Shown here: positions 1 through 44,977 of the stretch, piece by piece
How the letters are laid out: each line of letters begins with the position of its first letter
Numbering within the stretch: position 1 is the first letter of the stretch
Assembly: GCA_029560465.1 (NCBI GenBank)
Contig: JAKQKX010000050.1
Coordinates: 1 to 44,977, forward strand
Direction: 5' to 3'
Length of the DNA: 44,977 nt
DNA from: Candidatus Omnitrophota bacterium
GTDB taxonomy: Bacteria; Omnitrophota; Gorgyraeia; Zapsychrales; JANLHA01
Translations under genes and position numbers: made by a program
Notes under the pieces: model-generated
Database searches by the model: none
Told to the model about the DNA's origin: nothing
Seen by the model: only the letters and a program-made list of their open reading frames with translations

Positions 1-3000
1 CTGCGTGGCCACGCCCACCGAACAGTTATTCAGATGACAGTGCCTGAGCATGACGCACACGATGACAACCAGGACGGCCGAACAAAAACCATATTCTTCC
101 GCCCCCAATAAAGCCGCAATCGCCACGTCGCGCCCGGTTCGCATCTGGCCGTCCGTCTGCAGGCGCACCCGCGAGCGCAGATTATTCAGCATCAGCGTCT
201 GATGCGTTTCGGCAAGCCCCAGCTCCCAGGGAAGCCCGGCGTAACGAATGGAACTGCGGGGTGAAGCGCCCGTTCCCCCGTCCCCGCCGGATATAAGGAT
301 CATGTCTGCGTGGCCCTTGGCCACCCCCGCCGCCACCGTGCCGACGCCTATTTCCGAAACCAGCTTAACGCTGATGCGCGCGCGGGGATTAGCGTTTTTT
401 AAATCAAAAATCAACTGAGCCAAATCCTCGATGGAATAAATATCATGATGAGGCGGAGGAGAAATCAAGGTGACCCCGGGAGTGGTGTACCGGGTGCGGG
501 CGATCGCGTCGCTCACTTTATGCCCCGGCAGCTGCCCCCCTTCGCCCGGCTTGGCCCCCTGCGCGATTTTAATCTGTATCTCATCGGCGTTCACCAGATA
601 ATTGATGGTCACGCCGAACCTGCCGGACGCCACTTGCTTGATCGCGCTCCTCCGGGAGTCCCCGTTCGGCAAAGGGATAAACCGGTTCGGGTCTTCCCCC
701 CCCTCGCCGGTATTAGACTTCCCGCCAATCCGGTTCATGGCGATGGCGATCGTTTCATGCGTGGCGCCGCTGATCGAACCAAAGCTCATGGCCCCGGTGA
801 CAAAGCGCTTCATGATCTCTTCTGCGGGCTCAACCTCACCGATGGGGATAGGATCCCCTTTCTTAAACTTCAACAAGCTCCTTAAAGTCGTCGGCTGGGC
901 GGATTGGTCATTGATCAAGCGGGAAAACTTTGCATAGAGGTCCTGATTATTGTTCCTCGTGCCGTCCTGCAAGGCCGCAATGCTCTCCGGATTCCAGAGA
1001 TGGAATTCCCCGTCCTTTTTCCATTGATACACGCCCCCGCTATTCAAAGACGCCTCCCGGACGCCCCGTTGGGCATAAGCGTCTTGATGCCGTTGAATCG
1101 TCTCGTCGATAATCCCCTCCAGGCCGGTCCCTCCGATGCGCGAGGTGGTGCCGGTGAAATATTGGTCAATCAAGCCCTGCTGCAGGCCCAAGGCCTCAAA
1201 AATCTGCGCCCCCCGGTAGCTTCTTAAGGTGGAGATGCCCATTTTGGATAATATTTTCAGGATCCCGTCGGTCAAGGCTTTAAGGTAATTCTTCTGCGCG
1301 CTCCTGAAATCCAGGACAATTTCTTTTTCCGTAATCAGGTATTCTATGGCGGCGTAAGCCAGGTAAGGGTTCACGCAATCCGCGCCATAGCCAAAAAGCA
1401 GCGCCAAATGATGCACTTCCCGGGGCTCGGCGCTTTCGACGATCAAAGCCACCTGGGAACGGATCGTTTTCTTGACCAGATATTGATGGATGGCACTGAC
1501 GGCCAGGAGCGCGGGGAGAGCGATATTATCCTTGTCCGCGCCCCGGTCGCTCAAAATAATAAAAGAATACCCTTTATCAATCGCGTATTCTGCCTCGAAA
1601 CAAATCCTCTCCAGGGCGCGCGAAAAACCCTCCCGCCCTCCGGACGCGTCAAAAAAAGTATAGATGGTCTTGGTGCGGAAGTCATGGATGCTGATATCCC
1701 GGATTTTTTCCAACTCCTCATCGGTTAATATGGGATTGGCGACTCTCAGCTTATGGCTGTGCTGGGGGGCTTCCTCCAGGATATTTTTGCCCGGCCCGGG
1801 GAAAGACTCCAAGCTCATCACCAATTTCTCCCGGATCGAATCAATCGCCGGGTTCGTAACCTGGGCGAATAACTGCTTAAAATAACTGTAAAGCATCTGC
1901 GGCTTCCGGGACAAGAACGCATGCGGCGTGTCGCTCCCCATGGACCCGATGGGCTCTTTGGCCTCTAACGCCATGGGCTTGACGATCACTTTTAAATCTT
2001 CCCGCGAATACCCGAAAGCCTTGAGTCCGGAAATAATATTTTCATGTTTTTTCCCCGATGGAACGCCGCCGGTGAGCTTATTTAAATCCACCATGTGCTC
2101 CCCGTTCCACTGGCCGTACGGAGAGCGCCGGGAAACCCGCTCCTTGATTTGGGCATCTTTGATGATACAGCCTGATTCTGTATCAATAAAAAATATTTTC
2201 CCCGGCTCCAGCCTTCCGGAAACCCTCACGCCGGCGGGATCAATATCCAAAACCCCTACCTCGGAGGCCATCACAACAAAATCGTTTTGAGTGACGAGAT
2301 ACCTGGCCGGACGAAGGCCGCTCCTGTCCAGGACCGCACCGATATTCTTCCCATCGGTAAAAGCGATGGCGGCCGGCCCGTCCCAAGGCTCCATCAAGCA
2401 CGCATGATATGTGTAAAAATCCCGGAGCGGCTGGTCCATCAGATGATCGTGCTCCCATGCGGCCGGGATCAGCATCATCATCGCGTGCTCCAGGGACCTC
2501 CCGGATAAAACCAAAAGTTCAAACAGGTTGTCAATAGCCGCAGAATCGCTTCCCCCGGGAACGATCACCGGCTTTATTTTCTCGATATCCGTCCCGAGCA
2601 GATCACTGGCTAACAGCCGTTCCCGGGCGCTGACACCATTAATGTTCCCGCGCAAAGTATTGATCTCGCCGTTATGCGCCAGGAACCTGAAGGGCTGAGA
2701 CAAATCCCATGAGGGGAAGGTGTTGGTGCTGTAACGGGAATGCACCAAACAGAGAGCGCTCTGGACCCCGTCGTCTTTCAGGTCAAGGAAGAAAGGAGCC
2801 AGCTGTTCCGGCATGAGGAGGCCCTTGTAAATAAATGTGCGGCAGGAGAGATTCGTAATATAAAATGATTTCTTCTGGCCTAATGCGGACGCGCGGATCA
2901 CGTTCTCAACACGCTTCCTGATCACATAAAGCTTTCTTTCAAAAGCCAGGTCGTCCGGAAGGCTTTTATCCCTTTCGATAAAGACCTGTTCAAAAACCGG

Positions 3001-3438
3001 CTGGGTGACTTGGGCCGTTTTCCCGATATCAGCATTGTCCGTCGGAACATCACGCCAGCCCAAAAGGAGTTGCCCCTCCTCCTGCACCACCTGCTCGAAG
3101 ATTTCCTTGCAGGTCTTTCGCTCCTGGTCTTCCTGCGGCAAAAACACAAGGCCCGTGCCGTAAAAGCCCGGGCTGGGCAGATCAATTTTGGAATCGCCGG
3201 CAACCCTTCTGAAGAAATCGTGCGGGATCTGTATTAAAATCCCCGCCCCGTCGCCTGTTTTGGGGTCCGCCCCGACTGCCCCGCGATGCGACAACCGGCG
3301 TAAAACCTCAATCCCCTGCTTGACGATAGCATTGGACTTCTCCCCCTTAATATGACAAACGAACCCCACCCCGCACGCGTCATGCTCGAATTGCGGGTCA
3401 TACAGCCCCTGTTGTTTGGATAAAAATGAGGATTCCAT
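1..3438 (-). CDS. gltB: Glutamate synthase large subunit, 5' part (runs off the left edge)
   Basis: The first 1146 residues of a GltB-type glutamate synthase, which transfers the amide nitrogen of glutamine to 2-oxoglutarate in ammonium assimilation. The start ATG is at 3438. A propeptide of 21 residues precedes Cys22 in EHDACGVGF, the N-terminal nucleophile exposed after processing in this family. The class II glutamine amidotransferase domain follows ([26 protein letters not shown]). Then come the central linker domain and the FMN-binding synthase domain ([44 protein letters not shown]). The sequence is open to the window edge, inside the segment where the family carries its iron-sulfur cysteines. 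It lies downstream of phoU on the same strand, separated by 250 bases. No good Shine-Dalgarno is visible before this ATG. gltD would be expected to the left but cannot be seen. Confidence 0.96.
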
Positions 3439-3688
3439 AAGTAGCGTCTTATAGTGTTTCGCTTGACCAAATCTCAAGCATCTTCGGACACCACTTCTTA
3501 TTTGTCAAGTATTATTTTTCTATGAATATTCGAATAAAGATTTATAGCGGGGCCCTTTTTCATGCTCCCAAGCATCTCTCTCCATAAAAACAATTACAAC
3601 CTATTCATTAACAAAATGTTAACTATCAAAAAGCTGCGCGCAGGAAAAGGGGCGCTTGGGTCACGGGGATTTCAGCCTGGCATCCAAA
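3439..3688 (-). promoter_or_regulatory. Intergenic region phoU-gltB with a candidate -35 element
   Basis: This 250-base non-coding gap should contain the gltB promoter. On the minus strand a perfect TTGACA lies at 3508-3503, but no convincing TATAAT follows at 16-18 bases, so only a candidate is reported. A short TTAACA/TGTTAA inverted repeat near 3620 lies just beyond the phoU stop, without a T-run that would make it a clear terminator. Confidence 0.25.
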
Positions 3689-4366
3689 TTAACCCTGTCC
3701 TTTGAGCTTTTCCGGATGATGTTTCACAACCTGGGCGGAACACAGATAAATAACGTCTTCCGCGATATTCGTCGCATGGTCACAGATGCGTTCAAGATGG
3801 CGGGACACCAAAAGCAGCGGGACAGCCCGCGTCGCGGTCTCTGAATTTTTAGCCATATAATCATAAATCAATTCTTGCTGAATGGCGTTGCGCAAGTCAT
3901 CGGCCTGGGGATCCATTAAAATGACTTTCCCCGCCAAATCAGCGTCTTTATTGATAAACGCGCTAATCGCGTCTTTCATCATATTCTGAGCCACCACTGT
4001 CAACTTCGGGATGTCAATCAACGGCTTCAAAAGCGGCTTGCCGGCAAGGTCGAGAACGCGTTGCGCAATGTCAACGGCAAGATCTGCCATCCTCTCCAGT
4101 TCCGTTGTGATCTTCATGGTCATGGCGATAAACCGCAAGTCAACGGCCATGGGTTGTTGTAACGCCAAAAGGTCTAGACTTTTCTCTTCAATTTTAAGCT
4201 CCAATTCATCAATCAATTTATCGTCCACAATAAGCCGTTTCGCATCGGCCACGTTAAGAGATTTAAGAGCTTCAACGGATTTGAAGATGGCGTCCTCAAC
4301 CATGGCCCCCATCCTCAAAATTTCCGTCTTTAATTCAGCCAACTCATCATCGAAATGTCTCTGCAT
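3689..4366 (-). CDS. phoU: Phosphate transport system regulator PhoU
   Basis: A 225-residue all-helical protein with the two three-helix PhoU repeats. Each repeat has the conserved metal-site motif: TTELERMADLAVDIAQR in the first and SRHLERICDHATNIAEDV in the second. PhoU transmits the state of the PstSCAB transporter to the PhoR kinase and restrains the Pho response when phosphate is plentiful. The start at 4366 (MQRHFDDEL) is preferred over the ATG five codons upstream, because GAGGGG sits about nine bases before it. The gene overlaps the 3' end of the ArsC-like gene and is the last member of the pst operon, as in many bacteria. Confidence 0.95.
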   Translation of the reverse strand: MQRHFDDELAELKTEILRMGAMVEDAIFKSVEALKSLNVADAKRLIVDDKLIDELELKIEEKSLDLLALQQPMAVDLRFIAMTMKITTELERMADLAVDIAQRVLDLAGKPLLKPLIDIPKLTVVAQNMMKDAISAFINKDADLAGKVILMDPQADDLRNAIQQELIYDYMAKNSETATRAVPLLLVSRHLERICDHATNIAEDVIYLCSAQVVKHHPEKLKGQG

Positions 4367-4775
4367 AACCATCCCCCTCATCTTTTCCTTGGATATCGTG
4401 TAAAAAGTGTTCGACCTCCGTCCTTATCTCATCCCTGACCTTCCTGAAGAAATCTATATCTTTATTTTTAGGATCACTGATCTGCCATTCCACATGGTCC
4501 TTCGCCGGGAAGAAAGGGCAGGCATCCCGGCACCCCAGCGTTATCACGTAATCAAACGTCTTCACCGGCAATTCCGAGAACCCTTTGGATTTCTGGTCCG
4601 AAATATCGAAACCGATCTCTCCCATGACATTTATCGCCACAGGATGAACCTTCCCGGAAGGACTCGAGCCGGCACTGTACGCCTCAAGAGCCCCCTCCCC
4701 CAACCTCCTGGCAAAACCTTCAGCCATCTGACTCCGGCATGAATTTTCGACACAAACAAACAGGACTTTTTTCAT
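4347..4775 (-). CDS. arsC: Thioredoxin-coupled arsenate reductase / low-molecular-weight phosphatase-like protein
   Basis: A 142-residue protein of the LMW protein-tyrosine-phosphatase fold. The P-loop CVENSCR (C-x5-R) begins near residue 8, and a distal pair of cysteines occurs in GCRDACPFFPAK, the layout of thioredoxin-coupled ArsC, which passes a disulfide from the P-loop to the distal cysteines. Asp in ISDPKN is the expected general acid. The start MKKVLFVCV at 4775 follows GGGAGG, so an upstream extension of 26 codons is not used. It lies between pstB (1 base away) and phoU (overlap). Position in a pst operon suggests defence against arsenate taken up as a phosphate analogue, or a phosphatase role in phosphate signalling. 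The cysteine pattern favours arsenate reduction, but substrate is inferred. Confidence 0.85.
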   Translation of the reverse strand: MKKVLFVCVENSCRSQMAEGFARRLGEGALEAYSAGSSPSGKVHPVAINVMGEIGFDISDQKSKGFSELPVKTFDYVITLGCRDACPFFPAKDHVEWQISDPKNKDIDFFRKVRDEIRTEVEHFLHDIQGKDEGDGYAETFR

Positions 4776-4776
4776 A

Positions 4777-5538
4777 TTATCCAAACCTCCCTGTGATGTA
4801 ATCTTCGGTCCTGTGGTCCTCCGGAGCCTTGAAGATTTTCTCAGTTTTATCAAATTCTATCAGCTCGCCCAGGAGAAAAAATCCCGTGTAATCGGACACC
4901 CGTGCCGCCTGCTGCATATTGTGGGTGACAATGGCAATCGTGTAATCTTTTTTCAGCTCCAGGATCAATTCTTCGACCTTTCGTGTTGATATGGGATCCA
5001 GACTCGCGCACGGCTCATCGAACAAGAGCACTTCCGGCTTAACCGCCAGGCACCTGGCGATGCAAAGCCTTTGCTGCTGGCCTCCTGATAAATTAAGCGC
5101 GCTGTCATAAAGCCGGTCTTTGACCTCATCCCATAATGCCGCCTTTTTTAAAGACTCCACAACCCTCTCCTCGATAAACCGTTTATTCCGGATGCTGTTC
5201 ACCTCAAGGCCGTAACTGATGTTCTCAAAAATATTCTTAGGGAAAGGATTGGGTTTTTGAAACACCATCCCTACCCGACGCCGTATCTCAACAGGATCCA
5301 CGCAAGGCATAAGGATGTCCTGCCCGTCCAGGTAAATCCTTCCTGTTAAGGTCGTGTGGGGCACCAACTCGTTCATACGGTTCAACAGGCGGATGAACGT
5401 GGATTTCCCGCAACCGGACGGGCCGATGATGGCCGTGACCTTGTTGGGTAAAATATTTAAATTGATTTCTTTCAGGGCCTGTTGTCTGCCATAAAAAAAA
5501 TTCACATTCTCCGAACACATTTTCATGCTGTCATCCAT
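4777..5538 (-). CDS. pstB: Phosphate ABC transporter ATP-binding protein PstB
   Basis: A 253-residue ABC ATPase that energises phosphate import through PstA/PstC at the inner membrane. Visible motifs are Walker [11 protein letters not shown]-loop VFQKPNPFP (typical of PstB), signature LSGGQQQR, Walker [12 protein letters not shown] and the switch His in IVTHNMQQA. PstB-specific features include RMNELVPH and the C-terminal [11 protein letters not shown]. The ATG at 5538 follows AGAGGAG at good spacing and overlaps the last eight bases of pstA, which indicates translational coupling. Confidence 0.97.
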
Positions 5539-6379
5539 GATAACTCCTCTGTTGCTGGCGAAGGAATATCGCCACGCCTGAAATCGATAAGACCAGGAAA
5601 AGCAGAATCAAGCTGCATCCATAGGCAATGGCCCGCTGCTTGTCCGGATGGGCGCCCTCGGTCATCAAGGCATAGATATGATACGGGAGCGCCATAACCT
5701 CACTGAAAATGCTTTTGGGATACCCGCGTTTGTAAAAAGCCGCTGCCGTAAACAAAATCGGCGCGGTTTCCCCGGCAACTCTCCCTATGCTTAAAATAAC
5801 CCCCGTTAATATTCCAGGGAATGCCGTCGGCAGGACGATTCTTCGGATTGTCTGCCACTGGGTCGCCCCCAAAGAAAGCGAGGCCTCACGGATAGAATAG
5901 GGCACGGCGATAAGTGCTTCTTGGGAAGCCGAAATGATGAGGGGAAGGGCGAGGATGCCGAGAGTAAGGCTTCCTGACAGGAGCGACACCCCGAAACCGA
6001 AAAACTTAACAAACACAGCTAACCCGAAAAGGCCAAAAACCACCGAAGGGACTCCGGCAAGGTTATTAATACTGATCCGAATCACGTTCACGACGAAACT
6101 CTTCGGCGAATATTCACAAAGATACACGGCGCAAGCCAGCCCGAGGGGAACGGCAAAAATCATGGAACCCAAGGTTAAATACACCGTCCCGATAATGACA
6201 GGAGCCACGCCCCCTTCCGTCATGGCGTTGCGCGGCGGCTGAGTCAGGAAATCCCATGAGATGACCGGCAGGCCCCTTGAAAATATGAAATAAACAATCA
6301 TCCCCAAAAAGGAGAAAGTTATAAGGATGGAAAGGAACAGGGAAAAGAACCCGATCTTTTGAATGATATCGCGTTTCAT
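5531..6379 (-). CDS. pstA: Phosphate ABC transporter permease PstA
   Basis: A 282-residue inner-membrane permease of the PstA family with six predicted membrane segments. It carries the cytoplasmic EAA loop typical of importers ([23 protein letters not shown]) that docks PstB, and the PstA-type [15 protein letters not shown] motif. The N-terminal segment includes [19 protein letters not shown], which is characteristic of PstA. It overlaps pstC by four bases and pstB by eight, so the permease pair and the ATPase are probably translated in a coupled manner. Confidence 0.96.
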
Positions 6380-7260
6380 CGGCTGATCCCCAGTTTTATC
6401 CTGAATCGGCGCGATATAATCTCAGCGACAATATTAAAAACGAAGGTAATTATAAAAAGTATAAACGCGATGGCGAAAAGAGCGTGATAGTGGTCCCCGC
6501 CCATCGGCGCCTCCCCCATTTCCGCGGCAATGGCCGCCGTCATGGGGCGCACCGGCTCTAAAAGAGTCTTGGGGATGACGGCCGCACCCCCCGCGACCAT
6601 GAGCACTGTCATGGTTTCTCCTATGGCCCGGCTCATGCCTAAAATGATGGCGGTTGAAATACCGGACCCAGCGGCGGGAATCACCACCTTGATCAATGTC
6701 TGCCACCGGTCCGCCCCAACCGCGAACGAGGCTTCCCGGAAAGAACGTGGCACGTAACTCAAGGCGTCCTCCGCAAGGCTGCACACCGTTGGGGTGGCCA
6801 TGAGCCCCAGGATAAAGCTGGCGTTCAAAGCCGTCATCCCTGTGGGAAGGCTAAATACCTTCTGAAGAAACGGCGTGACAAGAACCACCCCAAAAAATCC
6901 ATAGACGACCGAAGGAATGCTTGCCAGAATTTCAATCATCGGTTTTAAAATTTGCCTTTGCCGGAAATTGGCAACTTCATTCAAATACAGAGCGCTTCCC
7001 ACACCTAAAGGCACACACACCACCATAGCCCCCAACGTGACCCACACAGAAGACAGGATGAGCGGCAGTATCCCGAACTCCGGGGGACAATACGTCGGAT
7101 ACCAAAACTTCCCAAAAAGAAAACTCCCCAGGGGCACCCGCGAGAATATGGGCAAACTTTCTTTACACAAGACCCACACTATCCCGATCAGGAACACCAG
7201 CGAAGAAAAAGCCAAGGCAGCAAAAATCCACTCATATAATTTTTCTTTCACGCGGGCCAT
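6376..7260 (-). CDS. pstC: Phosphate ABC transporter permease PstC
   Basis: A 294-residue inner-membrane permease forming the phosphate channel with PstA. The EAA loop is visible (SFREASFAVGADRWQTLIKVVIP), followed by GMSRAIGETMTVLMVAGG, the conserved PstC motif with Arg and Glu in the translocation path. The start at 7260 (MARVKEKLYEWIF) is chosen because GGGGGAAC precedes it. A longer reading of 23 codons to 7329 would put a charged non-membrane extension before the first helix and is less likely. It lies 73 bases after the pstS stop. Confidence 0.95.
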   Translation of the reverse strand: MARVKEKLYEWIFAALAFSSLVFLIGIVWVLCKESLPIFSRVPLGSFLFGKFWYPTYCPPEFGILPLILSSVWVTLGAMVVCVPLGVGSALYLNEVANFRQRQILKPMIEILASIPSVVYGFFGVVLVTPFLQKVFSLPTGMTALNASFILGLMATPTVCSLAEDALSYVPRSFREASFAVGADRWQTLIKVVIPAAGSGISTAIILGMSRAIGETMTVLMVAGGAAVIPKTLLEPVRPMTAAIAAEMGEAPMGGDHYHALFAIAFILFIITFVFNIVAEIISRRFRIKLGISR

Positions 7261-7333
7261 ATGTTCCCCCAAGAACTGGGCGCGGCAGGAGGAAGGCCCC
7301 CTGCCGCGCTTCCAGGACAGACAAGCCATAACT

Positions 7334-8158
7334 TTATCTTAATCCGACATAACCTTGTTCTTCCACCAAACGCTGCCCTTCCCTGCTCTTAACGAATTCA
7401 AGATAATCTTTAATCGCGCCTTCCGGCTTCCCGTTTGAATACATAAAAAGCGGCCTTGTCACGGCATATTCTCCGGAGATCACGGTTTCCCTGGAAGGGC
7501 TCACGCCTTCAATTTCAAGCGCTTTAATATCCCCGGACATAAAACCTAACCCCACATAACCAATGGCCGAAGGTGTCAGGGCGACAGACTGGGCCACGGC
7601 CTGATTGGACGCCTGCATCAGGGCGCCGGGCAGGACTTTTTCCTTATTCATGACCAGCTCTCCAAACGCCTCAAAGGTGCCGCTTGAAGTGTCGCGGGAG
7701 ACAACCACAATTTTCCCGGGCTTTCCGCCTAATTGTGACCAATCAGAAACCTTCCCGGTAAAAATATCCCTCACCTGTTTCCTCGACAGTTTCGATATCG
7801 GATTGGCCTTATTGACCACAACCGCGATCCCGTCCATAGCCACAATGTGGGCCACAGGATCCTTGCCGTTTGCCGCCGCTTTCTGTATTTCCGTCTCTTT
7901 GATCGCGCGTGAGGCATCCGCGATATCACAAGTCCCGTCAATCAAAGCGGCGATCCCAACGCTCGAACCGCCCCCGCGCACTGAAATATCGACGGAAGGG
8001 TTATCATCCATAAAAACTTCCGCCGTCTTCTGGGCGATAGGCAGCACGGTCGTTGAGCCGGCGATGACAACCTTTTCCGCCAAACACGCGGTAGACGTCA
8101 AACTTAAGATAACGACTCCGGCCAGCAGCGGCATGATGAATCTTTCAGTTCTCTTCAT
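7334..8158 (-). CDS. pstS: Periplasmic phosphate-binding protein PstS
   Basis: A 274-residue secreted substrate-binding protein with an N-terminal signal peptide (hydrophobic MPLLAGVVILSLTSTACLA, cleavage likely after CLA). Phosphate-ligand motifs are present: AGSTTVLPIAQ, GGGSSVGIAAL, SRAIKETE and SRDTSSGTFEAF. It belongs to the shorter PstS class rather than the ~340-residue E. coli class. GGAGG precedes the ATG. It delivers periplasmic phosphate to PstCA, and the porin gene upstream would supply the outer-membrane step. Confidence 0.95.
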   Translation of the reverse strand: MKRTERFIMPLLAGVVILSLTSTACLAEKVVIAGSTTVLPIAQKTAEVFMDDNPSVDISVRGGGSSVGIAALIDGTCDIADASRAIKETEIQKAAANGKDPVAHIVAMDGIAVVVNKANPISKLSRKQVRDIFTGKVSDWSQLGGKPGKIVVVSRDTSSGTFEAFGELVMNKEKVLPGALMQASNQAVAQSVALTPSAIGYVGLGFMSGDIKALEIEGVSPSRETVISGEYAVTRPLFMYSNGKPEGAIKDYLEFVKSREGQRLVEEQGYVGLR

Positions 8159-8177
8159 TTAAAATCCTCCTTTTTAA

Positions 8178-9440
8178 TTAAAATTTCATATTCCAATCAA
8201 CCTGCACTAAAGTCTCGGGCGCCCTGGTGCTCAAAGTCCGCCAGGAACGGTAAACATCCACGCCGATAGACGTGTTTTTCCCTAACCCGAGCGTCAACTC
8301 CCCTTCGTGGCTCCTGATGCTGGTTTTACCGCCGTAGCGGTCGGAATCAGGCAACACATCCAAGACCGCGTCTTTCGCAAGCATGGCGTAAAGGTATTTA
8401 AACTGCCAATCCCCCCACTTGGCAACCTTGTCCTGCCCCAATTTGAACCCGAGACAAAAACCGCTTCCTTTATCCGAGACATCAAGGTTATTCACATATT
8501 CCCCGAGCAATTTTAATGTCTCGACATTTAATTCCAGCGCTTGAAAAGGCTCTTTGATTTTAAACTCCACGGCGGGATTAAGCATCTGATAATCGTATAA
8601 ATACATCGTCGATCCTGACGTCGTGCTGGCCGAGTTGCTGGCGGAAGAATAACTGCTTCTAACGTGACTCTTCACATTATGGAAGGCCTGAAAAGAAACG
8701 GCGCCTTTCAATGAAAAATCATCATTAAACTTATGGGTTATCCCGGGTTGAAAAAGATACGCCGTGGGCGCATCGGCATCGGACGACGTGTCGGCGTCAA
8801 CGATCAACACGCCGGAATTCATAAAAACTGATGTTTTAGAGCCCAAGTCTTTATTGATCTGGATAACGCCGCCTTCCGGAGTGATATCCGAATCCCAGAC
8901 CAGGTCCGTCGGAGTCCACAGCGCGTCATTAAGGAGCATCTTCCCTCCGATAATATTCAGTCCGTTTAAAGGGCTGTATTTCCCGTAAGCGTAATCAAGG
9001 ACCATTGTCTTTTTCGTATCATATCCGCCAAAAGAAATATTGGTCGAACGGGGATCTCCGCTTCCGGTGGCCAGGCCGACCCCGGCCATCAATTGATCGT
9101 TGACCCTCCCTTCTAAACCAAGGCGCATACGGACACGGCCAATCTGAGTATCTTTCGAATAATTATGGGCCGCTTTTTCATGTTTATACTGATACCGGAT
9201 ACGCGCATCACCTTTAATCTTTATATTTTGCGCCCACGCCGGCACAGAGGCTGATTTCCCAGTGGCGAGTTCTTTTTTTACCTGCTCCTGTGTCTCAATC
9301 TTGACCTGCTGCGCTTCACCCGCCGACAAAACGTCCTTTTCAACCAATTTCTTGAGAAGGATATCCACTTCTCCGGCGTAGGACCTCCCGGCGGCCAAAC
9401 ACATTCCCAAAAACACGAATAGCGGCAATAATTTCCTCAT
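8178..9440 (-). CDS. Putative outer-membrane porin, probably for phosphate/anions
   Basis: A 420-residue exported protein: a signal peptide ends near AGRSYA, a short helical segment follows (DILLKKLVEKDVLSAGEAQQV), then about 360 residues of alternating amphipathic beta-strands ending in VDWNMKF. The C-terminal Phe is the outer-membrane beta-barrel signal. The layout resembles the 'putative porin' families with an N-terminal helical or coiled stretch. Its place directly before pstS, 19 bases away, suggests a phosphate-starvation-induced porin comparable in role to PhoE/OprP. No sequence evidence fixes the selectivity, so the substrate is inferred from context only. Confidence 0.85.
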   Translation of the reverse strand: MRKLLPLFVFLGMCLAAGRSYAGEVDILLKKLVEKDVLSAGEAQQVKIETQEQVKKELATGKSASVPAWAQNIKIKGDARIRYQYKHEKAAHNYSKDTQIGRVRMRLGLEGRVNDQLMAGVGLATGSGDPRSTNISFGGYDTKKTMVLDYAYGKYSPLNGLNIIGGKMLLNDALWTPTDLVWDSDITPEGGVIQINKDLGSKTSVFMNSGVLIVDADTSSDADAPTAYLFQPGITHKFNDDFSLKGAVSFQAFHNVKSHVRSSYSSASNSASTTSGSTMYLYDYQMLNPAVEFKIKEPFQALELNVETLKLLGEYVNNLDVSDKGSGFCLGFKLGQDKVAKWGDWQFKYLYAMLAKDAVLDVLPDSDRYGGKTSIRSHEGELTLGLGKNTSIGVDVYRSWRTLSTRAPETLVQVDWNMKF

Positions 9441-9454
9441 TTGACTTCCTCCTT

Positions 9455-9643
9455 TTAAGGGTTCTCACATAATTTCCTGATTTGACGGATATTCGTTTCA
9501 ATCTCCTTTAGAGCCTCATACATGTAATCAACGTCGAACTCGCCTTGATCTTCTATGACCTTCAAAACAGCGCTCAGATGCTCAAGCTGTGAACGCAGAT
9601 GGGTCATTACAAAATCCTGATGGATATTCGATACAATTTTCAT
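9455..9643 (-). CDS. Small helical protein of the pst operon, unknown function
   Basis: A 62-residue protein with no signal peptide or membrane segment. It is predicted to be almost entirely helical, with a heptad-like pattern (HLRSQLEHLSAVLKVIEDQG, then EALKEIETNIRQIRKLC). GGAGG lies upstream, though about 12 bases from the ATG. It sits between the orphan receiver and the porin with gaps of 18 and 14 bases, so it is almost certainly co-transcribed. A small partner or phosphotransfer-like helical hairpin for the neighbouring receiver is possible, but no phosphorylatable His motif stands out: the only histidines are in NIHQDF, MTHLRS and EHLSA. Confidence 0.6.
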   Translation of the reverse strand: MKIVSNIHQDFVMTHLRSQLEHLSAVLKVIEDQGEFDVDYMYEALKEIETNIRQIRKLCENP

Positions 9644-9661
9644 TCCGATCGGCCACCTCCT

Positions 9662-10129
9662 TTAGAAACATTCTTGCTTTCTTTTGTGCTTTTCCTGAAT
9701 ATTGTCACGCTGCCCGCCTATGCCGGCACAGGCACCGTTGCCCCTTCCCTCAATCAATTCTTGAATTATATTAATAAGCCCGGCAACGCTGAAAGGCTTG
9801 GTCAGGTAACGGTCCGCGCCCAGCATATTACCGTAAATCTTGTCCAGAGGTTCCGCCCGTGCGGTGAGCACCACCACAAAGGTCTCGCGGGTTTTCGGGG
9901 CCCCTTTAATGACTTCACACAGGCGAAAGCCGTCCATTCCAGGGAGCATGATATCCAAGACCACCACGTCGAACATTTGTTGCGAAATCTTTTCCTTCGC
10001 GGAAATTCCGTCGTATGCGCTATCGACCAGATACCCGTTCTTGGAAAGGTTATACGCGATCAGCTTGTTCAGGTTCACGTCATCTTCAATAACCATGATT
10101 CTTCCTTTTCCTTCGGTGTTTACTTCCAT
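9662..10129 (-). CDS. Single-domain response regulator (receiver only) in the pst operon
   Basis: A 155-residue CheY-like receiver without an output domain. Acidic pocket EDD is at residues 15-17, the phosphoacceptor is Asp59 in VVVLDIMLPG, the conserved Thr is in VVLTARAE, and the Lys is in LTKPFSV. About 30 extra C-terminal residues rich in Gly, Lys and Gln have no recognisable domain. The start at 10129 is chosen because AAGGAGGAG precedes it. It is followed by the small helical protein and the porin. A plausible role is a phosphate sink or adaptor in the PhoR/PhoB pathway, which is inference from context. Confidence 0.85.
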   Translation of the reverse strand: MEVNTEGKGRIMVIEDDVNLNKLIAYNLSKNGYLVDSAYDGISAKEKISQQMFDVVVLDIMLPGMDGFRLCEVIKGAPKTRETFVVVLTARAEPLDKIYGNMLGADRYLTKPFSVAGLINIIQELIEGRGNGACAGIGGQRDNIQEKHKRKQECF

Positions 10130-10142
10130 GGGCGTCTCCTCC

Positions 10143-10250
10143 TTAAGAATACTGCCGGTAAAAAGCATCAAGGGCTTTCATCTCATCGTTGATCATGGCC
10201 TTCAGACAAGCCGTGATCTTCCGGGTTATTTTCTTGATAATCTCTTTCAT
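10143..10250 (-). CDS. Possible 35-residue small protein at the head of the pst transcript
   Basis: A short frame beginning MKEIIKKITRK and ending AFYRQYS, basic at the N-terminus and helical. GGGAG lies seven bases before the ATG at 10250, and an in-frame ATG at 10274 would add eight residues. It lies between the Pho-box-like promoter and the orphan receiver, and its stop overlaps the receiver's Shine-Dalgarno region. It could be a real small protein or a leader peptide. Without homologues this stays tentative. Confidence 0.35.
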   Translation of the reverse strand: MKEIIKKITRKITACLKAMINDEMKALDAFYRQYS

Positions 10251-10292
10251 CGTGCTCCCATTTTCCGTTTTCATTTCAAGTGTAAAGGATCG

Positions 10293-10332
10293 ATGTTACG
10301 GAATCTTTAAACGGATGTGAACTTTGTGTGAA
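10293..10332 (-). promoter_or_regulatory. Pho-box-like direct repeat with overlapping promoter for the pst operon
   Basis: On the minus strand TTCACA-N5-TTCACA occupies 10332-10316. The second TTCACA is followed after exactly 17 bases by TAACAT (10298-10293), a plausible -10. Eleven-base-spaced direct repeats are the known operator layout for PhoB/PhoP regulators (B. subtilis PhoP boxes are TTAACA-like with 5-base spacers). The element precedes the receiver-porin-pst genes, as expected for Pho control. Confidence 0.65.
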
Positions 10333-10397
10333 CTTTAAACCACTCCTGTGTTCCCTCCTTCCTTGTCATAGACCTAACAAACCCCGCCCTGCGGCGC

Positions 10398-10805
10398 TTA
10401 GACACGGCGGCCGTCCTCTCCCCCCGCCGCCAATATTCTCTTAACACGGGCGACAAGCTCCCGGGGGCTAAAGGGCTTTGTAACATAATCATCTGCGCCG
10501 GCCTCAAACCCCTTCAATGTGTCTTCAATACCCGCGCGGGCCGTGAGCATAATGACAGCAATGTCCTTTGTCCCGGCATCCCGCTTTAAACGCTCGCACA
10601 CCTGCCATCCGTCGAGCTTAGGAATCATAATGTCCAGGATGATCAAGTCGGGCTTTTCTTGGCGGGACAACTCTAAAGCCCGCTCCCCATGAGCAGCCGT
10701 CAGGACTTCGAATCCGGCCATCCTCATATGAAAAGAAACCAGCCCCGTCAGCTCTATCTCGTCATCGACTATTAAAATTTTTTGTTTTCGCGTCATGTCT
10801 GGCAT
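10398..10805 (-). CDS. Single-domain response regulator (receiver only) after phoR
   Basis: A 135-residue CheY-like receiver with no output domain: acidic pair in VDDE at residues 13-16, phosphoacceptor Asp58 in LIILDIMIP, Thr in IMLTARAG and Lys in YVTKPFSPREL. The sequence is close to the receiver half of OmpR/PhoB-type regulators, including the FSPREL motif, so it may have arisen by loss of a DNA-binding domain. An alternative start three codons in (MTRKQKI) is possible, and neither start has a strong ribosome site. It has its own Pho-box-like upstream region, duplicating that of the pst operon. Confidence 0.88.
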   Translation of the reverse strand: MPDMTRKQKILIVDDEIELTGLVSFHMRMAGFEVLTAAHGERALELSRQEKPDLIILDIMIPKLDGWQVCERLKRDAGTKDIAVIMLTARAGIEDTLKGFEAGADDYVTKPFSPRELVARVKRILAAGGEDGRRV

Positions 10806-10852
10806 CGCCCGTTAAGCCACTTTTATCCTTTCAAAGGAAGCTTAACTTAAAG

Positions 10853-10892
10853 GCGTGACGACATCTTTAAGAAGGAGTGAACTTTCTGCAAA
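10853..10892 (-). promoter_or_regulatory. Second Pho-box-like region, duplicate of the pst operon promoter
   Basis: On the minus strand TTTGCA-N5-TTCACT spans 10892-10876. The following ~23 bases match the pst-operon promoter without gaps at most positions, including a shared TTAAAGAT block. The -10 position reads TCACGC, so promoter strength is uncertain. It precedes the 135-residue receiver gene and lies just beyond the phoR stop. Confidence 0.5.
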
Positions 10893-10920
10893 CTCTTCGC
10901 TGCCGGGGAGGGGGAGACCA

Positions 10921-12696
10921 CTAGGATTGCGGAAGGGTAAAACTGAAGGTGGAACCCTGCTCAAGCTCTGAGTGAACCCAAACTTGTCCACCGTGAGACA
11001 GGACAATATGTTTGACAATGGAAAGCCCTAGCCCGGTGCCCCCGATTTCGCGGGAACGGGCTTTATCGACGCGGTAAAACCGCTCAAAAATCCGGGGAAG
11101 GTCCTTCTCCGGGATCCCGATGCCGGTATCAGACACATCGACCTGGACAAACATGCCGTTTAAAAAAACATCCACTTTAACAGCCCCGCCGTCAGCCGTA
11201 TATTTAACCGCGTTATCAAGCAAGTTTAAAAAAACCTGAGCGAGCCGTTTATCGTCTGCCCTCACCTTGGGAATCCCTGCCGGGATGTTGACAGACACGG
11301 AAATGCGTTTATCCTTAACCGGTTTCTCCAGAACTCCAAGACAACGCAATAAGATCGGCTTGATCTCCAACGGGGCAAAAACCATGTTCATCTTACCAGA
11401 CTCAATCTTGGCTAATTCCAACAAATCATCAATAAGGTTCGCCAGACGGGCTGAATCCTGATAGATAATGTTAAGGAAATCCCTGACATTGTCTTTATCG
11501 TCGATGGCACCATCCAGGAGCGTTTCAGCATAACCTTTAATGCTCGACACCGGTGTGCGCAGTTCGTGAGAAACATTGGCGACGAAATCCTGCCTCACCC
11601 TTTCAAGCTTTCTCAACTCGGTAATATCGTGAAAGACCAGGACCGCCCCTTCTATAGCATCCTTCCTTACGATTGGAACGGCGTTAATCTTCAGGATTTT
11701 CTCTTCCGGCTGGCTCACCGTGACTTCTTCGCTGATCAGGGTTTGTTGGTCTTTTAAAATTCTATCCGTGATATCCTGAACCTGGGAATTCCGAATGGCT
11801 TCTATCGGCGACTTCTTTTCGGGATCGGAGTCCACGAAGAAAATCTTTCTTAAAGACGGATTCATCAGAAGAATACCGCCTTTTTCATCCACCACCATGA
11901 TCCCTTCAAACATGCTGGATAACACAGCGTCCAGCTTGGCCCCTTCTTGACTTATCCTGTCAATCTTGCTTTTTATCTCGTCAGCCATATCTGACAACGC
12001 TATCGCCAGATCGCCGATTTCATCCCTAGAATAAATTGAGGGCTTCTTGGTGAAATCGCCCCGGGCCATAGCCCGGGCGACACCGGCCATTTCATCCAAC
12101 GGCCTTGAGACAATGAGGGAAATAACAAAAGTGAACGCCAGGCTTAACATAAACACAAGGATAAGGGCGCCCAGGATTGTTTGTTTGAATTTACCCTCGA
12201 GCATCTCAATATAAGAGATAGGAACGGCGTATCTTATGAATCCGGCCGTCGCGTTCTCTTGACCGAAAGGCACGGCCATATACAGCAAATACTTCTTGAT
12301 CGTATAGCTGTATCTCTTGCTGACACCAAATCCTTGACTTAGGGCCTCTTGGATCTCCGGCCGGTCCAGATGATTTTCGACATCCGCGATCTCCCGCGCG
12401 TTCAGATCGGTGTCACCGATAACCGTGCCATCCAGCGCCAAAAGCGTGACCCGCACTCCTTGTTGCGCGCCTATCGTGTCCGCAAGAGTGTCCGTGACAG
12501 CAAGCATGTCGCGGCCGCGGATTCGGCTCTCGACCAGATCCCGGCCGGAAAGGAGTTGACGCTTTAGTGTACTCTCAAGATTACGCTCGACATACCCTTT
12601 CATATGAAAAGTCAGATAAAAATACCCGATGACCAAAGCGAGCATTATGGCAGAACAAAAGACATATGTGAGCTTCCAAGGGAGTTTAATCTTCAT
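10921..12696 (-). CDS. phoR: Phosphate-regulon sensor histidine kinase PhoR
   Basis: A 591-residue membrane kinase. TM1 is near residues 11-30, a periplasmic sensor domain of about 135 residues follows, and TM2 is near 172-196. After it come a HAMP domain (SRPLDEMAGVARAMARGDF), a PAS domain (about 255-360) and HisKA with phosphoacceptor His377 in VANVSHELRTPV. The catalytic domain has N box NLLDNAVKYT, DTGIGIPEKD and GTGLGLSIVKH. PAS-HisKA order and linkage to phoB make it PhoR. Unlike the short-loop E. coli PhoR it has a large extracytoplasmic domain, as in Firmicute PhoR. It overlaps phoB by 11 bases. Confidence 0.93.
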   Translation of the reverse strand: MKIKLPWKLTYVFCSAIMLALVIGYFYLTFHMKGYVERNLESTLKRQLLSGRDLVESRIRGRDMLAVTDTLADTIGAQQGVRVTLLALDGTVIGDTDLNAREIADVENHLDRPEIQEALSQGFGVSKRYSYTIKKYLLYMAVPFGQENATAGFIRYAVPISYIEMLEGKFKQTILGALILVFMLSLAFTFVISLIVSRPLDEMAGVARAMARGDFTKKPSIYSRDEIGDLAIALSDMADEIKSKIDRISQEGAKLDAVLSSMFEGIMVVDEKGGILLMNPSLRKIFFVDSDPEKKSPIEAIRNSQVQDITDRILKDQQTLISEEVTVSQPEEKILKINAVPIVRKDAIEGAVLVFHDITELRKLERVRQDFVANVSHELRTPVSSIKGYAETLLDGAIDDKDNVRDFLNIIYQDSARLANLIDDLLELAKIESGKMNMVFAPLEIKPILLRCLGVLEKPVKDKRISVSVNIPAGIPKVRADDKRLAQVFLNLLDNAVKYTADGGAVKVDVFLNGMFVQVDVSDTGIGIPEKDLPRIFERFYRVDKARSREIGGTGLGLSIVKHIVLSHGGQVWVHSELEQGSTFSFTLPQS

Positions 12697-13384
12697 CGTC
12701 TTCCTGTTTCAGTCGATAGCCTAATCCGACGACGGTTTCTATATACGTCCCGGCGGGCCCCAACTTTTCCCTCAACCGTTTTATATGCGTATCGACCGTG
12801 CGCGTGTTAACCTCGGCATGAATATCCCAAATTTCTGAAAGCAACCTGTCCCGGGTCTGCACTCTTCCCGGCCGCTCAAGGAATGTCACCAAAAGTTTAA
12901 ATTCCATCGGCGTGAGGTCAACGTCCCTGCCGTTCACCATGACCTTGTGGCGCGGCACATCCACGTTCAGGATGCCCCTGCTCAGGATCTCCCGTTCGGC
13001 CCCGCCCATTTTGCCCCGGCGCAAAATCGCTTTTATTCTCAGGATAAGCTCCCGCGGGCTGAACGGTTTCACAATATAATCGTCCGCGCCGAGCTCAAGG
13101 CCAACGATGCGGTCAATTTCCTCCCCTCGGGCTGTTAACATGACAACGGGGATGTCCTTAAATTTAATTTCCCGTTTGATGCAACGGCACACGTCAAACC
13201 CGTCCATTTTAGGGAGCATGATATCCAGGACGATCAAATCCGCTTTCTCTTTATCCAATGCCATCAAAGCATCCTCTCCGGACCCCGCAATGGAACAGGC
13301 ATAGCCGGCCTTCTCCAGGTTATACTTCAGTAATTTAGATATGTTGTTATCGTCTTCGATTATTAATATTTTTTCTTTAAACAT
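12686..13384 (-). CDS. phoB: Phosphate-regulon response regulator, OmpR family (PhoB/PhoP)
   Basis: A 232-residue regulator: receiver domain with EDD at residues 10-12, Asp54 in IVLDIMLPKMDG and Lys in YIVKPFSPREL, then a winged-helix DNA-binding domain from about residue 130 (LTPMEFKLLVTFLERPGR, recognition helix RTVDTHIKRLREKLG, GLGYRL wing). It is expected to bind the 11-base-spaced direct repeats found upstream of the two orphan receivers. It overlaps phoR. The 42-base gap to the upstream MFS gene holds no obvious Pho box, so it may be read from an upstream promoter. Confidence 0.93.
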   Translation of the reverse strand: MFKEKILIIEDDNNISKLLKYNLEKAGYACSIAGSGEDALMALDKEKADLIVLDIMLPKMDGFDVCRCIKREIKFKDIPVVMLTARGEEIDRIVGLELGADDYIVKPFSPRELILRIKAILRRGKMGGAEREILSRGILNVDVPRHKVMVNGRDVDLTPMEFKLLVTFLERPGRVQTRDRLLSEIWDIHAEVNTRTVDTHIKRLREKLGPAGTYIETVVGLGYRLKQEDDED

Positions 13385-13426
13385 TTTCCAACAACCTGCT
13401 CATGGGTTATCCCGCTGTCCCGCATC

Positions 13427-14754
13427 CTAACGGAGGTGTTTATTATACCACTTTTTATATTCCCCGAGGGGGAATGCCCCGATGCCCAGCACGTTTAAGA
13501 ATAGCCGCCCAGGGCTGACCTCCACGACCGGCCGCACTTCTTTTACAAAGCGCGGCAGCGCAAGCCCGATGATGAGCCGCAGCGTGCCGGAAATCAAAAA
13601 GAGGCTAAAAATCTTATTATGAAATAGCGGCGGCAGGTACTGGATCAGAAACCCGCCGGCCATCGCTCCGGCCGCGAGCCCTGTTCCCGTTATAAAGGTA
13701 AAATACGCGACACACCGCGTCCGCTTTTCCGGCTTCACCGCGTCCATAATAAAGTTCGAAGTGCATAAATTAAACCCCGCCCACAAAAATCCCGAAAACA
13801 TCTCCACGAGGATTAAAAACACCGGGTTTTGGTTAATGATCCAAAAAACGGGCTGCAACAGAATAATGGCGCGATCAATCTCATGACTTTGAGGTTGCCC
13901 ACACGGTCGGCATGATGGCCCCACCGGCGGACTGTGGCATACAATGTCAACAGCAACAGCGTGTTGACCAGGGAGAACAAAAGATAGTTGAATTTTAAAT
14001 CCTGCAGCATCAGCACAGCGAAATATGGGGCGGCCAGGTTCACGCAAAAATTTACGCAAGTCACAAAAAGGGTAAACCGCACAAAATTGCTGGTCCGGTA
14101 TTGCCGGATAAATTCAAAAAATGTGAAATGATCTTCCTCACGGAATTCCAGAGGCGGTTCCTCCACCTTCCTCATAAACAGCCAGGAAAGCAGCCCAAAA
14201 ACCAATGCAACGCTGAATAGGATAAAGAACCCCGCCCTCTTCCTGACCTCGCTCATGGCCTGGAGGACAAGTCCGGCGATGATGGTTGAACCGACAGTAA
14301 CAAAGCCAAGATTACGGCTGCGCCAACCGAAATAGGTTCCACGCCGGGTCGGGAGCACCATATCCGAGAGCAGGCTGGTCAAGCCGGGGTTGATAAAAGT
14401 GCCGAAAACGTGAAAAAGCACAACCGGGATAATAAAGGTTATCGGCTTGACTGTGGGATCAAGGGTCATCCGGATCATAGCCAGCAGGGATAGCCCTTGC
14501 CACAGGATAAAAAATGAAGCCACGTTTCTCCGCGAGCGCATTTTGGCAACGGCTTCCGCACTGGCGAGCTGGAGCCCTGAAGAAAAAATATGATTGCAGG
14601 AGTTCATGAGGCCGACGTGGCGGGCGGTTCCTCCCAGCAGAAGGAGGAACGGCGTAAAGAAATCCTGAGTGAATCCAGCCATACCGCAGCGGGAAAGCCC
14701 CATCCAATAGGACAGTTTCAGGCTGTGATTTATCTTGTGATCTTCGATGCTCAT
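13427..14754 (-). pseudogene. MFS transporter, broken by a single-base frameshift
   Basis: Two overlapping frames together encode one complete ~440-residue major facilitator. The first frame (14754 to about 13872) holds the N-terminal segments, including NPGLTSLLSDMVLPTRRGTY and FGWRSRNLGF. The second (from about 13872 to 13427) continues with LLQPVFWIINQNPVFL, FSGFLWAGFNL and the last helices. Reading passes from one to the other if one base is restored near 13861-13872, where the sequence GCGCCATTATTCTG switches frame. It is either a recent frameshift mutation or a sequencing/assembly error. The substrate cannot be told. It lies 42 bases after the CDGSH gene and 42 bases before phoB on the same strand. 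Confidence 0.8.
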
Positions 14755-14796
14755 GCTTGTTTGGACTGTGGCCTTCCTGCCGTGAAGAGCAAGGCT

Positions 14797-15027
14797 TCAA
14801 AGTTTCTGATGAGTCCCGTCGCAAAAAGGCTTCTTTGCGGAAGACCGGCACCCGCACCAGGCCACCTTCTTCGGCTTATCAATGACCGCGCGCACCGGCG
14901 TCATCCCGGTGTTCTTAACCTTATGAGACCCATCACAAAACGGCTGGTTAGCGGACTCCCCGCAGGCGCACCACCAGTACTCCCCCGGTTGCATATCCAT
15001 CACGTACGGCCCTTTCCGTTGCACCAT
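14797..15027 (-). CDS. Twin CDGSH iron-sulfur domain protein
   Basis: A 76-residue protein built of two CDGSH (mitoNEET-type) motifs: CACGESANQPFCDGSH and CGCRSSAKKPFCDGTH. Each would hold one [2Fe-2S] cluster through three Cys and one His. In bacteria such double-CDGSH proteins are small soluble redox or cluster-carrier proteins of unsettled function. AAGGAGG precedes two adjacent ATGs, and the second (15027) has the better spacing. It heads the group with the MFS gene and phoB. The link to either is not established. Confidence 0.9.
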   Translation of the reverse strand: MVQRKGPYVMDMQPGEYWWCACGESANQPFCDGSHKVKNTGMTPVRAVIDKPKKVAWCGCRSSAKKPFCDGTHQKL

Positions 15028-15149
15028 CATCCCCTCCTTTTTATATCCATTAAATGATCAAGGGCATTATGCTTCATTATCAAAATAATTGAAAGAATTT
15101 TTTAAAGGAACCAGACGGGACACGCAGGTGGCAGGTCTTCGAATATTTT

Positions 15150-15953
15150 CTAGAATTCCAAATATGATTTCACCCTGTTCTGCCAACCAGGGAGCCATCT
15201 TCCTTCCTTACGATTCTCCGGCGCGTTTTTAACCCGCTCAACAAGCACCCTGTCCGCGACCCGCACGAATTCTTCCAGCGCTTTCATTCCTGTCGCTTCG
15301 CCATTCATTTCCGATAAAACCCGCAATAACCCCCAGCCTTGCCCTTTATAACGTTCTTTCGGCGCTGTCCCATACCCTTTAAAATTAATGTAATCAATCA
15401 TAGCGAAAATCCCTGCCGTGGAACTTGCGACACGGTAAAACTGCTTTTTTAATTTTTCCCGGCTCGGCCACGGCGTTTCCTGCAACATGAGAGGCAAGGC
15501 CCTTTCAAAACGTTGCACGATAAAATGGCCTTGCTCTGTTTTTGTTTTCAATAACAACTGCCGGAGGTCCAGCGCTTTCGCGCTCTGGATACCGATAAGG
15601 AAATTCTCTTTCGATGTCCAAGGGCACGAGGGCGGAGGGTCAACCGCCAGCCATGGGGGCATCTCTATCTCTATGCTCTTTAAATATTTCAAGAATTCAG
15701 GGAAACTTTCTTCAAAGGCGCCCGATGCCCCTTCTGGATACCAAATAAAATGCCCGATGCCCAAAGACAAGAAATCCTCCCCCTCGTTCCACGCCATAAG
15801 GCACTCATCCCTCCCAGAGCATTCGTTCTCAAAAACCTTCTGTGCGATCTTCCGGGCTTCCTCCGGGGATATGACAATGCCGGGAGTCCCGGCCCCGGCA
15901 CATTTATTAAAAACCAAAAAAAATAAAAAAATATTAATCCAAAGTTTCCTCAC
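15150..15953 (-). CDS. Exported protein, possibly lysozyme-like
   Basis: About 267 residues from a GTG at 15953, which gives a classic signal peptide (RKLW followed by INIFLFFLVF and cleavage near CAGAG). An ATG reading to 16001 would hide this signal behind 16 residues and has no good ribosome site. The mature part contains an acidic ENECSGRDECLMAWNEGEDF stretch and SLGIGHFIWYPEG, reminiscent of the active-site Glu plus Gly-rich strand of lysozyme-like muramidases, and ends WLPGWQNRVKSYLEF. Enzyme activity is therefore a hypothesis. The context supports a wall-directed role: the two genes upstream encode peptidoglycan-binding proteins. Confidence 0.65.
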   Translation of the reverse strand: MRKLWINIFLFFLVFNKCAGAGTPGIVISPEEARKIAQKVFENECSGRDECLMAWNEGEDFLSLGIGHFIWYPEGASGAFEESFPEFLKYLKSIEIEMPPWLAVDPPPSCPWTSKENFLIGIQSAKALDLRQLLLKTKTEQGHFIVQRFERALPLMLQETPWPSREKLKKQFYRVASSTAGIFAMIDYINFKGYGTAPKERYKGQGWGLLRVLSEMNGEATGMKALEEFVRVADRVLVERVKNAPENRKEGRWLPGWQNRVKSYLEF

Positions 15954-16112
15954 AAGACCCCGACCTGTTCTTCCCTGAAAGAAATACGACACCCCTACCA
16001 TCTAAAACAACTGAACCCCCATGCCATCGTGAAAGCGTGTCAAAAAATGTTTCAACGCGTTCCCAGGGAAAGCCACGCCCCCCGACAGGACAAGAGGGGT
16101 TGTGATTTTGGC

Positions 16113-16541
16113 TCACTCAAGATACGCCTTCAATTCACGCCAAGTCATCTGCCCCACCTTACCATCAACCTTTAACCCGTTATCCTCTTGAAACTTCATA
16201 ATTGCGGCCCGCGTCTTGGCCCCGATTCTCCCATCGATGGGACCGTGATAATACCCCGCGCTGTTCAATGCTTTTTGAATCTGGGCCACCGACGGGGTCC
16301 CAGGGGAGTTCAGCCCTCCTTCGCGCCTTCCCGGGGCGGCCGAGTGGTCTTCCCCATCCCGTTTATTTCTTTTTAGATCATATTTTAAATCCGAGATTTC
16401 CCTGTCTTTCTCTTGAATCTCCCGCTCCAAATAGGCAACCCTGTTATGACACTCCTGAAGTTCCTGAGAGTGATTCTTATCGACCGCTGCACACCCCGTT
16501 AAAAGAGCACAGAAAGCTAACACAAAAAAACCCCTAATCAT
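16113..16541 (-). CDS. Lipoprotein with coiled coil and peptidoglycan-binding domain
   Basis: A 142-residue lipoprotein. The signal peptide is MIRGFFVLAFCALLTGC, with lipobox LTGC placing the lipidated Cys at residue 17. A coiled coil follows (HNRVAYLEREIQEKDREIS), then a Gly/Pro/Ser linker and one PG_binding_1 domain (IQKALNSAGYYHGPIDGR, KFQEDNGLKVDGKVG, TWRELKAYL). GGAGG seven bases before the ATG at 16541 decides the start. It probably anchors at the envelope and tethers to the cell wall. It overlaps the preceding peptidoglycan-binding gene by eight bases, indicating co-translation. Confidence 0.88.
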   Translation of the reverse strand: MIRGFFVLAFCALLTGCAAVDKNHSQELQECHNRVAYLEREIQEKDREISDLKYDLKRNKRDGEDHSAAPGRREGGLNSPGTPSVAQIQKALNSAGYYHGPIDGRIGAKTRAAIMKFQEDNGLKVDGKVGQMTWRELKAYLE

Positions 16542-17136
16542 CCCGTTTCCTCCTGTTTTCATACTTCTGAAGTTCCTTCCATGTTTTATGATTCATGTCT
16601 CCGGTCTCTTTAAAATTTTTCGACCGCTGAAACTGTTGAATCGCCTTAATGGTCAATGGGCCGACCTTGCCATCAACAGCCCCCTCATAAAATCCCGCTT
16701 CCTTAAGCAGGGCCTGGATCTTCCTGGGATCATAAGAAACCTCCCGCGCCTCCTTACTTTTATTTCTCACGGCGAAACCATTGCCGTCTTTTATAAGGGC
16801 AACCGTTTGTTTCCTTAATTCCATCCATGTTCGGGAGTCAACTCTGCTGGTGGCGGCAATATTGTATTTTTCCTGAAACGCCTGCAGGGCCTTTCTGGTC
16901 TGGGGCCCCATTTTCCCATCCACAACCCCCTCATAAAGGTTCAAATCCGCGAGCATTTGCTGGATTTCTTTAACGCGGGGATTGAATCCCGAAACAGGCC
17001 CGATAAGCTGTTGTTCTTTTTTGTCCGGTTCTCCGGGGAACAGTCCGGCAAAACGCTCGTTGAGCGGGCTGACAAAAGTCACGACCACCCCCGCGATCAC
17101 AACCAGGAATATAAAAAACTTCGTTCCATCATTCAT
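16534..17136 (-). CDS. Membrane-anchored protein with two peptidoglycan-binding domains
   Basis: About 200 residues starting MNDGTKFFIFLVVIAGVVV, which is a single N-terminal membrane anchor. Two PG_binding_1 repeats follow: one with IQQMLADLNLYEGVVDGK and MGPQTRKALQAFQEKYNI, and one with IQALLKEAGFYEGAVDGK and VGPLTIKAIQQFQRSKNF. The C-terminus is strongly basic (ENRRKRDD). A TTG start at 17166 would add ten residues, but the Shine-Dalgarno there is too close. No catalytic domain is present, so the protein is a wall-binding or scaffolding protein. It lies between the orphan receiver and the peptidoglycan-binding lipoprotein. Confidence 0.87.
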   Translation of the reverse strand: MNDGTKFFIFLVVIAGVVVTFVSPLNERFAGLFPGEPDKKEQQLIGPVSGFNPRVKEIQQMLADLNLYEGVVDGKMGPQTRKALQAFQEKYNIAATSRVDSRTWMELRKQTVALIKDGNGFAVRNKSKEAREVSYDPRKIQALLKEAGFYEGAVDGKVGPLTIKAIQQFQRSKNFKETGDMNHKTWKELQKYENRRKRDD

Positions 17137-17246
17137 GGCTTCGAGCAACTCCCGCCTGTTTCTCAATCTCCTCTTCCAGGGCCTTAATGGGAAATAATTT
17201 TCTTAACCCGGGGAACCGTTTCTTAGAAAAACCGGAATTGCCAGCG

Positions 17247-17609
17247 CTATGTCAGACAGCCTAGAACCCTTTTCACCTTCTCAATCAAGACATCAACGCC
17301 CTGGACCTTGTCAAAATAATCATCGGCGCCGGGCACATAACGTCTTTGGTCATCGACACAATAAACGCTGGAAACGATAAATTTGAGTGGCAGGTCAAAC
17401 CGCCCGACAAGATCTTTAACATTGCCCCCGTTCATCCCCGGCATTTTGATATCCAATAAGACCAAATTGATGTCTTGATTCCTGAGTATTTCGGAAATCC
17501 CGTGCGCGGCATCCCGGGCCTCCACGACTTCGAAACCCTCTTGCGCCAGGACATTCCTATACGCGGCCCTGATTTTCTCTTCATCATCAATGATGAGGAT
17601 TTTCTTCAT
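17247..17609 (-). CDS. Single-domain response regulator heading the wall-protein operon
   Basis: A 120-residue CheY-like receiver with no output domain: IDDEEK at residues 7-12, Asp53 in LVLLDIKMPGMNG, a Lys in DYFDKVQG. The usual Thr/Ser switch position reads FIVSSVY, so Ser replaces Thr. AGGTGTC and GGGAGG precede the ATG at 17609. It follows a triple direct repeat and a complete two-component system on the same strand and precedes two peptidoglycan-binding genes, so it is probably controlled by the neighbouring OmpR-type regulator. Its output partner is unknown. Confidence 0.85.
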   Translation of the reverse strand: MKKILIIDDEEKIRAAYRNVLAQEGFEVVEARDAAHGISEILRNQDINLVLLDIKMPGMNGGNVKDLVGRFDLPLKFIVSSVYCVDDQRRYVPGADDYFDKVQGVDVLIEKVKRVLGCLT

Positions 17610-17664
17610 GACACCTCCCATAAAGCGACGTTTTAAATAAGTTGATTTATGTTAACAGGTTAAA

Positions 17665-17692
17665 ATGAGACTGGGATGAAAGCAAAATGAAA
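17665..17692 (-). promoter_or_regulatory. Triple 11-bp-spaced direct repeat, probable operator of the adjacent OmpR-type regulator
   Basis: Three hexamers on the plus strand, ATGAGA, ATGAAA and ATGAAA, begin at 17665, 17676 and 17687, each separated by five bases. On the minus strand they read TTTCAT, TTTCAT, TCTCAT toward the receiver gene at 17609. OmpR-family regulators bind such repeats in head-to-tail dimers. TAACAT, a possible -10, follows ten bases after the last repeat, the geometry of class II activation. Confidence 0.6.
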
Positions 17693-17719
17693 ACTTTCTC
17701 ATTTTGTTTGAGGAGATAT

Positions 17720-19222
17720 TCAGGAAAGCGGCAGGGAAACGGTAAAAACCGAGCCCTTATGGAGACAACTCTGCACTTCAATGACGCCTTGGTGAGCTTT
17801 GGCCACGGATTGGGCAATGCTTAACCCCAAACCGCTTCCTTTTTGAGAGTCTTCCTCTCTATTGGGAACTTGAAAAAAGCGGGTAAAAAGACAGGGGAGG
17901 TATTCTTCCGGTATTCCCGGCCCTTCATCGGCAATGGAGATTCTCAAATGATCGTGCCCCGCCATCGCCGCCAACGACACTTTGCCGCCCGGGGGAGTAA
18001 ATTTTATGGCGTTATGTATAATATTAAAAAAAAGTCTCCTTAAATGCAAGGGATCCCCGTTGAGAACGACGGCCTCTTGCGGCATAACACAGGATATTGT
18101 AATATCCTTTTCTTCAGCCAAAAGCTTTGTTTTATCAAAAATCGGAGTAAAAAATTCTTCAAAATCAAACCTTTCAAAATTCAAAAATGCAGGGCGGTAA
18201 TCAAGCTTCGCTAACAAGAGAAGATCTTCGACAATCCTGATTATTTTCTCTATTTCATCCATATTCTCTTTTAACACGGCCTTGTAATCAGCAACGTTTT
18301 TATCCGTGCGCAAAGCCACTTCTGTTTCACCTCGTAAAATCGCCAGAGGCGTCTTTAATTCATGTGCCACCTGAGAACTAAACTGTTCAATATGTTTGAA
18401 AGAATCCTCCAATCGGGCTATCATGTCGTTTAGAGAATCAACCAGCTCTTGCATCTCTTCATCAACATTCTTCTTCCCGAGCCTTTTCGACAAATCCCTG
18501 GACGTGATCTGGCGGGCCGTTAAGACAATGCTATTAACAGGCCGCAAGATCCTGTTGGCCAAAAGCCGGCCCAAGGAAGCCGTCATGAACAAAACAATGG
18601 GGATGCTGACCATAAAAAGCTTCTGCCTGTGCCGCAACAGGTCCAGGATGGGCTTTTCCGAAGCGGCCACCAAGACGAATACATGCCGGCCATTAGGCAA
18701 AGAAATAGCTGCCTGAATCTGCCTGTACTCTGTTTTATTGATTGTGACTTCCTTAAAAGTATCCTCGTGGAGAGAAATATCCAACCCGGCGATAAACTTA
18801 TTAAAATCGTCGGCGGATATATTGGGCGGGCGGAAAATCAATTTGCCGTCCGGCTCAAAAAAAGCGACCAGGTCCTGACTTAAATCCAGCCTGTCGAATC
18901 TGACAAACCATTTTTCTTCATCGGACAGGGGTTCCCCGCCAGTCCTCTTCTTTTTAGCCGCGGCAATGCTGGATTTGGGAGGGTACTGAAATGAAAAAAT
19001 CCGCTGGATAACCGCATAAACATCATCGCGTTTTGAAGCCGCCAACTCATCAGCGATGATATTGCCCAACTCATTAACTTTGCCGGACAGTTCTTCCTGC
19101 AGGTCATTAATAAGATATTGAGAAAGGCTAAGGTGCAGAAACCCGCTATAAAGAATCAGGATGACTCCAAGGATGATCGTGAACAAATTTCCGACTTTAA
19201 ACTTAATGGAGTTAAATTTCAT
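17720..19222 (-). CDS. HAMP sensor histidine kinase
   Basis: A 500-residue membrane kinase of the CusS/heavy-metal-sensor-like organisation. TM1 is near residues 12-33, then come a periplasmic sensor region of about 165 residues, TM2 near 203-220 and HAMP near 222-275. HisKA has His287 in SSQVAHELKTPLAILRGE. The ATPase domain has NIIHNAIKFTPPGG, ADEGPGIPEEY and GSGLGLSIAQS. It overlaps the response-regulator gene by four bases (ATGA). No metal-binding residues are obvious in the sensor region. The signal is unknown, and the genes downstream suggest cell-envelope status. Confidence 0.92.
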   Translation of the reverse strand: MKFNSIKFKVGNLFTIILGVILILYSGFLHLSLSQYLINDLQEELSGKVNELGNIIADELAASKRDDVYAVIQRIFSFQYPPKSSIAAAKKKRTGGEPLSDEEKWFVRFDRLDLSQDLVAFFEPDGKLIFRPPNISADDFNKFIAGLDISLHEDTFKEVTINKTEYRQIQAAISLPNGRHVFVLVAASEKPILDLLRHRQKLFMVSIPIVLFMTASLGRLLANRILRPVNSIVLTARQITSRDLSKRLGKKNVDEEMQELVDSLNDMIARLEDSFKHIEQFSSQVAHELKTPLAILRGETEVALRTDKNVADYKAVLKENMDEIEKIIRIVEDLLLLAKLDYRPAFLNFERFDFEEFFTPIFDKTKLLAEEKDITISCVMPQEAVVLNGDPLHLRRLFFNIIHNAIKFTPPGGKVSLAAMAGHDHLRISIADEGPGIPEEYLPCLFTRFFQVPNREEDSQKGSGLGLSIAQSVAKAHQGVIEVQSCLHKGSVFTVSLPLS

Positions 19223-19899
19223 AAAGGTGGCGTTTTGCTTAACATGTATCCTGTGCCTCTTATCGTGTGAATCAGCTGCCGTTTGAACGTCCTGTCCATT
19301 TTATTCCGCAAATATCTCACATAGACGTCAATAACATTTGTCAAGCTGTCAAAACTTTCATTCCAAACGTGTTCAGAAATCATCGTGCGCGTAATGACCT
19401 GCTCGGGGCGAAACATAAAATATTCCAACAACGCATATTCTTTTGTGGAGAGGCTGATATCCTTGCCGGCGCGTTTCACCTTGTGTGTTACTTGATCAAG
19501 TGACAAATCATCATATTGAAGCACTGTTGTCTTGTTGTCGTGCTTCCTTCGTAAAAGCGCCCTCACCCTCGCTAAAAACTCCTCAAAAATGAACGGTTTG
19601 GTCAAATAATCGTCGGCCCCGAGATCAAGACCCGCGACTTTATCTTCAGTCGAATCTCGGGCCGTCAGTATTAAGACAGGCGTTTTGTTGCCCTTCTTCC
19701 TTAACTCTCGGCAGACAAAAAAGCCGTCCCTGCCCGGGAGCATCACATCCAGAATGATCAAATCATACTCATTAATATCCGCAGAGTATAAAGCCCTTTC
19801 CGCATCAGAGACAACGTCGACAGCGTATTTTTCCTCCTTCAGGCCACGCTGAATAAAATTCGCCATCTTCTTTTGGTCTTCAACAACTAAAATTCGCAT
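19219..19899 (-). CDS. OmpR-family response regulator
   Basis: A 226-residue regulator: receiver with EDQ at residues 7-9, Asp51 in LIILDVMLPGRDGF, Lys in YLTKPFIFEEFLARVRALLRR, and a winged-helix domain (SLSTKEYALLEYFMFRPEQV, NVIDVYVRYLRNKMD, TIRGTGYML). It is most like the CusR/CopR/QseB group. It is partnered with the overlapping HAMP kinase and most likely acts on the triple repeat at 17665-17692, although that pairing is inference from position. The second acidic pocket residue is Asp followed by Gln rather than a pair of Asp. Confidence 0.92.
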   Translation of the reverse strand: MRILVVEDQKKMANFIQRGLKEEKYAVDVVSDAERALYSADINEYDLIILDVMLPGRDGFFVCRELRKKGNKTPVLILTARDSTEDKVAGLDLGADDYLTKPFIFEEFLARVRALLRRKHDNKTTVLQYDDLSLDQVTHKVKRAGKDISLSTKEYALLEYFMFRPEQVITRTMISEHVWNESFDSLTNVIDVYVRYLRNKMDRTFKRQLIHTIRGTGYMLSKTPPL

Positions 19900-19953
19900 G
19901 TGCTGAAAGATCGGGATAGAAACGGGTTTAAACTCGTGCGCCCGGGCAAAGGA

Positions 19954-20739
19954 TTACTCCCCGAGCCCCAAGAAGAAGAAAATGCCGGCGGCCAGGATCC
20001 GGTAAAACCCAAAGACAGTAAAATTGTTCCGTTGAATAAAACGCAGGAAGAATTTAATGCTGGCCATCGCCACAACAAACGCGGTCACAAAACCCATGGC
20101 CAAAAAAGAGAGTTGCCCCGCCTCCACGGAAAACCCGCCGGCGCTTTTAAGCAAATCAAACGCACTTGCCGCCGTCATTGTCGGGACAGCCAGTAAGAAA
20201 GAAAATTCCACAATCGTCTTGCGCCGCACCCCTAGAACAAGCCCCCCCACGATCGTCGCCGCAGACCGTGACACTCCGGGGATCATCGCCAGGGCCTGGA
20301 AAAGGCCTATCAAAACCGCGTCACGGTATGACAGTCGGCTGAGGTCCTCTTTCTTCCCGCCTGGTGTCTCACGGTAGAATTTTTCAAAAATGATCAGAAA
20401 AAGCCCCCCGAAGAAAAGCGACGCCACGACAACATCCGGGCTCCCTAGGAGGAATTTTTTAATAATCTTGTAAAGGACCAGCCCGGCTATCCCCGTGGGG
20501 ACAAAGGCCGCCAGGACCCGCTTCAGGACATCAACCTGGACGAGCAACGAACGGGCGTAAAAGGCAACCACCGCCAGGATCGCGCCCAACTGGATTGTAA
20601 TCTCGAAACTTTTCAGGAATTCGGTTTGAGAAAGACCCAAAAGCCGGGCCGTAAGAATTAAATGGCCCGTGGAAGAAACCGGCAAAAATTCCGTTAAGCC
20701 TTCAACAACACCCAGAATAAACGCGTGTGATAGATTCAT
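19954..20739 (-). CDS. uppP: Undecaprenyl-diphosphate phosphatase UppP (BacA)
   Basis: A 261-residue polytopic membrane enzyme that converts undecaprenyl diphosphate to the monophosphate, recycling the lipid carrier for peptidoglycan and other surface polymers. Both family motifs are present: VVEGLTEFLPVSSTGHL at residues 11-27 and PGVSRSAATIVGGLVLG in the middle. Length and topology are normal. It lies 54 bases upstream of the regulator gene and seven bases after the SPFH gene stop on the same strand, inside an envelope-related neighbourhood. Overexpressed UppP confers bacitracin resistance in other species. Confidence 0.96.
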   Translation of the reverse strand: MNLSHAFILGVVEGLTEFLPVSSTGHLILTARLLGLSQTEFLKSFEITIQLGAILAVVAFYARSLLVQVDVLKRVLAAFVPTGIAGLVLYKIIKKFLLGSPDVVVASLFFGGLFLIIFEKFYRETPGGKKEDLSRLSYRDAVLIGLFQALAMIPGVSRSAATIVGGLVLGVRRKTIVEFSFLLAVPTMTAASAFDLLKSAGGFSVEAGQLSFLAMGFVTAFVVAMASIKFFLRFIQRNNFTVFGFYRILAAGIFFFLGLGE

Positions 20740-20746
20740 ATCTTTC

Positions 20747-21775
20747 TTAACGGAGGCTCTTTACCCCGTAGACCTTAAGCAATTCGTTAATATCCGTCGT
20801 TTTTAAGTCTATCCCGCCGGGTTCTCCTAAAGGCAGCAAAATGATTTTCTTGCCGGCCAACGCTTCCGCCAGCTTCATCTTGACCATGGTCTTGCCTCCG
20901 GAACTGTTCAAAGCCTCCACCATTTTCTCAATGCCTTTGGACTGGGCAAGGCCTTCGGCCTCAATGGCCTTGGCGATCATGGTTTGCTGCTCATAGTAAG
21001 CGTCCGCGTTGATCTTGGCTTTGGCGTATTCCCCATCCACATCGGCGACCATCTTGTTGACTTCCCCGGCGGCCTGCTGTTTTTTCTGCAAATATTCTTC
21101 AACCGTGGCTTTCGTTTCCGATTTAAACCGCTCCACCATCTGGTCAGCGATTTTTTTCTCTTCGATCGCCTTTTGATACGCGACGTTAAAGCGGTAATCC
21201 TTAGGGAGAACGCTTTCAACGATCACCCCGTAGGGGTTCAAGATCTCATTTAAGATAATCTTCGCATCTTCCGCCTTTTCGGTCCTTTTCGTAGCGACGT
21301 AAAAATCTTCCGTCTTCAAAGCACCGAATTGCTCACGGGTGACGTTCCGGGTGATGGGGCGGACCAGCCTTTCTTCCAGGTCCCGGTTCGTCTGGGCAAC
21401 GTTCATGAGGATGTCCGGCGCTCTCTGGGGATCGATACGGTAAGCAATGATCACGTCCAAGGCGATGTCATTGCCGTCAATGGTCTTAAAAACCAGGTCG
21501 TCCTTGCCCATCCGTATCCCTCGGTTAGATAAGGTCATCTCGATATTCTGCAGCTTGGTGTCAAACACGTACCAGGTGTTGATGACAGGCGGGAAAAAAT
21601 ACTTGGCTCCGGGGGGATAAATGTTTTTCATGACCCCCTTTTTGACGAAAGGCGACCACTTGACGACTCTCACGCCCACTTCCGTGGATTTCGTTTGGTG
21701 CGGGAAAAAGGCCAAAAACACAAACGCAAAAATTATTCCCGGCACGAAAATTTTAGACAACGCTTTGAGTTTCAT
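20747..21775 (-). CDS. SPFH/band-7 (prohibitin-like) membrane protein, downstream copy
   Basis: A 342-residue protein with an N-terminal membrane segment (IFVPGIIFAFVFLAFFP), an SPFH/prohibitin-homology domain (about residues 25-215, with DGNDIALDVIIAYRIDP) and a long charged coiled coil (EEKKIADQMVERFKSETKAT). A short C-terminal domain follows. Such proteins form membrane microdomain cages or regulate membrane proteases (HflK/HflC, prohibitins). It is a paralogue of the gene before it and overlaps it by four bases, so the two probably form a hetero-oligomer like HflK-HflC, but they are not clear orthologues of either. uppP follows after only seven bases. Confidence 0.85.
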   Translation of the reverse strand: MKLKALSKIFVPGIIFAFVFLAFFPHQTKSTEVGVRVVKWSPFVKKGVMKNIYPPGAKYFFPPVINTWYVFDTKLQNIEMTLSNRGIRMGKDDLVFKTIDGNDIALDVIIAYRIDPQRAPDILMNVAQTNRDLEERLVRPITRNVTREQFGALKTEDFYVATKRTEKAEDAKIILNEILNPYGVIVESVLPKDYRFNVAYQKAIEEKKIADQMVERFKSETKATVEEYLQKKQQAAGEVNKMVADVDGEYAKAKINADAYYEQQTMIAKAIEAEGLAQSKGIEKMVEALNSSGGKTMVKMKLAEALAGKKIILLPLGEPGGIDLKTTDINELLKVYGVKSLR

Positions 21776-22872
21776 GGTTGCTCCTTTCCTTGCTCCACAC
21801 CAAAAATCTTTAAGGAGCCCTCGAGGTCTAGGGGGTTAACCCCGTACTGACCGCTGGACGGCAGTATGATCACCTCGATCCCTTTATAAACCTCCGCCAT
21901 TTTAAGGCCGACAAGTTTGTCCGAGCCGCTCTTTTGATAGGCCAGATTGATGAGTTCTGTCTTTCTGGCCTCAGCCAGGTTAACCAACAAATCGGCTTCC
22001 GCGGTTTTACTGCGCACATACAGGTCCTTTTCCGCGTTCTTTTTCATAACATAGGCCTTCCCCTCCTCCAACGTCACTTTAATATTCGCTTCACCTTCCT
22101 GCCTGGCTTTCTTCAGGAGGGCTTCTTCCATAGCCGCTTTCGCCTTGGACTGGTTGGTGAAAACCATCTGATCCTTTAGTTTCTTCTCTTCAATATTGCG
22201 TTGAATCTCGGCGCTGTAAACAAAATACCGCACCAAAATGTGCCCGATAACGATCCCTTTGGGGTTCAACTCTTCATTTAACAATTCTAAAGCATGCCTG
22301 GACTTCTTTTCGCGCAAGGGAGAATTATAAAATTCTTCAGTGGTCATTTCACCCAGGGCTTCCTTAAGTTTTGATTCCGCTTTGGGGATAATCGCGTTAT
22401 CTTCAAAAAGCCTTCCCGGGCCCACGGTGGTGATGACCTTGTACGGGTCGGCAATCCGGTAAAGCATGGTGACATCAACGTCGACAAAAAATCCGTCGGA
22501 CGTTTGAATATGCGCGGCTTTCTCGCGGCGAACGCCTTTAGCCGCGGATTCAGGGAAGTTGGTCAACTCCAGAACTTGCGTATCCCGGGGGAAGCGGTGC
22601 ATGACTTCCATTCCCAGGGGCATGAGAAAATGCAGTCCGGTTTCGTAGACAGTGGGCTGGATGCCGGTCTTAAACCCAATGTTCACCTGTTTGATCCCGA
22701 ACTCATTGGGTTCGACGGTAACGAAGCAGTTTGAAATTATTAACAAAAGCACGGCCACCGGCACGAAGACCCGGGGGAAGGATTGGAAGAGGCGATTCAA
22801 TCTCCGGGAAGAATTCGCGGACACATCGTTCCATCCGCTGCTTTGAGGCTTTCCGTATTCTTGGCGCATGTG
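21772..22872 (-). CDS. SPFH/band-7 (prohibitin-like) membrane protein, upstream copy
   Basis: A 366-residue protein starting MRQEYGKPQSSG, chosen because AGGAGG precedes it; the frame is open for 32 more codons upstream. One membrane helix near residues 35-55 (VFVPVAVLLLIISNCF) is followed by an SPFH domain (PNEFGIKQVNIGF, DVDVTMLYRIADPYKVITTVG) and a coiled coil (NIEEKKLKDQMVFTNQSKAK). A conserved end reads PSSGQYGVNPLDLEGSLKIFG. The paralogue downstream shares the same plan. The pair with uppP suggests membrane-domain organisation of envelope enzymes, which is inference. Confidence 0.85.
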   Translation of the reverse strand, partial: HMRQEYGKPQSSGWNDVSANSSRRLNRLFQSFPRVFVPVAVLLLIISNCFVTVEPNEFGIKQVNIGFKTGIQPTVYETGLHFLMPLGMEVMHRFPRDTQVLELTNFPESAAKGVRREKAAHIQTSDGFFVDVDVTMLYRIADPYKVITTVGPGRLFEDNAIIPKAESKLKEALGEMTTEEFYNSPLREKKSRHALELLNEELNPKGIVIGHILVRYFVYSAEIQRNIEEKKLKDQMVFTNQSKAKAAMEEALLKKARQEGEANIKVTLEEGKAYVMKKNAEKDLYVRSKTAEADLLVNLAEARKTELINLAYQKSGSDKLVGLKMAEVYKGIEVIILPSSGQYGVNPLDLEGSLKIFGVEQGKEQP

Positions 22873-22985
22873 TTTCCTCCTGTTCACGGTTCCGGTCCCC
22901 CAGCAAAAAACATTATGAAGCCCCTGAAGGATACCCCTAAAACCGGCCGATTGTTTTGACGGTGTCACGCTGCATTTAGAGTATC

Positions 22986-23017
22986 AAAAAAACACACGCT
23001 CGGCAACACTCGCGTGT
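22986..23017 (-). terminator. Second (weaker) rho-independent terminator
   Basis: On the minus strand a six-base stem ACACGC/GCGTGT with a 12-base loop is followed by a run of T (A-run 22986-22992 on the plus strand). It lies just past a stronger terminator, giving a tandem pair between the small zinc-type gene and the SPFH operon. Confidence 0.5.
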
Positions 23018-23036
23018 TCTTTCCGTATAAATGGGC

Positions 23037-23074
23037 AAAAAAAGCCCCTGCAAAACATTCATATGCAGGGGCTT
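23037..23074 (-). terminator. Rho-independent terminator after the RRM/small-protein genes
   Basis: A ten-base perfect stem AAGCCCCTGC/GCAGGGGCTT with a 13-base loop is followed on the minus strand by seven T (A-run 23037-23043). It ends the transcript of the RNA-binding protein and the 48-residue protein. Confidence 0.85.
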
Positions 23075-23123
23075 AATTCTGAGGGCGACGAACCCGCAAG
23101 ACCAAGACATACTCAACGTCAAA

Positions 23124-23270
23124 TCATCTTAAAGACTTCTCTTGATGGATATGACAGTAGTCTCCTGAGTTATAAACGCTTAAGCGGTGTTTACACCCGT
23201 GTTTTTTACAAACTCTTCCGCTTTTAAAGGTTTTGACCAACCCGTGTTTCTTGGTCTTTCGAGTATACAT
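23124..23270 (-). CDS. 48-residue basic Cys/His-rich small protein
   Basis: An intact 48-codon frame starting MYTRKTKKHG and ending HQEKSLR. Cys and His are arranged as C-x2-H-G-C followed by YNSGDYC-x-IH, a plausible single zinc-binding site, in a strongly basic protein. AAAGGG immediately before the ATG and GAGGGGG slightly further up can serve as ribosome site. It lies 83 bases after the RRM protein and 50 bases before its terminator, so the two are likely co-transcribed. A nucleic-acid-binding role is suggested by charge and neighbour only. Confidence 0.6.
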   Translation of the reverse strand: MYTRKTKKHGLVKTFKSGRVCKKHGCKHRLSVYNSGDYCHIHQEKSLR

Positions 23271-23353
23271 CCCTTTGATGACGGCACCCCCTCTCAAAGG
23301 CTTTTATAAATCCCCCATCATCCTCGTAACGGATCTCTAAACCCGCGTGTTCT

Positions 23354-23665
23354 TTAATAGCGTCTTTCCCGTTGAAAAGAATTCGGCTTTCTGGAACCAT
23401 GCGGCTTGGACGACCTGAAATCATTTTTAGCCTGAGGACGGGCCTCATTAATGGTGACGCGTCTCCCTTTAATTTCTGTAATACCCGTCATCGCGGCCTG
23501 GGCCTGCGTCTTATCCGGCATTTCAACGAAGCCAAACCCTTTCGACTCGCCCGTAAATTTATCTTTAATAATTTTAGCCGACTCCACTTGCCCAAATGCG
23601 TCAAAGACGGTCTTTAATTCTTCCTCTGTGACATCATACGAAAAATTGCCCACATATATTTTCAT
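23354..23665 (-). CDS. RRM-type RNA-binding protein
   Basis: A 103-residue protein with one RNA recognition motif. RNP2 is IYVGNF at residues 2-7 and RNP1 is KGFGFVEM at about 42-49, with aromatic residues in place for RNA stacking. A basic, Ser/Arg-rich tail of about 25 residues follows (FRSSKPHGSRKPNSF). This is the standard plan of bacterial Rbp proteins, several of which respond to cold. The start at 23665 is set by TGAGGAG; a longer open frame upstream is not used. A perfect 6-base inverted repeat lies in the leader (23691-23707). Confidence 0.9.
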   Translation of the reverse strand: MKIYVGNFSYDVTEEELKTVFDAFGQVESAKIIKDKFTGESKGFGFVEMPDKTQAQAAMTGITEIKGRRVTINEARPQAKNDFRSSKPHGSRKPNSFQRERRY

Positions 23666-23690
23666 CGTTAATCTCCTCATAGATTGATTC

Positions 23691-23707
23691 AACACCTGTA
23701 CGGTGTT
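23691..23707 (-). repeat. Leader hairpin AACACC/GGTGTT before the RRM gene
   Basis: A perfect six-base inverted repeat with a five-base loop lies 26-42 bases before the RRM start codon. If transcribed it would form a small leader hairpin, a possible site of translational control, or it may be a DNA operator. Confidence 0.35.
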
Positions 23708-23790
23708 GGGAATAAGTATCCTGTTTCTTGCCATACCCTTCTTAACCAACAGACAACACGCGGCCCCAATCTCCCCTCCTTTCCCTAAAT

Positions 23791-23919
23791 CTAGGCCGTA
23801 ATTGTATCCAAAGCCAAGCCCACCTCTCGGTCAATGAGGTGGGTTTCATGTTCTGCCGCCTGGCGAACTCCCTTTCCGGCACAAACTCTGATGAACCGAG
23901 GATACTTCAAAATATCCAT
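23791..23919 (-). CDS. Doubtful 42-residue frame in the 528-base gap before the glycerol operon end
   Basis: Between the RRM start and the DUF1667 stop (23666-24193) no clear gene is visible. One frame, MDILKYPRFIRVCAGKG to LALDTITA, looks protein-like but has no ribosome site, and it contains a seven-base CCCACCT/AGGTGGG inverted repeat (23819-23843) that may be the true feature. The rest of the gap is AT-rich (23920-24150) with a TATACT on the minus strand but no matching -35. It may hold a promoter or a decayed gene. Confidence 0.2.
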   Translation of the reverse strand: MDILKYPRFIRVCAGKGVRQAAEHETHLIDREVGLALDTITA

Positions 23920-24193
23920 GGTGACCGAAAAAATTTTTTATATTTAAGATAAATAAATAGATGTGCTCAATAAGTCAGATGTCAGGGAAGATGATCTAAA
24001 GATCTGGGGTAGGACTTATCTATTTAAGTAATCTGGGTCTAGTATACTCCTGTCGCGTCGTAATAGCTATAAAGATTTATAATTAACTCTTCTCCCTCCC
24101 AGAGAGGCGGACCTTAAAACCAAAAGAATTTTATCACAAGCGGCCCCGCATCAATTCCCGTTGAGGGCATGCCAGGGCAAATAAAAAAGCCCG

Positions 24194-24562
24194 TCACGGT
24201 TCTTTAACACGACTGCCACGCGTCGCGATAAGATGCGCGTTTAAACCCAAGAAATTCTCGCGGATGATGTCCCCGGCACGCACGTCCTCCCGCACCCGGA
24301 TCTCTTTAATTTCTTTCATCGCTTCAAAAATCCTTTCTTTCGGGATAGGCTTGTCGGTTCTGACCGGGATCATTTTTAACGAAAGCCCTTCGGCCAAAAC
24401 ACTTGATGTCAGCAGGCGCTGGGGGCTCTCGATCTCCGAGAAAGCGTACGCCTCTCCCTTGGGGCACGCGTGACCGGTCACGGACACCACTTTGCCCTCT
24501 TCAACGTCGACAAAAAGCACACAGCCTTTAGGGCATTCGACGCATATCAGTCTTTTCTTCAC
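24194..24562 (-). CDS. DUF1667 cysteine-rich protein of the glycerol operon
   Basis: A 122-residue protein with the DUF1667 pattern: C-x2-C-x3-C (Cys7, Cys10, Cys14) near the N-terminus and a fourth Cys at 33 in GHACPKG, a likely iron-sulfur or metal site. A C-terminal part follows with RVREDVRAGDIIRENFLG. It overlaps the upstream oxidoreductase gene by four bases. The same set of genes (GlpK, FAD glycerol-3-phosphate dehydrogenase, a flavoprotein oxidoreductase, DUF1667) is known in Thermotoga and clostridia. It probably acts as a redox partner in electron transfer from glycerol-3-phosphate. Confidence 0.88.
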   Translation of the reverse strand: MKKRLICVECPKGCVLFVDVEEGKVVSVTGHACPKGEAYAFSEIESPQRLLTSSVLAEGLSLKMIPVRTDKPIPKERIFEAMKEIKEIRVREDVRAGDIIRENFLGLNAHLIATRGSRVKEP

Positions 24563-25536
24563 GGCGCCACCCCCAGATACCGCGCGGCCATCCGCCCCGC
24601 CTCGGCGCTGTCCCGCGAAACCGCGTCGACAAGGTCATAAATTTTAAACGCGTTCCCGCAGACAAAAATCCCGGGGACCGAAGTCGTGTTAAGCTCATCC
24701 GCCCGCGGGGTATTGTTCTTTTTATCGATGGCCACACCCGCCATTTCAATCAACTCATTCTCCGGGATAAGGCCGACGGACACCAAAAGCGTGTCGCAGC
24801 CGATGTCAAATTGCGACCCCGGCACCGCCTCAAGGCGGTCGTCCACCCTGACCACGCTGACCCGTGTGACCCTTGTATTCCCGTGAATCATCGCAATTTT
24901 ATGGCGGTAATAAATCGGGATGCCAAAGTCCTCAACACACTGGACAAGATTACGGACGAGTCCCCGCGTTTCCTTCTGGATCTCGATCACGGCTTTCACC
25001 GTGGCCCCTTCGAGGACAAAACGCCGCGCCATGATCAAGCCGATGTCCCCGGATCCGACAATGACCACGTCCCTCCCCGGGAGAAGCCCTTCGACATTAA
25101 TCAGCTTTTGCGCAAACCCTGCCGAAAAAACCCCCGCCGGCCGCGATCCCGCCAGATGAATCATCTCCCGGGTCTTTTCGCGGCAGCCGGTCGCCATAAT
25201 AAGCACCCTGGCTTTCATCCGCTCCCAAGCGCCGGGCTTTAAAATGGTCAACTCTTTGTCCCGCGTCAATTGCACGACAAAAGAACACAAGCTGACTTCG
25301 ATTCCCGGGATGGCGCCCAGCTCTTTCATAAACCGGTCGGCATATTCAGGCCCCGTGAGGACTTCCTTAAAATAATGCAGGCCGAATCCCCCGTGGATGC
25401 ACTGATTCAGGATCCCACCCAGAAACTGGTCACGTTCAATAAGAAGAATATCACGCACGCCGTGATGATACGCGGAAATGGCTGCCGCCATCCCGGCCGG
25501 CCCTCCACCGACAATAATCAAATCCCGCTCAATCAT
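24559..25536 (-). CDS. FAD-dependent pyridine nucleotide oxidoreductase of the glycerol operon
   Basis: A 325-residue flavoprotein starting MIERDLIIVGGGPAGMAAA, whose GGGPAG is the FAD dinucleotide-binding loop. A second Rossmann motif VVIVGSGDIGLIMARR (about residue 150) would bind NAD(P), and GIFVCGNAFKIYDLVDAVS is the second FAD motif. No redox-active CxxC is present, so it is not a thioredoxin reductase. An ATG seven codons upstream (25557) is less well supplied with ribosome site. It overlaps both neighbours. It likely passes electrons between the dehydrogenase and NAD or the membrane, with DUF1667 as partner. Confidence 0.88.
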   Translation of the reverse strand: MIERDLIIVGGGPAGMAAAISAYHHGVRDILLIERDQFLGGILNQCIHGGFGLHYFKEVLTGPEYADRFMKELGAIPGIEVSLCSFVVQLTRDKELTILKPGAWERMKARVLIMATGCREKTREMIHLAGSRPAGVFSAGFAQKLINVEGLLPGRDVVIVGSGDIGLIMARRFVLEGATVKAVIEIQKETRGLVRNLVQCVEDFGIPIYYRHKIAMIHGNTRVTRVSVVRVDDRLEAVPGSQFDIGCDTLLVSVGLIPENELIEMAGVAIDKKNNTPRADELNTTSVPGIFVCGNAFKIYDLVDAVSRDSAEAGRMAARYLGVAP

Positions 25537-26983
25537 GGCCTCTTTCCTCTCTGACAAGCTCGGAGCCCGGCCCTTTTTTCGTCACCTGCGTCACCGGGAC
25601 CTCTTGGGCCTGGGCGAGAATCTTCATGATACGGGTCGTGCAGAAGCCCCCATGGCACCGGCCGGCCTGGGCGCGGGTGCGGAACTTTATTCCATCGAGC
25701 GTCGTGGCTCCGCGCCCGATGGCGTCCTGAATCTCCTTCAGCGATACCATTTCGCACCGGCAAACGATATCGCCGTATGCGGGGTCTTTCTTAATCAGCT
25801 TCGCGGTTCGGGACAAAGGCGTTTCGAACAGGTGAACGGTCTTCTTGCGCTCTTTATGAAAAAAGAATTTCTTTCTTAACGCCAAACCGTTTTCCTTTAA
25901 AATCCCGCGGACCAAAAGCGCGATGGCCGGGGCCGCCGTTAATCCCGGCGACTGAATTCCCGCCACGTTAATAAACCCGGGAACGCGCGGCTCATGGCGG
26001 ATGATGAAATCGTCCCCGGCCGCGGGCCTCAACCCCGCGAAATACGCGATAATATCATCCGCGCGGACGGATGGGATCATCCGCTTCACGCCGCCCAAGA
26101 CCTTCTCCAAACCATCATCGGAAGTGGACACGTCCTCCTTATCGCCGACATCCTCGGCGGTCGGGCCGATCATTGGGTTACCATCCGCCGTCTTGATGAC
26201 CAAAACGCCTTTGGAAATCTTCGAAGGAAGCGGGAAAAGGAGGTGATGGGTCAGGTGTTCCCTTTTTTTATCCAGGATGAACTCTTCGCCCTTTCGCGGG
26301 CGTATTTTAAAATCATCGACGCCGGCGAGAGCCGAGACCTCGTCGGCAAACAGGCCGGCCGCGTTGATGACATAGCGCGCCAGAAACGTCCGTGTCGATG
26401 CAATGACTTCAAAAACCGGTTTATGCCGCCCCCCCGCGGTCTTGGCAGGAATAATCTGGGTCACCTTCTGCTGCGTGTGAATCTCGACACCATTTTGGGC
26501 GGCGTTCTCGGCCATGTCATACACCAAACGGTACGGGCTTAAGATCCCGGCGGTAGGCGCGTACAGCGCGGCGACCACATCGGACGAAAGGTTGGGCTCG
26601 TGTTCACGGAGCCACGGAGGCCTGACAATTTGAAGTTTAGGCACCCCCAAAAGCCCGGCATTTCTTTTGAGCTCAAGCAGCCGCGGCACCTCTTCTTCTT
26701 GAAAAGCGAGGATCAGCTCGCCGACTTCTTTAAAATCAACGCCAAGGTCACGCGCAATCCCGCGGACCAGCCGGTTGCCCTCAACGCAAAGCCGGCCCTT
26801 TAAGGATTGGGGAGGCATTTGTGTCCCGGGATGGATGATCCCGCTGTTGGATTTTGACACGCCGAAAGACAGCTCAGCTTCCTTTTCAAGAAGCGCGATA
26901 TCCAGCCGATAGCGGGACAACTCGCGGGCGATCGCCGTTCCGACGACCCCTCCGCCGATAATAAGGCAGTCGTATGTTTTCAT
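25529..26983 (-). CDS. glpA: FAD-dependent glycerol-3-phosphate dehydrogenase with BFD iron-sulfur domain
   Basis: A 484-residue enzyme that would oxidise glycerol-3-phosphate to dihydroxyacetone phosphate. The FAD-binding motif is DCLIIGGGVVGTAIARELS at the N-terminus, with the DAO family body (SNSGIIHPG, VINAAGLFADEVSALAG, PSVRADDIIAYFAGLRP). A C-terminal BFD-like [2Fe-2S] domain has Cys408, Cys410, Cys443 and Cys448 (CRC and RCHGGFC). The BFD domain and absence of a membrane segment match the GlpA subunit type. It overlaps glpK by four bases and the next oxidoreductase by eight. The symbol glpA is by family and context. Confidence 0.9.
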   Translation of the reverse strand: MKTYDCLIIGGGVVGTAIARELSRYRLDIALLEKEAELSFGVSKSNSGIIHPGTQMPPQSLKGRLCVEGNRLVRGIARDLGVDFKEVGELILAFQEEEVPRLLELKRNAGLLGVPKLQIVRPPWLREHEPNLSSDVVAALYAPTAGILSPYRLVYDMAENAAQNGVEIHTQQKVTQIIPAKTAGGRHKPVFEVIASTRTFLARYVINAAGLFADEVSALAGVDDFKIRPRKGEEFILDKKREHLTHHLLFPLPSKISKGVLVIKTADGNPMIGPTAEDVGDKEDVSTSDDGLEKVLGGVKRMIPSVRADDIIAYFAGLRPAAGDDFIIRHEPRVPGFINVAGIQSPGLTAAPAIALLVRGILKENGLALRKKFFFHKERKKTVHLFETPLSRTAKLIKKDPAYGDIVCRCEMVSLKEIQDAIGRGATTLDGIKFRTRAQAGRCHGGFCTTRIMKILAQAQEVPVTQVTKKGPGSELVREERGHD

Positions 26984-28470
26984 CGTGAGTGACGAGAACG
27001 TGTCCTCTCAACTGCGGTCAACCATTGATCGTACAATACCGCGGCGGATTTCCCCGCCATCTTCGGTGTAAAAATTTTATCCAATTTCCAACATTTTTTT
27101 ATTTCCGAGGCGCTTTTCCAGAACCCTATGGCCAGGCCCGCGAGATACGCGGCCCCCAAAGATGTGATCTCGATAATTTTCGGTCTAACCACGTCCATCT
27201 CTAAAATATCCGATTGAAACTGGCAAAGGAAGTTGTTCGCCGCCGCTCCGCCGTCAATTTTGAGGTCCCGGATTTCTAATTTCGAATCTTTTTGCATGGC
27301 GTTGACAACGTCTTTCGTCTGATAGGCCATGGCTTCAAGAGCGGCGCGCACAAGGTGGCTTTTCTGGGTCCCCCGGGTAATGCCGTAAATGCTCCCGCGC
27401 GCGGCCTGATCCCAGTAAGGCGCGCCCAAACCGACAAGCGCCGGGACAAAATAGACCCCCGCATTATCTTTCACGGACCGGGCCATAGCCTCCGATTGGC
27501 CGGCGGAGTCCAAGAGCCCGAGGCCGTCGCGTAACCACTGAATCGCCGCCCCGGCCACAAAAACCGCGCCTTCCAGCGCGTAGACAGGCTCGTTTGAAAC
27601 GCCGCAGGCAAGCGTCGTAATCAGGCCGTAGCGCGAACGAACGCGTCTTTTCCCAGTATTAAGCAGCAAAAAACTTCCCGTCCCATAGGTCGTCTTCATC
27701 GTGCCGGGCTCAAAACAGGCCTGCCCGAACAGTGCCGCCTGCTGGTCGCCGGCGATGCCTGCCACAGGGATGCCCGGTGGCAAATTCCCGAGGCGCGCCG
27801 TCACGCCCAAAATGCCAGAAGACGGCTTCACCTCTGGAAGCATCTCCCGAGGGATCCCGAATTTCTTCAATATCGCCTCGTCCCACGTCAAAGACGCAAT
27901 ATTAAAAAGCATCGTGCGCGAGGCATTGGTGTAATCCGTGGCATGGACCGCGCCACGGGTCAGGTTCCATAACACCCACGCGTCGGTGGTGCCGAAAAGG
28001 AACCGGCCCTTTCTCGCTTTCGCCAACGCGCCTTTGACATTTTTAAGGATCCATTCGATTTTAGTCGCCGAAAAATACGCGTCCAAAGGCAGCCCGGTCC
28101 GTTCTCTAATAAATTCCGCCTCCCCTTTTATTTTCTTAAGCGCATCACAACGGCCGGCCGTCCGCCGGCACTGCCACACGATGGCGTTAAAAACAGGCTT
28201 CCCCGTGACCCGGTCCCAGACGACCGTCGTCTCCCGCTGATTGGTGATACCGATGGCGCGTATCTTCGCCTCCGGCGCCTGCCGCAGGGCCTCCTGAATC
28301 GCGCCCAGCACACTCTGCCAGACCTCTTCCGGGTCATGCTCAACCCAGCCGGGTTTCGGGAAATGCTGTGGGAATTCTTTGTACGCGCTGGCTCCTTTGT
28401 TCCCTTTTTTATCGTAGAGTATCGCCCGGCTTCCGGTGGTGCCCTGGTCAATGGCTAGGATGTATTCCAC
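26980..28470 (-). CDS. glpK: Glycerol kinase
   Basis: A 496-residue FGGY-family kinase that phosphorylates glycerol. Visible are AIDQGTTGSRAILYD (phosphate-binding loop), ITNQRETTVVWD, AGIAGDQQAALFGQ, TYGTGSFLLLNTG and GAPYWDQAARGSIYGITRGT. The start is taken as the GTG at 28470 (VEYILAIDQG), because AAGGAG stands seven bases before it. An ATG at 28497 would overlap the lipase gene by 25 bases and add a non-conserved stretch. Length is close to that of E. coli GlpK (502). Confidence 0.95.
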   Translation of the reverse strand: MEYILAIDQGTTGSRAILYDKKGNKGASAYKEFPQHFPKPGWVEHDPEEVWQSVLGAIQEALRQAPEAKIRAIGITNQRETTVVWDRVTGKPVFNAIVWQCRRTAGRCDALKKIKGEAEFIRERTGLPLDAYFSATKIEWILKNVKGALAKARKGRFLFGTTDAWVLWNLTRGAVHATDYTNASRTMLFNIASLTWDEAILKKFGIPREMLPEVKPSSGILGVTARLGNLPPGIPVAGIAGDQQAALFGQACFEPGTMKTTYGTGSFLLLNTGKRRVRSRYGLITTLACGVSNEPVYALEGAVFVAGAAIQWLRDGLGLLDSAGQSEAMARSVKDNAGVYFVPALVGLGAPYWDQAARGSIYGITRGTQKSHLVRAALEAMAYQTKDVVNAMQKDSKLEIRDLKIDGGAAANNFLCQFQSDILEMDVVRPKIIEITSLGAAYLAGLAIGFWKSASEIKKCWKLDKIFTPKMAGKSAAVLYDQWLTAVERTRSRHSR

Positions 28471-28472
28471 GT

Positions 28473-29288
28473 TCACGCTCCTTGCTTTTCCAGCCACGCC
28501 GCGATGTCCGCAAACACAGTCTCCCTGCCCAGGTCAATGGACAAGGCGTGAAACATCCCGGGGTACCGGATCAGTGTTTTATCTTTCACTGGAAGCTTTC
28601 CATAAATATCCAGGCTCGCCCTTGAGTCGACCATGGCGTCATTTCCGGCGATCAGGAACAATGTCGGCATATTAAGACGGTCTTTCAAGACATAAGCGCG
28701 TATTTGCGCCGCGAGTGTGTTTATAAGAAACCGCGCTGTGGCGAACCGATGCTCCCGGGCATCTTCCTCCATCACTTTTTGATAAACGATGTCCTGCGTG
28801 CACATGCGCGGATTAAACGGCACCGTAAATTGTCTGCGTGGGTTATGAAGGCAGGCGAGGAATATCCGTGCGCGTTCTATCAAAGAGAACTTTAAACGGC
28901 TCCTGAACGCGGGGGAGATGCAGATCAGCCCGTCAAAAACGCTTGACCCCGACACCGCCGTTAAAAAAGCAAGCAGCCCCCCGAAACTTTCCCCGGCGAG
29001 AAAAATCTTTATACCCGGATGATCCTTGCGCACAATCGCGTAGAGGGCGTTGATATCATCGAAGTAAGCCCTGAAAGAACCGATATCCCCTTTGAGCCCT
29101 TGTGTCCCGCCAAAACCTTTCAGCTCAACGGCATAACAGGCGATATGCTTTTTAACAAGACTATGGGCGAGAAATTCCCATCTCCCGGAATGCCCGCCCA
29201 ACCCGTGGATAAGGAGCATCCCCGCCTTGGGTGACAGGGCCTCCCATTTCCGGTACATCACGTTACTCTTCGCCTCAATGATCATCAT
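28473..29288 (-). CDS. Alpha/beta hydrolase, monoacylglycerol-lipase-like
   Basis: About 271 residues of a complete serine hydrolase: oxyanion motif LLIHGLGGHSGRW, nucleophile elbow LAGESFGGLLAF (G-x-S-x-G), acid in AGNDAMVDSR and catalytic His in PGMFHALSID, the order and spacing of monoglyceride lipases. It is first in the glycerol operon, so releasing glycerol from acylglycerols or lysophospholipids is a sensible role. The open frame continues upstream through an IS3 transposase remnant to 29666. The native start is therefore uncertain (ATG at 29288 or 29258), with only weak ribosome sites. Insertion may have replaced the original promoter. Confidence 0.85.
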   Translation of the reverse strand: MMIIEAKSNVMYRKWEALSPKAGMLLIHGLGGHSGRWEFLAHSLVKKHIACYAVELKGFGGTQGLKGDIGSFRAYFDDINALYAIVRKDHPGIKIFLAGESFGGLLAFLTAVSGSSVFDGLICISPAFRSRLKFSLIERARIFLACLHNPRRQFTVPFNPRMCTQDIVYQKVMEEDAREHRFATARFLINTLAAQIRAYVLKDRLNMPTLFLIAGNDAMVDSRASLDIYGKLPVKDKTLIRYPGMFHALSIDLGRETVFADIAAWLEKQGA

Positions 29289-29296
29289 TTGGTTAA

Positions 29297-29510
29297 TCCA
29301 TCTTGGTTTAACGACCTCCGGTGCCGGCGGCTTGTAGGCCAATGAACCGTGCAGACGAATGGTATTATATTCCCACCGCCAGCGTTCGACTAGCACTTTT
29401 GCTTCATACAAGGTGTCAAAAATTTCTCCGTTCAAAAGTTCATCTCTGAGCCTGCCGTTGAACGATTCGATATAACCGTTTTTCGACGGACTGCCCGGCT
29501 CAATAACTGC
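29297..29510 (-). mobile_element. IS3-family transposase remnant (OrfB C-terminal end)
   Basis: The frame here encodes the end of an IS3-family DDE transposase: VIEPGSPSKNGYIESFNG, containing the catalytic Glu, then LRDELLNGEIFDTL, a YNTIRLHGSLAYKPPAPE end. No upstream transposase portion or inverted repeat remains. The reading frame is continuous with the lipase gene downstream, and with an unrelated stretch upstream (29511-29666) containing CEPCHKKDGLC that I cannot assign. Together they form one 397-codon chimeric frame. This marks a rearrangement point at the edge of the island. Confidence 0.85.
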
Positions 29511-29631
29511 TGAATATTTGTGGATGTATCCGACGTATTCCAGCCTTTCCTCAGGAGAGACTTCTACGAGGTCTTTGCCTTCCAAAGAAAAACCCTCACA
29601 CAAACCGTCTTTTTTGTGGCACGGTTCGCAT

Positions 29632-29653
29632 GAGGGGAACAAATGGGGTCCCA
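29632..29653 (+). repeat. G-rich short repeat, copy 1 (left of HNH/ATPase pair)
   Basis: GAGGGGAACAAATGGGGTCC resembles the sequence at 31761-31779 in the same orientation. Sequences of the form GGGGACA...TGGGGTC are often seen beside REP-associated or IS200-type transposases. Here no such transposase remains. The two copies bracket the 2.1-kb HNH/ATPase unit. Confidence 0.35.
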
Positions 29654-29761
29654 AATCAACCACCAAGCGAGTTTTGGATCCCTTATATTTTCAATTAGTT
29701 ATGAGATTAGCAACAACTTCCCACAAGCCGTTACGGTACAAAATCTACTCGGAATAAGAAA

Positions 29762-30412
29762 TCACAAGACGTTACTCTTACCAATATTGCACTTAGAACA
29801 CAGCGTCTGCAGATTTTCTAAGACCGTTTCCCAACCATTCGCCCAAGCTTTGATGTGATCAACATGTAAAATGACCGAAGAATTTTTGGCTAGACTATCT
29901 CCGCAGGATCGACAAGAAAAATTATCTCTTTTCATTACTTTAAATCTCAATCTTAGCGAGGGATCTCGCCCCGCGCGGCGAGCACTGTCCTCTTGATGAG
30001 TAGAGCCTTTAACCTTTTTATCCTGACTATTGGCGTATTCTACAAAACTCTTTAATGCGTTTGACCACGTCTTGAATCGTCGATTATACGGACTCTGCGA
30101 AAATTCGGAAAATTTGCTCGTCAAATCACTTCTTCGAGGTTGACGTCCAAGACGCTGCCATAAATTCAGTAAGTTCTCATACAATCGCTCATCCGATATG
30201 TTAATTTCATTTGCCAGTGCGATTTCAGCCTTCTTCAAAGCTTTATTCCAAGATCCAAACCTTCGAATAATCGTACTGCAATCATATCTTCCTTTCTTGG
30301 CATAAATACTTTGAGATACTTTTTGTTCCTCTTTAGCCACACGTTTTAAATCAGTCAACAAATCTTCTGTCTTTACAGGAGCATTTGAATGTTTCTCATA
30401 TTCAAATTTCAT
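29762..30412 (-). CDS. HNH endonuclease with two homing-endonuclease-associated repeats
   Basis: A 216-residue protein. Two helical repeats near residues 15-65 and 72-130 share the pattern of a long helix plus FGSWNKALKKA or FKTWSNALKSF, typical of repeats that accompany HNH and homing nucleases and may contact DNA. A complete HNH domain is at the C-terminus: CRSCG, the metal/catalytic stretch HVDHIKAW, then N-x-LQTLCSKCNIGKS. The start overlaps the stop of the upstream ATPase gene by four bases. AT-rich composition unlike the glycerol operon suggests acquisition. It could be a defence nuclease working with the ATPase. Confidence 0.88.
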   Translation of the reverse strand: MKFEYEKHSNAPVKTEDLLTDLKRVAKEEQKVSQSIYAKKGRYDCSTIIRRFGSWNKALKKAEIALANEINISDERLYENLLNLWQRLGRQPRRSDLTSKFSEFSQSPYNRRFKTWSNALKSFVEYANSQDKKVKGSTHQEDSARRAGRDPSLRLRFKVMKRDNFSCRSCGDSLAKNSSVILHVDHIKAWANGWETVLENLQTLCSKCNIGKSNVL

Positions 30413-31569
30413 GCCTTTCCTCCAAACAACCCCTTCATCCCACCCTGAATTTCATCAAATGGCACGACGTCAACTTGTTTATGAATTGAATAGCGACGTT
30501 GACCAGGATAAATGACAGCGATACCTTCAAGTTTTAAATCTTCCAAAGCATGCTTTATCGACGGGGTCATTCGTGGAGCATCCTGACGCTTGATCTCAAC
30601 ACCATACATTTGCCCGCCCTTGTTAAAAACCAAATCAATTTCTGCGCCCTGGTGTGTTGCCCAGAAAAATACTTCGTGCGGCTCCACAGCACGGATAACT
30701 TCTTCCAAAACAAACCCTTCCCATGAAGCTCCATATTTCGGATGTCTAAGTAAATCGCTTCGATTCTGAATACCTAAAAGCGCATGCAAAATACCTGTGT
30801 CGTTAAAATAAATTTTGGGAGCCTTTACCTGACGTTTTTTAATATTGGCATGCCAGGGCTGAAGCTGGCGAATCATAAAAACACCCGTCATGATATCCAA
30901 GTATCGATTAACCGTCATAATACTGATCCCTAAGGAACGGGCTATTTCACTCGCGTTAAAAATCTGTCCATGGTAATGCGCCAGCATTGTCCAAAACCTT
31001 ATTAAAGTTACGGACGGTAATGAGACTCCGTGTAAAGGAAGATCCCTTTCAACAAAACTTTGAGTATATTCTTTTAACCAGATAAAAGCATCTTTATCAC
31101 TATCCGCTAAAAAACTGCACGGCAAACCACCCCGCAACCAAAGCTGTTCCACATTTTTCTGACCAACTTCTTCCAGAGAAAATCCACCAATTCGAATACG
31201 CTCTACCCTACCCGCTAAAGATTCGGATGCTTGTTTAATAAGGCTCGGGGATGCACTTCCAAGAATAAGGAATTTAGCCGGCAATGGAATCCTGTCCGCC
31301 AAAACCCTCAACAGAGGAAATAATTCGGGTTGACGTTGAACTTCATCAATAACAACCGTTCCTTTAAGATTTTGTAAAGCATTCTGCGCTTCTGCTAATT
31401 TTGCGTTATCAATAGGATCTTCCAGATCAAAATAAGATGATGATCCAGGTTCGGCAAATTGACGAGCCAGTGTCGTCTTACCACATTGGCGAGGCCCCAA
31501 TATTGAAACGATTCGCCCTCTATTTAAAGCTTCGGTAATATTGTCTTGAATTTTCTTTCGCTTTATCAT
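30409..31569 (-). CDS. AAA ATPase with DUF4143 domain
   Basis: A 386-residue protein of the AAA_14/DUF4143 family. Walker A is ILGPRQCGKTTLARQ, Walker B is GTVVIDEVQRQPELF, with sensor LILGSASPSL. A winged-helix segment follows (FNASEIARSLGISIMTVNRYL), then the DUF4143 restriction-nuclease-like end with GAEIDLVF and GVEIKRQD (D-x-ExK type). Members are common in variable genome regions, and their function is largely unknown. It is co-translated with the HNH nuclease. A perfect dyad lies 41-79 bases upstream of the ATG and may bind this protein's own helix-turn-helix for autoregulation, which is inference. Confidence 0.9.
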   Translation of the reverse strand: MIKRKKIQDNITEALNRGRIVSILGPRQCGKTTLARQFAEPGSSSYFDLEDPIDNAKLAEAQNALQNLKGTVVIDEVQRQPELFPLLRVLADRIPLPAKFLILGSASPSLIKQASESLAGRVERIRIGGFSLEEVGQKNVEQLWLRGGLPCSFLADSDKDAFIWLKEYTQSFVERDLPLHGVSLPSVTLIRFWTMLAHYHGQIFNASEIARSLGISIMTVNRYLDIMTGVFMIRQLQPWHANIKKRQVKAPKIYFNDTGILHALLGIQNRSDLLRHPKYGASWEGFVLEEVIRAVEPHEVFFWATHQGAEIDLVFNKGGQMYGVEIKRQDAPRMTPSIKHALEDLKLEGIAVIYPGQRRYSIHKQVDVVPFDEIQGGMKGLFGGKA

Positions 31570-31609
31570 GCTCTAAGCATACCATGAAATTCATATATTT
31601 CAAGTTAAT

Positions 31610-31648
31610 TTATCATGGTATTTATTAACCACTCAAATACCATGATAA
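31610..31648. repeat. 14-bp perfect inverted repeat upstream of the ATPase gene
   Basis: Arms TTATCATGGTATTT (31610-31623) and its exact complement (31635-31648) surround an 11-base centre. Related half-sites ACCATGAAAT at 31580 and TTTCATGAT at 31670, and a TGAAAT/ATTTCA dyad at 31584-31601, surround it. The location just before the ATPase/HNH operon fits an operator for a dimeric or tetrameric repressor. Confidence 0.6.
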
Positions 31649-31692
31649 TTTCACACTAGCGTTTCGGGTTTCATGATATGCTAAAATACACA

Positions 31693-31733
31693 AAAAACCT
31701 GCTTCAGTATTTTATTAACCAAAGCAGGTTTTT
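31693..31733 (-). terminator. Strong rho-independent terminator of the hsd operon
   Basis: A 12-base perfect stem (AAAAACCTGCTT and its complement) with a 17-base loop is followed on the minus strand by a T-run. It lies between the SEC-C gene and the ATPase promoter region. The flanking A and T runs also allow it to work on the other strand. Confidence 0.85.
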
Positions 31734-31893
31734 GATTTAATCCCCCCCCCTATTTCGACTGGGGGACAAGTATGGGGTCGATGGCTTCATGAAGTGCGCA
31801 ACCTAATGATCAGCCTACCGACGCCTTTCAATCCGTTATTTTACCAGACGACTGCATAAAAATCAGCTAAATTCGTCCTTGCTGTGTTCTTTT
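31734..31893. repeat. Non-coding stretch with poly-C tract and G-rich repeat copy 2
   Basis: A nine-base C run is at 31742-31750, followed by GGGGGACAAGTATGGGGTC at 31761-31779, a near copy of the sequence at 29632. I see no gene in the remainder up to the SEC-C stop codon. Confidence 0.4.
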
Positions 31894-33498
31894 TTATTGA
31901 TGCTTCGCTTTGTTTGCTTGCGCCTTATCCCGCATTGCCGCATAAACCAAACTTTCACAGTACGTTTCAGCTAATTCCCTATATCCGAGCTCCTTCATCT
32001 TCTCAAGATTTGGCCAATTTTTCATGAATTCCAAAAGCTTTTCTCGGGTAGATTTCTTATACACATCGTAAAAGAAATCGTAAAGCTCCAGCGGATCATC
32101 AATTTTTCGCCCCTGATGTCTTGGGACGCCAAAAAATGTATCGGGATATTTTTTATACGCTTCAATTTCCTCATCTGACACTGGACAAGTAAAAATTGCT
32201 CTTGTTCCGTTCTCAAGCAAATAAGACCCATATGACAGCTTTTCAGGCTCCGATAATGTCGCTGATTCTAAAATACCCACAATGTCCTTGCCATCTTTGC
32301 CCGGCAAAAGGTATTTATTGCCTATCAAAAGACGTTTTTCTTGAAGGTCTTTATTAAACGCAAACTCAGGGATATCCCCATCAAATGTTGCCGGGATCGA
32401 ATCCTGTTCACGCATTGATTTGATCAACTTCACCATATCAATATGTTTTTCACGAGCTAATCTGGCATCCCGTAAACTCGTATAAGCGGTATTTCCTTTA
32501 AAGTAATCTATTTTAAATCCATAAGCAAACCCCATGCGTTCAAATTGAACGCCTTCTAAATCATAAGCAAATGAATGGTTAGTTATAAACACATACGCTG
32601 GCGGGGAGTCTTTCCAATCGCCATCCTTCAAGGCCTCTTTGTCCCTGAGTTCTTTGTCAACTTCATCCATTCGCTCCAATAGCTTAGGAATATTTACGTC
32701 AATAAAGATAGCTCGCTTATACTGAGCCTTTTTTCCCAAGGCCAACCCTAATTGTTTTCCTATGCCTACGTGGTTCTTAAACGGTTGACGCGCCTTAGCC
32801 TCAACAGAATACTTTTCACCAGTCTGAGGCGCAACTGCGATAAACTCACAATGACTGCTATCAGAATCTGTTTCATCTTCAATTTCAATACGAAAGCCCG
32901 CTCTAATAAAAATCGCATACACATATGTTTCGTAAAGCGCTCCTTGAAAATCCTGTGAATTTTTCAACCGATGAATCATTCTTTTTTGAAGCGAAAGATT
33001 ATGCTCTAAAAGAAATAAATTGTAGGACAAAGACATCAGGGCAGAAACAGCTCCAATCATCGGAGTCGATTGTATTTCTTTACCCGGCTCTTTCTGAGCC
33101 TGCATATATCGGCAACTCTTAACATGCCATTGAACAATAGGATGCTGATCTTTTTCATCTTTTTTAAGTTCAGCCGCACCCCATTCTTTCCCAAATACAA
33201 TTTTTATATAGGCAAACAGAAAATCATGGAAGGTTCTCCATTTTTCCTCTTTTTCCCAATACACTCTCGACTGTGCCGAGGTAGCTACTATTCTATAGCC
33301 ATTATGCACACACGAAATAATCGGACGCCCCAATCCTTGTTGTTTTCTTATCTGATCCTGCAATGCTTGAATCTTTTCGAATTGATTTTTCACTTCAGGG
33401 GGGATATCTCGCGAGGAATGGCTTTGCTTATCTAAACAGCATTTTTTATATTTCTTTCCGCTACCACACGGACAAGGATCATTGCGACCTATCTTCAT
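31894..33498 (-). CDS. SEC-C motif protein with possible PD-(D/E)XK nuclease core
   Basis: A 534-residue protein beginning with a SEC-C zinc motif (NDPCPCGSGKKYKKCC, C-x-C-x8-CC) at residues 5-21. A large middle part with no signal peptide follows. Around residue 200 the sequence GALYETYVYAIFIRAGFRIEI, then CEFIAVAP, then KYSVEAKARQP gives the E...(D/E)...E-x-K layout of restriction-endonuclease-like folds, though the central acidic residue is a Glu and this is tentative. The C-terminal third is unassigned. It is the last gene of the hsd operon, 38 bases after the membrane-protein gene and ahead of a strong terminator, so a role in the defence operon is suggested. Confidence 0.75.
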   Translation of the reverse strand: MKIGRNDPCPCGSGKKYKKCCLDKQSHSSRDIPPEVKNQFEKIQALQDQIRKQQGLGRPIISCVHNGYRIVATSAQSRVYWEKEEKWRTFHDFLFAYIKIVFGKEWGAAELKKDEKDQHPIVQWHVKSCRYMQAQKEPGKEIQSTPMIGAVSALMSLSYNLFLLEHNLSLQKRMIHRLKNSQDFQGALYETYVYAIFIRAGFRIEIEDETDSDSSHCEFIAVAPQTGEKYSVEAKARQPFKNHVGIGKQLGLALGKKAQYKRAIFIDVNIPKLLERMDEVDKELRDKEALKDGDWKDSPPAYVFITNHSFAYDLEGVQFERMGFAYGFKIDYFKGNTAYTSLRDARLAREKHIDMVKLIKSMREQDSIPATFDGDIPEFAFNKDLQEKRLLIGNKYLLPGKDGKDIVGILESATLSEPEKLSYGSYLLENGTRAIFTCPVSDEEIEAYKKYPDTFFGVPRHQGRKIDDPLELYDFFYDVYKKSTREKLLEFMKNWPNLEKMKELGYRELAETYCESLVYAAMRDKAQANKAKHQ

Positions 33499-33536
33499 GA
33501 CAAAACATTAAATCCTTTTCATATGCCATAACATGA

Positions 33537-34301
33537 CTATCTTATGATTTTGCGTATTTTTTTCGATATCTTTAACGCGATAACGCCCGGGAGCAAGCAA
33601 AGCGCCCCAAGCAAGAAAACAATAACAGCAATCAAAACTTTTGATTGTAAATAGTACACAACGAATATTGAAACTATCGCGGAAATAAATAGCCCGTACA
33701 ATGCCCCCAGATTTTTGTTCTCACCCCAAAAATATTCAGGCTGTATGAAATTTGCCTCGACTTTTAACCCGGGATGCTCACAGTCCAGATAAATGTTAGG
33801 CTGTGTTTTGGCGATCCCGGTGACAAGGCACGAAAAGACGACATTGTCATCTCTATTCAAAACAGGTATTCGATAAGGTCTTCGTGACCATACCAGCGCC
33901 AGATTCTGTTCATTAATATTTTGGCATTCTTGAATATACTTATCAGTCAACAAAAGCGGATTTATAGTTCCCGACTTGAAAGCGCTTGAAACTAAAATGA
34001 TGCTGTTCGTGTCACACCATACTGTTATCTCTATATCCTTAAAATCTTTATTGGACGTATTGACAAGTGTTAAATTGCAAAGATAAAGATTCTCGACTGG
34101 TCTATCGTTGTGCAAAACCTGAACTTTCCCGAAATAATTATCATGACCTGAAGCGCCAAGAAAAGATTTGCTGATCGAGTATTGCAATCTCGATATTTTA
34201 TTCGCGTAAATATCAAAAATATGCTTTGCGATCAGCCCCGCAACAAAGGCAATGGCTGGCCATGCATAGCAACCAACTCGTTCAATTATCTTATCGATCA
34301 T
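33537..34301 (-). CDS. Membrane protein of unknown function in the hsd operon
   Basis: A 254-residue protein: one N-terminal membrane segment (WPAIAFVAGLIAKHIF), a central region of about 170 residues rich in beta-strand patterns (LYLCNLTLVNTSNKDFKDIEI, VVFSCLVTGIA), then two closely spaced C-terminal helices (ALYGLFISAIVSIFVVYYL and VLIAVIVFLLGALCLLPGV) and a basic end KISKKIRKIIR. No enzymatic motif is seen. I do not recognise the family. Two-helix hairpins at the end of a sensor-like domain occur in defence membrane effectors, but nothing here proves it. It sits 41 bases after hsdS. Confidence 0.75.
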   Translation of the reverse strand: MIDKIIERVGCYAWPAIAFVAGLIAKHIFDIYANKISRLQYSISKSFLGASGHDNYFGKVQVLHNDRPVENLYLCNLTLVNTSNKDFKDIEITVWCDTNSIILVSSAFKSGTINPLLLTDKYIQECQNINEQNLALVWSRRPYRIPVLNRDDNVVFSCLVTGIAKTQPNIYLDCEHPGLKVEANFIQPEYFWGENKNLGALYGLFISAIVSIFVVYYLQSKVLIAVIVFLLGALCLLPGVIALKISKKIRKIIR

Positions 34302-34342
34302 GATAATCTCTCCCGCACTGTAATTGATAATATTACTGGCAC

Positions 34343-35599
34343 TTAATTCACCTTAACCTGTCCGTTCATGAGCATAGGAAGAAGCCAATCGCGGAGATCA
34401 GCAAGCTCGTGATTTTCACGAACATTTGAACCAATTTTATTAAAAATGGGGGTAGAAAATTCGTTAAACATCGCGATACAGTTCTCATCCGGAATTAACA
34501 AGGGGCATTCCGTAATATGCTCATTTGTGAGATTATTAATATTTGTGCCCAGACAATAGTTTCTTATATATGTCTTAAAAAATTGAGAATGCATAAAAAC
34601 GTTAACATAGAGCCTATAGTCGTTGCTCGGTGTTATTTTTGAGCAGAATGCCCCATAAGCAGTTTTTTTTGAAAAGTAATAAAACGCATTCTTACCGATA
34701 TGGTCCTTACTCCCGCTTGACATAACTATGAGAATATCGAGCATACTGAGATACTGTTCATTTGAAACCAAATTTCTGGGTATATAAACCATGTCTTTTA
34801 AATCAATTTCACTATTGCTAATATTAGTAGCCCTGAGTATTGGAGTGGCATTTTGATCGTCAAGATCAGCTACATCCTCTTTATTGTATGTTACGCCCCG
34901 AGTAATTTGACACTGTTGACCTAATATTCCCGCCATCCATCCTTCCGGGATCTCACGCTTCAATTCTGCATTCCAAACCATCTTCCCACCGCTGGACTTA
35001 TAAGGCTTGCCGGTTTTATCCGGAAAGTCAAACTGCACAAACCAGTAATCATAGAGCGCTTTTGCCACGTCTTCTAATTCGGTATTGATGCGATTATTGA
35101 GATCAATTTTAGAATCAAGACAGGAAAGGGTTTCAATCACATCTTGAGAATCAGAATTAAAATCTTGAACAGGAAAACTTCTTAATGCGCCAAGTGGTAA
35201 GAATTTCTGAACAGCTCCGCTTAGATATCTTTGAATATGCGACTTTGCGGCTGGACTTTGCAAGTAATAATAGAGCCATTTAGCCCTGCTTTCATTTTTG
35301 CATGAAAAAACTCCGATATTCTTAATTGCGTAAGGTATTTTATGGCTTTTTTCGAGATACACTTCTCCGACGGAACCGATCATACTAAACAAAATATCCC
35401 ATTGAGAAACAGAACTCCGCCTTTGTATTGAATGATAGTCTTCTGATGAAATATGATAAGCTGAAGATAGATCGAGCTTTTTACGCATTATATGTTTTGA
35501 AGTTACAAGAGGGTGTCCAAACTCAACCTGTTTAGGAGTTTCATGCGTGCCGTCGAAAACCGCCTCACAATATTTATTTGCCAACATTAAATTACTCAT
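34343..35599 (-). CDS. hsdS: Type I restriction-modification specificity subunit HsdS
   Basis: A 418-residue specificity subunit with two target recognition domains separated by the central conserved helix (LDSKIDLNNRINTELEDVAKALYDYWFVQFDF), and the second repeat ending in ENHELADLRDWLLPMLMNGQVKV. The half-repeats give each domain one half of the bipartite DNA target. The first domain starts directly at the N-terminus (VFDGTHETP); the second begins near GWMAGILGQQCQITRGV. Length is normal, so it is probably intact. It overlaps hsdM by eight bases. Confidence 0.93.
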   Translation of the reverse strand: MSNLMLANKYCEAVFDGTHETPKQVEFGHPLVTSKHIMRKKLDLSSAYHISSEDYHSIQRRSSVSQWDILFSMIGSVGEVYLEKSHKIPYAIKNIGVFSCKNESRAKWLYYYLQSPAAKSHIQRYLSGAVQKFLPLGALRSFPVQDFNSDSQDVIETLSCLDSKIDLNNRINTELEDVAKALYDYWFVQFDFPDKTGKPYKSSGGKMVWNAELKREIPEGWMAGILGQQCQITRGVTYNKEDVADLDDQNATPILRATNISNSEIDLKDMVYIPRNLVSNEQYLSMLDILIVMSSGSKDHIGKNAFYYFSKKTAYGAFCSKITPSNDYRLYVNVFMHSQFFKTYIRNYCLGTNINNLTNEHITECPLLIPDENCIAMFNEFSTPIFNKIGSNVRENHELADLRDWLLPMLMNGQVKVN

Positions 35600-37214
35600 A
35601 TTTTAAATTCGCTAATCTTTTTTTAATCTCACCCTCAATCTTATTCGATTCAACAAACATAGAATTAATATTCTCGAAATACGTTTTCATCTTTTCTTCA
35701 AATTCATCTTTGGTGATATCCACATAATCAATTTTGACCTCAAAATACTGTCCTGCACTAAAACTATATTTTTTGTCTTTTATCTGGTCATATGAAACCA
35801 CGACCGTAAAATCTTCCTCTGTCTTATGCTCATTGAAAGCCTTGATAATTCGATTTTCTTCTTTTGGGGACAAAAAAGTCTTCTGATTTTTCCCTTCCTT
35901 GATCGTCGTTCCTAATTTTGATGCATCCATCAAAACAATATCGCCCTTTGTGTTAGCCTTATCTATAAACAAGACGGAGACATTGGTTCCGGTAGTCGCA
36001 AAGATATTGCTGGGCATCGACACAACACCACGAAGCATTTTTTCATCCACGAGCTTCTGGCGTATTTTCTTCTCAATTCCACTTTGCGCCGTCAAAAAAC
36101 CTGTCGGAACAACAACCGCGGCTTTCCCCTTAGGCGATAAAGAAAACATAATGTGCTGGATAAAAAGCAAATAGATTGCCATCTTATCTTTTTCTTTTTT
36201 GGGTATCTTTGGTATTCCGGCAAAAAATCGGGCATTATTCTGTTTTGTATCCAGATCATCGCGCCAGTCGCTGAAATCAAGCTTAAAGGGCGGATTGGAA
36301 ACAACATAATCAAAAGTCATCAGCTTATCGCCGACTTTATGGTACGGATTCAACAACGTATTTTCTTGAATAACATTCTGGATCGAATGGACGAGATTAT
36401 TGAGAATCAGATTCAAACGCAACATGCTTGAGGACTTCTGCGAGATGTCTTGCGAATAGATCGTGCATCGATCCTCACCAATAGCATGGGCAAGGTTCAT
36501 AAGCAACTGGCCGGAGCCTGCTGACGGATCATAGCAGGTGACATTCTTGACCGGCTTATCCACAAGGATAGATGCCATGATCTTGGCAACGGCATGAGGC
36601 GTGTAGTACTCAGCATATTTCCCGCCGCCGTCTTTATTATAGTCTTTGATCAGATACTCAAAGATTGTGGAGAAGAAGTCGAACTTCTGATGGAAAATCT
36701 TCTCAAAGCTGAAATTGACAAGCTGATTCACGATGGCACGACAGAAGTCGTCACGCTTTGAGCTGTCTGAGATGTAATTGCTTAATTCATCGAAAAGGGT
36801 AACCTTTGCGCCACGTCCGGTCTTTACGGAGAAGATCTCATTGTTAAAGATAGCGATGTCGCGCAAAGTATCATCGAACAGCTTGGCAAATTCTTCGCTG
36901 TTTTGTCGGTTATGTAAATTGGACAGGAAATGCTCTCTTTTCAGCTTGGCGCTGTCCGGCCCCATTCTTAAAAGAAGCATGTCATATTGTTTATCGGAAT
37001 ATTTCGCTACTTCCTGTTCCCAGTTTGCCGCGTTTTTCAGTTTAGGATCCAGCTCTTTAACTTCATAGCTGAACTTGTCGTTCATGAACTTATAAAGAAA
37101 AGCCTGTGTTATGATCTTGTATTCATTGCCGTCATTGCCGAGACCGTAATTGGCGCAGACGCCCTTAAGCCCATCGATCAATGCTTTTGTTTTTGTTGTT
37201 ATGTCTTGAATCAT
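35592..37214 (-). CDS. hsdM: Type I restriction-modification DNA methyltransferase HsdM
   Basis: A 540-residue N6-adenine methyltransferase. An N-terminal helical HsdM domain (about residues 1-160) precedes the catalytic domain, with SAM-binding motif YDPSAGSGQLLMNL (near residue 231 of the longer reading) and catalytic NPPF in VVSNPPFKLDFSDW (near 310). The start ATG at 37214 shares a base pair with the hsdR stop (TAATG), and GAGGGAG precedes it. A GTG three codons up is possible but too near the ribosome site. It forms the M2S methylase with HsdS. Confidence 0.95.
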   Translation of the reverse strand: MIQDITTKTKALIDGLKGVCANYGLGNDGNEYKIITQAFLYKFMNDKFSYEVKELDPKLKNAANWEQEVAKYSDKQYDMLLLRMGPDSAKLKREHFLSNLHNRQNSEEFAKLFDDTLRDIAIFNNEIFSVKTGRGAKVTLFDELSNYISDSSKRDDFCRAIVNQLVNFSFEKIFHQKFDFFSTIFEYLIKDYNKDGGGKYAEYYTPHAVAKIMASILVDKPVKNVTCYDPSAGSGQLLMNLAHAIGEDRCTIYSQDISQKSSSMLRLNLILNNLVHSIQNVIQENTLLNPYHKVGDKLMTFDYVVSNPPFKLDFSDWRDDLDTKQNNARFFAGIPKIPKKEKDKMAIYLLFIQHIMFSLSPKGKAAVVVPTGFLTAQSGIEKKIRQKLVDEKMLRGVVSMPSNIFATTGTNVSVLFIDKANTKGDIVLMDASKLGTTIKEGKNQKTFLSPKEENRIIKAFNEHKTEEDFTVVVSYDQIKDKKYSFSAGQYFEVKIDYVDITKDEFEEKMKTYFENINSMFVESNKIEGEIKKRLANLKYE

Positions 37215-40200
37215 TAGACGCACACTCCCTCGTATTCATTCATATATTCTTTTGCCACGCAGGCATTGATAAATTCAGCTGAGTCAGGATCAAGCCCGAT
37301 ATTGATGCTCTCAAAACTGTTTATTGTCATCGGGAACAGCATGCCGTTAAAGTAGCTTTCATTATCAAGGATTTTGGTATTGCTCAGGATCTTTTCATCA
37401 GCCTGCTTTTTTATGCCTATCAAAGCGTCGCAAATCTCACTCTCGCGTTTGGAAATTGAACCTTTCTCCAAGATTCTTTTATGAATGCGGGCATACTTTT
37501 CATCATTCTCGTATTTTGCCTTGAGCAGATTATTCTTGCGGTTGAGCTCGGTGACCTTGTCGAATATCTTCTGTAAAGCCTCGATGTTTTGCCGCATTTC
37601 CTCTTGAGAGATTTCATCTAAATTCTTTTTGTCAAATAACCGCTTGAGCTCATCATATAAAGACACAAAATGAGCGTCTTTTTTGTCAAAATTATTCGCC
37701 AACGCCTCGCGTGTCTTTCTGAGCATATCCTTTAGCTGATCAGCGATGATCATTTCTTCTTCGGACACCTTGCGGAACATGAATATCACGTTTTCCAAGG
37801 CTACGTTCAGAAGGTTCGTTGTATCAACATTATTCTGCACGGTTTCTTTTAAATTCAGCAGGTCAAGATGTCTGGCCGTTTCGTTATAAAGCTGATTGAG
37901 TTTTTTGAAGTCAACTTTTTCCAACAACTCATAGTGACCGAACAAACGGATGACATTGTAAAGATTCCTTGCGCTCTCTAACGCTTTTTTAATCTCCAAT
38001 ACTTTCTTGCGGTCTTCGATCTGGCTGATCTGTTGCGAGAAGATTTCCGCGTTCGTTAAATCATAATGGAACAGCTTGTCTTTTATGTTTTCGATTTCTT
38101 GTTCGATTTCTTCTTTTGATTTGAACAGGTTGGAGTAGGTGTTCATCTCATCGCCAAGCTCTGCCTGCAATTCCTCGAAATACGCCTTATTGGTGGCTTC
38201 AAATTCCTTTCGTATATCAGCGAAGTCAACGACAAAGCCATATCTGAACTTTTTGTAAGGACGGTTTACTCGGGTAAGCGTCTGAAGCAGATTATGATTT
38301 TTTATGATACGCCCCAGATAGAGCTTTTTTAACCGCTTGGCATCAAAGCCGGTGAGAAGCATATTATAAACGAATAAAATATCGATCTTACCGTCCTTAA
38401 AGTCTTCAATTTCTTGTTTGCGATCATCTGTTGAGCCCACATCGTGCAGTATCAACGAGCCGACAAGATGACCATGTTCTTTTTGGTATATACTGTATTC
38501 AACTATGGGATCAGCGACTCTCATTGGCTGATTAGGCTCAATGGTTCCTTGTTCGGTATTGTATTTGCAGATAAATGTTTCAAACAGCATCCTTGCTTGT
38601 TCCGCGCTATCACAAACGACCATGGCGCCAATAGAGTGATCGCCAAAACGAATCCTGCTTTTCAAAAAGTCCTGAATAATGTATTCCAGCATTGGCTTAA
38701 CAAATGTCTCATGGGCATAAACAACGCGACGGTCAACATCACCTTTTAAGATTTCCACCTCTTTGAGCGCCTTTTCGAGTTGTATCCTGTAATTTGTTTC
38801 AATGCCTTCTCGAATAAGACGAAGCGTGTAACCGTCCGCTATTGAGGCGTTGTAATAGTACTTATGGATATATTCCCCAAAGATATCGCGCGAACGCCTG
38901 TCGGATAAAATAAGCGGGGTACCTGTCAAGCCAATCAAGATCGCGTTTCTGTCGGAGCTAAAAAGATTTGCCAAAAAACTTCCGGTAGGGCTGTAGCTTC
39001 GATGCACCTCATCAAGAAAATAAACACGCTGAACATTCAAGTCATAATCATTGGTATTAAGGAGATCCGGATCATCTTTAAATTTCTGAATATTAACGAC
39101 TGTTATTTCACGCTTTCCGGATAGGTTATGAACGGCTTGCCTTAACCGAAAATGATCTAATAATTCATCTTTGGAATTCACGGTTGAAACAGACACGCCT
39201 CTGATCGAGAATTCCCGCTTAGCCTGAATCATCAGGTCTAAACGATCGACAATAAAATAAAACTTCGGGACAATACCTTTTTTCTGGAAATAGTCAGTCA
39301 AATAGTGAACATTGTAATAAGCGAGTGCTGTTTTGCCGCTTCCTTGCGTGTGCCAGATAATTCCTTTCTTGGCTCCCTTGTCAATCTTCTGCGCTATTGC
39401 CTTCGTGGCGAATAGCTGAGGATATCGCATAATATGTTTTTCCAGTCCCTTTGTTTCCTGAACGTACGCGATGCAATATTTCAGCAACATGGCAAGACGC
39501 TCTCTGCAAAACAAGGATGAGAGGATTCTATTGGTCGGGGTATCTGGGGCTTTATTGGTAATGAACTCTGGTGAATATTTAATCGCGGAAAGATTGGTAT
39601 CTTTGAGAACACTGTTTTCGACTCCATCATCTTCCGGCTTGAGCGCGCATACAGGCGCGGGATTTTCTTCTCTGAAACAATTAAAGACTGCATCCGTATA
39701 AGATGGCGGGGCGTAAAATGCGCCTTGAATAGGCTCGATGGAATCTTGGTCATATTCCATGTTGTTCGAGAAAACTAACACTTGCGAGATATTGATAAAC
39801 TTTCGGAATTTCTTATTTTTGAACCGGGTGTTTATCCGATCCCGCTCGGCCAATATGCCTTCATGGTTATTGGGCTTTTTAACTTCAACGAAAGCCAACG
39901 GCATCCCATTTATTAAAAGCGTTATGTCCGGTCTAAATTCATCATCGCCGTTCTTATAAGTGAGTTCAGTGACAACATGAAAACTGTTTTTTCCGAAATC
40001 ATTAAAATCAATGAGCTTAATGCCGGATGTTCCAGTTAAAAGCTTATAGAATGCCTCGCCTAAATCTTCGTTGTCCAAACAAAGAGAGATATCCTCAAGA
40101 AGTTTCTTGATGTCACTATCTTCTAAATTCTTATCGGAATTAATCGATTTAATGCTGGATGAGAAAATGTCGGGGAAAATATTGGTATTTAAATCCCACT

Positions 40201-40291
40201 TGGCTCCGGTTAAAGACAGGTATTGATAACCCAAGCGGCACAAATGCAGTATTGCCGGAATCTTAACTCTGGTATTTTCATTAAAAGCCAT
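37214..40291 (-). CDS. hsdR: Type I restriction endonuclease subunit HsdR
   Basis: A 1025-residue motor and nuclease. The N-terminal nuclease has Asp122 in RPDITLLING and Glu136-x-Lys138 in AFVEVKKP. The superfamily 2 helicase has Walker A WHTQGSGKT (Lys320), DEVHRSY (427-430) and LTGTPL. Further motifs include LLTGFDAKRLKKLYLGR and the Arg-rich TRVNRPYKKFRYGFVVDFAD. The C-terminal helical part contacts HsdM. All catalytic motifs are present, so it is likely active. AGAGGAAAG precedes the ATG. It is the first gene of a five-gene operon: hsdR, hsdM, hsdS, membrane protein, SEC-C protein. Confidence 0.96.
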   Translation of the reverse strand: MAFNENTRVKIPAILHLCRLGYQYLSLTGAKWDLNTNIFPDIFSSSIKSINSDKNLEDSDIKKLLEDISLCLDNEDLGEAFYKLLTGTSGIKLIDFNDFGKNSFHVVTELTYKNGDDEFRPDITLLINGMPLAFVEVKKPNNHEGILAERDRINTRFKNKKFRKFINISQVLVFSNNMEYDQDSIEPIQGAFYAPPSYTDAVFNCFREENPAPVCALKPEDDGVENSVLKDTNLSAIKYSPEFITNKAPDTPTNRILSSLFCRERLAMLLKYCIAYVQETKGLEKHIMRYPQLFATKAIAQKIDKGAKKGIIWHTQGSGKTALAYYNVHYLTDYFQKKGIVPKFYFIVDRLDLMIQAKREFSIRGVSVSTVNSKDELLDHFRLRQAVHNLSGKREITVVNIQKFKDDPDLLNTNDYDLNVQRVYFLDEVHRSYSPTGSFLANLFSSDRNAILIGLTGTPLILSDRRSRDIFGEYIHKYYYNASIADGYTLRLIREGIETNYRIQLEKALKEVEILKGDVDRRVVYAHETFVKPMLEYIIQDFLKSRIRFGDHSIGAMVVCDSAEQARMLFETFICKYNTEQGTIEPNQPMRVADPIVEYSIYQKEHGHLVGSLILHDVGSTDDRKQEIEDFKDGKIDILFVYNMLLTGFDAKRLKKLYLGRIIKNHNLLQTLTRVNRPYKKFRYGFVVDFADIRKEFEATNKAYFEELQAELGDEMNTYSNLFKSKEEIEQEIENIKDKLFHYDLTNAEIFSQQISQIEDRKKVLEIKKALESARNLYNVIRLFGHYELLEKVDFKKLNQLYNETARHLDLLNLKETVQNNVDTTNLLNVALENVIFMFRKVSEEEMIIADQLKDMLRKTREALANNFDKKDAHFVSLYDELKRLFDKKNLDEISQEEMRQNIEALQKIFDKVTELNRKNNLLKAKYENDEKYARIHKRILEKGSISKRESEICDALIGIKKQADEKILSNTKILDNESYFNGMLFPMTINSFESINIGLDPDSAEFINACVAKEYMNEYEGVCV

Positions 40292-40375
40292 TCTTCACTT
40301 TCCTCTGGTTGCCCATTATCCGCTTCCCGGTGGGCACAATGCCCTGTTAATAGCCCCACCCGCAAGCCATTCTTA

Positions 40376-40404
40376 TTTACAAAAAGGGTATAAAACATTA
40401 TAAT
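40376..40404 (+). promoter_or_regulatory. Near-consensus sigma-70-type promoter for the Cys-cluster gene
   Basis: TTTACA at 40376-40381, a 17-base spacer and TATAAT at 40399-40404 lie 42 bases before the ATG of the plus-strand gene. The region between hsdR and that gene (40292-40445) is the divergent promoter region. No equally good promoter for hsdR was found in it. Confidence 0.7.
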
Positions 40405-40445
40405 ATAAAAGATTTGGCATTACTACCAAAAATTTAAGGTTACCC

Positions 40446-41480
40446 ATGACGAAACAAGCGCTCAAGATAAAGTTTAAGAAGCCGGAAGATATCACCCTGC
40501 AATTTCAGGACCCGGTTGAGATATTCTGCCCGCAGAAATACAAAGGGTATTATCTGCGCGGACAAGTGGTTGAACTGCATGACAATATTGAAGATGCCTC
40601 TCTCCCTCAAAGATACGGCCACGCGATTTATCATTTCAGGATATTCGCTTTAATCAATGACGCCTACTCGAAAAGCATTGATCTTGAGGATGAGCGCCTT
40701 GAATATACCCGGCTGGGGACTTTCATTGGAAGGACAAAATCCGAATTCCTGAAAATCCTGCGAGACAAAGCAAAAAACAAGCCTGTTGAGATCAGTCTCA
40801 AAGATTTCGGCATTCAGGAGACGCCGTATCTCTTAAACTCCATTCGCAACAATAAAGACGCGATCGTGCTTAAACTCGACATCAGTCTGGATCGGGTGCT
40901 GAACCCGGACAGCGAAAAAGACAAGATCCTGTCACGGAACTTAAAAAGGATTTATCAACTCCCGGCGTATCATCTGCCCAAGAATAGCGAATACCATGAA
41001 GATGACATCGAGCGCTTGTTCTTTGACGATATCTTCAACATCCTCTATTTCAACCTCGATTACAATTTCACGGACAAGCGCGAATACCGCAGGCTACTCA
41101 ATGAGATCGCCGAGCTGGGATATGAATGGATCAAGTCGCAGGCGGTTTCAACTCAATACATCGCCAAGCTGAACGCGTTTAACACGGCTGTCAAAGACCG
41201 CACTCTGCCGTTTTACGATTTTTGTTTTCGATTCTTCGACGACCTTCTGGATGAACTTAAAGAGAAGCACAAAATCACGCAGTGTTCTTTCTGCGGCAAC
41301 ATTTTTCCATTCCACAAAAGCCGCAAATATTGCGCTTACAAAACCGAAGGCAAAGACTGCGGCAAGCCCGCGCGCAACAAACGCTTTTATATGAAGCACC
41401 GAGACGAGATCCTGCCCAAGGCACGCAAGACCACCCGGGGACTGCGCGCGTTCTACAAGAAAAAAGGCATCAAAAAATAG
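40446..41480 (+). CDS. Unknown protein with C-terminal Cys-cluster (zinc-ribbon-like)
   Basis: A 344-residue protein divergent from hsdR. The N-terminal 270 residues are of mixed helix and strand, unassigned. The C-terminus carries C-x2-C and a further C-x6-12-C pattern in QCSFCGNIFPFHKSRKYC followed by GKDCGKPARNK, similar in style to CGNR-type zinc fingers, and a very basic tail (KARKTTRGLRAFYKKKGIKK). DNA or RNA binding is therefore likely, perhaps as a regulator. AAGG lies before the ATG. It has its own strong promoter. Function is unknown. Confidence 0.75.
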   Translation: MTKQALKIKFKKPEDITLQFQDPVEIFCPQKYKGYYLRGQVVELHDNIEDASLPQRYGHAIYHFRIFALINDAYSKSIDLEDERLEYTRLGTFIGRTKSEFLKILRDKAKNKPVEISLKDFGIQETPYLLNSIRNNKDAIVLKLDISLDRVLNPDSEKDKILSRNLKRIYQLPAYHLPKNSEYHEDDIERLFFDDIFNILYFNLDYNFTDKREYRRLLNEIAELGYEWIKSQAVSTQYIAKLNAFNTAVKDRTLPFYDFCFRFFDDLLDELKEKHKITQCSFCGNIFPFHKSRKYCAYKTEGKDCGKPARNKRFYMKHRDEILPKARKTTRGLRAFYKKKGIKK

Positions 41481-41525
41481 CCCGCCTTACTGAAACGCTC
41501 CTCCTAAAATCCCTTTTTCAGAATA

Positions 41526-41557
41526 CTAAAACATCCGTCGGAAATGGTCTGTTTTAG
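41526..41557. repeat. Inverted repeat CTAAAACA...TGTTTTAG before the primase operon
   Basis: A perfect eight-base dyad with a 16-base centre lies about 70 bases upstream of the 55-residue gene. It may be an operator for the element's repressor, or a replication-related site. It is AT-rich and lies between the Cys-cluster gene and the hairpin that follows. Confidence 0.45.
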
Positions 41558-41592
41558 CAAATTTTAAACCTTACAAAACTGCGATAAACTTT

Positions 41593-41623
41593 ACTCCGTA
41601 AGCAAAACGTTACGGAGTTTTTT
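41593..41623 (+). terminator. Terminator-like hairpin covering the Shine-Dalgarno of the primase operon
   Basis: ACTCCGTAA and TTACGGAGT form a nine-base perfect stem with an eight-base loop followed by six T, a good intrinsic terminator. The GGAG in the 3' arm is also the only ribosome site for the ATG at 41625, seven bases away. It can therefore act as attenuator and as a block to translation. Confidence 0.65.
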
Positions 41624-41624
41624 A

Positions 41625-41792
41625 ATGTTAACCCAAAAGGCGATCGAAGAATTTCAGGAGATTTATTTACAGACCTACGGCAAGGAGCTTTCCTTTGATG
41701 AGGCCACAGCGCAGGCACATCAGCTCATCCGCTTCTGCAAGTTCGCCTTGGGATATCCAATCCACTATACCGAGGACGGCAAAGATGAATAA
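41625..41792 (+). CDS. 55-residue small protein at the head of the primase operon
   Basis: A clear 55-codon frame: MLTQKAIEEFQEIYLQTYGK to GYPIHYTEDGKDE, soluble and helical. The segment EFQEIYLQTYGKELSFDEA with HQLIRF resembles small proteins found next to phage or plasmid primase genes. GGAG in the hairpin arm precedes it. Its last codons overlap the primase start (ATGAATAA), so the two are translationally coupled. Confidence 0.7.
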   Translation: MLTQKAIEEFQEIYLQTYGKELSFDEATAQAHQLIRFCKFALGYPIHYTEDGKDE

Positions 41793-43788
41793 CCAGCGCA
41801 TCAGCAAGATTTATGATTATCAGGACACAGGCGGCAATCTGCTCTTTCAAGTCGTGAGGTTTGAACCAAAATCTTTCGCGCAGAGGCGGCCGGTCAATGG
41901 CAATTTTGTCTGGGGCTTAGGCGAGGTAAAACCGGTTCTTTACCGTCTACAGGAAGTGACGCAGGCAATTCAAGACGGCAAGACGATCTATGTCTGCGAA
42001 GGTGAAAAGGACGCGGATAATCTGCGCGCTTTGGGCCTTGTTGCTACCTCCTGCCCTATGGGTGCAGGTAAATGGCAGGCCGCCTACACAAAGGCGCTTA
42101 ACGGATGCTATGAAGCAGTCGTGCTGGCAGATAAAGACGAGCCCGGCAGAGCGCACGCGTTCGACGTAGCAGGCGATTTATGCTCCGCAGGAATTCCGGT
42201 CAAAGTGGTTGAGATGCCGGATATGGAAGGTACAAAAATAAAAGACGTATCCGAATGGCTTTCAGCTGGCGGCACGCACGAAGAGCTTCTCGCTCTTGTT
42301 GATAAGTTGCCACACTGGGAGTTATCTCAAGTAGCGGATCCGGTTATCAACCCTGAATTGCAGAGCCTTATCAGCCGCTACGGCGAACCGTATTATTTAT
42401 CCAAAGATGGCGGTGTGACAGCTCTTAATCAAGCATTCTGGGCAAGTCTGCATCAAGCGGAACACATTCAGCTATACGAGCCTGATGAGCGTGTCTTCTA
42501 TCGCTATGATGCCGCGACCGGGCTTTACAGTGTTATTTCTGAAGATGTCATCAAGCAGGAGATCGCAAGCCGCATCCTTGAAGTTTCGCGCGATCTTGGG
42601 CTTCCGTCTTTGGAGCGCAAACGTACCAACAGCAGTCTCAATCATATTGTGGCGCACTTAAAAGGCATCAGCGAGAAAAAGAATGCCTTTAAACGGATTA
42701 AGACAATCGTACATCTGGCTAATGGCGTCATCGTGTTTAAGGATAATGGCGAGGCTGACTTTTGCTCATTCTCGCCGGAGTTTTATTCACGTAACCAATG
42801 CCCGATACCCTTTGACCCGGAGGCTAAATGCGAACGGTTTTTAAATGAGCTCCTCTATCCTGCGGTTACGCCTGATGATGCCGTGCTTTTGCAGAAATAC
42901 GCTGGGCTCTCGCTTTTAGGCAATAACCTGATTCAAAAATTCCTAATCCTTGACGGTGAACCGGGACGCGGCAAGTCAACGCTTGTCTTGGTCATCCGCG
43001 CGCTTGTCGGCCAAAACAACACGACGGAACTGCGCACCAAACATCTCAACGAACGCTTTGAACTATTCCGCTATCTTAAACGGACGCTTCTTACGAGCGT
43101 CGATGTGCCGGGGAATTTTCTCTCTGAAAAAGGCGCGCATGTGATCAAGGGTTTGGTCGGCGGGGACTGGTTTGATGCTGAACAAAAATGCGGCACCGGA
43201 AGCTTTCCGTTTCAGGGAAATTTCTGCATGCTGATCACGTCCAATTCACGCCTGCAGGTGCGGCTTGACGGCGACACCGGCGCATGGCGGCGCAGGCTTC
43301 TTATTATCCGCTTCAACGCGCCTGAACCAGCCAAGGTTGTGCCTGAATTTAACGAAGTTTTAATCCGCGATGAAGGAAGCGGCATCTTAAACTGGGCATT
43401 ACAGGGGCTGGGGATGCTTCTTCAGGATATCAAGGAGCGTGGGACGATTGCTTTAACCGAAGCTCAGAAGAATATCGTGGACGCGCTTTTGGCTGAAAGT
43501 GACAGCCTGCGGCAGTTTCTTGTTGAGAACGTGGTTACTGACGAAGAGTCGGATCTTACAGTCACCGAGATTATCGAGGCATACGCGGAATATTGCCCGC
43601 TTAAGGGCTGGAATCCCAAGCCGATCACGGTTATTCAGCGGGAGCTTGAGCGGCTCGTGCTTGAGCTTTTTAAGACAACAAAATCCAACTCTATCACGCG
43701 CGAAGATGAAGGCAACGGAAAGGAGAAAAGCCAACGGGGCTTTCGCCGGGTGAACTTTAGACAAGAGGAAAAACGGACATGGGATTAG
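41785..43788 (+). CDS. Phage/plasmid-type primase-helicase (TOPRIM plus D5/P4-like ATPase)
   Basis: A 667-residue protein. An N-terminal zinc-less stretch precedes a TOPRIM domain: IYVCEGEKDADNLRALG (catalytic Glu) at about 70-85 and VVLADKDEPGRAHA (Asp-x-Asp) near 115. A superfamily 3-type helicase follows, with Walker A LDGEPGRGKSTLVLV near residues 388-402 and Walker-type TSVDVPGNF and MLITSNSRL downstream. The start at 41785 overlaps the 55-residue gene; an upstream reading of 30 codons is out of place. The zinc domain usual for primases is absent and is supplied by the next gene. It suggests replication of an integrated phage, plasmid or ICE. Confidence 0.88.
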   Translation: MNNQRISKIYDYQDTGGNLLFQVVRFEPKSFAQRRPVNGNFVWGLGEVKPVLYRLQEVTQAIQDGKTIYVCEGEKDADNLRALGLVATSCPMGAGKWQAAYTKALNGCYEAVVLADKDEPGRAHAFDVAGDLCSAGIPVKVVEMPDMEGTKIKDVSEWLSAGGTHEELLALVDKLPHWELSQVADPVINPELQSLISRYGEPYYLSKDGGVTALNQAFWASLHQAEHIQLYEPDERVFYRYDAATGLYSVISEDVIKQEIASRILEVSRDLGLPSLERKRTNSSLNHIVAHLKGISEKKNAFKRIKTIVHLANGVIVFKDNGEADFCSFSPEFYSRNQCPIPFDPEAKCERFLNELLYPAVTPDDAVLLQKYAGLSLLGNNLIQKFLILDGEPGRGKSTLVLVIRALVGQNNTTELRTKHLNERFELFRYLKRTLLTSVDVPGNFLSEKGAHVIKGLVGGDWFDAEQKCGTGSFPFQGNFCMLITSNSRLQVRLDGDTGAWRRRLLIIRFNAPEPAKVVPEFNEVLIRDEGSGILNWALQGLGMLLQDIKERGTIALTEAQKNIVDALLAESDSLRQFLVENVVTDEESDLTVTEIIEAYAEYCPLKGWNPKPITVIQRELERLVLELFKTTKSNSITREDEGNGKEKSQRGFRRVNFRQEEKRTWD

Positions 43789-44225
43789 ATATATCAAGAC
43801 TTGAAAAAGTAAGACGCCGCGGCTCAAACACCATTGCCCGCTGTCCCGCCTGCGCTGAGGCCGGTAATGACCGCAAAGGCGAGCATCTCTTCATTAACGC
43901 CAATGGGCAGTTTGGCTGTGTACTTTATCCCGGGCCGGAGGGCTCAGCACACCGTCAACGCATCTTTGAGCTTGTCGGTATTAAAGATATTCCGGACAAG
44001 GGATTTGAGGTGCGAAAACCTCAAGATGGAACAACGGGGGTTTCAGTTATTCAAAAGGACGTTTTGGGACATTTGGGACGGTTTTCGCAAACTCACGCGC
44101 GAAAGGATTTGAACCTTCTTCGAACCGAAGATGGATATAGAGTTGAAGAAGAGTTAAACACAAGCGACCCAAGCGTCCCAGAACAAGAGGAAGAGTGTTT
44201 AGACGATGATCCACGGCCTTTTTAA
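43779..44225 (+). CDS. Zinc-ribbon protein, separate primase zinc domain
   Basis: A 148-residue protein overlapping the primase-helicase gene by ten bases. The N-terminal 70 residues hold C-x2-C in ARCPACAEAGNDRKGEHLF, a Cys in QFGC, and a His in GSAHRQRIFEL, the pattern of CHC2-like primase zinc domains. The tail of 75 residues is charged and unstructured (TSDPSVPEQEEECLDDD). It probably recognises template DNA for the helicase-primase encoded before it, making a two-piece primase. Confidence 0.75.
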   Translation: MGLDISRLEKVRRRGSNTIARCPACAEAGNDRKGEHLFINANGQFGCVLYPGPEGSAHRQRIFELVGIKDIPDKGFEVRKPQDGTTGVSVIQKDVLGHLGRFSQTHARKDLNLLRTEDGYRVEEELNTSDPSVPEQEEECLDDDPRPF

Positions 44226-44240
44226 CAAGGAGACAATACA

Positions 44241-44858
44241 ATGGCAACAGAAAAACAGAACGAGGCGAATAAAAAGAACGCTTTAATGTCAACCGGGCCG
44301 CGAACGCCTGAAGGCAAGGCCCTTATCTCCCAGAACGCCATAAGGCACGGTATTTTCGCTCGTGACTTAGTTATCGATACCGGCGATGGTAAAGAAGATG
44401 AGGACGAGTACCACGAACTTCTCTACGGCCTTATGGAGTGCCTGCACCCTGCCGGACAGATGGAGCTCTTATTGGTTGAAAAAGTGGCTTGTGATTACTG
44501 GCGTCTGCGCCGGGTATTGCGCTTTGAAACAGGCAGTATCCGCAAGATCATCGATATGGCCATAAGCGATTATTACAACAAGACCGATTACTTCGGCAAC
44601 AAGGAACACAGGGACAACACGGAGCTGGACTGGGAGATCAGCCGTTGTGAAGCCTCACAGGATGAGAATGCCAAAATCCGCTTGGAGGACCTCAAACGGC
44701 AGAAGCTTAAGAACCAGCTCGCGGAAGAGGTAGCAGTCAAGATCGCCAGCCTCCCTGCCGGAGACGACTGGGATAAGGTCATTAAGTACGAAAAAGCGAT
44801 CCAGCGCTCGATATTGCAGAATCTTGCGCTCTTAAAACGCCTGCAATCTATGCGCTAA
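44241..44858 (+). CDS. STGPRTPEGK-motif protein, unknown function
   Basis: A 205-residue protein with the conserved start NKKNALMSTGPRTPEGKA followed by NAIRHGIFARD, a recurrent family in mobile and repeat-rich genomes (often planctomycete and deltaproteobacterial). The rest is a charged helical protein ending in IQRSILQNLALLKRLQSM. No catalytic motif is seen. AAGGAG precedes the ATG. It is the fourth gene of the element's operon. I do not know its function. Confidence 0.75.
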   Translation: MATEKQNEANKKNALMSTGPRTPEGKALISQNAIRHGIFARDLVIDTGDGKEDEDEYHELLYGLMECLHPAGQMELLLVEKVACDYWRLRRVLRFETGSIRKIIDMAISDYYNKTDYFGNKEHRDNTELDWEISRCEASQDENAKIRLEDLKRQKLKNQLAEEVAVKIASLPAGDDWDKVIKYEKAIQRSILQNLALLKRLQSMR

Positions 44859-44867
44859 GGGGTGAGA

Positions 44868-44977
44868 ATGGCTTTGTTTTGGCAAATATACGTGTTTGAG
44901 CTTACGGGTCCTTGGAAGGGGGTGTCGGGTGAGGGTCGGGCGAGGCGCGGTCTGTCAGTGATACAAAATTTAAAATG
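44868..44977 (+). CDS. Start of a further gene, cut by the right edge
   Basis: AAGGGG and GAG precede an ATG at 44868, and the frame (MALFWQIYVFELTGPWKGV...) stays open for 36 codons to the end of the window. It follows the STGPRTPEGK gene after nine bases. Too short to assign, and base composition suddenly becomes G-rich, so a non-coding reading is possible. Confidence 0.4.
   Translation, partial: MALFWQIYVFELTGPWKGVSGEGRARRGLSVIQNLK

Follow-up and report, generated by a model that had tools for sequence, protein, structure and literature searches.

The window analysed here, a stretch of 44,977 nucleotides from a Candidatus Omnitrophota bacterium (contig JAKQKX010000050.1), carries on its minus strand a run of genes that begins with an OmpR/PhoB-type response regulator and a membrane sensor histidine kinase and continues, past an operator and a predicted promoter, with a stand-alone receiver, two peptidoglycan-binding proteins and a secreted protein (Table 1). 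The open reading frames and their Pfam matches agree with the original prediction, made from the sequence letters, which had placed a receiver gene, two PG_binding_1 genes and a gene for a secreted protein on one strand behind a set of hexamers, with an OmpR-type regulator and its kinase just upstream. The kinase and regulator genes overlap by 4 nt, and the genes of the two peptidoglycan-binding proteins overlap as well. Better starts could be read from the sequence for the receiver (17609, its frame being open back to 17621), the first peptidoglycan-binding protein (17136) and the lipoprotein (16541), the last of which has a lipobox-like LTGC motif. Directly upstream of the regulator lies a gene for UppP/BacA, which is possibly cotranscribed with it and stands outside the conserved unit described below. 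Three further features were seen on the minus strand of the window beyond the 15150 gene: a small ORF with CDGSH-like motifs (PFCDGSH, PFCDGTH; about 15057-14800), an MFS transporter (13427-14754) split, as though by a frameshift, over two ORFs that overlap in different frames (13813-14754 and 13427-14059), and shortly downstream a second regulator-kinase pair, PhoB/PhoR-like in appearance (10921-13384).

Table 1. Features of the locus in the order in which the minus strand is read, with the evidence for each.
Feature	Position	Strand	Evidence or composition
UppP/BacA undecaprenyl-pyrophosphate phosphatase	19954..20739	-	PF02673 4.2e-72
OmpR/PhoB-family response regulator, CopR/CzcR-like	19219..19899	-	Response_reg 6.3e-29, Trans_reg_C 3.6e-25
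Membrane sensor histidine kinase	17720..19222	-	HAMP, HisKA, HATPase_c
Predicted operator	17665..17702	-	inverted half-site ATGAGA, N4, TTTCAT, N5, TTTCAT, N5, TCTCAT
Predicted extended -10, TG-T-TAACAT	17649..17657	-	10 nt past last half-site
Stand-alone receiver (single-domain response regulator)	17247..17609	-	Pfam Response_reg 5.9e-17
Membrane-anchored protein with two PG_binding_1 domains	16534..17136	-	PF01471 6.7e-30, two stretches
Probable lipoprotein, coiled coil and one PG_binding_1 domain	16113..16541	-	PF01471 1.2e-20
Secreted lysozyme-superfamily-like protein of a family without Pfam entry	15150..16001	-	conservation, fold model

Both signalling proteins narrowly miss the curated NCBIfam cut-offs for the heavy-metal CopR/CzcR regulators and CopS/CzcS kinases: the regulator scores 269.7 bits against a cut-off of 279.2 (TIGR01387) and the kinase 290.6 bits against 292.55 (TIGR01386). 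By these cut-offs neither belongs to its heavy-metal subfamily, and their sequences point to heavy-metal (CzcRS/CopRS) ancestry, as near-members of the CzcR and CzcS subfamilies. The original prediction had not noted this ancestry.

The 38-bp operator between the kinase and receiver genes consists of four half-sites, one inverted (arranged 6-4-6) and three direct ones 11 bp apart. The original prediction had derived a triple-repeat operator from three ATGARA hexamers at 11-bp spacing before the receiver gene. These are present to the letter (ATGAGA at 17665, ATGAAA at 17676 and 17687), and with their 5-nt gaps the 2.77-Mb genome contains the exact triple a single time and no copy of the reversed control pattern; what had been overlooked were the fourth, inverted half-site at 17697-17702 and the extended -10. 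When the whole window was scanned, this operator was the sole site scoring above 17, so that self-regulation of the 19219 regulator gene is not indicated here. At two other loci (L098 and L111) an extra operator precedes the regulator gene, a hint that in those genomes the regulator controls its own gene.

Sequences preceding the receiver gene in the window and in two loci from other families could be aligned in identical register, all three with the inverted half-site, the gap of 4 and three direct half-sites at 11 bp. When 384 genomes of the phylum were searched by pattern, seven exact operator matches emerged: five immediately follow the kinase gene of a regulator-kinase pair of this kind, and a sixth immediately precedes the regulator gene of one. 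From the same genomes we collected 37 regulator-kinase pairs of this type, and a leave-one-out half-site model was applied to the 290 bases spanning and following the stop of each kinase gene. The operator scored above all 200 shuffles in 31 of the 37 intergenic regions, a test that is circular for those loci that had been fetched by an operator match. Because of this circularity, the architecture was tested again on the 23 loci not chosen by operator sequence, where a period of 11 bp scored 20.5 versus 9.9-12.4 for periods of 8-10 and 12-14 bp, an inverted first half-site scored 20.5 versus 17.2 for a direct one, and an inverted gap of 4 scored best. The half-site consensus is TTTMAT. A relaxed pattern of three half-sites matched ten places in the bacterium's own genome, against five for its reversed control, and is thus too loose for naming a regulon. 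Elsewhere in the phylum, one genome (G355; contigs 77, 30, 31, 192, 9, 72 and 136) has seven operator matches and another (G126; contigs 1 and 11) has four, most of them at places other than a kinase-receiver gap, which may represent multi-target regulons.

The position of the predicted -10 element is conserved too. The motif TAnnnT follows the operator by 10 or 11 nt in 24 of 31 loci, any other offset being found in at most three, and is often preceded by TG. As the -10 played no part in the selection of loci, it lends independent support to the operator. Activator-dependent promoters of the PhoB/OmpR kind have direct half-sites at 11 bp, set a fixed short distance before a -10. The same arrangement is found here, and the operator lies at the place expected for activation of the receiver operon by such a regulator.

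The nearest described DNA element is the box of the silver-response regulator AgrR, which its authors compared with CopR and PcoR and which binds an inverted 6-4-6 repeat plus extra in-phase direct half-sites (PMC7380067). The operator shares this AgrR/CopR-type layout, whereas the C/G pair of ATKACANNNNTGTMAT, essential in the AgrR box, is replaced both in the window (ATGAGA-N4-TTTCAT) and in the consensus. Layout and near-threshold scores together would suit an ordinary heavy-metal system of the copper/zinc type, with the wall genes being a response to metal damage or incidental neighbours. We consider this quite improbable, given not only the altered half-site but also the gene content: Pfam identified no metal-efflux or metal-resistance genes in the neighbourhood within the window, inspection by eye recognised no metal-efflux gene downstream of the related loci, and what recurs there are genes for PG_binding, OmpA-LysM, AsmA/TamB, MscS and small secreted proteins. 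The regulator and kinase are of the same type (TIGR01387, TIGR01386) as in CopRS, CusRS, CzcRS and AgrRS, but wall genes appear to stand in the place of efflux genes and a receiver gene lies in between.

A survey of the conserved neighbourhood, which had been proposed as a check on the original prediction, revealed a recurrent core of regulator, kinase, operator and receiver (hereafter the cassette), accompanied by wall genes in a large minority of cases. A stand-alone receiver is the next gene, within 300 bp, in 32 of the 37 pairs. In a receiver-profile search the scores dropped off after eight loci (E <= 1e-49), and all eight have a regulator-kinase pair upstream with the operator between. 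Furthermore, relatives of the 15150 product led to two loci in other families of the phylum that share the complete order of regulator, kinase, receiver, wall genes and 15150 relative. The earlier view that the regulator, kinase, receiver and wall genes are one unit thus gains from the joint recurrence of pair, operator and receiver across the phylum. Short A/T-rich hexamers are common, and a chance arrangement of hexamers and genes could be imagined on that ground; many families conserve operator, spacing, -10 and gene order, which contradicts it and leaves it with practically no likelihood. With its recurring core the cassette is, judged from these comparisons, very probably a genuine system of wall or envelope control and not a group of genes placed together by chance.

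The receiver itself appears intact. It consists of a receiver domain alone, and all 32 orthologues keep the phospho-acceptor Asp, the second Asp of the acidic pair, the Ser and the Lys, so phosphorylation is to be expected. Its first helix is unlike that of the regulator, which would make a simple role as phosphate sink for the shared kinase less likely. MrrA and EpsW are likewise described as single-domain response regulators without an output domain and with an intact phospho-site; the receiver described here differs from them in being fixed as the first gene behind a neighbour's operator.

Receiver and operator are far more constant than the genes that follow. Of 33 cassettes, 10 have PG_binding_1 genes behind the receiver. 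In the 23 that the receiver had led to, where wall genes had no influence on selection, PG_binding_1 is present in five and OmpA-LysM in one more. As most cassettes precede genes other than those for PG_binding_1 proteins (several contigs end early), the wall link belongs to a subset, and wall genes are a frequent, not a universal, output of the cassette. This pattern, with cassettes lacking wall genes common and relatives of the 15150 gene occurring without an operator, could mean that the operator controls the receiver alone, as a feedback device, and that the downstream wall genes have their own promoters and controls. We regard such an arrangement as rather unlikely, because the next gene overlaps the receiver gene in three loci (L036, L099 and L164), the window's own peptidoglycan-binding genes overlap, and distant families of the phylum show the same wall genes again. 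Small secreted proteins recur among the cassette targets in L036, L042, L099 and L156; the three that were scanned (L036, L042 and L099) had no Pfam match. In three further loci (L106, L107 and L113) the operator stands directly behind the pair, a receiver gene is absent, and genes for a small secreted and a cold-shock-like protein come next.

The kinases differ in their input regions: 28 make up one large group, a second group of 6 has a four-helix-bundle domain, and two stand alone. The input region varies between loci with the same output genes, and the groups have the operator and part of their targets in common.

The last gene of the run encodes the 15150 product, whose ORF carries the sequence GIGHFIWYPEG and which the original prediction had called lysozyme-like. 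Members of its family were found in 36 of the 384 genomes, fragments included, and also in Verrucomicrobia records. Glu60, Trp71, Glu75, Ser79, Gly81, Gly83, His84 and Trp87 are invariant among 35 members, and GIGHFIW is invariant or nearly so. By sequence the protein falls outside the GH46 chitosanase family (Pfam, PDB profile search): none of 33 family members has a Pfam glycoside-hydrolase match, and PDB sequence searches, including one with a 33-member profile, gave nothing useful. A first fold model (pLDDT 79.5) gave weak GH46 matches, and a model of the mature domain was better (pLDDT 85.2, pTM 0.83), the alignment behind the models comprising five sequences. The best three Foldseek matches in the PDB were GH46 chitosanases (probability 0.99, 0.95 and 0.89; TM-score 0.46-0.50), at weak E-values of 0.05-0.44. 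In the model a helix (46-61) with Glu60 near its end is followed by strands at 69-72, 77-80 and 85-87 that hold the invariant Ser79, and the lysozyme superfamily is defined by just such an invariant Glu at a C-terminal helix end followed by a beta-hairpin with a conserved Ser or Thr (PMC2976769). Model and fold matches thus favour the superfamily assignment, with weak E-values, and the proposed structural comparison with muramidases led to chitosanases as best matches with the lysozyme-superfamily signature present. Glu75 may be a second catalytic acid, by analogy with the Glu-Glu pair of DslA, a Bdellovibrio lysozyme that acts on the de-acetylated wall of prey (PMC7511926). The protein hence shares with the lysozyme superfamily, the GH46 chitosanases and DslA the Glu near a helix end, the hairpin with Ser and possibly a Glu-Glu pair, while it differs in having no Pfam or PDB sequence match and TM-scores of only 0.46-0.50 (PMC2976769, PMC7511926). 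A phage origin was considered as well: scans of viral contigs with the single protein and the 33-member profile, and searches of phage and plasmid proteins, found no relatives, so this origin is unsupported. A viral fold library gave only weak matches, some to endolysins, and a PHROGs search gave nothing meaningful.

Since its best fold matches are chitosanases, and since DslA of the same superfamily is aimed at prey, the 15150 product could be a secreted glycan hydrolase directed outward, against a competitor, prey or environmental glycans such as chitosan, rather than a remodeller of the cell's own wall. Its genomic company makes this a fairly unlikely role: in the order and class of the window a gene of this family repeatedly adjoins wall-binding genes, sometimes 1-15 nt apart or overlapping. 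In four loci, the window included, it follows the PG_binding_1 genes of the cassette. Most relatives lie outside the cassette, without the operator, and there they can form part of a nearly contiguous series, pg2-lys-pgLipo-Beta-lactamase2-OmpA, in keeping with a wall role of the family. The 15150 gene is preceded by a gap of 111 nt, which makes co-transcription through it uncertain; the gap contains no strong terminator and folds no better than shuffles, and an Rfam search found no RNA element.

The best explanation, which we think likely, is that an OmpR/CopR-type envelope two-component system activates a wall operon. Sequence and comparison support its gene order, operator, promoter position, conserved unit, intact receiver and fold; binding, activation, co-transcription to the last gene, the envelope signal, enzyme activity and the role of the receiver are what we infer from them. 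The membrane kinase would sense a periplasmic or membrane cue and phosphorylate the regulator, which would then bind the four predicted half-sites. These would substitute for a -35 element and bring RNA polymerase to the extended -10, yielding in order the small receiver, the two peptidoglycan-binding proteins and the putative secreted hydrolase of the lysozyme superfamily. The wall-binding proteins may tether or reinforce the envelope and the hydrolase may trim glycan strands. In most cassettes the receiver gene comes first behind the operator, and its product would tune the pathway. A wider proposal, which we hold tentatively and with more doubt than confidence, is that regulator, kinase, operator and receiver are the core envelope-control device of the whole phylum, that the receiver is a second signalling output made first, that kinase inputs are exchangeable while operator and targets stay, and that the 15150 proteins form a new family of glycoside hydrolases within the lysozyme clan.

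VxrAB, WalRK, MtrAB and CenKR likewise put envelope and wall genes, in some cases including wall hydrolases, under two-component control; their regulator subfamily, operator and gene sets differ from those of the cassette. To our knowledge, none of the four has a stand-alone receiver as its first target.

The bacteria of this phylum are known here only from genomes, and our impression, from fragmented genomes, is that the phylum is uncultivated. The definable DNA element, with its four half-sites, 11-bp phase and extended -10, is tied to wall-binding and putative wall-cutting genes and could make regulons predictable from sequence alone in the phylum. Moreover, the 15150 family is a candidate new family of the lysozyme superfamily for biochemistry, and in the cassette nature has repeatedly given a receiver gene a fixed place behind the operator of its neighbour, so that the function of stand-alone receivers can be tested directly.
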